Below the pieces are notes generated by a model. That model saw nothing but the letters and a program-made list of their open reading frames with translations, searched no databases and was not told the DNA's origin. From Cliona cf. orientalis (lineage: Eukaryota; Porifera; Demospongiae; Clionaida; Clionaidae), in NCBI GenBank assembly GCA_963930775.1, contig OZ005699.1:1199501-1263500 (forward strand): a stretch of DNA of 64,000 nt. The letters are read 5' to 3'. Position 1 is the stretch's first letter; the number at the start of each line of letters is the position of its first letter. A program made the position numbers and the translations under genes. Below are positions 1 to 64,000 of this stretch, piece after piece.

Positions 1-55
1 CTTAAGTACATGTGTTATGTGCTTAATGCTTAACTTGTGCTGGTATTTCTTACAG

Positions 56-1826
<1,771 letters not shown>

Positions 1827-2273
1827 CTATAGGTACCATACACGTATACTATTGAGGATCTTGACTCTGTGGCATAATAGTATGAACAGCAACTTTTCAT
1901 GCATGCATACACATTTTTTATATATCGTAGGTGATATTCATTAATTTTGATTGTTGCACTTTTATAGGCCAATCCAATAATTGTGAGGGCGATCCTGTAT
2001 CATAATAATATATTTCAAATTGGGTAGAGAAAACTGGCAATCATGCTAAGCTGCCAGTTCGAGGTCACTTTTGAGCTGTAAATTTGAAGCCAATGTTTAC
2101 TGAATTTTAATAGCTTTGACGATAGAGAGCCGTGCAACCTCTGTACACGGTGCGTGCGCTGCACTGGGCATGCGCATTAAAATTGTATGCGCCGCGCCAT
2201 GCGGACCAGCCCCACTTTCTAGTGGGGGGGGGGGGGGGGGGGGGGGACCGTTTTTGTGGTGTGCTGTGCTCAC
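1827..2273. promoter_or_regulatory. Intergenic/promoter region of the first ubiquitin-ART gene, with a 23-G run
   Basis: There is no gene between the D123-like stop and the ATG at 2274. The last 160 bp are locally GC-rich (GTGCGTGCGCTGCACTGGGC, GCGCCGCGCC) and hold an uninterrupted run of 23 G at 2224-2246, only 28 bp before the start codon. A promoter role is inferred from position. Confidence 0.5.
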
Positions 2274-3391
2274 AATGGCGGCCGCTGTAGGCGTTAGTGA
2301 TCTGTTGGCTTCTGCCTTTTCTTCAACTCTTGGATCCACCGTCGTCACCTACGACCAGTACCAAAAGGATAAAGATGATGAAAAAGACGAACCTGTATAT
2401 TACCAAGCGCTAGATGTTGATCAGCTGTTCGTCGCTAGCAATTTGTGAAGTTGGAGAGCAGAGAGATACCACCTCATTACCGGCATCGGTGCCACGTGAA
2501 GTTGGAGAGAGACAGAGAGATACCACCTCATTATCGGCACCAGTGCCACGTGAAAGCGAGGACCCCGCAAATCGGGTCCCCCGTCTGGTACCACAGACTC
2601 CGCAGTCTGAGCTCTATATCAAGACACTTACAGGGAAAACCATCATACTTTCGTATAATGCTAGTGATACCGTTGAAGATGTAAAAGCGAAGATACAAGA
2701 CAAGGACGGAATTCCCCCCGATCAGCAAAGGTTGATTTTCGCTGGTAAACAACTACAAGATGGTCGAACTCTTTCAGATTACAACATTCAGCGGGAGAGT
2801 ACGCTCCATATGGTGCTTAGGTTCCGTGGCGGTGGCATACCCACCTTTTATATTGACGATTCCCTTCTGGATTCTAAGTTCGATTATGACTTCACCAAGA
2901 AAGGCAACGATGGGAAAAAGTACTATAGAGGAGGGTATCAGTATCAGCGACCGTACGGGTGGAAACGCTATGCCATCAAAGTCCTTGGACGATTTGAGAA
3001 CGACGAGTGGCTAGGAGAGCAAGGTCAGAGGTTCGAGTCCTCAAAAGGGGAGTGGCCTGTATCTTATCACGGTACCGGAAAGAGTGCCACTGGTAGCATT
3101 GCGCAGGATGGTTACCTGTTGAGCAAGGGGAAACGATTCAAATTTGGTAGAGGGATATACTCCACTCCATCTATCGAAGTTGCTTCGAAATATGCGCAGA
3201 AGTTTGAGCACGAGGGAAAGGAATACAAGATTGTGTTTCAGAATCGAGTTTGCCCCGACAATTTGGCAATCATTGACGCAAAAACAACGGGAGTCGGTGA
3301 GTACTGGGTGCAGCCTCGCCAGGATCTCATTCGACCCTATGGAATATGCATAAAAGATCTCAATAGTAATGATTCATGCCTTATCTTGTGA
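2274..3391 (+). pseudogene. Ubiquitin-ADP-ribosyltransferase fusion, copy 1, with N-terminal frameshift
   Basis: This is the paralogue of the intact copy at 3735-4706. It starts at ATG 2274 ([13 protein letters not shown]) and stops at TGA 2446-2448, because about 4 bases present in copy 2 (cggg after TTGTG) are missing. The rest continues open in another frame, reaching back to ATG 2414 and ending at TGA 3389-3391. That frame encodes two 17-18 residue tandem repeats ([17 protein letters not shown] and [18 protein letters not shown]), a ubiquitin domain from about 2610, ending RFRGG, then the full ART-like domain. The H-Y-E residues are kept: [13 protein letters not shown] and GEYWVQP. Either the gene is a recent pseudogene, or the downstream frame is translated from ATG 2414, which overlaps the short frame by 35 bases. 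A 45-bp intron would be needed to repair the frame, which is unlikely. The intact domains argue for recent or continuing selection. Confidence 0.72.
2445..2549 (+). repeat. Two-unit tandem repeat (51 + 54 bp) inside ubiquitin-ART copy 1
   Basis: Units 2445-2495 and 2496-2549 both begin GTGAAGTTGGAGAG and run to GTGCCAC. The second carries a 3-bp insertion, so frame is kept. Copy 2 has no second unit, so the duplication arose after the gene duplication. It sits next to the frameshift. Confidence 0.9.
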
Positions 3392-3734
3392 CTGCAGTCC
3401 TTATTGCTGCTTCTTACATTTATGACTCTTGATCATGAGCATGTCTACATGTGCTATATGCATACAGTTATTGTAATGTTATTATGTATTAAAGCTGCAC
3501 AGTGTGATAAAATGTAAGGAAAGTCCACTGAAAAGAAGTTAGCCGCACAATATGCAGCCCCACATTCCAGCGGTGTTGAGCGGAAAGTCCCCACTATCCA
3601 AGTACAAGTAGTATCGCGTGCGCGCCTGCTGACGACCTTTACCTGGATATGAAGGAGTGCGCGCGAGCGCGAGCATGCGCTATATGCATGGCTAGCCAGC
3701 ACCAGCACGTGGCCTGACACTTCTCACGATCACG
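3392..3734. promoter_or_regulatory. Intergenic/promoter region between the two ubiquitin-ART genes
   Basis: No coding potential was recognised. The 100 bp before ATG 3735 are GC-rich with alternating purine-pyrimidine (GTGCGCGCGAGCGCGAGCAT around 3658), as before copy 1, so a duplicated promoter is plausible but not shown. Confidence 0.45.
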
Positions 3735-4706
3735 ATGGCAGCTGCTGTAGGTGTGAGTGACCTGTTGGCTTCTGCCTTTTCTTCCACGCTTGGATCCACA
3801 GTCGTCACCTACGACCAGTACGAAAAAGATAAAGACGATGGTTATTACCAAGCGCTTGATATTGATCAGCTTTTCGTGGCTAGTCACTTGTGCGGGAAAT
3901 TTGGGGAGCGGATCAGGGAGACCACAGCGTCATCGACGGAGCAGTTTGATCTCTATATCAAGACACTTACAGGGCAAACCTACACACTTGAATCCGTTAC
4001 GAGCAATGATACCATTGCAAATTTAAAGGAAATGCTACACGACGTAGAAGGAACTCCCCCGGACCAGCAAAGGCTGATTTTCGCCGGTAAACAACTAGAA
4101 GATGGTCTAAAGATAGCCGACTACAACATTCAACGAGAAAGCACCATCCATTTGGTGCTAAGGTTGCGTGGCGGTGGGATGCCTACTTATTATGTTGACG
4201 GTTCTCTTCTGGACTCCAGATTCGATTACGACTTTACGAGGAGAGTCGATGATGGGAAGAAGTATTACAGAGGAGGGTACCTATATCAACGACCGTACGG
4301 GTGGAAACGCTACGCAATCAAAGTCCTTGGACGGTTTGAGAACGACGAGTGGCTAGGAGAGCAAGGTCAGAGGTTTGAGTCCTCAAAAGGGGAGTGGCCC
4401 GTGTCTTACCACGGTACCGGTGAGAGTGCCACTGGTTCTATCGCACAGGATGGGTACATGCTCAGCAAGGGGAAGAGATTCTTATTCGGTCGAGGAATCT
4501 ACTCTACTCCGTCGATTGAAGTGGCTTCAAAATACGCAACAAGATTTGAGCACAAAGGCAAAAGGTATAAGATTGTCTTTCAGAACCGGGTTTGCCCGAA
4601 TGATTTGGTGGTCATCGATGAAGAGACCACGGGTGTAGGGGAGTACTGGGTACAGCCGCGTGACAAAATGATTCGACCCTATGGTATTTGCATTAAAGAG
4701 TTTTAA
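3735..4706 (+). CDS. Ubiquitin-ADP-ribosyltransferase (PARP-like, H-Y-E) fusion protein, copy 2, intact
   Basis: Single exon, 323 aa. Residues 1-71 are a leader shared with copy 1 ([13 protein letters not shown]; a DQYEKDKDD segment). Residues 72-147 are a ubiquitin domain: LYIKTLTG, then [17 protein letters not shown], then DYNIQRES, ending RLRGG. The Arg of QQRL (ubiquitin R42) and the lysine of AGKQ (K48) are kept. The K11, K29, K33 and K63 positions read Q, M, V and R. The domain is followed by another Gly and MPTYY, so a deubiquitinase could in principle cut after RGG. Residues 150-323 look like a PARP-type ART fold: His226 in YHGTG, Tyr256 in GRGIYSTP (compare PARP GKGIY) and Glu303 in GEYWV (compare PARP NEYIV). 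These would be the NAD-binding and catalytic H-Y-E. From memory, unannotated proteins of this layout occur in sponges and glomeromycete fungi. Substrate unknown; cytosolic by lack of a signal peptide. Confidence 0.88.
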
Positions 4707-5426
4707 ACCTTAAACACTGTGCACTAGCTGAATTTGAAATTGATTTCAAATGCATAGGCAATAATACTATGTTGACTATTGCTAGTACAATGTTGTGTTG
4801 ATTGTGTTAGCTACCTCCATGTACATAATAATAATACACTTGTGCTGCATTGATTTGTCCTGGGATTTGTGTTCTGCCCATGTACACATTATTCATTATT
4901 TGTAGCCTGTACACGAATAATATCCTGGACCACTGCTCTTTTAATTTGACGTGATAATCGTACAATCAATGCAAGAGAAATTTTTATCACACTGCCTCTG
5001 TTAAAGGAAAAAATTCACAGTCATGAATCAGCCATAATAGTATTATAGCTAGTGAACACTTTTTGATCAAACTCCACAAAATTAATTGTGGTGTGGTCTT
5101 GACTGAGACTAACACAATGTCATGTAGACCACGATTGACCCAGAAGCCACAATGTCATAATGTTGGCCACATACAGTTTTGATAAGTAAGGCAATAATGA
5201 TGGATGACATAACATACCATGGTTGTGACAAAAAAATATTAAAGTGCTTTATAAAACTCAAGATTAGTATGTATCATGTTCATGTGATTGATTATGCATT
5301 CCACATTAGTCAAATGGGGTATTGTGAAGTGAAATTATTAAGTGCTGTTCAACAGACAGTGAATGACATCGTGTGTATTGAGGTTAATATTATTAAGTGA
5401 ATAACCAATAATTCGAGCAAATAGCA
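4707..5426. other. Intergenic region without recognised features
   Basis: AT-rich spacer between convergent genes (ubiquitin-ART copy 2 on +, RECK on -). The small open frame at 5179-5400 has no family resemblance or splice context and is not called. Confidence 0.6.
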
Positions 5427-8400
5427 TTATCTCATGTTTAAGTGCACAAGAAGGATGCTCAAAATGGTGACCAGCACCAAGTCAATGCTTGCCAAAGGCC
5501 GAGCTGCCGAGTAGATGTGACCAGGAGGCCTTGGTCTCTCCGTGCGAACAGGCACTGGTACATCTTTCAGCGTTGCAGTCTGTACTGTGGCTGCTACCAT
5601 GTGAGAGAGGTAAGGATCGGACGCCAGCATCGGAGTCTGATTGTTGATGAATGTGGCCAACTTGACAGCCTCTTGGTTGCATGTACCAATCTATTAAAAG
5701 GAATTTGGAAGATACCATTACAATCACGCCTGCCCCCCCCCCTCCCAGAAATTTAATCTCTATATCCTCCCTATTACAACCAACTTACCAAGAGATCCAA
5801 TGATGAGTTGAGTGTTGGAAGAACGAGAAGAGATAAGGAGCCATCCAGAGAGTAGTGTCCATACAAGTTACACTGCAGCTGTATGTATAGCATAGGGTTT
5901 TTTTTGTTTTTTTTTTGTATATAATAATTTCTGATGCTGATATCAGGAGTGACTTTGTTAACATCAGCTCTCCCTCGTTCTCACATGAATCACTCATGCA
6001 TGCACAGCTTTATACTTACCGAACTAATGTGATATCGTAATCGCTTAATTATGTCGACTGATGACAGAAACTGCAACCCAAGTGCGTGAATATTCCTCTG
6101 CATTATCTCATTGTCCATTAGAACTGTCAAGTATCCACCTATAGAATCATGCAAGTAAAAAAAAAAAAAGAATCATGTAATTAGACCTATCGTACTTATC
6201 TCATACGTGATGGCCATATATTATCCAGATATTACAGATTCCACAAGAAGTAAAACTACTATATATCTACAATGTCATACGTACCACACTTGGGGCAGCA
6301 GGCATCCCAGGGAGTGACTCCAATACAACCAGCGTAGGGCAAAGCAGGACAGGTCACACCAGCACATGATTTACCATCTGAACCTGTAGGGGGATGCATA
6401 CTATATAGATCATCGTACAATCTCGTAGCTACGAGTGACTTTGTGTTATATAGAGAGGGAGGGGGGAGAGATGGAGAGAAAGGGGGAACAGGGAGAGGGA
6501 GAGGGAGGGGGAGGGAGGGAGGGAGAGTTGCATGATTGTGCACATTATATACCTGATCCTGCTGGTACGGCCTTGCAGTGTCCATAGTAGTCGACTGCCA
6601 CGTAGTCGCTGTCGGAGTGACACTCTGTGGGGAAACTCTCTCCGTTCACTCCACAGACTTGCTTTGATCTTGATCTTGAACACTCGGGCTACAGGATACA
6701 ATATCACAAAATTAATAATAATTATTAACATAATATCATAATATTATTATAGTAACATTTCTCAGCATTGAATCAGATCTGGACATGTCTACCTTTACTA
6801 TTGGATCATCACCATAGAGCCAGATCATCGATTGGTTCAGTACTTTGGTCGGTCCTTCTAGGACTAGGCCTCTCCTCCCAAATTAAAAATTTTATTCTAT
6901 GGGAGTACTTTGTCAACGTCGTACGTACCTTGCAGTAGCCGAGGTAGTCCAGGTTGCTGTGTGTTCGTAGGAAGCTGCAGAGACTCGTGTGGGAGGACTC
7001 AGAGTTGTCACAAACTGGATTAGAGTATGCATCACAGTTGTCCTGGTTCACTGTAGTGAGAGAGAGGGAGGAAAAAGTATCAATATTGCCTACAATGTTT
7101 AAGGCTAGCTACCATAATATCATTGTATTATAAATCTGGAAAATTCTGATTATCAGTTATGTATAAACACGATGCAGGGCAATTCCTAATGATTTTTCAG
7201 CACAAAAATTGCCATGTAAAAGTTTCATAACATGCCCAATAATTTTCGTTAAATCTATTGAGCATACCACAAGTGTACTGCTTGCACTCCACAGAAGTAG
7301 ATGAGTTAGAAAAGCAGATTTTTCTTGACGGCAGGCAACTATCTCCCACACCACACCTGCTGCTGGTTCCAAACCCTGATGCACAAGGATTGCCAGCTCG
7401 GCAGTCTTGTCCAGTAGAGTACTCCCCTCGACCATATCCCATGCATCTGTGATGAGAACAATAAGTATGCGTTACATTCCCTCTCTCTCCCTCTCTTTCT
7501 CTCTCTCTCTCTCTCCCTCCCCCTTCCTCTCTCTCTCTCTCACTCACTTGGCAAAGCATGAGTTGGGTAGAGTCCTGCCATCCACAGTACAGACGGGTGA
7601 ATAATCACCAGAGCAGTCAGAACAGTTATCTATAAATAAAAAAAATTGATTCACCGATGAACAATTATTTATCCTAGAAGAGCGTGTGAAAAGGAGACTT
7701 ACGTGTAGGTTGGTCACCCAAGCATCGTCGATTGGTACAGACCTGGCGTCCATGAGAGCAGGCACAGAAATTACAGTCGTTATGAAAGTGAGAGCCATGA
7801 GCTGCAAGAAATATATTAATTAATGTACCGTGAAGGTATCACACACAATGTTCAAAAGGTTAATTTGTAACTTAGGGCGACCAATACCCTCAATTATCAA
7901 ATGTAAATGTCAGGAACGCTTGGATGTCTAGCCTAAAGTACTGGCTTTCAACCAAATTAGTGAAGTTGGTAGCATAACGATTTCAAATTTGTAGCCATAC
8001 CATGTAGCTATACATATTCTCACCTTTCATTTCTCCGTCAACCATACATGTGCTTCCGCCCTCGCAGTGGTTATGGACAGGTTGAAATCCCCCAGACAGT
8101 GCCGTTCCCCCTATAGCTGCCGGAATTTCATCACCTCCCCCCGTTCTCCCTTCCATACCCTGTCTCACGATGGAACAGTTGAAGTAACCATAGCAACTTC
8201 GACTAGAGTCGGTGATGAGGTTGACGCGAACGCCACTGTCTTCGGGCACGACGAAACTCGGACGATCGCCGATGATGCAGCCTGGTTGACAGCTGAACGA
8301 TGTGCAGCCTTGCTCTCGTGTTTGACACTTGTGGTTGATGGCACAAAAGTAGCCCTCAGCACAGGGATTAGGATCGCAGGGATTTTCGATGACAAGAGCT

Positions 8401-11400
8401 GCTTTGTAAGAGACTGGACTAGGCTCTAAGAAGGAGAGAGATGAGGATCAAGGGCCAGGGGGTAGAGTGAGAAGAGAAAGAGAGAGAGAGAGAGAGGGAG
8501 AAGTCAAGAGAGAGAAATAGAGAGTAGAGATGACTGAATTAATCACACTGCGCGACTCAAGAGAACTCACTCAGATATTCACTGATTGAGATACAGTATT
8601 TCTCGGTGTTGGCAGGAGCAATGATATCACACACTGCTTGAGGTGCCACATCAGAGTTACTGCAGTTGGACAGCAGCTTGAGACAGTCCTTCCTGTAGAG
8701 TAAAAATTTAATAGAAAGTGCAGCTAATATACATGGAATAATGAAACACAGCTATATACTAGCCTGCAGATTTGTGTGATGTGAGTTGTCGGGTGACATG
8801 GCTGGATGTGGGTGATACAAGCAACAGCCTGCATAGTAAAATTAAATATATAGTACATTTCAGCTTGTGAGGTGAAATTTGGTGCTGCTGATCATGATTA
8901 TGCAGACTTGTCACAGATAATAATACGGCAATGTAGACCCATTTCCAACATGCAAACTCAAAAGCTAGCTATAGGTGAAACTAGAAGTCTGAGGATCGGA
9001 TGAGGCTGTGTAATCTTATATTAACCAACCTTCCACATTTCTGGCAGACAACTCTCAACATTGCTGACGAAGAGCGTATAGAGAGGGTGTTGGACCACAC
9101 CGGTCCTGATCCAGTTGTAGAAACTGTTCTTGGCCATCCTATCTGCAGCATTGTTGCACTGACGGAAGGACTCAGATGGCCTGTGTAAAAAAGAAGATAA
9201 AATTTGAGGTAGAGTCATCACTAGCTAAAAAGCAAGCCATCAATGTACTCAACTGAGATGTATGATTGAAAGCTGAAAAGTATGATCAAAATTTCCATAA
9301 TAATTATTACATCCGCACATAATTCTAGCTATGGTATTGCATAGTTTCCACAAGGCGAGTCACACGTATGTGCAATTTTGCCAAAAGTTGCATATTACCG
9401 TGATGCACAACAATAAATTAATGCTGACCTGTTGTTAAAGTTGGTACAGAATGTGAGCTGGTCTTGAGGGTTGGGTCCAGTGCAGCCGAGCTTGCAGGGG
9501 GAGCTCACTGCAGAGTAATCATCAAACTGTCAATAAGTGGCCCATTCCCCCAGTTTTTCAATGATTATTGCTCGCTAAAAAGCTAAAAATAATGGGCCTA
9601 TCGACTTAGTATATGAACTGACAAATGGAGTGGGAGGGATCATAAGGTGTGGCTTACCGTCGGCCATACAGGTGGACAGTCGACTCTGTATCAATAGAAA
9701 AAAAAAGATTGTAAACTATGTCTTACTGAATATTATTAATAATTACCATACCTCACTAGGTCGATGAATGCAGTCCAGTTGAAAAGTAGACCAGGAGCTT
9801 GAGGAAACTAGTCGACCAGTGTACAGCTATTGGTAGTGGCGTGTGTGTGTATGTGTGTGTGAGTGTATGAGGTGGAGATATAGGAAGATGGTACGAGTGT
9901 GCATGAGACTGTGGGCATTGTACAATGCGTTGTCAGTGCTAACAGCGCAGGTGGGTGTGTGTATGTATGTACATGACAAACTTACATCCAAACAGCTTTC
10001 TCTGCAGACTTGATCAGAAGCTTTGTTACAGCACTGTACTCTAGCCCAGTCAGCATCTGTATAGAAGGAAAGCAGTATACTGAGTAAAATTTAATAATAC
10101 CAGGCCTTTACGTGTTTTCAATGCTTCATACAAAGTTTAAGTAGCTAAAACTGTCAGCTTACGTGGTGGTTGTTTAGGGATTGCACTAGGATCTTCAGTA
10201 GCTGAAAATGAAAGCAACAAAACAAAATGAATTTACTACCATGATGTATAGGGTAGAGTAGCAGGGCTATGTAGATTAATGATTTCTTACGTGTTTCTGT
10301 TGGAAGAGGAGCCAGCACACAGGGCCAAAATGGACTGGGCTGTTGGTGTGTGCATTATTAGTTTATTAGTGTGCATAGTGAATGAGTGTGTTGTTCTGAG
10401 TGCACTTATTGTGCAAGTGGCTATAGGCAATAAGTCCTCTCCTTGTACGTATGTGCATACAATCAAGTACAATATTATTATTATTAATGTAGACAAGTAT
10501 GATAATTGATGAGTTTTCGTACCGGTAATGCCACCACACTTCCACAGGCTGCAGTTAACTGTGTAATGAACTGCTGCCAAGGTTCATCTGCTGCTAAGTG
10601 CTGTAGGGAGGAAATATTATTAATAATAATTCCACTAATTATTTAATAGTGGTTACATACAGTTTGACACTCTTCTTGACAGGTGTTAGAGATTCCTTCA
10701 ACGGAGCAACAGTGGTAGTCTACAAAAGAATGGGTATGCATTCATATCATGCCATGTATTCAGACCCTTTTAATCATCTCTTGGTTAGATCAGGAGGAGC
10801 TTTTTGGTAAGAAACTTACAGGGAGATCTTGGAGGGACTGTTGGTACAATCTCTGCAGCAAAAGAAAAAAATTAATAATGTATACCTTCTATCGAAATAG
10901 TAGTAATGCTTACCATTAGTAATATTGACATTTGAGTTAACACAAGTCCAGAAGCTCGTCTGTAAAAAATGCCATCAATAACTATTGCTAAATTGTCTAA
11001 TTTCACACATTAATTATTGTTTAGACTTTTGTGGCTAGGCTTACATAAAGCAGTGGTGAACAGGCACTGCTCATAGCTTGAAGCTGAAGTGATGTAATCT
11101 CATTTGACTCTCCAGATCCCAATGCCTGGTGATGGCGAGAAAAAGTGAACAATATTATTATTAACAATCTCGTACAGGAAATCCTCACGCTCTCCCCACC
11201 CGGTATTCATTTTACTTTCAACAGCTAACAATTACATGTAATAATTATTGTGTGTTGACACCACAACTGCCAATTTTATCCGGTGCATGCTGAATACTCA
11301 ATCACACGTATACATAATTGCAATGTCATATTATCTCCCACTAGCTCACACTGTGCAGAGTGTGCGTGTCATGTGATTGAGTTAACAGCTGTAGAACAAA

Positions 11401-14400
11401 GCCGTGTACGAGTCACGCCCTTGTAGGTCTCCTTGGGAAGTCTATTGTGCTCCTGTTAAGCTTCTTGGCTCGCATGCAAGCAGAGGGACACAGGAGGTAC
11501 AGCTATATTATCTCATGTTATAATATTATGCTGGGGAATTCCAATTATGGATGATATCATTTGTCGTGGAATTAACGAGCAAATTTCTGGACAATAGTAG
11601 AAACGCTTTGTTCAATTACAGGAGAGATGCCATTAGCTATATAGCATACATATGTCTTAAGGTCAAAGTAACAAATAGGTACTATATTACTTCCTAACAT
11701 CATGCATGCAGCCAATCAGTGGTACTGTTAAGTCATAGAGTACAGATGCAAGATCTGACATTTTTGGTTAATGTATTACTTCCCATCGTTTACTTAAAGT
11801 TAGTACTCTATCAGACTTTGCATGGTATACCACTTTGAATAGATTGAAAGGACACAATGTCATAATGCTATCCATATGATCATACTCTCACCAATTGTTA
11901 TTATCTCGCTATCTCTACCACAGATCTGTAGAACTAGAAGTATACAGCATCTGCACACAAATACTCTACTGACTTGAGTAATTAAGTACAAGTCAGATTG
12001 GATTATCACCAACCATTGGACCATTATTGCACAAAGCACTACTGCAACCAACCTGGGCAGTTTTTGAATAGGCAAAATATTCAGCCTTCTCAGTGAACCT
12101 TAATTGGATTAACAACACCACTATATTCAGACTGCTCCACACACTAGCACAATACCCCTTAGGGCCTATTATACATTAATTTTATGTACATGCACACCAA
12201 AAGCAAGGATAGCTCAAAAAAATGCAATGTCCTGACATCTGCTTCCCACTTCACTTATAATAATATTATATATAACATCTCTGGTCTATTATGTCATCTC
12301 TGGTAATCATAGCAAGAAAATTTGTATGGGGGAAGGGTTCGTGCTATAGGTGTATGACCAGTATACATAAAGTATCTACCAATTTCATAATACTATTTGC
12401 ACTGGGCCAGTGTTGTGGCTGAGAAAAGTTCACAAAAGAGTCACAGGGAACAACAAACCTCTAGCAAATTGATTTATGAACTGTATTAACTGCATTAGGT
12501 GAGCTAAGGATGTGCAACAGACGTCACATTATGCGCCTGTAGCCTATACACCACACACAGCAAACCTACCCCCACGACTGATAGTCAAGGTTTAGTTCTA
12601 GATACGTATCAAACGTCATTGCATGTCGGCAGGAACTGACATGGCGCCGCGTGGGAAAAGCATTCTGGTGAAAGTCAAAACTTGGCTGCTACGAGAGACG
12701 AAATTAAAAACTACACAATAGTTCAGTTTAGATAATAATAGTATTAGGCATGAACTCAAAATGGAATTTTTTGGCCTGAACATGCACAAAGATCCAACTG
12801 TATAGTATAATATACAAGCATGAATATAGATTGCTCCATGCATGCAGACCCTCCCAGATATTTTGAAAGCTGGGGACAAGGTTAGTACTGTTACCGGTAT
12901 GTGGCCACCAGCACTTTAACACTTTCCATTAATAAGAGCAGCTAGTAAAATTTAATATGCAAACTACACAAGAATGATAGGGAAAATTTACCCCATGCAC
13001 CAGCTAGCAAACTTCTCCTTGTTGCTCACCTCTATACAAGTGTTGAAGCAGAGTGCATCGGTTGTGTTGATGTCACAGCACAAATGGTAGCCTGCAGCAA
13101 TAATTATTTAATACAAGGTGGCTCTGTATTATGACATCGCACTTTCACAATCAACTGATGTAGCAATAATGTAAAACATTAATTAGCATCTACTTTCCCT
13201 CGTATAATAATATTATTATAGGTATGTATTCAGATTCTATAGTAGTACAAGCTTAGGTGCTGTGTATAAGGTTCGTGCTTGATATGTTTTTAATGCAATC
13301 GAACATTAGCAGCCAGTATCATTGATCTACTGTGATTAGTATGAAATCACCAGGAAGGACCATAAGGATGAAGAGATCACACCCAAAATTCCATCGCTTC
13401 AAAAGGAAAGAGCCACCTTTCTTCGTCTAATCCCTTGAAGATCGAACCCGATGAACTTTAATTTTACAATCCATACATGTAGGTAGGCTGGCCATGCATG
13501 CAGTCAATATAGAGCATACCATCCGCAATTATCGACACAAAAGATGTACATGTATGTTTTGCCATCTATGCACGATTCAAAGTACTGACAATGCCATTAT
13601 TCAGCACCCTTTTGTCTACTATAACAGTAGTTCACAGCAGATATGGTTATATTCACAGTATATAAATTTTGTCGGTGATGTAAATAATCAAAATGTGTCG
13701 GATGTAATCGTTGTTTTGTGGACCTAAGTGGACCCAGTGTCCGTCAAACGGCTCAGCTGGCAATGCTCTACTGAACTCTGCCAACTCCTCGGCTTTCAGG
13801 CTTTGCGTTCAAATGCATCAGAAAGATCTTTGACTATGCTGTCTAGCTATAATTATTATAATATACTGTAGCTAGTGCATGCTAGCCTGGTTAGTTAACT
13901 CATTAAAGGTATACTATTATTAAAATGTATGCTCAAGTTTTGAATCAATCTAACAAATGACCAAAATATTAAGTCCGATATTGAATTGCAATTTCAAATT
14001 GTCCCTGAAATGAAAACACGTCTGTATCGACACCAAGTCCAGTGACGAAACAGCGGGATGGCGTTAGCATGGGAAGGTTCCTTAATTGAATTGTATAGCA
14101 CTTCAACTTCTGTCTTCTTACATGTGGTCATGTTCGACAAATTGACTATGACTGATTTGCATATCATCTGTGAAATGTTTACTGGGACGAAGGTCATGTC
14201 ACTGAGCTATCACGGAGCAACTCTTAATGAAACCAGTATAATATTTATTTAGTATTACCATTAAAATTAATATTAAATACTGTAATAGTGCCATGGAGTT
14301 AATATCTGCAGTTCAAATTATGTATACCAGGCATGAAAGTTCAGATATGCATGCATACAATGCAAGTGAGTCTCACCTGCTTCATGGTTAATTATTAATT

Positions 14401-14522
14401 TTATTAGTGTTTAAGCTGAACCCACCTGTTACTTCACTGGTCCCCTGGTTGGCCCTCACCACCACACCAAACATCAGTAGCAGAAGAGCAAACTGTAGTC
14501 CTTGTCTTACAAAAGTTCTCAT
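5427..14522 (-). CDS. RECK: RECK: reversion-inducing cysteine-rich protein with Kazal motifs, GPI-anchored
   Basis: Twenty-six coding exons, 908 aa (human 971). Exons from 5': 14426-14522, 13030-13091, 11045-11125, 10914-10959, 10820-10852, 10661-10719, 10523-10600, 10291-10339, 10163-10201, 9986-10056, 9752-9826, 9658-9685, 9429-9507, 9030-9180, 8764-8828, 8571-8692, 8024-8425, 7703-7801, 7548-7629, 7268-7446, 6929-7050, 6553-6688, 6285-6383, 6020-6138, 5789-5878, 5427-5690. Order: signal peptide (MRTFVRQGLQFALLLLMFG); three CC-type knot motifs (YHLCCD, YYHCCS, VQCCNK) against five in vertebrates; Frizzled-like region with CTNFNNRPSESFRQCN, nearly identical to human CTNFNNRPTELFRSCN; Kazal-like modules (PVCTVDGRTLPNSC, NPVCDNS, KQVCGVNG); ACCPKCG; and a hydrophobic C-terminus (IDLVLVTILSILLVHL) for GPI attachment. 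RECK inhibits cell-surface metalloproteases and, in vertebrates, works with GPR124 in Wnt7 signalling. The exon 15/16 junction needs a GC-AG intron. Confidence 0.96.
6445..6532. repeat. Purine-rich GA/GGGA tract in RECK intron 22
   Basis: Imperfect GGGAGAGA tract on +, so it is CT/CCCT-rich on the RECK coding strand, within the 169-bp intron before exon 6285-6383. Confidence 0.9.
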
Positions 14523-15788
14523 CTTCTCTGTCTCAAAAAAAAATGCTTTTTAGACCTGTCTTCAACTCAATCTTCTGTTATAATAGTCCACGCTGGCAGA
14601 CAACAGCGTTGCAGAACACTACGCAAATTAACGATTGCTGCTGGTGTTGTATAATAGCTGTTGAAATAATTTACGTGCCCGCAGGCCTCGGTAGCTACTG
14701 TGCACTATAAACCGCACAAAAGGCAGCCGATTGTCTGTAGTAGTGCCTTTGAATGTGACGTTGGCTTTGCAGCTTGTTCTGGGCCATTCATCGCTACACG
14801 GCCACGCTTTTATAGTGCAAAACCACGTGGGTCAGGTAGTACGTGCGCGATTATTTAATGGTATTCATAGCCCCAACCGCCCACAAAATAAACAATGCAA
14901 TTGTGCAGCTTCGTGGTTTTTAGCCACATTGCAACAGCTACAGTACAGAGCAGTAGTGTGCTGGCAAAATTGAAAATTTGAATGGCTGCATGCCAAAAGC
15001 CAAAGATATTGGAAAATAATTATAAGAAGATAACAATTAAAAGTAGCTTATAGAACATTTTCACTAATTAGAGTCCAAGCATGTTACTGGACTTGCTACT
15101 ACAAGCTGTTTCATCCATACATGCTGAGTGCGACATAGCAAACTAACAAATATTACCGCCAGACTGAATTGCTGTTGCTACATACTCCCCAGTAGATCTC
15201 ACAGGAGAGCAGCCAATAATCCATAGCAACATTGACTAATTTACATGCACTTGTACAATTATTAGCTACTAGTATTATGTGCGGAACATAATTAGTTAAA
15301 CTGCTCACCAGGTCTACAAGATTAAAGGTGAGGGAGAAAGCTAAATTTTTGTGCAAAAATAATATTAATAAGTCTACGTGTGCAAATTTGACAATAATTA
15401 TTATAATTGAGCACTCATTAAATTTTTCAATATAAAATAACATAGTGGGCCTCATGTTCGCCATCACCACCATCTCATAAAGTGTAATTACTGAACATCA
15501 CACCACACCAGAAAGCTCGTGGCATGGGAAAGCATTTTGCAAGAGTAGCGGTAACTACCTCAGTGGCACTCTACAATCTGCGAAAGTAGGCTTTGAAGTA
15601 CAGCAAAAGCTTGACCACTCCACTAAGCTAGCTAAGCACACCAAAAGGTAATGGATCCTGCTTTGGTTCATACTTTTGGTTCCTTCCTCAAACAGCAGTA
15701 GCTAGCACCTGTGCTTTTAAATAGATAGAGAAATTACAACTATCTCTGTGAGCTATGGTACCCTGCATTCCCTGAGGCTCCCAAACTG

Positions 15789-15990
15789 GCCACAATAGAG
15801 AAATTTTACTTTACTTTCCTGTTGGTCCACATAGTAGCATTCTCTATATAGCTGATGGAAATTGGCCACAATACAGAGACTTTACTGTACCAATATATGC
15901 CTCTTGATCCACATAGTAGTAGCATTCCCCATACATAGTAACTGATGGCCATGGGCAAATTGGCCACAATAGAGGGGTTACACTATACAC
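15789..15990. repeat. Degenerate tandem repeat, about 75-95 bp unit
   Basis: Units begin TTGGCCACAATA near 15790, 15866 and 15959, and contain CCACATAGTAG, CATTC and an AGTAACTGATGG or TAGCTGATGG segment. About 2.3 copies. Function unknown. Confidence 0.75.
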
Positions 15991-17068
15991 ACTGACTGCC
16001 AATAATTGAGACTATGCATGTGGTATTGTAGACTATTATCACTGTAGCAACCACATGCATTGCATGCTTGGAAGTGTAGGTAATCTGCTGTCATGCTCAG
16101 AACTGTGCATGCTGAAATTATGGGGTGGAATTGCTGATGTCCTGTTTGGCTGTTTTGTAGATTCTGAATGTGCAAACTTGCACAATACTATGGGATATAC
16201 GCAGCTATAGCTAGGACATTTGGCACCATGCATAGGTATACTCTGTAGTATTATTTTTTTTGTTTTGGAAGGATGTACAAACCACACTGATATTGTTCTG
16301 TGCTACATCAGCTGTTTGAGTGAAACATATTCAAAGCAAACTATACTGTATGTATTAGATATTTCCTATAATAATTATATATATATAGAGAGAGAGAGCC
16401 TAATTTAGCAATTGAAAGCATCCATGGGTGTTTCAAATGACCGTTTTATGTTATTATGGAGAATCTGAGCAACCACATCTTCAAAACGATAGTGGAGGAG
16501 GAATATTTGAAAGATGTATATAATATTATAGTCTTTTTTGGTGAGACAAAGCTATTTGAGCTCTCAGCCAGCACAGCTCAGCTGCTGACCACTGTACTAT
16601 GTATGAGCAGATCGAGTGTATGGACATAGCCGCTATACTTTCTATTCAATACCTTCTTTCAAAGCCATTCACCATTGTCAAGGTTCATGTGACTGGTTCC
16701 AGGCTGAGCCTTAGCTGTGGACTTAAGTCAATCAGATGAGGCATTTATAATAATATTATCCACATCATACAATAGATGCAGGACATTGTACTGTACATCA
16801 CATGTGGTACAATATTAAATATTTCAATGTATTTTGAGTCAAGCATTGCTGTTAGTGGTCCAAATTGACAACAAATGATCCGTACACTGAGCACGTGTGG
16901 TCTCCATAGAGCTGCCCGGAATGACACGACGCCAGGTGTTAGGTGGGGCCACTGTCATCAGTTTGTGCTGTAATTTCTAACCTATGCATGCGTACATGCA
17001 CACGCGTCAAATGAACATAAATTTAATTTGCTTAGGTGCAAGAGGTTTAGCTAACTAGCTAGAGGAAG

Positions 17069-17260
<192 letters not shown>

Positions 17261-17468
17261 AAAGAGAGTCATGTGTGTTCATCATATCAAGCCGGCAGGT
17301 GTGGTCAGGTGCAAAAAAGAAATGGCCGTTTAATAGGATAAAAGTGCACTTTAACGTTGGCTCCCCTCTACGTGAAAAGAATGGCAAAAACGCACACAAA
17401 ACAACGTCACAAAATCCGATTTCAATCTTTTTCTGTCGTCACATCACATTTTATTCCATTCCCTTATG

Positions 17469-17564
17469 GTTGCTTGGCAACAGCATTATACCTCACATGC
17501 ATTGCACCCAAAATAAAGGCATCGACATAATATGCCGCGTTGCTAGGGACACCTCCCTAGCAAC
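17469..17564. promoter_or_regulatory. Two X-box-like (RFX-type) palindromes
   Basis: GTTGCTTGGCAAC at 17469-17481 fits the X-box pattern bound by RFX factors. At 17539-17564 an 11-bp perfect inverted repeat, GTTGCTAGGGA and TCCCTAGCAAC, is split by CACC. No start codon of a recognised gene lies just beside them. Regulatory function is inferred only from motif shape. Confidence 0.35.
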
Positions 17565-17928
17565 AGGTAATACCCACTTGTGATCCAGCGGGAAGCCAAT
17601 TAATTATCGTCGTGATCGAGTTTGAGCTGGGGTGGTCAGCCAACATTCCAGTGGCTGAAGAGACGAGGATTATACACCATTGCATGTTGAAAGACAAAAG
17701 AATTGCTGTATTCACATGTAACACTGTACAATGTCATGTGTCACTATATGAAGTTCCTAGCGAAATTCATAATGTGATTTCGTAGTACAACACATACAAG
17801 CATGACCTTGAATAAGGTCAAATGCTACTTTTAAATTAAAGAAAATCCAGATGCATGGTGAAACGAAAATAATAAAATTCTTATCAGACTCTATTATGGT
17901 AATACGTTAATACTCGTGCATCAATAAC

Positions 17929-20900
17929 CTATATCGGCCAGTTGAAGAGAGTACATGTATTTCTGTAGATTTGCTCTCCTAACTCAAACTTATCCATCTC
18001 CTTAAGACCAGCAATCACCTCCAACACTTGCCTGCAAGAGAACATTAATTTTAATAACAAATAAGAAATAGAATACCAGGTATTATTATCACAATTATAG
18101 TTATCATTGATTTGGTACAAAAATTGAAGGTCAATGCATGCAGAGATATGAGTAGGATAAAGGCTTAGTATGTAGTAAGTTTTTTTAATTGCTTGAAAAA
18201 TCTATGCATGTCATAATTGCAGTCACTACTTGATTGCTTTGAGTGGCATACGCACATGCAGTTGCTCGATCAATGAACTATAATAATATTATTATTGACC
18301 ATCATGCATGCAGCCTGAAGTCTGTCATCAAAGGAAGGGTGGAGACTGTGGGATGAAAGGGTAACCAAGACAGGGCATAATAATAATAATATCAAAAACA
18401 AGATTTATTTATTGACCTACGTATGTTTGATATCTACCCACACACCTTTGCTGCAAGCACACACATAATATTATTATTATAATACAAAGCAGGACTAGAA
18501 GAGCTTTAGCTAGCTAGCTAGCTAGCATAGAAGGGACAAAGATCTATACATGTAGGCAGAGGTGAGGGAGAGAGGGGGCGGGAAAACACAGTTAAAAAGC
18601 AATTAAAGTGATAGATAGGATATCTTGCTGAACCGTATATTTGTACCCCACCTTTCACTTCAATAAACTACCTATTAACCACTTACATGTTACACTAATA
18701 TTATCGTCCCCATTCCCATATCCTATTCCAGTATTCAATGTGTACGAAAAAAGCAAGAACTAAGCCTAGGAACGAGACTAGTTATATTGTATGTAAAACT
18801 TACACGACATTCTGTGGCTCATTTCTGCTCTTCACGGGTAATCCTTTCTCCCATTTCTCCTTCTTCTTGCTGGGCAACTGCGTGGTGACTAATTTTGAGC
18901 TGGCGTGGGTCGGACGGATCTCACACCATGGAGCGTCTGGAGAGAGGGGAGAAGGAAGAGGGGGATCGAAAGAGCCAAGAAAGATACCTTCCTCACCTCT
19001 CTCTCTCTTTCTCTTCTCTCTCTTTCCCTTCATCTCACTCCCCCCTCACTCTTTCTCTCTCTCCCCTCACTCTCTCCCTCAATCCCTGCCCTCTCCCCTC
19101 CCTCCCTTTGCATGTATTTCACAGTTTTTTTACACACCAACCACAATATCAAAAACCTTCAAGTGGTTGTTATTTCCCACCCCTTCAGATTTATAGCTCC
19201 AATCACTTGCAAATTGTTACAAGCATACATGTAGAAGAGTTTACGATGACACTTTTTTTTATTATGGACACCAAGATGATTTTTATTATCGATAATCTCG
19301 AGGTGGGGCCGGGGGCACATCCATGCAATAAACAGATGAACGCAGATAACTGGGCAATTTGTGAATAAAATTTCGCCAATGAGAGCAGGTGGCAAAATTG
19401 GCGAAATTTTCCCATAGCAAAAATTTCTGGCTAGATATATATATGTACAGTATCATAGAACTACTTAACGCATGTATTAAGTATGTTGCTCTATAGTCCA
19501 TGGTTGAACGTAAGAAAGGGTGTTGGTGGACCAGAGACTCACCCCACTAATGAAGACAGCGTAGACAATTAGAAGCATACAAAACAGCCAATCAAAACCC
19601 ATTTCATATTTTCGTATTTGGGAGCTACATACCTGGTACATGTACGTACAATGTATATACTCGCTTAGCACATTGGATATGAGGTTCACACATACATAGA
19701 ATGTCAGTGTGAAGCTTATCTGTACATGCATGTGCACACGGAGGGGACCTAGTCTTGTCTGATTGGACAATTACCAACTTACGATGGTAAAAATTCATTA
19801 CAGTAACAAAGGGCCATTAGTGCTCGAATGGATCCATGCTTGCAGCGCTCACCATATAATGCTATAATACACTATGCTATACTATAATATTATTGTGGCA
19901 TGGTGCTTGTCGTGTAATTAGCATAGCTTGTTCGGGTACAAGCAAAGTGACGCCGCATGTTTATTGCTTGTAAGGAGGGTGGGGCGCACAGCGCTAATTG
20001 CACGCCAATGAGCTGAATTACAGACTGGTGCCCACTCCCAGGCAGGCTATTCTATGTACGCAAGCGTCGATTATCGTGGTCATGCTCTAGCAATAATGCT
20101 TACAATAATATTATTATCACATAGAGAGAGGTGAGATCATGCATTTAGCCTCGAGTTCGTCCCCAGACCCATTCCAATTCCAAATTTTTCAACGATAATT
20201 ATTATGTACTGAGCATGTAAATCTGGGAATGGGCCAGCTAGGGGATAAAGCTATGCTTTAGGAGGGCCGGGGAGGGAGAGAGGGAGGGGATTGGGAATAT
20301 GTAATAAATATATTATTCCACCACACTACCGTAAGTTGAAACTGTATTTCCTAGGTTATCAGAGTGCCATGGTAACTGCGTCTGTGCATGTGTGCATGAA
20401 CGTATGCAAGAGTGCATGTACTAACACACTCTCGATGAGTGAATGTGTGTGAGTGTATGTCCTAAAACTCAGGCAATTAAACACACACACACAAACACAG
20501 AGGAATGTGGTTCATTTATACGCAGATAGCTAAAACAAAGAGCTTTGGCTCCTTTGTAGCCCAGTGTTTATAGCGCTAGCTAACTATCCAAAAACAACAA
20601 ATTGTAACACACTGTCTTAGCAAACGTGATATAACAGATCTATGACTTGCACAGACAAGAATAGATTTTTAGCCACCGTAATTATGTAATCACCAGGCAG
20701 AAAGATCGTGAAGTATATTATTACTTGGAATGGTACCCGCCTAGTTTGGCAAAGAAGTAGTTATGAAAAGGGACAATCTCGACTCTATTCAGTGAATCTC
20801 GATGTTTTGGGCAGGAATGCTCGTTCAAAGACACAATTCTTTAAGCTACAATCTTTATAAGGCCTTGTTCAAATGTTGACATGTTGGCATGCGTTTGATT

Positions 20901-23839
20901 CAAAAATTTCAATTTTGAAAGGTCAGTTCAAAATAATACTTATCACATACCAACCCAATGTGAGCAATCTTCCAGGTACATGTATAATGACATCATAAGA
21001 TTATTCATCGTGACCTTACATTTATATTGACATACGTAGATAGTCATATATACGATACAAATTCAATTTATCCTTTCAAGTCTGTAACATTTTAGCGTTA
21101 GAGGTAAAATGGATTTTTGTAAACTACTACCCAAACAACCTTTGCCCCAAGCCATAAAAGGCCCCTTAACACGAATAACTTCTGCACGTGCACGTGTGCA
21201 CCGTTCACTATTATATAATTTCATTCCCAGGCTCCCCACAGCTTTAATTTTCAGTGTTACAATTAACATCCTGGGAAGGCCTGGGGGATGACGAGACTAT
21301 ATATTATATCAACATTTTGTCACAGTGTAGATAGAGCACCTGTTTCAATGAGTAGCTTGTCAGCAGGCAGCTGCTTCACCACGTCCAGGTTCTCGGCCGT
21401 TTTCAAAGAGCTAAAGGGGGAGGGGGATAGATTAGAAGGTATGTTGTCTTGTAGCCACTAGGAGATAAATCTTACCAGCCATTTATTCCAATGTAGAGGC
21501 CAAAGTCAACAGCACTTTTGGCTTCAGGCAGTGTGCCAGTGAACGAGTGCACCTACATAATGTGAAAGCGTGATATCACCTTTCAGAAGCGCACTGATGG
21601 TTCAGTGGTAGAATTCTCGCCTGCCACGCGGGAGGCCCGGGTTCGATTCCCGGTCAGTGCACAGACCTTTTTTTTTTTTTCCTTTCGCACAGTGTTTGTG
21701 CATGTACAAGAGACTTATCTTAAATTTTCATGAAGACAATGGGAAAGAAACAGCTCAACATTTTTTTATATAGAACATGGTTACAACTAACAGAATGCAA
21801 TGTCATGGTATCACCAAGTATAATGTATACACCAACTTACCACTCCTCCTCTCAGTTTCATCCGATTTCTTGACAAAATATCTGTAGCAGTCAAGAGAGA
21901 AAATTGAACAGGAGCATCAGTATGTGGTCAGGAGATTGAATTAGACAGACTCTGCTGACTATATAACTGACCCATGAAATCTGAGTGGGCATTTCTGCAG
22001 TGGAGAAATAAAGGCAGTCCAATTCTCTCTGACAGCTCCAACTGGGGCTCAAAGTACCTAAAAAATTAAAGCTATATATCATGAACTTTTATAATGCATA
22101 CTATGCGTAGCATAGCCTTGTCTCCAGGCCAATTCCTAGATTTCCAATATCATAGGGAGAGATGGCCTGGGAACGACACTACATGAAGGTATACAGCTTA
22201 CTTTAATTGGAGATCCTTGGTACAAAACTGTAGTCTGTCATAATCTGTAAAAAAAAAAAAGAACAATTATTTTCAGTATACAAACACACATCGATACTCT
22301 AATGGATAAGAGCCAATACTGGTATATATTCTACACTCATCATTATAATTATAGCTTACAAATTATATCCATGCATGATGACTATAAATAAAATATCTAC
22401 GTACCTAGCCCACATTCTCCGATGGCGGCAACCTTTCCTTTGTTCTCCTCTGCCAGGGCAAGCAGCTGGGCGAGGTACTGGTCTGGAGTGGTACCCGCTG
22501 TACCCTCAAACTCCCCACAGCGGGTTGGATGGCAACCAACAGTCGCATAGAAATGAGCTACCAATGTAAAATGTAAAGTTATTGATAATAATTGTGTGAA
22601 TATTACTTGCAAAATTAATGCATGTAAACTTTGTGTGCCATAATACAATGCATGAAACACTAAACTTCAAAGTTGAGAGGCTTGTTTCGACAGATTTGCA
22701 TAATTTTCATGTTAAAAACAGTAAGTACGGTATGTACTGATCTTTGATGTCCTTATTGCACAATTATTGCTGAGTTTTGTCACTAATGAATGCACGTTGT
22801 ATCTTTCTACGTTCAACAAATGATCCAGTTCAGCCTCACTATTAACACACTAACGAGCCTCCATATCATTCAACAATAAAAGTATTATAGGTCACTGGGC
22901 TACACGGTACGTTGCATCATATTATGTCAATAGGAACATGTACATAATAGCTCACATACGAACTACCGTACTACAAGCATTGTGGACGGATGGATGACTT
23001 ACAATTTGTTGTTGCAAGGTTCAAAGCCTTCTTGCTGTCCGAGAGGCTACCTCCAGTGATAATGATCTGCAAAGACAAAGAAATGAGGGAGGAGTGGCAT
23101 CTAATTGTCATGTGACTGTAGGTCTATGAAAGTAGCTAGCTACCTTTTCAACTCCAGCATCGAGAGAGCGTTGAATGACATCATCAAAATCATCTAGATG
23201 AAATTAATCGAATAAAGGTTTTGCGTGTAACATTAAAAACTGGGAGGGCCTGGGGACGAGGCTACTCCCTCCCTTCTCGAGCTCGCTCACTCACTTGGAT
23301 GAGCTCTCTTTCCTCGGTACACTCCCCTAAACACCGGATCTATTGATGAATGATCACAATAATACAGTTAAAATCACGCTTCACCAATGATAATTTAATA
23401 TAATATTATAATTTATAGCATACCTGTCAAGTTTGCTCCAATATCTGTGTATGCATGAGGTGTGTGTATGTATGTGTATGTGTGAGTGATTGAATGCAGT
23501 GGCGTAAGATGTTGTTTTTGAACAGGGGGGCTGTAAATAAAATTGCGTGCAAAGCATGCAAAAAATTTTTTGGATCACACAATACACCTTCAAACCATGC
23601 TCATTATTATGCTAATTTGGCTGTAAAGTAGACTTTACATCACAAATCTGAAGATGTCAAGGCCTAGTAGAATAAATATCTTCCTAGGTTTTAATAGGCC
23701 CACTTGCACTTGGCTGACAAGATGGGGGACTACAGCCCCCCCAGCCCCCCAGCTCCCCTGCTTCTTACGCCAGTGGAATGTGTATTACAAACACAGTCTT
23801 ATTCTTACCTATCATTCTGAGACGTGCTCTTGCAGCCAT
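17929..23839 (-). CDS. TATDN1: TATDN1: TatD-family 3'-5' exonuclease/deoxyribonuclease
   Basis: Thirteen exons, 305 aa (human 297). Exons from 5': 23809-23839, 23424-23444, 23295-23339, 23144-23193, 23003-23066, 22405-22557, 22202-22244, 21972-22057, 21841-21881, 21476-21552, 21340-21410, 18804-18936, 17929-18031. The whole TatD signature is present: DIGANLTDPVFRG near the start, [53 protein letters not shown], then LLIETDAPWC and the C-terminal RNEP segment. These supply the metal-binding His, Glu and Asp residues of a TIM-barrel metal-dependent nuclease. Exon 2 is only 21 bp. The last long intron is 2.4 kb, and intron 9 holds a tRNA gene on the other strand. The start ATG (23839) lies 151 bp from the start of the divergent carboxypeptidase gene, suggesting a shared promoter. 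Confidence 0.96.
19365..19415. repeat. Short inverted-repeat element (AAAATTTCGCCAAT type) in the TATDN1 long intron
   Basis: AAAATTTCGCCAAT at 19369 and ATTGGCGAAATTTT at 19395 form facing arms. A related piece with CACCAATGACAAG and GGCAAAATTGGTG lies at 51241-51275 in FMNL. Likely remnants of one small non-autonomous element. Confidence 0.6.
21591..21661 (+). tRNA. tRNA-Gly (anticodon GCC)
   Basis: Seventy-one nt: acceptor stem GCACTGA/TCAGTGC, D-arm with TTCAGTGGTAG, anticodon loop CTGCCAC with anticodon GCC, T-arm GGGTTCGATTCCC, discriminator A, and no encoded CCA. A and B boxes for Pol III are intact and a run of 13 T follows at 21668, a good terminator. It lies in TATDN1 intron 9, antisense to that gene. 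Confidence 0.97.
23497..23777. mobile_element. MITE-like element in TATDN1 intron 1 (ends CAGTGGCGTAAGA)
   Basis: About 280 bp bounded by CAGTGGCGTAAGA at 23497 and the reverse complement TCTTACGCCAGTG ending near 23776, with G-rich and C-rich inner flanks. A related piece lies at 37377-37802 (CACTGGCGTAAGAACCAGGG on the left; GCTCAAAAACATCTTCCTAC on the right, matching the inner left arm here). No coding capacity. Confidence 0.6.
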
Positions 23840-23990
23840 GCTTTTCACTCTACCAACCTGCCTGGTACGGGGTCGCTGCAGAGCTGCCCCACCCACATGC
23901 TGACTTTGCACAATTTTCTTGCATGCGAACTCTTGACCTCTCTGCAGCAGCTTGTTATCAACGTGTGAACTAGCTTGCTTGTCGATCAGA
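23840..23990. promoter_or_regulatory. Short divergent promoter between TATDN1 and CPVL copy 1
   Basis: Only 151 bp separate the TATDN1 start codon (-) from the carboxypeptidase start codon (+). It contains GCTGCCCCACCCACATGCTG. The promoter of CPVL copy 2 carries the similar GGGGCCACGCCCACTTGCTG, hinting at a shared element duplicated with the gene. Promoter role is inferred from position. Confidence 0.6.
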
Positions 23991-26900
23991 ATGTCTCGGC
24001 TGCAGCTTCTCCTGTTTCTCTCGGCTCTTTCTCTGGCGCTCTCCTTGACACCTCTTAGTGTACCGTTTCGCGGTCACAAGGCGTTCTACCGTCGCAGTGG
24101 CGCTGGAGATAATCCCGGGAACCCTGTCTATCTCACTCCGTACATCAGGGCTGGACAGCTTGATCAAGGTAGATAAATGTAGATCTATATCTTTAATATC
24201 CAGCCCCTGGTATCTGGCTTAATTTTCATTTGATAAAATTGTATAAACGTGTTATAAAAAAGTGTTACAATTTCTTAGACCTGGCCATATATAGACGGGT
24301 TGCCTTAATGTGATTCATGACATGAAAGTTCAAGCCACATGAACATGCGGCCATGATTAGGAAAATCAATACCATCAAGGCTTGTTGCTATGGCAATGAA
24401 TGTTTTTTAAGATAATGCTATTGACCCATGTAATCATCACACCAACTTTGAGACTTGTCTGATCTATTGCTGATTTTATAAAAATCCTAGAAGTGAGCAA
24501 TTTTCCCATATGTTTGTATGGCAGTAGGGCAAAATGTGCCCTACCGCAATACAAACATATGGGAAAATTGCTCACTTCTAAGATTTTTATAAAATCAGCA
24601 ATAGATCAGACAAGTCTCAAACTTCAGTGTGATGATTACATGGGTCAATAGCATTATCTAAAAAAAAATCATTGCCATAACGACATGTCTTGAGGGTACT
24701 GATTTTTCTAATTTATGACCTTGCCATGCTAATCATATTAAGGCAACCCGTCTATAGGGTGAAGGTTGTTTTTTAATTGATTGTGAAAACCAGTTACTAG
24801 GGGTTATTTGGTTATCTATAATATTGTAGCTGATTCTTGTCATATCTGTGGTATCATTGTAATATAGATGGTGTAAATCTATTACAGAAGCATGGGTATG
24901 AATCATGGTTTACTTGGTTATTATGGTTATTTATTATTATTCCTGGTTATCCATGGTTATCTATGGCTATTTCTGGTTATCCTTGGTTATTTATGGTTAT
25001 TTCTGTTTATTCCTGGTTATCCTTGGTTATCTATGGATGTCTATGGATATCCTTGGTTATCAATGGTTATTCTTGGGTACCTATGGATATCTGTGGTTAT
25101 CCATGGTTATCTGTGGTTATCCACGGTTATCCATGGTTATCCACGGTTATCCACGGTTATCCATGGTTATCCACGGTTATCCATGGTTATCCACGGTTAT
25201 CCACGGTTATCCATGGTTATCCATGGTTATCCATGGTTATCCACGGTTATCCACGGTTATCCGTGGTTATCCACGTATCCATGGTTATCTATGGTTATCC
25301 TTGGTTATCCTTGGTTATCCATGGACATCTATAGTTATCCTTAGTTATCTATGGTTACCCTTGGTTATCTGTGGTTATCCATGGTTATCTATGGATATCT
25401 ATGGTTATTTATGGATATCTATGGCTATCTATGGTTATCTGGATATCTATGGTTATCCTTGGTTATCTATGGATATCTATAGTTATCCTTAGTTATTTAC
25501 AGATATCTATGGTTATCTATGGTTATCCTTGGTTATCTATCATAGATAAACCCTAGAGACTAACCCTGCTAACCATTGGCAACCCATCCCCAAACCCCCC
25601 AGCCCCTCCCATCTATAGACAAACCCTAGAGACTAACCCTGTTAACCATTGGCAACCCATCCCCAACCCCCCAGCCCCTCCCATCATACCGCATATACGT
25701 ATAGATACATCACCGATAACCAAGATAACCTAGAGTGTTTAAGTGTTTACTTTACTGATAACCACCGATAACCAAGATAACCAAATCGCCAAATCAAAGT
25801 AATGTAGAGTGTTTAATTTACTGATAACCACCGATAACCAAGATAACCACCAATAACCCAGATAACCAAATCATTGATGACCACCAATAACCAAGATAAC
25901 CAAATAGCTAATTAAATCAAAGTAATATAGAAGTGTAGCGTAGGCAAAAATATAGATAACCATGAAAACCATAATAACCAGTTATCAACTTAACTTATAG
26001 TTTTCTATTCCCCTTATAATTGGCCACATGTGCAATTTCTGGTATGGTGCATATTCTGCATCTGATGTAGCTATCTTTGTTCTGCTGTAGACATGGATGA
26101 TGTATAGCTTGGTAGCTTTTGCATGATTAATTTTAAGGTGAACTTTAAAACATGATGCAATGACGATTTGCTTTCCATGTACATGTAGCTGTCATTCTTA
26201 AAATTGAATTTATTATCAAATTGATGTAATAACTATTAATAAACAGATGGTGATGGTGCACATGGCTGCATGTGACTACCTTATTCATACATGCAGCTAG
26301 CTATGAAAACCATCACCTGATCACTCTAATTGTAATAGTAATTTAGTAATTTTCCATTTTTTGGCTGGAATCGTATTGTCCCGATTAGGTTTTAATTCAC
26401 TGCTGTAGCTAGCAGTTCAACTACTTGTACACATACTTCTTTTCATTGTGCTCATTTCGTATCTCCCATTCACGTGTAAAAGAACTGGCATCTTTTGATC
26501 CCTTATAATTATTGTTTGATGCATTATATGCACAATCTCTTTCCCCCCCCCCCCCTGGGAAAAGTATTATGTATTATTTCATGGGATAAAATTAATGCAC
26601 ACACTTTTAGCTCGTACGGCTAGTCAGGTGACTGGTATCCTTGGACTGATCAGCTATGCTGGGTTCACCACGGTCAATGAGAACTATAACAGCAACATGT
26701 ACTTTTGGTTCTTCAAGGCACAGGTATAGTGTGTTAATAAGAAGCTGCTTCTGAATAGAACATAAGTAATAAGTATTGCGTTGCTGTTACTTTTTCCTTT
26801 GATTCGTAGAACGGCAACACGTCGGCCCCTCTTCTTGTATGGCTTCAAGGTGGTCCCGGAGGCTCCTCCCTCTTTGGCCTCTTCAACGAGAATGGACCCA

Positions 26901-28647
26901 TCGTGGTGGACCAGAACGGAGAGGCTAAACTAAGAAGCGTGACGTGGAACTCGGACTATCACATGCTCTACATCGACAACCCAGTAAATTCATTTGTTGA
27001 TTAACAAGCCACCCTTCTTGCAGCTATGCTATGCTAGCTACTTAGGTTTAATATTCAGCTGAGCCTATTCTCGTAGACCCTTAATCCCCCCCAAATTTAG
27101 AAATTTTAATAAATTATAAATGTTCATTAATATGCACTAGTTTATTTATCTTTTTTTTTTTGTTGTTGTATCTTCAGGTGGGTACTGGTTTCAGCTACAC
27201 TGACAAAGGAGGGCTGTCGACTACCGAGGAAGAGGTGGCCGATAATCTCTACTCCTGTATCACTCAGTTCCTCACCGTCTTCTCCGAGTACCAGGCCAGC
27301 GACTTCTACGTCACTGGAGAGGTGAGTATATATAGTAATAATGTAGCCTCATCCCAGGCTCCTCTCAGCTAAAACATAATCTTATGAGTATCCAACTTGC
27401 CTTCTACAAGCTGTCAGTACACATGTACTTGTTAGTCCTATGCAGGGAAGTATGTTCCAGCGATTGGGTACAAAATTCACACTGAGAACCAGAATAATCC
27501 ACAACTGAAGATCAACTTCAAAGGAGTGGCTATTGGAGATGGTCTGGTGGATCCTGTTAATGTAAGTTGAGAGAGAGTGAAAGAGAGCGAGAGAGAGAGA
27601 GAGGGGGGGGAGATATTCATCCACTCTGTCGTCCTTGCAGATGTTGACTGGATATGCTGACCTGGCGTTTCAGTTTGGTCTTGCTGATGAGAATCAGGCA
27701 GAGTACATCAACAGTGAAACCCAGAACGCAGCAAACCTGATCAATGATGGAAAATACTATGATGCATTTAAGGTTTGCTCATGACTTCTCCCTTATATAA
27801 AAAAATAAAGGAGCGCAGAGCTTATGCATTATGCTTTCTACAGATCTTCGATAAGTTATTGAATGGTGATTTGATTCCCTATCCAACTTACTTCTACAAC
27901 ATCACAGGATCTACTAACTACTTTAACATCCTCAGACAAACGGTGAGTTTTACTTGACTAGCATTTGTGATCTCGTGATTTTCTCTCTCTCTCTCTCTCT
28001 CTCTCCCTCCCCCACGTATATAATAGGGTCCTCCTGAATTCAATTACTATGCTTCCTACCTCAATAAGACCAGTATTCGTCAGGCTATTCACGTTGGAAA
28101 CCTCAGCTATGGAAGTCAGTCAGATGCTGTGGAGATGGCACTTGTCAATGTGAGTGGAATCAAACTCATACTCTCAAAGTCTATGAGTGGTTAAATTCAT
28201 CAGATTCTGTATTGTTTTTTACTACTATTTTGTAGGATATTATGCAGTCAACCGCCGATTGGTTGGCAGTGCTAATGGATAACTACAAAGTGCTGCTCTA
28301 CAATGGCCAGCTTGACCTCATAGTTGGTGGTCCTCTGACAGAGCGGTTTCTGCAGGTGCTCAAGTGGTCTGGCCAGGAGGACTACTTGAAGGTGGATCGT
28401 ACCGTGTGGAGGATCGGAGACGAGGTGGCTGGATATGTCAGGCAGGTCGGAAAGTTCATGCAGGTGAGGATATGTGAATTTGTCCCCTATGTTATAATTT
28501 TGTCAAATGCATGGCATTGTGACTGTGATTATAAATTTCTCTCTCTTCTTGCAGGTGATAGTTCTTGGTGCTGGTCACATTCTCCCTTACGATCAGCCAG
28601 AGAGAGGTCTAAACCTCATACAAACTTTCATCAATATGGCTGATTAA
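23991..28647 (+). CDS. CPVL: Vitellogenic-like serine carboxypeptidase (S10 family), copy 1
   Basis: Ten exons, 469 aa (human CPVL 476): 23991-24168, 26611-26723, 26810-26983, 27178-27321, 27436-27561, 27641-27772, 27844-27942, 28027-28149, 28236-28463, 28555-28647. Signal peptide MSRLQLLLFLSALSLALS. Then NPVYLTPYI, SYAGFTTVN, NMYFWFFKAQ, the substrate/oxyanion segment WLQGGPGGSS, and IDNPVGTGFSYTD. Catalytic Ser204 in GESYAG is created by the exon 4/5 junction; Asp390 is in YNGQLDLIV and His447 in GHILPYDQP. All three are present, so it should be an active lysosomal or secreted exopeptidase removing C-terminal residues. Intron 1 (2.4 kb) is far longer than the equivalent intron of copy 2 because of a foldback element and a 10-bp satellite. 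An in-frame ATG at 23952 would spoil the signal peptide, so 23991 is preferred. Confidence 0.95.
24290..24756. mobile_element. Foldback element (about 467 bp imperfect palindrome) in CPVL copy 1 intron 1
   Basis: It begins TATAGACGGGTTGCCTTAAT and ends with the reverse complement ATTAAGGCAACCCGTCTATA. The arms pair over nearly their whole length, with the centre near 24530 (CATATGTTTGTATGG facing ATACAAACATATG). There is no open frame, so it is a non-autonomous foldback MITE or a recent inverted duplication. Confidence 0.85.
24905..25545 (+). repeat. 10-bp satellite array, consensus CCAYGGTTAT, about 63 copies
   Basis: A strict 10-bp period runs for about 640 bp: units CCATGGTTAT, CCACGGTTAT, CTATGGTTAT and CCTTGGTTAT, purest from 25091 to 25270. 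Because 10 is not a multiple of 3, all three forward frames stay open for 150-195 codons. Those frames are artefacts, not a gene. Located in CPVL copy 1 intron 1. Confidence 0.97.
25543..25685. repeat. Two-unit direct repeat, about 69 bp
   Basis: Both units read AAACCCTAGAGACTAACCCT, then TAACCATTGGCAACCCATCC and AGCCCCTCCCATC. It lies between the forward and inverted parts of the GGTTAT array. Confidence 0.85.
25699..25985 (-). repeat. Inverted, looser 10-bp array (GATAACCAMC)
   Basis: Repeated GATAACCACC and GATAACCAAG units, the reverse complement of the GGTTATC satellite just upstream, mixed with AAATCAAAGTAAT spacers. With 24905-25545 it forms a very large inverted arrangement. Confidence 0.8.
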
Positions 28648-28821
28648 ATACAGAACATAATTTAACTATTAGTATTACTGTGCAAGTTTGATTAATTTTG
28701 TGCTGGCTTTGTTATGCAATTAGTAGTATGCGCATGCGTACATGGAGGTGGGGCCACGCCCACTTGCTGACCTTGCCTTATTTCTGGCGTGAGTTTATAG
28801 TAGAAAAAATCGTGAGTAGAA
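28648..28821. promoter_or_regulatory. Promoter region of CPVL copy 2
   Basis: 174 bp between the stop of copy 1 and the start of copy 2. It contains TGCGCATGCGTA, close to an NRF-1 site, and GGGGCCACGCCCAC, GC-box-like. Inferred from motifs and position. Confidence 0.45.
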
Positions 28822-31800
28822 ATGTCTCGGTTGCAACTTCTGTTGTTTCTCTCAGCTCTTCCTCTGGCGCTCTCCTTGTCTTCCCTCAGTGCGCCGTTTC
28901 GAAGACAGAAGGCGTTCTACCGTCGCAGTGGCGCTGAAGATGATCCCGGGAACCCCGTCTACCTCACTCCGTACATCAAGGCTGGACAGATTGATCAAGG
29001 TAGCGCAGACGTACATCTACTGCAGTTTCTTTGCCTATTAAATAGGTGGAAAATAAATTTCATACTTCAATGATACTGATTTCATGATGATGTATTAAAA
29101 GCTACTACTCCATGCTTTCTTTATTAAAATTATATTTAAAAATATCATGGGGAAACTTTATTGTAATAATTTACCATAGATCGAAAGGGCTATGAGCTAT
29201 GACTTTTTTTTCTTTCCACATTCTTTCAGCTCGTACGGCTAGTCAGGTGACTGGTATCCTTGGACTGACGAGCTACGCTGGGTTCATCACGGTCAACGAT
29301 TTCCTCAACAGCAACATGTACTTTTGGTTCTTCAAGGCGCAGGTACATGTATACCGGTACATGTACATGTACTGGTATTAATTGCTATACGTACGTGTAT
29401 GCATGGCGTTAATGCGTGATAATATTGCTACATGCAAGCTATTACACACACAATGGATGAAGTAAAAAGCTCTACATGACATTGTAGCTAAAGGGAGGAC
29501 CACCATGCGTGCTTATCAGTCGGTATACATGTACATGAAATCACTAAAATCGATTTTTACGTGTTGACTATGAACAGTGATGTGCATGTGCCCTATAGGA
29601 TCTCACCAAACTACACACACACACACACACATACACACATATAATAGTTATCTGCCAGTAATTGGGGTGCATGAGATGCATGGTCGAATGCACCCCAATT
29701 ACTGGCAGATAACTATTTTGTTGGTAGTTGACCTCTGTTCATCATTGGCCTACTTTATGATGACCAAACCCCTTCCCATAGCCAGCAAATTGCCTATAAA
29801 AACTTTGGTAGCTAGGCAACTACCAACAAACTCACATACACTCACATGCACACACGATTTGTAGAATGGCAACACATCAGCCCCTCTTCTTGTATGGCTT
29901 CAAGGTGGTCCCGGAGGCTCCTCCCTCTTTGGCCTCTTCAACGAGAATGGACCCATCGTGGTGGACCAGAACGGGGACGCTAGACGAAGAAACGTGACGT
30001 GGAACTCGGACTATCACATGCTATTTATCGACAACCCAGTGAGTATAAACGTGTACATGTATCAGTATAATATTATTATCAGTTTTTTTTTGGAACCATG
30101 TATCAGTTTTCTTTCTGTTATTGATAACTGTACATCCAGATTGTGTAAATTCTCATTTGTATTCAAACTTCACATGAATATACCTTCATATATATAATAT
30201 ACATAGTAATGATCAGCCTTTATTGTATTCAGGTGGGTACTGGTTTCAGCTACACCGACAAAGGAGGGCTGTCAATTACCGAGGAAGAGGTGGCCGATAA
30301 TCTCTACTCCTGTATCACTCAGTTCCTCACCGTCTTCTCTGAGTACCAGGCCAGTGACTTCTACATCACTGGAGAGGTACATGTATAATGATAATTAATA
30401 TTATTGTGCCGCCACTACTATAGTATACTCTTAACACACACAGTCTTATGCAGGGAAGTATGTTCCAGCAATTGGATACAAAATTCATATTGACAGCTTA
30501 AACAATCCACAACTGAAGATCAACTTCAAAGGAGTCGCTATCGGAGATGGATGGGTTGACCCTATCAATGTATGGAGAGAGAGAGAGAGAGAGAGAGACA
30601 AAAGAGAAAGAGAGAGATATTCATCTGTTCTGTCGTCCATGCAGATGTTGACTGGATATGCTGACCTGGCATTTCAGTTTGGTCTTGCTGATGAGAACCA
30701 GGCCGAGTATATCAACAGTGAAATGCAGGCTGCAGCAGAACTGATAGCTAATGGAAAATATATGGAAGCTGATCTGGTACTGTACTGATGCACACTCATG
30801 CGCGCTAATTCATGCTTATACTCGAACCCTAATGAAACATATGTTATCGTAGGTTGAGGATAAAATATTTGATGGTGATTTGACCCCCTATCCAACTTAC
30901 TTCTACAATATTACAGGATCTACTAACTACTTTAACATCCTCAGACAAACGGTGAGTTTTAATTCGATGAGATTTGAATTTTAATGATCCCCCTCTCCTT
31001 CCTATCTCATCTCTCCTCCCTTTCACTCTCTTTCTCTCTCTTCCCCCCCCCTCCCCTCTCTCTCTTTCTCCTCTCTCTCCCTCCCTTTCTCCTCTCTCTG
31101 CCTCCCTTTCTCTCACCCTACCTCTTTCTCTCCCCCCTCTCTCTCCCCTCTCTTCCGTTCATGTCAAAGTCTCCTCCAGAGTTTGACTACTATGTGTCCT
31201 ACATCAATAAGACCAGTATTCGTCAGGCTATTCACGTTGGAAACCTCAGCTATGGGAGTCAATCGGATGCTGTGGAAAATGCTCTTTTGAATGTAAGAAA
31301 TATACAGAATACTTAGTATCAGGAGTGCATGGACAGTTCATAATGGTGAATTCGGTAAAGGTCGCCAATTTAAAAATTCAGCTTGTGCCTATATAATATT
31401 ATAATGCTGAGCATTCACATTAAATTTGTGATCAACCAACTGAGAGCCATTTTTCATAGTACAATTCCATATTCTGGTATATTTACATAATTATTATAGG
31501 ACATCATGCAGTCAACTGCTTTCTATTTATCCGTGCTCATGGATAACTACAAAGTGCTACTCTACAATGGACAACTGGATTTCATAGTTGGTGGTCCTCT
31601 GACAGAGAAGTTTCTGCAGGTGCTCAAATGGTCTGGCCAGGAGGACTACTTGAAGGCGGACCGTACCGTGTGGAGGATTGGAGACGAGGTGGCTGGATAT
31701 GTCAGGCAGGTCGGAAAGTTCATGCAGGTGAGGACTTTTGAATCCGTACTCCATATTCCCCTTGCTACAGTTGCATCTCTCTCTCTTACTAAGTCTTACT

Positions 31801-31927
31801 CTCACTCTCTCTCCCCTCTCCCTCCATCTTGCAGGTGATAGTTCTTGGTTCAGGTCACATTCTCCCTTACGATCAGCCAGAGAGAGGTCTAAATCTCATA
31901 CAAACTTTCATCAACATGACTGGTTAA
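28822..31927 (+). CDS. CPVL: Vitellogenic-like serine carboxypeptidase (S10 family), copy 2
   Basis: Ten exons with exactly the same coding lengths as copy 1, 469 aa: 28822-28999, 29230-29342, 29865-30038, 30233-30376, 30444-30569, 30645-30776, 30853-30951, 31170-31292, 31500-31727, 31835-31927. Signal peptide MSRLQLLLFLSALPLALS. Catalytic Ser in GESYAG (formed at the exon 4/5 junction), Asp in YNGQLDFIVGG, His in GSGHILPYDQP, all intact. It is a tandem duplicate of the upstream gene, exons highly similar while introns have diverged. Intron 2 (522 bp) took up a hairpin and a small MITE. The third, broken copy at 45490-46297 shares its GSGH and NMTG end, so that fragment derives from copy 2. 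Confidence 0.95.
29644..29716. repeat. Perfect hairpin, 29-bp arms, 15-nt loop
   Basis: ATAGTTATCTGCCAGTAATT, GGGGTGCAT on the left arm and the exact reverse complement at 29688-29716. It sits in CPVL copy 2 intron 2, directly beside the MITE at 29718. Confidence 0.93.
29718..29830. mobile_element. Small MITE (TTGTTGGTAGTTG family), copy 1
   Basis: About 113 bp. The ends TTGTTGGTAGTTG and CAACTACCAACAA are inverted repeats. The core contains GCCTACTTTATGATGACC and CCTTCCCATAGCCAGCAAAT. A second, reversed copy lies at 43885-43963. Confidence 0.8.
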
Positions 31928-32329
31928 CACTAAAACCACCAGTATTCCTAATAAGGAAATGCTATCTTAATTGACTTACATGTACATGAAGTAACAGAAC
32001 ACTATACAGAATCACACCAATATCACTACGTTTTCTACACGAGTTCCTAATTATTTTAGCTATAATAATAATATTATATAATCAAAAGTAACAATAATAT
32101 TATAAGCAATATTATAATTATGTAAAACTAAATTCTGAATTCAAATGCATACATTATTCAAGAACCTGGACATCGATTGTATTAAATTTAATAATTATTG
32201 TAGTAGTCACTATTATGATCTACTATTAAATTAACTGTTGGCATCAGCAAAAATATCTGTTCGAGCACTAGTACACTTAGCCTTAGCCTACTATAATGAT
32301 GTGTTTTTAAAGTTATTGGGTGGAATCAA
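31928..32329. other. Intergenic spacer between convergent genes
   Basis: AT-rich 3' flanks of CPVL copy 2 (+) and the Ig/FN3 receptor (-). Several TATTATAAT runs. Nothing else recognised. Confidence 0.6.
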
Positions 32330-35009
32330 TCATTTTGGTTGTGCATGTGCAGTGGAGTATGCCAGGTTGTTTTCCAGATCAATATCTTTGTTAACTTGGT
32401 CCAAATCTTCATAAATAACAGGTGGTACCGGTTCAGTAGCTACAGGCCTAGGATTCATACTTGTACAATCCAGCTTCTCCACGCACCTTTTCTTTGCTCT
32501 CAGCCTCACAACGGTGATTGTAATGTGGATAATAACTGAAATAGCCAATATCACTGTTGTGATGGTAACTCCGAGTGATATTACCAGTATCGTGTGATCT
32601 GTAATTATTCATTTCAAATGCAGGTTGAGTGACTGTTAGTATATAATAGCTAAGCTATGCTGCACAATGATGTAATCCGAGAGCCATATTATCATATTAT
32701 TATTATTGTGGGTGGCTAGTGCATGACCTATCCCCCTACCCAGCCCCTGAATTTCTCTCCTTCAATGGCTCACCTTCTATTGTACTTGCGCCATCTAGCT
32801 TAGAAGCTGTGTCTAGTGTTCCCTCAATCTCCGCTACAAATGTTCCACTTGTCAAAGTAGCTATGAAGCAGTTGATTGGCTCCTTATTTGGCAATGATAC
32901 AAGGCCAATTATCACAGAATCCGAGTGTGTGCTTGTCACTAAGCTTGAAATAGTCTTTGTGGAATTCCAAATCCTACATTCAGTTCCAGGGCCATACATA
33001 ATTCTGCATGTTTTTTCATTTCTCATATCGGGATCATCAAAGTAACAGATTACTCGCTTTGAAGATAGGTCAAAGGATACACTGACATTGATAGAGTAGG
33101 CTATGATATCAAAAATTTTACAAGTTTAAAAAATTTAATGATGTGACGTCACAGTGCTGTACACTTACTTATTATTGTAACAATACTGGATGTGTACCCA
33201 TTTCTGAGTAAGTTTGTAGAAAGCACTGTTGCATTGTAAACATTTGAAGTGGAACAAATTGAAGAAGAGTTTGCATCGAATACATGTCTGCAGATCCCAG
33301 AATTGCATAAGGAAGCTGGCATGATAGCTGATCCACAAACGCTGCCTGAGTTGCCATCAGCATAGGTGAGAGTATAGGAGAGAGTAGAGCCATCTATCTC
33401 ATCAGTTATATTGAAAGTTGACTTAAGAATAAGAAAATTTAATAATAACGTTATTATAGTGAAATAATAAACTTTTAATATTGGGATTATTGAATTTCAA
33501 TGAATCACATTGTATATTTATGCTTGACACCTCTGATCATGAGTCAGCAGTTTGCATTAAGTAAATATTATAGCGGGAAACTTTCAAGGGAGAAAACTTT
33601 CGTGGAATATGTAAACTGATTGCATAAATGAATGTGACATGCCTAAAATTTTGTGGAGAAAACTTTCGTGAAATTTGTTTAATTTCTCCCTCGAAAGTTT
33701 TTCGCTATATGGTACCCATCCACTTTCACTTTACCACTTCACTGTTAAATTCCACTGTTATCCCTGAAAAATGACCACTACTGTAAGAGTACCGTGGAAT
33801 AACTTTGAGTCCTGTTGGAGCATCTGGAACTAGATTGATCATCATATGAGTAAGTAACCATGATAATAACTAGCTATTACTCTTATACCTCTCAGTAGTG
33901 CAAGAAGTGGATCACTCACATTGCCTGCAACACCGTCACAGACTAGTGTCTGGACAGCAAATGTACACATGTTATTGCTGTTTGTGGGTACATTAGTACA
34001 TACTGCCGTCAGATGGGCTGTGGTGGTGGGACATCTACCACAGTTTGATGCTATGATTCTATAGTGAACAACATCACAAGTAGTGACCACTTCATTCCAA
34101 CTGAAGATGAGCCAGCCTGAGCGATCTAGTGACAGCATAATTCTATCTGGAGGAGGTACAGGACCTGTATTAGCATCAGAACGTTAATACTTGCTGCATG
34201 CAGCCAGTTTCAAGTGCAGGAGCTTGAAACACCCAATCCATCACAGATTACTTTACAGGTCATGCATGATTGATTAGTATAGTAATAGAACAAATTCATA
34301 GGTAATCAATATTCTGTGTATACAAGGTCATTATTATCAACAATATCATGCCTTTATCATTCTATAATGCATCAAAATAATCAACGATGTCACTGGCTTG
34401 CATGCAGATACCAGTATTATTATTGTAGTAGCTAATCGCCTTTGATTATGAGTGCACGCAGGTAAGCTTCATACGTGTATTTGGTCTGTGATAATTTAAC
34501 TACCTTTTAGTTTCACTTTAGACATGCCAATTATTGTCAACGGCTGAGTCCCACTGTCATAAGCACATTCTATACTGTGTCCATCCAAATCTCGGCTAAT
34601 TGTGACGTCGAGTTGTGATGTGTAGCTGCCATTTTCAGCCCTAAGACTGCTGCCAATCAGAGTTCCACCATTGCAGGTTCCATAAGTACCTTGCGTAAAC
34701 TGGCTATGCAGTAGGGCAATATAGTCACAATTCAAGATCATAAAAGCGTTTCCTTGCCACAGAGTAGTTCCTATTCCTATGATGGTACATTCATAGCGAA
34801 GAATGTCCCCAGGGCATAGACATGATGTATTTGATGCTGGATACATATTATTACTTTGAATTCTGGCTTCAGAGTCTATTTGCACAATAAGCCAAAAAAG
34901 TAGATAATAAAGACTTAGTATATAATTATAGCTACAGCTAAATACCTGCAAATATGCTGTTCATGATCAGACACAGCAAATCTAAGATCAGCAGGACGTT
35001 AATAGACAT
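32330..35009 (-). CDS. Type I membrane protein, Ig/FN3-like ectodomain, short tail with ITIM-like motif
   Basis: Seven exons in phase, 551 aa: 34946-35009, 34504-34875, 33889-34164, 33735-33829, 33169-33421, 32774-33100, 32330-32598. Signal peptide MSINVLLILDLLCLI. An Ig-like module follows (CLCPGDILRYEC, W 13 residues on, IECAYDSG). Next is an FN3-like module (VPPPDRIMLS, LIFSWNEV, HYRIIASNCGRCP), a second one split over two exons (VPDAPTGLKV, TLSYTLTYADG), and a further cysteine-bearing module (YSINVSVSF, RIMYGPGTEC). One membrane segment (ILVISLGVTITTVILAISV) is followed by about 65 cytoplasmic residues with VIYEDL (fits the V/I-x-Y-x-x-L ITIM pattern) and LAYSTA. No exact family was recognised. 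It is paralogous, exon by exon, to the gene at 38338-43567, with which it forms a divergent pair. Likely a cell-surface recognition receptor; ligand unknown. Confidence 0.83.
33567..33716. mobile_element. MITE with GCGGGAAA/TTTCGAGG ends, in an intron
   Basis: The left arm TATAGCGGGAAACTTTCAAG and right arm CTCGAAAGTTTTTCGCTATA are inverted. It ends in the ATGGTA motif shared with other copies at 35270-35370, 36025-36100 and 40960-41024. Confidence 0.75.
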
Positions 35010-35269
35010 CGTAAGCAATGACTCCACTGGATCAGTTAGGCCAGGCTAATTACATTGCATTGATTAATTAGCAACATCCTGAAACCGCTCTATTTAATAT
35101 ATTATCAGACTGACATAGCGAGTTTAGTTTGCACATGCGCACGGCCAATGCGAAACTATGGGAAACGCCTACATACCCGAGGATTCCGGGGAACGTATCC
35201 GCTAATATTATGTCCGGAGCACTGTACGATTCCAATATTGGCGTGCTGCCGTCGAGTCGCATGCGTCGC

Positions 35270-35370
35270 TGTATGGCGGGAAATTTTCGAGGGTATTAAT
35301 TTTCGCTGTTTTCGCGGATCAGGGTGAATCCGCGAAATTTTATACCTCGAAAATTTCCCGCTTTACGGTA
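35270..35370. mobile_element. MITE, compact palindromic copy (GCGGGAAATTTTCGAGG)
   Basis: GGCGGGAAATTTTCGAGG near 35275 faces CCTCGAAAATTTCCCGC, followed by TTTACGGTA at 35370. The core has TTTCGCGGATC and ATCCGCGAAATT, a nested inverted repeat. Confidence 0.85.
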
Positions 35371-36024
35371 TGACTTGACGACCCGTTCCTACACTGACTT
35401 AGCTCGAGCATGCGCAGTCCCACCAGCACATTATATCAGGGTATGGTCGATATAAACCACAAGGCATGCTGAACAGAAAATGCACTATTTGTAGCGTTAG
35501 CCAGCCATTTTCGAAAGATACTGCCTCCTTTTCGAAGAAAGAGCGAATATATAGCCATAGATTATACGGGTGATATATAATCTATGATATAGCTGACATT
35601 TTTCTTGGGACGTGACCAACTCAGTATTGTTGAAGACTCGGGTTTTGTGACAGCTACAGCGTAGGGGTCACGGATATAAATATGACGTTGCCGGGCTCTC
35701 GGATACACGTCAGATTTTCTCCAACTTCAGCCTCCCAAATGCTTTGATACTCGTGGTAGTCACGGATCATCGCCTCCACAACACAGCTTTATAGTTCAGA
35801 CATAGTTTGCTCGTGTTCAACACTACCTACTATGATTTCCACCAAGAGTATACAATAGAGAGAGAGGAGAGTATCCTACTCCAGTATAGTACAGTGTAAC
35901 AGCTGTTAGGCAAGGTTATGACCTTTATAATCATATACTCTTGTTTCCACGCACGTACGTATGAAAGAAGAGGGGCGTGGTTTTTATTGCATCCAATTTG
36001 AGGGTGTGGCTTTGTCTCAGGGCT

Positions 36025-36100
36025 TATCCTCGAAAATTAAAGTTCAAAATCCCACATCCGCGAAAATTGCTACCCTCGAAAATTCCCCGCTATATGGTAT
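36025..36100. mobile_element. Partial MITE of the TCGAAAATT/GCTATATGGTA family
   Basis: CCTCGAAAATTAAAG on the left and CCTCGAAAATTCCCCGCTAT ending ATGGTA at 36100, with ATCCGCGAAAATTGC between. Only the right end is well preserved. Confidence 0.6.
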
Positions 36101-36309
36101 AATACCACAGCTGGGCAGTCCATGTATTTGGAACTCTACTGAGTCAAGAAGATTGTCTACCGTTACAGTAGCCATTAAAGACAGAACAGTACAATTCAAG
36201 TTAAATCACGTGTCACTGAACAGAGCTCTACTGTATGCAATGATACTATACTATTAGATGCTGTCTGTACATGTATGCATTATTAATGCGATAGTATACT
36301 ATTGCTGCA

Positions 36310-36445
36310 GTGGTGCAGGTGACTGGAGGTGTCAGCTGGTATTATTAATGCAATAGTGCATGTCACTGGTGACTGGAGGTGTCAGCTGGTGACTAGACCG
36401 GGTGTTCCCTGGTGACTGGAGGTGTTCAGAGGTGTCAACTGGTGA
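36310..36445. repeat. Minisatellite with GGTGACTGGAGGTGTCAGCT unit
   Basis: GTGACTGGAGGTGT occurs three times (36319, 36370, 36412) and degenerate GGTGACTAGACCGGGTGTTC and CTGGTGATTAGAGGT units follow. The unit is about 23-50 bp, irregular. Confidence 0.75.
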
Positions 36446-36527
36446 TTAGAGGTAGATCATACCTATAGCTACTTGTATTAAATTGTAACTAGCTAATATT
36501 GTGATTTGAAGTAGATGGGTCCAGGGA

Positions 36528-36675
36528 TCTATACCATCTTTAGAAAACAGACACTTAGCTATAAAGCCCTCAGGCTTCACCTTCGCGGGATTTTAGTATT
36601 TATTTAGTGTCTTCAGTATTATTATAATTTCTAAATCCGGTCCTGTAGATCCCTTGGCTTCAGTGCGGTCTAACC
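36528..36675. mobile_element. Small palindromic repeat (CCCTCAGGCTTC core), copy 1
   Basis: GGGATCTATACCATCTTTAG, AGACACTTAGC, CCCTCAGGCTTCACCTTCG, GTGTCTTCAGTATT, then CTGTAGATCCCTTGG. The ends are inverted relative to each other. A second copy lies at 40498-40625. Confidence 0.7.
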
Positions 36676-36796
36676 CATAACTATTTAGAAGACATCGGGG
36701 CTCCAGTGACCCTCACTTCATTTGGGATTCTTCTAAATCCCATAGAAACCTTCCAAGCAGTGTCAATAACTCAATATTAAACCATGGCATACAAGC

Positions 36797-37201
36797 ATGG
36801 GTGGGAAACTATGCGGCCACACCACCTCGTATATATAATATTATTATGGTGGCATGATTACCATATAGGTCCCAGGTGGCTATATCTTAACAAGGGCTTA
36901 TAGACCCCAAAGGGGGAGAGGGCATATAACTGCCATACAAGAGACTAAGTGTAGCTACCTAGCAAAATTCCATTAGATAGGGGACGTCCCAGGTGGCTAT
37001 ATCTTAACAAGGGCTTATAGACCTCAAAGGGGAGAGGGCATATAACTGGTACCTGGCAAAATTCAAATCCATATATAGGCTAAAAATAGTAAAATCCACA
37101 TTATCTATAATTAGCTACAAATCACTGTAATATGCCACCATAATAATATTATATATACAAGGTGGTATATGGCGTAGTTTCCCACGCACACTGGCCCATG
37201 C
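36797..37201. mobile_element. MITE with GTGGGAAACTA ends and two internal 63-bp direct repeats
   Basis: GCATGGGTGGGAAACTATGC and the reverse TAGTTTCCCAC...CCCATGC bound about 405 bp. Just inside, CACCACCTCGTATATATAAT and ATTATATATACAAGGTGGTA face each other. Internal repeats at 36869-36931 and 36986-37048 both read GTCCCAGGTGGCTATATCTT then AACAAGGGCTTATAGACC. A related 39-bp palindrome is at 58981-59019. Confidence 0.75.
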
Positions 37202-37376
37202 AGGGGTCTATAAGCCCTCGATCTTAATCATGAGATGATATATAAAATTGTGACTGGGATTATTATCATAATTATAAGGACTACCAATCATTATGGCCTC
37301 TGTCTAGCAGGAGCATATCGGAGCCGGCTCATAATATTATGCTCCTGGTTATAGTAAACGTCAACTTGCTCCATAC

Positions 37377-37802
37377 TCACTGGCGTAAGAACCAGGGGGG
37401 CAGTCATAAGATTGGGGGGGCAGAGCCCCTCTGATTTTTAGACTGCTGTACAAGCCAGGGGGTGGGGCTCACCCTCTGAGGTTTGCACTTTTCTTTTTCA
37501 TCTGTTGCCACAATCAGGGTTGAGTTATTCTGATTGTGGTGTATCTTAGCCCCACGGTGTGCAGATATCAATAATTATCACAGATCAGTAGTCACTACTG
37601 ATCTGTGTTCACATGTGACAAGCTAAGAGTCCAGAATGTCCTTGAAAATGCATTAGAAAAGCGCTCAGAAGGTCTAAAACTCCAAAATTTTCCTGGGGGA
37701 GCATGCCCCCAGACCCCCCTAGCTTTCGCGCGCATAGCGCGCATAAAGCAAGTCTTCACCTGCTTACTTTCAGCCCCCCTGCTCAAAAACATCTTCCTAC
37801 GT
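37377..37802. mobile_element. Related copy of the CACTGGCGTAAGA element
   Basis: The left end CACTGGCGTAAGAACCAGGG and right part GCTCAAAAACATCTTCCTAC match the ends of the element at 23497-23777. The inside contains a GATCAGTAGTCACTACTGAT palindrome near 37584. No coding capacity of its own was recognised. Confidence 0.55.
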
Positions 37803-38337
37803 GTGTACACTGATACTGCAGCTGATCTGAATAGTGTAGTGCCTAATTATCTCACTATAGATCATGATTTAGTACAGACTGTGCAATTAGTGCATATGTT
37901 ATCCAAATTAAACATCAAACGATAAGTAGGCAATAAGTAAAATTTGCAGTGTTGACACACCAAAAATCGAAAATCATTATGCATGATAGGATCTAAGAAG
38001 AGTGCGCTAAACATGAAGTTCAAGCTGCCACCAAGGTAGTTAGTACTTATACCCTGAGCCATAGGCTTTATTCTTGGTTAATGAGCACCCCATGACCAGC
38101 CCTTTTGCTAAAGAAACAAGTGCAACGTTAAAAAGCCTAGCTATTACCGGGGTATTAATAGCTTTCAGCTAGCTATATCTCTTTGCATCATGCAGTTATT
38201 TTATACAAAAGTAAAGTTTCTTGTGCTCTCGTAAGCAACACTGAAAGCATGAACCAGTATCGAAATAAGATAATAATAATATAGACAAGAAATACAATGA
38301 CCCTAAATTAACTGTACTAATACCTTTTAAATTACAG

Positions 38338-41300
38338 ATGTCACTGACAATATTTACTATTCTTATCATGGTAGGGAGCTTTCAAATCTGTGGTGAGATA
38401 TATACATAGCATCCAATATAATAATTCTAATCATTATTATTATGCTTCAAATTAAATAGCCTCTACTATCACAAGGTTTACAAGAATAAACCCCACTACA
38501 TGTGTTTGCCCTGGAGACACTTTAACATACGAGTGTGTCACTACTGGACCAATAGCTACGGTTTGGACAGGAACTAGTTTCGTGGGGTGTGCTTCTGAGG
38601 GCAATCAGATCCTGTTGTCTCATGGCTCGTTTATAACTGAACTCAGTGCTTCAAAAACTCGAGAGTGTAATGATGGCTCAGTTTCTGCCCAAGGAATCGA
38701 CATTACCGATGGTCAATGTTACAGGTCACTCCTAAATGTCACGGTTGACCCTCTCTTTAATAATTCGGACGTAATGTGTGCTCATCATGCTGCTGATGGT
38801 ACTCAGAAAGAAATCGGAAACTCAACAATTCATATATCAGGTAGCTTAATGAGGGGGCTTTCTATATACTCACCTTTCACCCCAAATAGGTGAAGTTACT
38901 ATAGGATTCCCATCATCTCCCCCCCCCCCCCCCCCCCCCCCCCCCGGGCCTCCCAAAGAAATTTGTATAACTCATAGCTGTAGCTAGCTATAATAATGGG
39001 ATTCTGTGTATATAATATGCAATACTCTAGCTAATTGACCACGCATGTCCCACATTTCCAGTGCATGCATATTTTCTCAAATTCTTTACATTATATTCAA
39101 CGTAACTTTCTACTAAAATCAGGCCCACCAGAGCCAGCTGTGGTTTACCTGATGGATGCCAACTCAACTCATCTTACTTTTGCTGTACAGAGTCCAGTGA
39201 TTCCCAACTGTTCACACATAAGGTATAGTGTTGAAGCATCTAGTAACTGTGGCAGCTGTCCTGAAAGCACTAACTCAACCACTATAATCTGCTCTAACTT
39301 CACTACATCTGTTGATACCAACAATACATGCAACTTAACTGTTGGTGGTATCATCTGTGACAACATACCAGGAGAAAAGGCTTCCTTACTTATTATTCTG
39401 AAAGGTTGGTCAATAATAATAATATTTAATTTATATTAATTGTCATGCTGGTATGCTCTGAAATTCCATCCTACTAATATTGCAGTTCCAAATGCTCCAT
39501 TTATTAAATCTCAACCTATATATTTGCAAGAGCGTCCAGGAATTTTAGCAGAATTAACTACATCCTTTAATATAACTGTGAGTTATGCATGACATTGTAC
39601 GATATATTATAGCTAACTGTATTCCGTTCATGCACGATTGCATTTGCAAGCCTGATTGTTTACTCGTCATTCATCAACTCATCAAACGCTTGGAGCCAAT
39701 GGTCCATGGCAAATAATTATGGTACTATTATATCTTACAGGATACTTTCAACATTTCAGACGCTGTTAATGGTTCAGCAATCAATTACACAATCATCTAC
39801 TCCAATTCCACTTCAGGCAAAAGCTGTAGCTCGATTACCATTCCTGCTAGTTCGTGTGTGAATGGGATTTGTAGCCATCTGTTTGATGTCCTGTCATCAT
39901 CAGATTGTCCCGCTTCAGCAAACATCACCACTACTGTATTTGGTACTAATGTATTTGGAAACGGACCCTTGTCAAATCCAACCACATCAGGTTATTATGT
40001 AGTACGATAATAGTATAGTATATTAATTTGTGGGAGAATTAAAAATTTTTTGAGCAAGTATAAGGCATGCATATATGGTGAAATTTCCCTTTGGTAAAAA
40101 TTTCAGCTATACTACAAGATGCAATTAATAGGCTGGTGTTGATTAGAGACTACCATACGACCAGAAATTTTTTAGGGATCCAATTTTTGTGGAAGGCCCA
40201 TCTTAACAGTGAACTGGTATACTATTGAATTCCAAATTAAAATATATTATCAAAATATGTTATGAATGCATGGGCAACCTTTAAAGCATGGTCAAACCAT
40301 AGTTAGACTCTAGCTGTCACAAATACTGTGATTTGATTGGTTAAAAACAAGGGTTCTAAGTTACTTAGAAACCCTCTACTTAGAATCCCTCTACTTAGAA
40401 ACCCTCTACTTAGAAAGCTAGTTCCTTAGGCAATAACATACAAAGTGTTACTAAGCAACAGCATGCTAGAGTCTAAACAAGTTAGACACCTCAGCCAATG
40501 GGATCTACAGTCTTTAGAATACTTCAGACACTTATAAAACCCTCAGGCTTCGCCTTCGGGATTTTATATCAGTGTCTTCAGTATTCTAAATCCTGTAGAT
40601 ACCTTGGCTTCAGTGTCTAACTTACATTTAGTAGAAGGTCAAACTTGTTACAAATCTAATGCTGACAGTGCATTCGCATTTGACAATATATAGGCTTGAC
40701 ATTGCATTTGCATTGCGTTGACCATACATTTACACTATAGATTTCGAACATGCCTTGAAGGTTTGCCCATGCATTCATAACATATTTGACAATGTATTTC
40801 AGTTTCAAATTGGTATTATTGTCAGCTTTGGAATTCCATAGTAAACCAGCGGTTCAGATTGATCCAGCAGCAGCATGCACCGTGATAGCCACGCCCCCTA
40901 TTATCGCGCGTGCATGTGTGTCGATGTCATGAGAACGTGTGTTTAGCATTTCACAGATTTAATTTTCATGGATCGCCAGTCAACCACGAAAATTGGCTCC
41001 CTCGAAAATTTCCAGCCATACGATAATTTAGCTAGGCAATTGAGGGGTAGGGAGAGAGGGGCACAAATATCCGTGCCTCAGTTGTTGAGCAGATTTCCAA
41101 ACATTATGAAGCCTATGAGTTTTCTGAACACAATGCATACACTATATACCATCAAAATGATAGATGGCATCAATAAGCTTGTCCGTGTAAGTTTTGATTC
41201 AGCAACAAATAGACTCAGATGTATATTCTCAAGTCTTCCAAACGATGTTCTAAAGCAGTGCACCGCTAGCATTACATATGGAATAAACTGTGATCAGCAA

Positions 41301-43567
41301 TTTTCAGATTTGTACAGCAATGAGAGTACTGGTGAATTTGTGACCATACCTCCACTAGAACTGATGAGTGATGTCACTGAATATTGTTTCATTGTTACTG
41401 CAAGTAGCAATAATTTGACTGCTACTGTAAGGGGCATATTCTTCGCCATTGACACTACTAAAATGAATGGTGATTATATATATATACTCTAACTCATTGT
41501 AGCCAAATTACTTCATTATAATAATTATGCATTAATTTTTGCCACTTTTACTTTAGCTACAAGTGACAAGGGAACTGATTCAGAAGAGGCTCGCTCAATG
41601 ATTATTGTAATAATTCTCCCTGTATTGGCTGTGCTATTCCTAATTGCTATATCAGTGGCAATATCATTGTACCTGTATGTGATCAATCATCTGCGGATCC
41701 ATGAATACACCATTGAAATCGAGATAAAGAATGACATTGCATCTGTCATTAAGGCACTTGAAGTATTTGAGGTAATACCTATAATGATGACAAGTAATCT
41801 ATAATGCATGATAACCATAATACGTATACTATAAATTAAATATTATAGGAATTGAAGATCAATATCCGTGGTTTCAACACATACTTACGTCACAAGGATT
41901 TTAAACGCCAGGATCCTGATCTACCTGGGTACAGTATTTATTATGTATACTGTGAATGTTCTACTGATTATAGACAAACTCTCGAAGAGGATTTGCGCAA
42001 GGAACTTATTCCAGAACGTGGCACTATTCCAAATTTGGCTAAGAAATTTGCAGTGAAAGATACCAATTATGGTGAATATTACTATATAAGTTAACTACCA
42101 GATGTATTGTGTATAATATTACTATAATATAGGCCCTGGCAGATTATAGCTATACCAGCATAATTTCGAGCAAAAGATATAGATAATTATAATTATGCTG
42201 GAAAATAGGCCCAGTTAAAACAAAAAAAATATAGGTACAATTTCTCACCTTCGCAACATACATCCAGTCTAAGGCATATTATTATAAGCATTACCATCAC
42301 CCATTAGATTCTGAACTTAGCTGATTAATTTTGCGGTTGATGTAGACTAAGTATAGATACACTGTCAGTGGTCCTTGGAACCAACACCCCACAATAATAA
42401 TATTTTTTTCCTGACTATAACATATTAATTTTGCTTTAGTAATAATAATATTATTGCAGGAATAGGCGAAAATAAAATTATAGTTGAAATCAAATTTCCA
42501 GTTAAGGATGAAGTTGGTTGTCTTTGTAGAGCACTGCGTACCTTACAGGTAACAATACTTACTATCATTCTTAATTGGGTACGGTAATTGTGCATTATCA
42601 TACAATGGCAATGTATATTATTAGCGTGATGAAGGAATTAAAGTTGTTGGAATCAACACTGGATCTGTCTGGGAGTCGGACGAGTATCACTACCACCATG
42701 TCAAATTCTCATGTTCAAGGATGCAGAAAAAAAGGATCAATAACAAACTTAATGAGAAAAAAATAAGTGTTAAAAGGGGTACATAATCACTAGCTATAAT
42801 AGGAAATGCTTTGATCATAGCAATAATAATTATCATAATAATTATACAGTCATAGGACAAGCAAGAGTGGATGAACGTTCCACACAAGCAATTGAACTCT
42901 ATGTTCCAAATACACCAGGAAATCTTGCAAGTGCCTTGTGTGCATTTGATACATACGTAAGTTAATGTAGTTGCATGACAATAACTATATTATATGCAAT
43001 AACTTTCTTTATAGGAACTGAATATCACGAGTATCAATGAGCTACAGCCTAGGCCTGCAGGTGCAGAAGATGGATACCGAAATATCCTTGTGAAATGCAG
43101 CTGTACTAATGATAACCAAGCAAGACTTAAAACCAAACTGGAGAAACATGATGCACGAAATGTAGAAATCACATCGATGGGTGACAACTGTACAGTTACC
43201 TACTCTGTTGGGGATATGCAAGGATCACTCTATAAATCACTAAAAGGATTTAAGGTGCAGACCATAATATTGATACTGTAGCAAGCATGGCATACTGTCA
43301 CGTTTCTTTGGCATGATGCATGCACTTTAAAAAATATTGTAGGAATGTGAAGTTAATATTATCGCCATTACTTCCTCCACTGATGGGGCACAAAATATCG
43401 AGTATCAAAAAAATTACATAGTATTTGAATCAACTAATGAAGAAAAAGTACAACTTATAGAACATATTCAAAGTATCAACCGTGCCTTCGTTGTTAAAAG
43501 ATCAAGTATGCCGTTGAGTATGCACAATCTGCGTACGGATGCAGCAGCTTCAACAGAAACAGACTGA
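38338..43567 (+). CDS. Type I membrane receptor: Ig/FN3-like ectodomain, one TM helix, four tandem ACT-like cytoplasmic domains
   Basis: Thirteen exons in phase, 870 aa: 38338-38392, 38460-38840, 39123-39404, 39486-39577, 39741-39990, 41164-41469, 41557-41771, 41849-42071, 42460-42548, 42625-42778, 42856-42956, 43015-43254, 43343-43567. Signal peptide MSLTIFTILIMVGSFQI. The ectodomain (about 20-465) is paralogous to the gene at 32330-35009 (CVCPGDTLTYEC; EASSNCGSCP). TM about 470-498. The tail has four units of beta-alpha-beta-beta-alpha-beta pattern: EYTIEIEI..IKALEVFE/ELKINIRGFN; IVEIKFPVKDEVGCLCRALR; AIELYVPNTPGNLASAL, then ELNITSINELQPRP and ILVKCSC; and CTVTYSVGDMQGSLYKSL, then ECEVNIIAI. 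These resemble the ACT domain of phenylalanine hydroxylase and prephenate dehydratase (PG-x-L in the first loop, 'N-I/L-T-x-I' strand). ACT domains bind amino acids or dimerise. The ACT reading is by eye and needs profile or structure support. No known receptor with this layout comes to mind. Confidence 0.82.
38919..38945. repeat. Run of 27 C
   Basis: Uninterrupted poly-C in the intron after exon 38460-38840. Similar runs are at 45380-45399 (20), 49779-49794 (16), 54933-54953 (21) and 61434-61455 (22), with 23 G at 2224-2246. Confidence 0.95.
40498..40625. mobile_element. Small palindromic repeat (CCCTCAGGCTTC core), copy 2
   Basis: GGGATCTACAGTCTTTAGAA faces TTCTAAATCCTGTAGATACC; the core is CCCTCAGGCTTCGCCTTCGG. 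It is better preserved than the copy at 36528-36675. Lies in the 1.17-kb intron of the ACT-tailed receptor. Confidence 0.75.
40960..41024. mobile_element. Partial MITE end (CTCGAAAATTTCCAGCCATA)
   Basis: ATGGATCGCCAGTCAACCAC then CTCGAAAATTTCCAGCCATACGATA, similar to the right ends at 51800-51852 and 36060-36100. It is intronic. The long frame beginning at 40968 starts inside this repeat, so the true exon starts at 41164. Confidence 0.6.
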
Positions 43568-44205
43568 GTCTATCAATGTGTGAACTATAACAAGAAGATA
43601 ATTTTGTTCTCCACCAGGTACATCGTATACAAATTTGTAATTAACTTGGCAATGATTCGGAAATATTATAGAATTAGTCATACTTGTACTAAATCTACTC
43701 AGTCGGTTTTTTTTCACTCAACTTTTCTATTTGCTGCGATAATAAATACATGCATGCAATGTTAGGTACATGCATATTATAATATTATACTAATTGTTAA
43801 GATTCTGTTTAATTTTGTATATACGGCTGCATACATGGCTAGTGCCTATCCATAATGCACGCCATCTCATAATATTTATACTATGTTGGTAGTTGCCTAG
43901 CAACCAAAGTTTAGACAATTTGCTGGCTATGGGAAGGGATTGGGTCATCATGAAGTAGGCTGTGGAATGCGAATATTACACATGAATCAGGACTCAGTTA
44001 CTGGGTACTTACTGATTGATTGAAGAGAGCATGGAACTAGGATTCAAAAAATTCATGATGTTAAATCTGTGATTCTTGATCTTTGTGAGAGAAGCAGGCA
44101 TTATATATACAATTATATAGCATAGTTATTGATAGCAAATTACACAAATACTGTCAATGAGATGAAAGACATGTAAATCATGCGTGAAAATGAAAAAAAC
44201 AACAA
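43568..44205. other. 3' flank of the ACT-tailed receptor
   Basis: No gene. It contains the MITE at 43885-43963 and AT-rich sequence. Confidence 0.6.
43885..43963. mobile_element. Small MITE (TTGTTGGTAGTTG family), copy 2, reversed, with a perfect X-box
   Basis: GTTGGTAGTTGCCTAGCAAC, AAAGTTTAGACAATTTGCTG and GGCTATGGGAAGGGATTGGG match the reverse complement of 29740-29830. It includes GTTGCCTAGCAAC (43892-43904), a palindromic RFX X-box. Only one terminal arm is kept. Confidence 0.75.
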
Positions 44206-45430
44206 CCCCTTATAACCTTGTTATTTTAGCCAAGGTCTGTTGGCTGAATAAGCCTCGGACTGACTTGTTCTCTTGGCTAGGGCTCTCATGAGTTCGTCTT
44301 GGGCATGTTTGGTGTCTTAGTAAACTGTTCTTATGTGTGCATCCTGCTCCATTGAAACAGATAGTCATGTGACCATGAGCAAAATGAGCAGGTGATGCAT
44401 TTCACGCTCACATGGTAATTTGAATAATACACATGCACACAATGAAAGTGAGCCCCCATCAATAGCTATAGTGAAAACGTACTGGGACACAGACTATACT
44501 ATGTAACTGTGATGATGGTACTAGCGTGATAACTTGATAATAAATAATACCTTTGACATAAACATTGTGTGCCATACATAACTGATATGATAGCTGCAAT
44601 ATAGCTACCTGTGATAAATGACTGTGCCCATGAAATGTAGAAGTTTGACACATGCACACACACACACACACACACACACATGTGCACACACACAATAACA
44701 TAAGCTTACCTCAGATTGTCTCTCTTCTAGTGCTTGAAGATGCTGAAATAATACACAAATTGTATGGATGCAACTGGGTATTTACTGCTCTTTTCAATGT
44801 CATTTTGGCCAGAGTTTCACCATTTGCCCTCTATAGACAAAATAATTACATACATTATAGTATACATGTAGTGTACATGTAAAGCAACACAAGTACTGAG
44901 TATATATTATTGCAACATTCAATTTTGTTTGTTGCCCAGGTTGATAAATTGGGAAAATCATGCGCTTACTATAACACAAGCAAACACCCTAACGTCCACT
45001 GTATTATATAATATGATTTTGATTATCAGTAATGATAGTATGATTTTGTCATCAAGTCCAAACTAGCCCAGACTTTCATGCAAGGAGATCAGTGTAAATC
45101 ATATACTGATATGCTACACCTTGCATGTAAATAGCTTATTGACAGTAGAGCAGTGGGAACACACACACACACACACAAACTAACACACCTCCCTTGCGTA
45201 TGTGCAAAAAGAGTTAACTTGAGCTACATAATATAATAATTATAGCCAAGGTTTTGAGATTCGTACAGATAACACAGGGCACAGAAGAGTGGGAATTTGG
45301 CTGAGTCAGCTTGGAATTTTCCCCAAAATACTGCACACAGACTTTGCCAAACGCCGCCTCCTTGGCAGTAGCCAGATCACCCCCCCCCCCCCCCCCCCCA
45401 GCTTTGTGGCCAAAGGCTCGTCCTTGAAGC
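44206..45430 (-). pseudogene. Dead partial copy of the FMNL 3' exons
   Basis: Colinear with the FMNL 3' end. 44206-44340 matches the last exon (48220-48398) but lacks about 26 bp, breaking frame. 44703-44735 matches exon 49321-49353. 44783-44832 matches exon 49424-49468 with substitutions. 45286-45425 matches the 3' part of exon 49873-50138, with a 20-C run inside and small insertions (for example CACACAGAC). The DAD exon (48760-48823) has no counterpart. No frame is usable, so this is a decayed segmental duplication. Confidence 0.85.
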
Positions 45431-45489
45431 AAAATTTATTCCTATCTCATCTCTCTCCCCTCTCATTCTTTCTCTCTCTTCCCCCCCTC

Positions 45490-46297
45490 TATGTTTCCGG
45501 CTACATCAATAAGACCAGTACTGATTCGTCAGGCTATTCACGTTGGAAACCTCAGCTATGGGAGTCAGTCAGATGCTGTGGAAAATGCTCTTTTAAAATT
45601 AATGTAAGAAACATATAGAACACTTAGTATGTGTTGATCAGATTAATATTAGGGCACTACCTGCCATGATAAGATTAATGAATTGGTAAAGGTCGCCAAA
45701 TTAAATGCCGATTAGCCACAACTGAGAGCCATCTTTACCAAAAATTAAAATTTGACAGCCATAATTCTAGTAGGATATCATGCAGTCACTGCTTTCTATT
45801 TGTCCGTGCTAATGGATAACTACAAAGTGCTACTCTACAATGGATCCTTGAACTGGATTCCGTGGTGGTCCTCTGACCGTGGCAGAGAAGTTTCTGCAGG
45901 TGCTCAAATGGTCTGGCCAGGAGGACTACTTGAAGGTGGACCGTACCGTGTGGAGGATTGGAGACGACGTGGCTGGATATGTCAGGCAGGTTGGAAAGTT
46001 CATGCAGGTGAGGACTTTTGAATCTGTACTCCATATTAGAAGGAGAGGGTAGAGAGAGAAGAGAGAGTGAGTGAGTGAGAGGGGGGAATGCAACTGTTGC
46101 GGCCGGGGAGAATATTTAACCGCAACAGTTGCATTGAAGATTCCCCCCTCTCACTCACTCACTCTCTCTTCTCTCTCTCCGGCCTGTCTCCTTCTATCTT
46201 GCAGGTGATAGTTCTTGGTTCAGGTCACATTCTCCCTTATGATCAGCCAGAGAGAGGTCTAAATCTCATACAAACTTTCATTAACATGACTGGTTAA
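45490..46297 (+). pseudogene. Dead 3' fragment of CPVL (third copy)
   Basis: It contains counterparts of exon 8 (about 45502-45602), exon 9 (about 45776-46007) and exon 10 (46205-46297) of CPVL copy 2. Exon 8 has a 4-base insertion (CTGA after ACCAGTA). Exon 9 has a 1-base deletion after CATGCAGTCA and several indels around the catalytic Asp, so YNGQLD becomes YNGSLN. Exon 10 is intact and has the GSGHILPYDQP and INMTG ending of copy 2. Exons 1-7 with the nucleophile are missing. It is joined directly to the FMNL fragment at about 45430-45490. Confidence 0.9.
46051..46180. repeat. Long hairpin in the intron of the CPVL fragment
   Basis: AGAGAGAAGAGAGAGTGAGT through GGGGGGAATGCAACTGTTGC faces GCAACAGTTGCATT then TCCCCCCTCTCACTCACTCA and CTCTCTTCTCTCTCT. 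Arms are about 52-60 bp with a 7-nt internal bulge, around the loop GGGGAGAATATTTAA. The intact CPVL copies have no such structure at this intron. Confidence 0.88.
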
Positions 46298-46405
46298 GAG
46301 TCGATTATAATAATTATGGGTGTGGGAACAACAATCAATTACCCGAATAAGTTATCAAGTTGATACCCATAATGTGTTCACAGTTGCAACTGTATCATTA
46401 GCTAG

Positions 46406-47596
46406 CTAAGCGGGGCACATTAGCCTCAATTTTATCACTGTCAAATATTTTCCATTGCATATTTCATTGCCGGCGTCGGCTGTTACTTCAAATTCAGCTC
46501 CCGCTGGATAAAGTGCTTCTTCTTCCGCAAACTCATTGAGATCGTGGTCTACATGGTCAAGATCTCGAGGGCGCCAAAATGCCGTGCCAGGTGTGTCGTT
46601 AGAGATTTCGAAAAGAACATTACGAGCAAATCTTTCTATGGCTATCTCTCTGTTCTTTGATGAAGAAACAAAGTTCAGCCAGACAAACCGGGTGTTCTTT
46701 GTGTACTTCTTGATGTCACTATCCTTCAAATACCCCCCACGGTAGGTTTTGGTGCTTACGCGAGTAAGCTCCATCCAATAAAATAGTAGCACATCGAGAA
46801 AGAGGGAGAAAGGACCCAGTGCTAGATCATCTGCCGTTGGCCTATAACGGCGACCATCATTGGTTGGAATGCTCTGTCGACGGAGTGACTCGTTTACTTG
46901 ATGATAAACATGATCCTTTGAGTAGAGCTTGATGGTTCGTGCAAAGAAACGTTGCTCGTCAGTAGTACCATGTGATTGCACATCTTCTGAAAGGAAATCT
47001 GCAGCTTCCTTGTCGAATGCACCAATGCTGGAGCATATTTTTTGCATGGCATGTTTCCAATTAGATCCTTCAATTTCGAACTGAAACGTTTGTTTCAAAA
47101 TTTGTTTGAAAGCCGTACCCACATCGATTTTAGACGGATGGAACACTTTCTTATAGCTTGCAAGTGTAAGAACTAGCAATGATGGCCCCACTCGGTCAAT
47201 TTTCCTACCTTCCTGGTAGGTTATGCAGGTCGGAATTTCACCTCCAAATCTCTCATTTCTCTTGTTTGTGTGGAACCCGAGAAGGAGATCCGCAATTTTT
47301 TGATTTCCTTTGATTATCCTGGCAATCCATTCAGGAGTTTTTCCAGGACCGCTTTCACTCCGGCCTCGCTTTGTCTTTATCTCCGAATCACAAGTTGGAT
47401 ACTGGTAAAGTAGCTTCACTACAGCATCTTCATTCTGCCACCATGCTGCTTGGTGCAGTACCCCCCAGACCCTATCCTCTGGGATGCAGTTGATTAAGTT
47501 CGGTTTGCGATCAAGGATAAGGAATACTTCTTCCCATTGCCCATATTTCGCACTTGCTACCAATTGGCTAACATCGTGTGCATCTTCATCGACCAT
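46406..47596 (-). CDS. R-S-E type mono-ADP-ribosyltransferase with an ankyrin-like N-terminal region
   Basis: Single exon, 396 aa. Residues 10-110 look like two degenerate ankyrin-type helical repeats (DVSQLVASAKYGQWEEVFL; GVLHQAAWWQNEDAVVKLL; PEWIARIIKGNQKIADLLL). Residues about 210-390 resemble the vertebrate-type arginine ART fold: LYSKDHVYHQVNESLR, then PFSLFLDVLL, Arg286 in TYRGGYL, the Ser motif FVSSSKN (311-313) and the E-x-E segment EEEALYPAGAEFEV (358-360; compare EEEVLIPPFEVF of ecto-ARTs). This would transfer ADP-ribose from NAD+, probably to arginine. It has neither signal peptide nor GPI signal, so it should act inside the cell. The lack of introns in an intron-rich region suggests retroposition or transfer. 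It lies tail to head between the dead duplication and FMNL. The family call is by motif; the target is unknown. Confidence 0.78.
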   Translation of the reverse strand: MVDEDAHDVSQLVASAKYGQWEEVFLILDRKPNLINCIPEDRVWGVLHQAAWWQNEDAVVKLLYQYPTCDSEIKTKRGRSESGPGKTPEWIARIIKGNQKIADLLLGFHTNKRNERFGGEIPTCITYQEGRKIDRVGPSLLVLTLASYKKVFHPSKIDVGTAFKQILKQTFQFEIEGSNWKHAMQKICSSIGAFDKEAADFLSEDVQSHGTTDEQRFFARTIKLYSKDHVYHQVNESLRRQSIPTNDGRRYRPTADDLALGPFSLFLDVLLFYWMELTRVSTKTYRGGYLKDSDIKKYTKNTRFVWLNFVSSSKNREIAIERFARNVLFEISNDTPGTAFWRPRDLDHVDHDLNEFAEEEALYPAGAEFEVTADAGNEICNGKYLTVIKLRLMCPA

Positions 47597-48219
47597 GGCT
47601 ACTGATGGTAGAATAGATAGATCTGCAGCTTGACTAATTTCTCTCTCTCTAGCTCTCTAATGGAAAAACAATAATTATCGTAGCTCTGGTTCAACTGTTA
47701 TACAAGGTTATCACTGCATGCATGCATGAAAGGTTTTGGTTGGCTGTATAGCTGGTAACAAGGGCTATAAGCCATTGGTGGTATTAAAGGTGGTTTCCAA
47801 AGATTATCTGATAGGATTGTGGTGCACCTGTACAAGATCAGGATAGCCTTGGCATGCAAGCTCTCCACAACAGGAGTACACTCTTGTTCACACTAATGTA
47901 GACTATTGACAGCGTGTGGATAGAAAAGTCCTAATAGCAGAACAGTGCAGCAGCTCAGGAGCGCTGCATAGAGGAAAGGAGCTCGAACACCCCCTCCTAC
48001 ATATAATATTATAGTCGACAATAATGATTACCTTAATTAGCTTTCTGGCACTGATAATAAAAATCTGCCCAGCGATGTATGCATACAATGCATGGATAAT
48101 AATGATATTATACATGAGATGATGAGGATCATTGAACAACAAAAAAAACACAAATCAATGTTGAGATGAAAAATAATCATAATAATAATTATGCACAGAT
48201 GAAGGAAAAAAAAACCTTG
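47597..48219. other. Intergenic spacer between the ART gene and the FMNL 3' end
   Basis: Should hold the ART promoter (just above 47596). AT-rich, with TAATAATAATTATG-type runs. Nothing else recognised. Confidence 0.55.
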
Positions 48220-51200
48220 TTATTTTAGCCAAGGTCTGTTGGCCGAATAAGCCTCGGACTGGTTTGTTCTCTTGGCTAGGGCTCTCATGAGTTCATCTTG
48301 GGCTGAGTTGCCCGCTGTCGATGATGTGGATGTTTGGTGTCTTAGCAAACTGTTCTTGCGTGTGTATCCTGCTGGACGGTAACCAGTGTTCTTCATGCCT
48401 AAGGTGTGGTGATAATAAAGAGAAGTTAATTTTGATTTGTACCTATTGACTTCCACCCCCCTCCCTCCATACCTCCTCTGTCTCTCTCTCTCTCTCTCCT
48501 TTCTCTCCCTCCCTCCATCCCTCCTCTGTCTCTCTCTCTCCTTTCTCTCCCTTCCTCTCTCTTCTCTCTGTCTCTCTCCCCAATCCCCTTTCTCCCCCCT
48601 CCCTCTCCCTCTCTCCCTCCCTCCCTCCCTCCCTCTCTCTCCTCCTGCCTTTCCCTCTCCCTCACTCCTCTCTTCCTCTCTTTCTCTCTCTCTCTCTCTT
48701 CGATTCTTTTCTTCAGCTCTCACGGCAGACACTCAAGGTGCACAAAATTAATGTAATACCTGTGATAATCTCGTCTATTGCTCCATCGTATATTTGTGGC
48801 AATACCTCGACCCCAGTATCTTCCTAGAGGGGACAAAGAAGAGGAGCAAAGAACCGTCAAAGCGATGATACGATGGACCACACAAAATGGATGGAACAAA
48901 TGACGTCATGATGATTGATGGTGCACCTCAATGATCGATATCATTATGGCCTAGTCTACGAAATTTCAGCTAGTGCGCCATGCTCTGCTGATAAAAGATG
49001 TATATATAGCTAGTCATATGACTAAGCAGTTTGACTTGAGATGAGTAGATGATGCACACACACATTCATACAGTAACTTGAGTAACACACACACACACAC
49101 ACACACACGGTGAAAGTGAGCCAAGTTTGTAAGGATGTACGTATGACACAAACTATAGCCCCAGGCCATGCTACTGTGATGTCGTGACTTAATGTATACC
49201 TGTGACACAAAAATTATATTTAAACCTGTGACATAATCAAACAGCGATGTATCTATTCTTATACCTGTGACAATATCATGTGCCCACAAAATGGAAAACA
49301 CACAATTATGATTATCTTACCTCAGATTGTCTCTCTTCCAGTGCTTGAAGATGCTGAAATATCACAAAAAAGGTACTCATTAAAAACACGAAAACTTATT
49401 TCATATATTATACATTCACTTACTGCTCTCTTTAGTGTCATTTTTGCTAAATTTTCACCATCTGCCCGCTGCACATGGACGAAAAAATGCATAATGTATA
49501 AGACCACTCACCCCGACTGAAAGGTATCAATAGCGGAGTTCAATAACCCAGTTACATTATCTGGTTAAAATTAATTATCACCAGCTGGAGGGACAGATCC
49601 TATTGTGTGGTTATGTTAGTTCAATCTACTCTGTGCAGTCTACGTGGTCACTGCAGTCCCATTTAGTGGTGGGCTCTTATCGTGAGAAAATCACATGCTT
49701 TTAAACTATTGTGCTATTATGCTCCATAATTATGTTCCAGATGTTAATTTTTTATCTGTCCCTTACTCCCGCCCCCCTCCCCCCCCCCCCCCCCACACAC
49801 ACACACACGCAACAGCTGTGATTTTTGTGGAGAAAATTCAGGGCAGAGGAGAAGTGGTTGATTTTTTCTTACCTGAAAACCAGCTACGAATCTCTGCAGT
49901 ACAGGGAAGACGGAATTTGGCTGAGTCAGCTTGGGATTTTCCCCAAAATACTGCACAACTTCGCCAAACGCCTCCTTGGCCGTAGCCAGATCAGCCTCCA
50001 GCTTCGTGGCCAATGGCTCAGCCTCAAAGCAGAACTTCTTCAGCGCTTTGTTGGACTTATTTTGAAGAAATTCTGCCAAAGTTTGCTTCATGCCCTGGCT
50101 AATCTGCCTCGCATCAGCCGCTAGTAGGTCAAGAGATACTGGAGTGGGATTTGGGGGGAGGGATGAGAGAGGGAGGGAGGGAGGGAAGGAGGGATATAGG
50201 AGAGTGAGAGAAAAGGGGGGAAGGATGAAGAGAAAGAGAGAGAGAGAGAGGGAGAGAGAACAAACGTTGGTACACCAGTGCATTGTACGAAGTAGACCAA
50301 GTCTGACAGCACTACATAACTAGCTCAAGGAGGGTCTAGCAGCTTAAATATGTAGTTGTATCCTAATACATGTATCTAGCTGTACCTGGTACTAATACCT
50401 AGCTACAGTGTATACATGTGTACCTGGTGCTGCCTTCTCAAGGTAGGTGAGTTCATGTACAAATTCAACGAGCTCGGGGTAGCTGTCCCGCAGCACCTTG
50501 GCTACGTAGTGCATGAGGGTCATATTGCGATCAGAGGGAGCCTTCGTGTCCATTAGCTACACAGAGTGAAACATTTCAGATCAACACGTTGCTCTACAAC
50601 AGTACAGTATCAAAGTTGCATTAGTGAATTCAAAGTGCATACATGTATATACACCAGTATAATCAGGAGTAGATTAGGTAATTTTGAAGTACATGTGCAT
50701 ATACATGTATACAGGCAGAGTTGAAAACCGTGCTAGCTTACAATGTCCAATGACTGCAGTTTGAATCCGTAGACACCACCTCTCTTACTGCTGTTCATGT
50801 AGTTACCGAAGGCAAGAACAATCTATACACGATATAAAGCATGGAAAAAGTACAGCTATAACAGAGTTTCTTGGCTATGTAAGCCGTGCGTGTACTACTG
50901 ATCATTACCTCGAGCACTTTTCTGAATGACTTTGAAGAAGTGACTGACTTTGAAGCAGCTATGACGGCATCCACTTGCTAGAGGAAAGTGAATACACAAA
51001 TAAATCAAAATATCACTAAGTATCTCTCCCTCCCTCTCCCTCCCCCCTTCTTCCTCCCTCCCCCCTCCCATCCTACAGGTCTGTAAGACTCACTGGAACT
51101 ATGATGTTCATGTCTTCTTCGAAGTTTCCCATGAACTGCATCACTCTCAAACGAACCTTGAGTCTTTCAATTTGATTCAGCTGCAGACAGAAAAAAAATA

Positions 51201-54200
51201 TTGTAACAAAAAAATAATAAAGAATTATGTGATAAAATTTTCACCAATGACAAGTGGCAAAATTGGTGCAATTTTTTCCTGGTAAAATTTCACGTATTAT
51301 GGAGCTCACTAAGGGGCATGTAACATACATGTATATATGTACATCCATGGATTTTTCTTTGGAGTGGGTGGGAGGAACAACATAATTACTGACCTCATAG
51401 AGGAATCTGTCATTGTCTGCGAGATTCTTGGGGTTCTTCTTGTCCTTGGAAAACTTTTGGAACTTCTTCTGCTCCTCTTCGTTGGGAGTGATCTTGTTCA
51501 AAATCTCAACCAAATCAATAGGCAACCTACTCAGATCCATGCTGCAAGTACAAGGTATCATAATAATACATGTACGTATGAATATAACTGCATGAGTAAA
51601 AAGTAAGACAAAATTCAATATACATGTAGCTGTATACCGTATAGCCGGAAATATTGGCGGGAATTAAATTTGGCGATTGAGTCCAAAATCACTATTGCAG
51701 AAATATTAGCGGATTTAAATTTGGCGGTTCGGTACAGGATCACCATACGTATATACATGCATGTGAGTAGGAAATTTTGGCTAATTTTGGTTGTGACATG
51801 GATCGCCAAACCACCAAATTAATTCCCCGCCAAATTTTCCAGCTATACGGTATAGTGTAATCCATCTTAATGGCCACACTGTCTACAATTTAAGTAGCTA
51901 ACAAAATTTAAATTTCACAGTGACGTACGTTAGTATTGCCTGCTTCAGGTCCTCTGTAGATGTGGTCACCCTCTTCTTAGCGATGGCCACGTTCTGAGAT
52001 CGAGTTGGCTCCAGCAAGCTTTCCGTAGGAGCCCTCTTGACGGTTGGCTCGGACTTGGGCCCCTGGGTTAATTGCTTCGTCTCGGTCTGCGTCTTGAGCT
52101 TAAACACTTCTTCAAAGTCTGTGAAATCGAGTGTCTTTAGGACGCGCTCGTCGTCCAGTTGATCGAACACGGTTCCCGATATCTGAGTGAAGGGGATGGC
52201 CGCCCAGTTTAGCAGAGGGAGGCGGTATTTCGTCTCGATCTTTCTCTTCTGGTTTCCATGGATACCCTTCACTGTGTGAGTGTGAGTACATGCGTGTATA
52301 CAATAGCTACAATTAACTCCAAACCTAGGAGAACTACAATGTATCTCATGCAAGGTCAAAACACTTTGGACTATACTGGTCTAGAGCTGTGTTTATGCAC
52401 GGCCAAAGGTAACTTACCTATTTTTCCTCCACCAGGTCCTCCAGGGAACGGCGGAGGAGGGGGTGGAGCTCCGGGCATCCCAGGAGGGGGCGGAGGAGGG
52501 GGTGGAGCTCCAGGCATGCCCGGAGGGGGTGGAGGAGGGGGAGGAGCTCCAGGTACACCTGGTGGCGGTGGAGGAGGGGGAGGGGGTGGAGCTCCACCAG
52601 GAGGCACTGGCTGCAAGGGAGAGGTGCGATACTGGGTAAGTGGTCGTCAAAAGTAAAGGTGAATGATTTGCATGCTGGAAAAATTACATGTGTGTGAGTG
52701 AGAGAGAGAAAGAGAGAGAGGGGAGGGGGGAGGGAGAGATCTAGAGAGAGAAAGAGAGAGAGAGACTGACTCAGTACTCACTGTCACAGCAGGGGAGGGG
52801 GTCTCTTCCGTGTTGACCTCTTGACCTTCCCTCACGGCCTTCTTCATGTCTGAGATCTTCTTTTCCAATTCAGCTAAAGTGTAAAAAAGAGAGAGCATTC
52901 ATTAAATTCGTGCAATGCTGAGTGTACACACCTAAAGTAAATAAGACTCACCTAATCTCTTTACTGACTGAAACTCAGCTGCCTGGTGTTTCTCCTCGAG
53001 CTAAACAACAAGGATAAAAATAATGTCTTTCAAAAAGTTGCATTACATGTACATGGTGTCTCTACCAACAACTAAAGACCCATGACAATAGTGTGAGATA
53101 CTGTAATTTTCGTGGGGTGCTACATAAGAATTTTCTTTTTCTTTTGGCAGTCAAGAAAATTTCAACCCATGAAAAACAACCCACCACACACGTGGTGCTT
53201 TGTAAGTCTAACTTGGCACTCTAAGACTTGGAGATTTACTACCAGGAAGGGGGGGGGGGGGTATTTTGACTACTAGGCTTACACTAGGGGGGAGGTTTGC
53301 TGACAACAGTGTAATAGTGTTGTACTTACCTCTTTCATCTTGGTCTCCATGTCGGCGACGGTGTCGAGTGCAGCTGCCTTGGTCTTTGAGTCTTCAATCA
53401 ACTCGCCAACATCAAAGTAGTTCCTCTCGTAGGCCTCCACCTGAGTCAGCAGATTAGGAGCTGCATCTGGATTGTTCTTCACCCTCTTCTGCAAAAATGG
53501 AATATCAAGGACTGTAAAGGCATGCATAGCTACATATACTGTAGTAAGCTTGTGTAACTAAGGAGAAAAGAGGGAGACAGAGAGGGGGGGGGGAGAGGGA
53601 AGAAGGGAGGGGGAGAGGGCTATAGTAAGCAAGGAGAAAAGAGGGGGGAGGGAGACAGAGAGAGGGGAGAGAGGGAGAGAGAGAGAGAGAGAGTTAACAT
53701 ACTAGCTAGTAGTAGCTAACCTCCAAGTAGTCGTCCAGGCCCAGCAGAGTGAACTCGTGCTGCAGGTGTACTCTATAGTTGAGGCTCTCGGCCGAATGGA
53801 CCACCACGTTGATGAAATTCATGCAGGCCACTTGAAAGTCGGCACTGGCATCTTTGTCCATGAACACCTCCATCAGCTTCTCAAACCGATGCCTCTCGTT
53901 GTTCTCCTTCTTGAAGTTGTCCACCGCTTCCATGATCTTAGCGTGGCCGCCCTTTACCAGACAGATGGCTGCCAGCAGTTCAATGACCGCTATGACGGTT
54001 CTGTAGGGCAGCAGATTACATTACATACACAGTTGGTGGATGACAAAAAAAGCAAAAATTGATATCTAACAGATCATACAAGCACCAGCTGACATAATTA
54101 CAATATCATACTACCAGCTACATGTACATGTACATGTAACAGAAACAATAAAATATGGGAACAGATGATCGAATCACTCGTAAGTTAGTGCACACTTCAG

Positions 54201-54936
54201 CACTGTATAAGCTAAATATACATATGGTCATATATGCATGCTGCCCGTGTCCATGAGCCACTTAGGTGGGTAGGGAGAGTTTCCATGGAACAAAAGAGCT
54301 TTTCAACCTACCACCCCTAGTTCTCAAGGCTAGGCACCTATGTGGCTCTGCCTTTTGCTTAAATTAGGTTTGCCTGAGCAGGCAGTGAGATGGTTTTCCC
54401 CTTAGGTTTGGATTGGTAGTAGAAGATAAATCTACTGAATTTTCATGTAATAGCATTTGGTGCTCATGCATGCAGCATTCAACGAGGTGCCTTAAATTTA
54501 TAAAAGTCCCCAGTACTCTTAAACACACACACGTGTGTGCATGCAACACCTGATTACCGACTACTATCGATTGTTACATGTACAGGAACACAGTATCGTA
54601 ATTCTATAAATGGACAAATGCTTACAATTGAGCACACAGCTAGCTAGCTAGCTAAGCTCGATGAGTAAACTTTGCACATGCTCGTCACATGCGGAGAAAC
54701 AATGGCAGCTGTCACTGTTGACAGTAGCATTGTCTATTTATCAACATTCAAATAGGGAATAATTACCTAAACGAGGTGATTACAATACATAATGTAAATT
54801 CTAGAGTAAGATCCACGAGAGATAGCGGGAGGGTTTTCCTCAAAACAGTGAGGAAACACGAGAATAAATGAGCCGAGATGGGGGAAATCATACCCAGAGG
54901 CATAACATGATAAGCATATAGGGACTAGGATGCCCC

Positions 54937-54967
<31 letters not shown>

Positions 54968-57900
54968 AAAAAGGTTTGAGAATAATTGCACTTCAGGGAA
55001 TCTTGGGACTCATGAAACGTGTATCCATGTATAACTAGCTTATTGGAGAGAGAGTTGCTTCATTATTATCATGTACACACATAATTTATTATGTACCGGT
55101 GTGTTCCGTAGAACATGGAGAGAGCGAGGCAAGTGATGGCATCAGGATCCTTCATCACAGCTGCAAATCCATGCTGAGAGAGAGAGAGGAGAGAGAGAGA
55201 GAGGGGGGAGAGAAAGAAAGGAGGGAAGAGAGAGAGAGAGTCATAAAGGTCAGGCTCACCATAGATGTATACACTCATGTACATGCACATGCTGTTTACA
55301 TAATTACTTGTACATTTTACATGTTGTTTACTTGTATTTGTACATCTAGCTACATGTGAAACATGACCACAATACCAAACCTACATGTAGCTACATGCAC
55401 AGGATCCATGTGCATGTGCATGTGCATGTACATGTACACATGTAGGAGTAGGCATGCTTAGCTATAGCCAGCTAGTGCTTCATGATCCACTGTCTTGTCT
55501 GTGCACACGCTCAACCGATTAACACAAACGCTAACATCGTTCACGCACACACTAAACTATCAATAACAGCACAATAGGTCAAAACAAAAGGTGCTTACGT
55601 ACATATATATGTACACTACACTGTAACAAGCTACATGTACATGCACGTCATATTACTGCACAGGCTTCTATTGACAGATTACGGTACAAGAATAGACATG
55701 GCTAAATTCTATCGAATTAAGCGTCACTAACAATTTGAGATGTACTTAGCTAGGCATTGATAAAAAAAGAACGAATCCAGTGAAATTTTAGAAGCTTGGT
55801 ATATATGGACCTCAGCCCAAGTATGGAGAAGGTATAATGTTACATGGATGATTTCTAAAAGGATATTTTTCAATAATGACTCATTGGCGAAATTTTTGTC
55901 CTAAGCTAATAATTGCATAAAAGATATGGTGACCCTGAATGCCAATTGATTAAAATTCATTTATCTCCGTAGCTGTATGCATTGGCTTAACGAAATTTTT
56001 GTCCAGCGAAATTTTCAATATCATTAGCAATTTTGGGTTATCGAGTTTGTCTTATGCCGGTTGTGTGCACATTAGCAGCTGCCCTGGGGGTGATCAATAT
56101 CGATATCATTGGTCGCATTCAATACCATTGGAGAGTTGCTTACGAAAGCATACGTGTGTACCTAGAGTCCGTGTGGTATCATCCGAGGTTCCTAGATACA
56201 CCCTAAACAGGTGACTGCAATTCCTAAACAGGTGATTGCGATTTAAATGTTTTTTATTATCTGAACTTTTGATTCATAAACTCAGGATTCCAAAATTCAA
56301 GGGGGAGGGGGGGGGGGAAGGGAGAATAATTCCAAAGGGGGGCATCCCTGTAGAGAAAGCCAAGTTGGAGGGGGGGAGGGAGGACAAACTAATTTTGAAT
56401 CATCCCTGGCCCACTCCCAATAGTGGGTGGTGCTGGCAAAGGCACTCTCTGGCCAGCCAGTCAGTCAGCTGGGCATGGGGCAACTAGCGGATAAATTTAC
56501 GCAAACCAAACCAAACCAAACCAAACATTTAATAGCATTTTCCCACTCCTAGATCAGATGTGGTGGACATGGCTATTAACGGCATTATATTATTATTATA
56601 GTTATAACTTGAGGCTGCAAAGGATAAAATTTGATTTTCACCTTATCACCTCATGCACTGTACATGTACATGCAGCTAGCCTCAAACCTCAGTAGAATAA
56701 AAGAGTACGCCCCAAAGACATGTAAACAACTCATGATCATGAGTGATAATTATATGTAATTGTCCCAAGAGTACAAAAGAGTACACACCATCTCTCTCTC
56801 TCACACACACACACTCTCCCAAAGACGGTAGAACCCCGCTATTCCGGGTGCAACACTGAAAAGCTTGGAATGGGGTATGGGAATGAGGCCACAATACACA
56901 CGTAAAAAATATTATTATTGATATCAATTATTTATCATCTGCTCTACACGTGTGTACAGTAGCAGTTGTGTACATGTGTGCACACATAATATTTCGTTTT
57001 GTCAATTTGTAAACTCTAGACATATAGGCTGATCAGACGATCATTATTTCATAGTAATGATAAACATTACATGTGACTGTCTCGCATGTACAGGTATCAT
57101 GTATACAATACAACGTTATGTGTGTGTGTGTGTGTGTGTGTACATGCGTTTGCTACTACAGGTACCTAGATCTATAGTAACATGTTTATAAATGTAATAT
57201 TATATATATTATATGAATGCTGCGTCCCCCAACAGTGTACACACACACACTCTTGGGAAAGTTGCAGAATCTGATTAAAGAATGCATTGTTTTTGCTACA
57301 CACACAAGCTTAGACTGTAAAACTTGAAGCGTTGCACTATAAATTATAATACAAGTATGTAGCTCTTGTTTACGATAACCTGTGGCCCATTATATCAAAT
57401 ACACGTGTAGATGTACCCATTCTGTGTGACAAAAAGCCTAAATAGATGATAGAGCCCCCCCCCCCCTCTGAAACTATGAAATAACGAACCGAATATCAAA
57501 TTTATTAGAAATTAAGTGCATGAAATTCGAGTGCTTACTGAGTTGTTCATGAGTGCCTTAAGGCACAGGACACAGATGTGTAGGTCGGACGCCTCCAGGC
57601 CGGGTCTACGGTGGCCGTTGGATCTCGACTGGGGAGGGGAGCTGGACAACTTCAACCCAGAGTCGAGACTTTTGGCACGAAGGAGGTGGGAGTGGTCAAC
57701 ACTAGCAATGGGGTGGTCCCTGCATGAAAGTCCAATTATGATGGTCAATAGAGAGTGGGAGGGAGGGAGGGGAGAGAGAGTAAGAAAAAGAGAAAAAGAG
57801 AGAGAGAGAGAGAGAGGTGGGGCTGCACTTAATCAACATTAAATTTGATTACAGAGAGATGACAAATTTTGAGAATTTCATTGGATTCCCAATTGAGACA

Positions 57901-58718
57901 GTGCACATGTTCGTAAATTGAATCGTCTGAAGCCATATCCATCAACAGAGGAAAGGCAGTCATGCACCCGTCAACTATACATCACCTTTCACTTGCTTTC
58001 CCCCAATCAAGCATGTGTGGCCAAACTATTCAATTTTTGACATTAGGCCAGGCAAAAAAAAAGCTATAAGACACTATAGATTAACTAAGATTAGTCACTT
58101 TTCAAACTTTTTTGCACGAGGTCGGCAGTAAATGGGCGTGGTTAGTGATGGACCATGCCCCCAAAAAATAAAAAATTAAATAAAAAGCCGCCCGCCCGCA
58201 TCATTTCTTAGCTGGAAAAGCCTGAGAAACTAAAATATTTTTTTTCTTGGCCTTAGCTTGTATTATAATATTTATTATACCACATCCCAAATCTATTGTA
58301 TTACACTGTTGCAATTAAGCTGCAGTGCAAGCAGTAAATTAAGATTTAACTAGAGCTTGAATTGATAATTATTCATCGCCATAGCACTGTGTTAAAGTGA
58401 TAACAGATACTGACAGTGTTAATATCTATTTATTAACCAATGCGCTAAAGTGACAGTAAACATCACACTAATTACGTCATAGCAGGGCCCCTGCACATGG
58501 CATGCATGAGAGAGAGGATGTAGATGGGGTGATGAGGGTGTGTGTGCCCATCCTTGTTAAGCTAAGAACTTTCATGTACATGTTGTACCTGGATTCATTC
58601 TGATATCTCATTGACATGTACTGCACCAGTTCCTTCAAGCCATGGTTAGCATCACTCAAGAAGTCTTGAACCCAACTAGAGAGAGAATGTGTCATGAGAG
58701 AGGAGAGAGGAAGGGAAG

Positions 58719-58749
<31 letters not shown>

Positions 58750-60563
58750 AGAGAGGGAGAGAGAGAGAGGGAGGGGGAGAGAGAGAGAGAGAGAGGAGGG
58801 GGAGAGAGAGACAAGCAAGAAATTCTTCAAATATACTACAATTACATGTAATATACATGTACGTACACACTTTAGCTAGCTGTTGCCATTAATTTCAGTC
58901 AAGCATACTTAAGTCAAAGGCATTCACTTCCTCCAACTGCATGCCGCACTAGCTGCCACACGTCACAGAAATCATAATACCAAGGGCTTATAGACCCCTT
59001 TGGGGTCTATAAGCCCTTGATAATACTAAAATGCTTTTCATTCTAAAAATAACTCAAAAGGTTCCCTTGTGTGGTAGGTATCGATACGCAGCCACGTAGG
59101 TCAAAGTACAAATACTATATTATAATGTCGTGCTCCTGCACATAACTGAAATTCTGCTGACATAAAGTTCAGCTGCCAGGACAATTTTAAAATTCAAAAA
59201 CACATACAACGGAGTACTTTTGTTACATGTACATACGTAAACGTGCTTTTGATAATTCCATGAAATTATGAGTATGTGAGTGTGCATAATTACATATACA
59301 TACCGTATAGCCGGAAATATTGGTGGGAATTAAATTTGGCAGTTGAGCCCAAAATCACTATTGCAAGAATATTAGCGAATTTTATAAATTTGGCGGTTCG
59401 GTACGGGATCGCCATGCATACGTATAATAATATTATAATATGCAAATAGGAAATTTTGGCAGATTTTAATTTGGCGGTTGTGATATAGACCGCCAAACCG
59501 CCAAATCTCCTGGCTGTATGGTATATACATACATGTGAGTGAGTACATGTATGGACGTGTGTATGTCTGCGTGTGCACGTGGCGCTTTACTAAATGTCTG
59601 ATCGTCGAGCGTGTGCCCTACTTATATTAGCAGCTGCTGTGAAACCGAACCGGCCTTAGGGTGTGTACGAGGGCGTGCCCTATTATAGTAGTCTGTCTAT
59701 GCACTTAGCCTAGGGGCGCTCGCCGTGCTACATGTACAATAATTAGCCCCAGCAGCTGGTACTGGCGAGAGAACAAAGTGAGTCTGCTGTGATGATTAAT
59801 GGTGATGTACAGAAATTACAACGATCACAGAGACACAGACGGATAGACACGCACATACGTACACAAACACACCACCACAGGTAGTGAGCACGTGCAGAAG
59901 ATTGAATCAGGCGTACAATTCAACATACGCAATATTATTATCTTTGCTTGTACATGTATGTATTTGATATCTGTTTATGATGGTTTAGATTATGCTTGTA
60001 GCAAACATACTACAATTTACGCTACTCTACACATGAATTCTGCCTACTCCTGTGCACTTCCATCTGAAGGGGGTTTCATGATAATCATTTTTAACAAAGA
60101 TGCCATCACAAAAGACTTACAACTTCTACGTCCAGTCCATTCGTACAGAGTTAGTAATTACAGAAAAGGGGTCATAAGGGCAAAACCAAATATGTCAAAC
60201 CTCTGGTACACCAGAACCCCCAAAACTACAATTCCCATTGACCAATCACTCTTAATCAATTTAGCAATATCCTAATATTGAAGTATAGTGTAACATGTGT
60301 TTTCCCCACACCACACACCTAATATGGTTAGTCCTGAGGGATATCTCCAGCGCCTGAAGGGCCCTGATGGTCGCAGGGTCTTGTGCCCTTCTCTTTGACT
60401 TCTTTGGGCCGTCTGCCTCCATGACAAACCTGAGCTTGGAGAGATACTCGCAGGGAGGGACCTGCCTTCTCCGACGAGTGTTGTCTCGTACCACCTGCCA
60501 TTTCTTTTCCTCTGAGCTGTCCATGACAACTTGTCTTTTGTCGTCTGGTAAGTCCATTGCATC
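48220..60563 (-). CDS. FMNL: FMNL-type formin (GBD-FH3, FH1, FH2, DAD); first coding exon not found
   Basis: Twenty exons, 943 aa visible. From 5': 60319-60563, 58589-58675, 57539-57719, 55097-55173, 53721-54000, 53330-53488, 52952-53000, 52782-52873, 52418-52631, 51929-52271, 51394-51541, 51094-51180, 50909-50977, 50742-50822, 50424-50556, 49873-50138, 49424-49468, 49321-49353, 48760-48823, 48220-48398. GBD/FH3: [80 protein letters not shown]1 has three to four blocks of 7-10 prolines separated by GMPGA or GVPGA. FH2: [42 protein letters not shown]. The DAD-like segment is [14 protein letters not shown] formins nucleate and elongate actin filaments at the plasma membrane under Rho-family GTPase control. 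The N-terminal exon, which in FMNLs carries the myristoylated MGN start, is unidentified upstream of 60563. Confidence 0.95.
48470..48710. repeat. Pyrimidine-rich CT/CCCT tract in the last FMNL intron
   Basis: About 240 bp of CTCTCTCC, CCCTCC and related units on +, purine-rich on the FMNL coding strand, just after the donor of the DAD exon. Confidence 0.92.
51635..51852. mobile_element. MITE (TACCGTATAGCCGGAAATA family) in an FMNL intron, copy A
   Basis: 218 bp. The left end TACCGTATAGCCGGAAATAT and right end TTTTCCAGCTATACGGTA are inverted. Internal GGCGGGAATTAAATTTGGCG faces CCACCAAATTAATTCCCCGCC. Close to copy B at 59301-59523. Confidence 0.9.
52418..52631 (-). other. FH1 exon of FMNL with two in-frame 3' splice-site choices
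   Basis: The proline-rich exon can start at 52631 (after TACCCAG, adding YRTSPLQ) or at 52610 (after CCTTGCAG). The two acceptors are 21 bp apart and keep frame, so the splice choice would change the protein by seven residues. The GC-rich, repeated CCA GGC ATG-like codons also make the exon prone to unit gain and loss. Confidence 0.6.
53570..53693. repeat. GA/GGGA-rich tract in an FMNL intron
   Basis: Two blocks sharing AAGGAGAAAAGA and GGGAGACAGAGAG, so partly a tandem duplication. Pyrimidine-rich on the FMNL coding strand. Confidence 0.85.
58680..58812. repeat. (GA)n-rich tract directly before an FMNL exon
   Basis: About 130 bp of GA with GGGA interruptions on +. On the coding strand it is a CT tract running up to the 3' splice site of exon 58589-58675, with only a few bases between. 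Confidence 0.92.
58981..59019. repeat. Perfect 18-bp palindrome with a 3-nt loop
   Basis: CAAGGGCTTATAGACCCC, TTT, GGGGTCTATAAGCCCTTG. The arm also occurs inside the MITE at 36797-37201 (AAGGGCTTATAGACCCCAAA), so it is probably a fold-back derivative of that family. Confidence 0.95.
59301..59523. mobile_element. MITE (TACCGTATAGCCGGAAATA family) in an FMNL intron, copy B
   Basis: 223 bp. The left end TACCGTATAGCCGGAAATAT matches copy A (51635-51852). The right end CTCCTGGCTGTATGGTA is more decayed. Shared inner segments include CCCAAAATCACTATTGCA and TTAAATTTGGC. Confidence 0.88.
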
Positions 60564-60589
60564 CTGGGTGTGAGGGATAGAAAGAGTGA

Positions 60590-60690
60590 GAAAGGGATGG
60601 AGAAAGGAGAGAGAGAGACAGAAAGAGAGGGGGGGGGAGAGGGGGGACAGGGGAGGGAGGGAGAGAAAGAGAGGGGGGAGGGGAGGGAGA
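60590..60690. repeat. GA/GGGA tract upstream of the first recognised FMNL exon
   Basis: Pyrimidine-rich on the FMNL coding strand, within 30-130 bp of the 3' splice site at 60563/60564. This, with the good acceptor CACCCAG, argues that at least one more exon lies upstream. Confidence 0.85.
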
Positions 60691-62834
60691 GTCTCGTTAA
60701 GAGTGTGAATAAGCGTTAGATCTTAAATGGTTCGCAGCTAATGAAGCAGCGTTATTATCACTCAATCATAGCCACTAAAGTGTTGATGTCCCTAGTGGCA
60801 TCACGGCTGTGCAACAAACTGAAAACGTAGTAGGCGTTTTAGTCCAAAACACTCAAAACACTAAGTCTTGTTTAGCCATACATGTACTTACAACAATCTC
60901 TACACACTTCAGGCCTTGTATTCAAATCATACAATACCATGAAGAAGGTATAGCAACACATACGTATAGTGTCAAAGACATCAATGGACATGTTGAGTCA
61001 ATTGTGAATACTCGGATATCACGTAAACACTTTTGTTGATCATAGTTGCCCACTTCATCTACTGCCAGTTTGTTTCCAGCCCCCAAAAAATTCATCCCAA
61101 ACTTGATCACTCACACACACACACATACAAACTCAATGGTACGTAAGTGTGACGTATACAGGCTATCGAATACTGCAGCGTCTATACAGGCCTATGCATC
61201 ATATCACACACCAAGTGATGACATCGTTAATGTAAATACATAATGGCATGAATCCATCAATGCAACAGTTTTAAGAACATTAGCACAGACAAAAGCCAAC
61301 ACCAGCACTCAAGTACATCTACATCTTTGACATTAGCAGCCGGTCAACACTTTCAACCTCATCTCTAGAACTAACAATCAGCTATATGGCTAAAGCATGC
61401 GTGCATTAAAAATTGGGCATACTACAGTAGCCTCCCCCCCCCCCCCCCCCCCCCCAGGGGTTACTGAACATGAGGTCTAGGGTATATCATAGACATAGCA
61501 CAATTTCGTACAAATTCCACATTCCCATGCAAGCATGTGAGGTCAAATCGAGGTCACCTCACCACAGCAGACCTCAAGGCAAATTGCTGCATGCACACAC
61601 ACACACACGTACACATGTACATGCACACTCAAATACCAATAATTAGCTCAGGGGCCCTGTAGTGCAGTATACAATACACTAGAACATAAGCAGTATGTGT
61701 TTACGAATTCCATAGGAGGTTGAGCGATGACACAAAGATTCTGAACTACATAGTGGATATTGTTTATGAATTCCAGGCTAAACAGAACAAGAAGAACAAA
61801 AATGCATGCTTGCGCTACGCATACCTCTACCTACCTACCAGTCTGTCTCCAGTCGCAAATAAACAACAATCTGTACACAATATATGGGCTATTTTTGACT
61901 GCTACAAGTAGCTAGACTATTGCACGAACAAGGAACAAGCCATCTACAAAATGATCACACTGTAACACAAATGACCTGGCCACGTTTTTCATCTCACAGA
62001 ATACGTAGAATTATTGTATAAACATGATTACAACTTTGTATGTCGGTAGGTGATACATGTTTAATACTAAAACAAATAGAACAATGGGCTCTTTTGGCAG
62101 CTACACGTACATATACACGTAGCTAAATTTGCCAAATAACATAAATGTCATGCAATACATTGTAAAGCCCCGCGGACTTGTGTGAGCATAATCAGGGGTA
62201 CATTGTTATGTGTAACTGACTGTCAGGATATATGTACGTTTGTGTATTTGTCTGTTCCAGTAAACGTGACAACTAACCAATTGAAGGACATGGCACCAAC
62301 TAAACTAGTCCCCAATTATTGCAAAAGATCAACATTCCTTCAGTAGATCGGTGAGCACCATATAAGGTCATTATGGCCGGCTTTGGCAAATCCACACAAT
62401 GCCCGGCCGGCTAAGCTGTATGTATAGCTAGTTAGTAGTCTGTACATATACATAAAGATATTGACTATACATGTAAATAAACATATATTCACAGCTTACA
62501 CAGGTAAACACTCGCATAAATGCATGGCACACTCAAGTATACACACAGAGAGAGAGAGACTTTCAAAGCAGAATGGTGTGGAATAACTTTCTAAATCGAT
62601 AACAATTTGTCTCCACGTCAAGTTCACACGCTGAGCTGGCCAACATGAAAGAGATGTTTCGGGACAACTGGCACATACCACCAGTTAATACGAAGCCTTT
62701 GGCAAGATTTTCAATAAGTTAATAGACAAGTACAAGAGGAATATATACTATAGCTATATTATAGCTCGTACAAATTACTCGACAACCTAACGATCACGTC
62801 ACAACTATTACCAAGTATGGAAATAATATTATAT

Positions 62835-62875
<41 letters not shown>

Positions 62876-63523
62876 TGGAATTGGAATGGGACTGGGGATG
62901 ATTGGAATGTACAAATTGATGGGCGAGGAGTCCACACCCTCCTAGTGTGTACACACAATATTCTACCAATTTGTGGCATAAAAATTTAATTACCATACAC
63001 ACCCCTACGCACACACACACACACACACCAAATCTTCTCCAACAGGATAATAGGTACGGCTGCTCTGAAAAACCCTACTATCTATACCCTGACCTCCGCC
63101 CATGGTATGGTAGGTATGCACATTCTTAGCGAGTCACTTAATATGGTCTTGCGTAATACAATTAGCAGACGTCATTGATGGCTTTTATTTTAGGCTAATT
63201 GGCCACTCTTTTGTCACTCAGGCCTGTCGCCTCTGTTTTGGTGTGGCAGTAATCCGATACATGTGGGATACGACACTAGGGGAGGTGTGAACATGAATAA
63301 TGACTGTACAGGCCTAGCCCTAGGGGTTCCCTACACACTAGCCATTTGTAAAGCGTATCTTTCATTTTGGCTATATACTAGTCCCTGGATTGAGTAACTT
63401 GGTCTATTCTTGCCATTGTTTCTTGATCTCTTACAACCTGCCTTTGAGATCAAGTTATATCTATGGGAAATGGCCAAGAGATTTTACACGCTTGGGATAG
63501 TGTTTTACTCCCTATTATCTCTT

Positions 63524-63678
<155 letters not shown>

Positions 63679-64000
63679 TCCCCCACCTCTCTCTCTTTCT
63701 CTTTCTCCCTCCCTCCCTCTCTCTAGAGCTTATGCACTGATTTCACGTACATGTAGCCAATTTTCTGTATTACAGCATTGTCTAGTGGGGCAGCTATACC
63801 AATTATGGCGATTTCCAAAGTCCAACACTCCAACATTCCTGTCCGTCTATAAATAGTAACACAGCTGGCAATACAGGGTGCCCTCCAACCTCCTACACTA
63901 CCATATATGGAAATATGAACCCACAAATAGGCGAGGTTAAGACCAAATTGGACCAAAAATGGGACAGCAGGGTGGAACACAGGAATTAAGAAATCGTTTC

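Follow-up and report, generated by a model that had tools for sequence, protein, structure and literature searches.

The aromatic amino acid hydroxylases (AAAHs), the enzymes of tyrosine and serotonin synthesis, are soluble and carry a single amino-acid-sensing ACT domain besides their catalytic domain. In the hydroxylase of phenylalanine (PAH), the amino acid sits where two ACT folds lie side by side and causes them to dimerise (excerpts of PMC4822156). Tandem ACT domains without an enzyme are present in the plant ACR proteins (excerpts of PMC3173338). An ACT-like fold is also adopted by the TRADD-N domain, with 357 NCOA6-clade TRADD-N proteins in the sponge Amphimedon, according to the available parts of PMC8195603. 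The gene described here, from the sponge Cliona cf. orientalis, encodes a predicted single-pass membrane protein whose cytoplasmic tail is, as profile matches support, made of four ACT units of AAAH type. We know of no ACT domains in animals other than those of soluble proteins, and of no plant ACR protein with an ectodomain and transmembrane helix. The ACR arrays resemble the receptor tail in being tandem and enzyme-free but belong to another lineage, and the two are likely independent in origin. No ACT-tailed receptor is described among the matches listed by full-text searches of open-licence PMC.

The window, which is the whole stretch of DNA analysed, comprises 64,000 nucleotides. Positions 38338-43567 of its forward strand yield an 870-residue product from 13 exons, with GT-AG boundaries at 12 of 12 introns and the frame kept throughout. 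The product runs from a signal peptide through four cysteine-containing modules (D1 to D4) and one transmembrane (TM) helix to the four ACT-like units. This reconstruction agrees with the initial annotation in its thirteen exons, its TM exon at 41557-41771 and its placing of the repeats at residues 500-870. The features are as follows.

38338..38392, forward strand: exon 1, encoding the signal peptide MSLTIFTILIMVGSFQIC with its hydrophobic N-terminus; the splice donor is gtgag
38460..38840, forward strand: exon 2, ectodomain module D1 with 7 cysteines, flanked by phase-1 introns; homologues at window position 34867 (reverse strand) and in paralogues
39123..39404, forward strand: exon 3, ectodomain module D2 with 6 cysteines, phase 1-1, weak FN3 resemblance
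39486-39577 and 39741-39990, forward strand: exons 4 and 5, ectodomain module D3, FN3-like by eye
41164..41469, forward strand: exon 6 (phase 1-1), juxtamembrane module D4, with its start placed by paralogue homology
41557..41771, forward strand: exon 7, TM helix (residues 470-496) and β1-α1 of ACT unit 1 in one frame
41703..42025 (41703-41771 and 41849-42025), forward strand: ACT unit 1, phase-0 intron after helix 1, 55.6 bits with the window-free profile
42480..42777, forward strand: ACT unit 2 in exons 9 and 10 (42460-42548, 42625-42778), phase-0 intron after helix 1, 45.2 bits with the window-free profile
42882..43170, forward strand: ACT unit 3 in exon 11 (42856-42956) and the start of exon 12 (43015-43254), phase-0 intron after helix 1, 51.8 bits with the window-free profile; Pfam ACT below cut-off
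43186..43501, forward strand: ACT unit 4 in the end of exon 12 and exon 13 (43343-43567), phase-0 intron after helix 1, 44.2 bits with the window-free profile
32333..34960, reverse strand: head-to-head neighbour with D1-D2-D3-D4 and a TM helix; its short tail contains the tyrosine motifs VIYEDL and LAYSTA and no ACT units

A longer exon 6 (40957-41469) was ruled out in favour of 41164-41469, as the paralogue modules start at the corresponding GxN motif. The signal peptide and single TM helix proposed earlier are borne out by the hydrophobic N-terminus and the helix at residues 470-496. Sequons number 18 in the 450-residue ectodomain versus 2 in the 374-residue tail. An uninterrupted open reading frame (41493-41804) spans the TM helix and β1-α1 of the first ACT unit, the two share one open frame in all seven ACT-tailed loci found in the genome, and at locus L014 the helix is followed by a whole ACT unit with no intron between. 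Since a single open frame holds both in seven of seven loci, the link between membrane helix and ACT domain is independent of predicted splicing. The initial annotation had named, as one outcome that would refute it, a TM exon left unspliced to the repeats; this test does not refute it, because the exon itself already encodes β1-α1 of unit 1.

The ACT identity of the tail was assessed with units of the family. A total of 31 paired units was found, of which 28 make up the A4 profile (units 5, 6 and 7 of locus L017 excluded), 30 the unit tree and site table (truncated unit 6 of L017 excluded), and 26 of the 27 non-window units the window-free profile; six unpaired halves were excluded from all sets. 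The window-free profile picks up all four window units in order with a total of 194.9 bits, versus 11.0 bits for the best of 2,000 shuffled tails, of which 1,620 were reported at all. Searched against the PDB, a profile of the four window units alone matches tryptophan hydroxylase chains TPH2 (E = 1.2e-7) and TPH1 (1e-4) and PAH (from 2.3e-3), and with the 28-unit family profile AAAH chains take the first 11 places (from 1.5e-9). Among the 28 family units, 22 match Pfam ACT at E <= 1 (best 1.3e-9) and 19 match the NCBIfam phenylalanine 4-monooxygenase model at the same threshold, with one paralogue unit exceeding the Pfam ACT cut-off (30.7 bits). Direct alignment of the window units with the ACT domains of AAAHs from the same genome gives E = 6.9e-10 (hhalign, 96.6%).

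These profile matches uphold the earlier proposal of four AAAH-type ACT units in the cytoplasmic tail. The profile check that it had suggested came out in two parts: family and window profiles match the ACT domain of AAAHs, but the window protein as a single sequence misses the Pfam ACT gathering score (25.9 versus 27 bits, searched with the longer exon 6 version, 40957-41469). In Pfam searches of individual units, unit 1 matched no family, unit 2 matched only DUF316 and unit 4 only Biopterin_H, both below cut-off. The window protein has no biopterin catalytic domain, since Biopterin_H reaches 17.6 of the 22.7 bits needed in unit 4 and the chain stops after that unit; the same model gives 76 and 93 bits on the genuine AAAH pieces of this genome, whose PAH-type gene scores 35.6 bits with ACT and 93 bits with Biopterin_H. 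In the unit tree (35 rows, strong support on 10 of 32 inner branches), which was used for these two points only, the AAAH and C4 domains of the genome cluster (96/87) and the window units lie on long branches of 1.27 to 1.61 changes per column.

The exon structure provides a second tie to the enzymes. A phase-0 donor lies right after helix 1 in 29 of 32 ACT first halves; in two more it lies six bases further on, and in one it is lost. The PAH-type gene of the same genome is split at the identical residue and phase, and intron 2 of human PAH presumably occupies the corresponding place. The receptor ACT array apparently derives from exons that encode the regulatory part of a metabolic enzyme.

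The reading we favour, with a probability of about 0.55, is that of a single-pass animal surface receptor whose tandem AAAH-type ACT tail acts as a ligand-favoured assembly module. It builds on features read directly from the sequence: how the gene is organised, the open frame common to TM helix and ACT domain, the homology, the presence of six further ACT-tailed loci, the intron position and the tails of sister genes. The ACT array would serve for assembly, its units pairing side by side in the same chain or across two receptor molecules, and the paired state would be favoured by an amino acid of the cytosol or a small molecule related to one. The array might then determine how readily the receptor, or partners bound to it, cluster, while the ectodomain would answer a surface cue. 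We infer that amino-acid gating of the receptor is plausible. A broader and more speculative reading, less likely than not, is that of a metabolite-gated class of surface receptors: in an expanded ectodomain family that signals through kinase, Death or tyrosine-motif tails, one branch would have as its output module an ACT array acquired through exon shuffling from phenylalanine hydroxylase, so that one polypeptide reads both surface recognition and internal amino-acid state. If true, this would be a new way to couple surface recognition with metabolism, through a receptor using an enzyme-derived ACT module, and the external sensing of these receptors may be combined with the inner chemistry of the cell.

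The residues at the ligand site bear on what such units might bind. When 30 family units are aligned to the Phe-site positions of PAH, those of G46, L48 and N61, that is, the β1-loop glycine and leucine and the β2 asparagine, are each kept in 26 units; the glycine of the β1-α1 loop is present in three of the four window units and missing from unit 1. The ESR motif of the AAAHs is absent, however, with its glutamate (E66 in PAH) replaced by asparagine in 26 of 30 units; H64 is glycine in 18 of 30, and the positions of Tyr77-x-Phe79 are changed, in a region (77-79) where the alignment is gappy. Because the ESR glutamate is asparagine in 26 of 30 units and Tyr-x-Phe is not kept, the ligand of the units, if any, is probably not phenylalanine bound as in PAH. 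It is possible, if on balance unlikely, that the ACT units have lost amino-acid binding altogether and that the array binds proteins as a scaffold, with no need of a ligand, by ACT-ACT or ACT-partner contacts alone. The changed contacts at E66, H64, Y77 and F79 would fit such a role, and TRADD-N offers a precedent in an ACT-like fold that recruits TRAF2 (available parts of PMC8195603). Retention of the glycine, leucine and asparagine positions speaks against it, as does the uniform exchange of E66 for asparagine, which looks like an altered site rather than decay.

Seven ACT-tailed loci were found in the genome, including the window gene, one locus with seven units and one on C10 with five; they belong to a receptor family with interchangeable tails, which the initial annotation could not see. 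D4-like places number 63 in the genome, and elsewhere related ectodomain modules precede a tail with a tyrosine kinase or a Death domain, or a short one with tyrosine motifs. Since like modules lead to these tails, the ACT array occupies the place of the output module of its sister receptors. The window protein itself has no kinase match in Pfam. Receptor tyrosine kinases are represented by at least two kinase-tailed cases, one read (C10:7649k) and one placed from match positions (7668k), and only these two are claimed because a small share of the candidates was scored (119 of 2,511 and 150 of 1,498). They resemble the ACT-tailed receptors in D4, which is 51% identical to that of an ACT-tailed locus on C3, and in the TM helix of the one read, but differ in carrying a kinase tail (Pfam E-values of 1e-10 and 4.5e-11 on two pieces) instead of ACT units. 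At the level of sequence, this family joins related ectodomain modules to different cytoplasmic tails, and the lineage would swap whole output modules while the ectodomain stays.

Such shared ectodomains also raise the prospect of decoys or modulators, in which ACT-tailed receptors share an ectodomain ligand with kinase-, Death- or tyrosine-motif-tailed sisters and the ACT array is a passive, stable tail that sends no signal. Close linkage is in keeping with this, both in the head-to-head pair of the window and in a C10 cluster of two ACT-tailed and two kinase-tailed loci (one kinase case assigned from match positions). We consider it improbable, as a passive tail should not require four to seven units under purifying selection (dN/dS of 0.31 across 395 ACT codons, for one pair of paralogues) and would not be expected to conserve its loop residues.

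It is scarcely credible that the units are not ACT domains but TRADD-N, or some other domain of ferredoxin-like fold that has expanded in sponges. The receptors and adaptors with TRADD-N in marine invertebrates share lineage-specific expansions and an intracellular domain of ACT-like fold, numerous in Amphimedon as noted above, but form a separate family that usually carries Death-like domains (PMC8195603, in its available parts). TRADD-N identity was ruled out for the receptor units, as none of the 28 matches it at E <= 1, a threshold at which 25 Pfam families have at least one match and ACT matches 22 units; AAAH ACT domains top the PDB lists, and the units have their intron in common with the PAH-type gene of the genome. 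A wrong joining of exons from an ACT-repeat gene and an adjacent receptor gene is equally remote and was ruled out, because the TM helix and β1-α1 lie in a single frame in seven of seven loci and L014 holds the helix with a whole unit.

For the ectodomain, the initial annotation was right in its cysteine-containing modules; the names Ig and FN3 express resemblance only, as Pfam reports neither Ig nor fn3, whether the window protein is searched whole or module by module. One of six D3 modules has a weak fn3 match in Pfam (E = 0.19). Against the PDB, the D2 profile gives three matches, to fibronectin and titin chains, at E of about 1, the D4 profile a single match to a nanobody (E = 0.036), and the D3 profile none. 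The half-domain and D1 to D4 profiles have the window and several of the paralogues among their source rows, which makes their matches on these rows partly circular. Elsewhere in the window, the open reading frame at 46406-47656 has no Pfam match at E <= 0.1, and its ankyrin/ART-like label was dropped on that ground. The order D1 to D4 is kept in six of the seven ACT-tailed loci and in the sister gene of the window.

The gene at window positions 38338-43567 (plus strand) lies in a genome assembly of 216.8 Mb in 149 contigs and comprises 13 exons separated by GT-AG introns, with the start of exon 6 (41164) set by paralogues. Its open frame of 870 residues encodes an N-terminal signal peptide, an ectodomain of 450 residues (21 cysteines and 18 N-glycosylation sequons) and, after a single, highly hydrophobic helix at residues 470-496, a cytoplasmic tail of 374 residues with two sequons. 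This model matches that of the initial annotation, which had placed the transmembrane (TM) exon at 41557-41771 and four ACT-like units within residues 500-870. We put the probability of an ectodomain-TM-ACT-array architecture at about 0.93, a reading drawn, as are those of pairing and gating below, from one genome.

The single-sequence case for a predicted ACT identity is weak. With Pfam ACT, whose cut-off is 27 bits, the whole protein reaches 25.9; taken alone, unit 3 matches Pfam ACT, unit 4 Biopterin_H and unit 2 DUF316, all below cut-off, and unit 1 has no Pfam match, while phmmer against the PDB yields tryptophan hydroxylases at E 0.6 to 0.8 only. The profile-based case for the predicted identity is strong. 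A profile of the window's four units only, which bears out the ACT units first proposed for the tail, retrieves TPH2 (1.2e-7 and 1.8e-6), TPH1 (1e-4) and PAH (2.3e-3 to 9.4e-3) from the PDB, with the first unrelated chain at 0.26. A profile of 28 family units retrieves TPH2 at E 1.5e-9; aromatic amino acid hydroxylases (AAAHs) fill the top 11 places, most of the next chains come from aspartokinase, prephenate dehydratase and the acetolactate synthase small subunit, and the first clearly unrelated chain is ribosomal L7/L12 (0.29). Ranked above L7/L12 without an ACT name are 2f06 ('conserved hypothetical', 0.019) and AcuB (0.15), both of which we take to contain ACT domains. At E<=1, 22 of the 28 units match Pfam ACT (best 1.3e-9), as they do further ACT families; TRADD-N, considered as a rival identity for the units, is absent from their Pfam matches at this threshold. 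With hhalign, the genome's own hydroxylase ACT domains align with the family units (97.9%, 5.9e-13) and with the window units (96.6%, 6.9e-10). A profile of 26 units excluding the window finds four units in the window tail at 194.9 bits, and the best of 2000 shuffled controls reaches 11.0 bits.

The genome search revealed at least six further ACT-tailed loci, on contigs C3, C1, C10 (two), C5 and C18, a list that is a lower bound. Along them, first half-domains (beta1-alpha1) alternate with second half-domains (the remainder of a unit).

Further ACT-tailed loci and their ACT units
L015 (C1): seven paired units
L016: five paired units
L017: five paired units and a further partial set downstream
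L037: five paired units
L018: two paired units and four unpaired halves
L014: one unit

In 7/7 loci a single open frame runs from the TM helix through the first half of ACT unit 1, and in L014 through the entire first unit, so the connection between TM and ACT does not hinge on predicted splice sites. Across 395 ACT codons the two C10 paralogues have a dS of 0.495 and a dN of 0.153, and the ratio of 0.31 thus indicates selective maintenance of the array in that pair. The partial set of L017 (7170-8717, minus strand) resembles units 3, 4 and 5, and is a truncated duplicate or an alternative C-terminus. On C4, two other loci (L039, 4961000-4970900, plus strand; L040, 3033000-3042900, minus strand) each contain several ACT-like units, judged by eye and split after helix 1 as in the receptor units; the one unit tested matches Pfam ACT at 2.5e-4, below cut-off. 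No TM helix was noticed in the exons worked out, upstream exons lying outside these, and the products are perhaps soluble animal ACT-repeat proteins.

A phase-0 GT donor lies exactly after helix 1 in 29 of 32 first halves, six bases further in two and is absent in one (L014). On C13, the genome's own gene of the phenylalanine-hydroxylase type, which scores 35.6 bits for ACT and, in two pieces, 76 and 93 bits for Biopterin_H, has an intron at the same residue and phase, between ...ALKPFE and ELGINMTHIES..., as presumably does human PAH with its intron 2. The two adjoining copies are without it; the region (L038 and L066, C13:537600-549400, minus strand) holds three tandem AAAH genes or gene copies, the intron being kept in one and missing in two. 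In the window gene, phase-1 introns flank D1, D2, D3 and D4 individually, and likewise ACT unit 2; they also occur at the end of unit 1 and the start of unit 3, with no intron between TM and unit 1 or between units 3 and 4. Modules with this phase symmetry are suited to exon shuffling and tandem duplication. In the simplest history, we infer, a receptor gene would have captured hydroxylase ACT exons and then duplicated them, an order of events that the ACT unit tree is too weak to prove.

The D1-D2-D3-D4 order is kept in six of the seven ACT-tailed loci, with only D3 and D4 found in L014, and D4-like modules occur at 63 genomic places at E<=10. In sister genes, whose exon joins are inferred from order and strand, a tyrosine kinase lies downstream of D4 and TM on C10 (Pfam 1e-10 and 4.5e-11, two pieces), with kinase exons at a comparable distance from a D4-like module at a second C10 place (7668k); a Death domain above the Pfam cut-off follows D1-D3 and TM on C3; and short tyrosine-motif tails follow D1-D3 on C10. 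The ACT array thus occupies the position of its sisters' output modules. A D1-D3 receptor cluster on C10 (L042 and L043, 7596401-7606300 and 7624001-7633999) has near-alike short tails with YEE(I/V)- and TAYTC-type motifs. A further sister lies head to head with the window gene:

34960-32333, minus strand: modules D1-D4, then a TM helix and a tail containing VIYEDL and LAYSTA

We assume that these motifs resemble immunoreceptor tyrosine motifs, and a paired-receptor arrangement is possible. Divergent D1 pairs are present in L016, L037 and locus L041 too; none was seen upstream of L015, L017 and L018 in the sequence at hand.

Among the matches listed in open-licence PMC text (subscription papers fall mostly outside this scope), none was seen to describe an ACT-domain receptor, in line with the initial annotation, to which no described receptor of this kind was known. 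Of these matches, the one closest in spirit describes how TRADD-N, a different domain, has expanded in Amphimedon and bivalves (PMC8195603). The tail exchange seen here is the mirror image of the shuffling of extracellular domains among tyrosine kinase receptors (PMC8662651). We rate the architecture as a variation on modular single-pass receptors; ligand gating, if shown, would make these receptors a new category.

In PAH, according to PMC4822156, Phe lodges between two side-by-side ACT folds and triggers dimerisation, at a site formed by ExVxAL, YxF and NLTIxS. Among 30 receptor units, the positions of G46, L48 and N61 are Gly, Leu and Asn in 26 each, that of I65 is aliphatic or Phe in all 30, and those of E43, E66 and H64 are Asp in 21, Asn in 26 and Gly in 18, respectively; Y77 and F79 are not conserved, the alignment being gappy there. 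We read this pattern as a putative pairing surface and pocket kept with altered specificity. Most likely, the array would pair within one receptor or between receptors, and a small cytosolic ligand would shift that balance. As judged from sequence, pairing through ACT contacts is slightly favoured, and amino-acid gating is a tentative proposal.

Elsewhere in the window are:

46406-47656, minus strand: open frame of 416 codons, with no Pfam match at E<=0.1
2414-3391 and 3696-4706, plus strand: tandem ORF pair, each with a ubiquitin domain (8.3e-28 and 9.9e-25) followed by PARP-like matches below threshold (E about 0.01)
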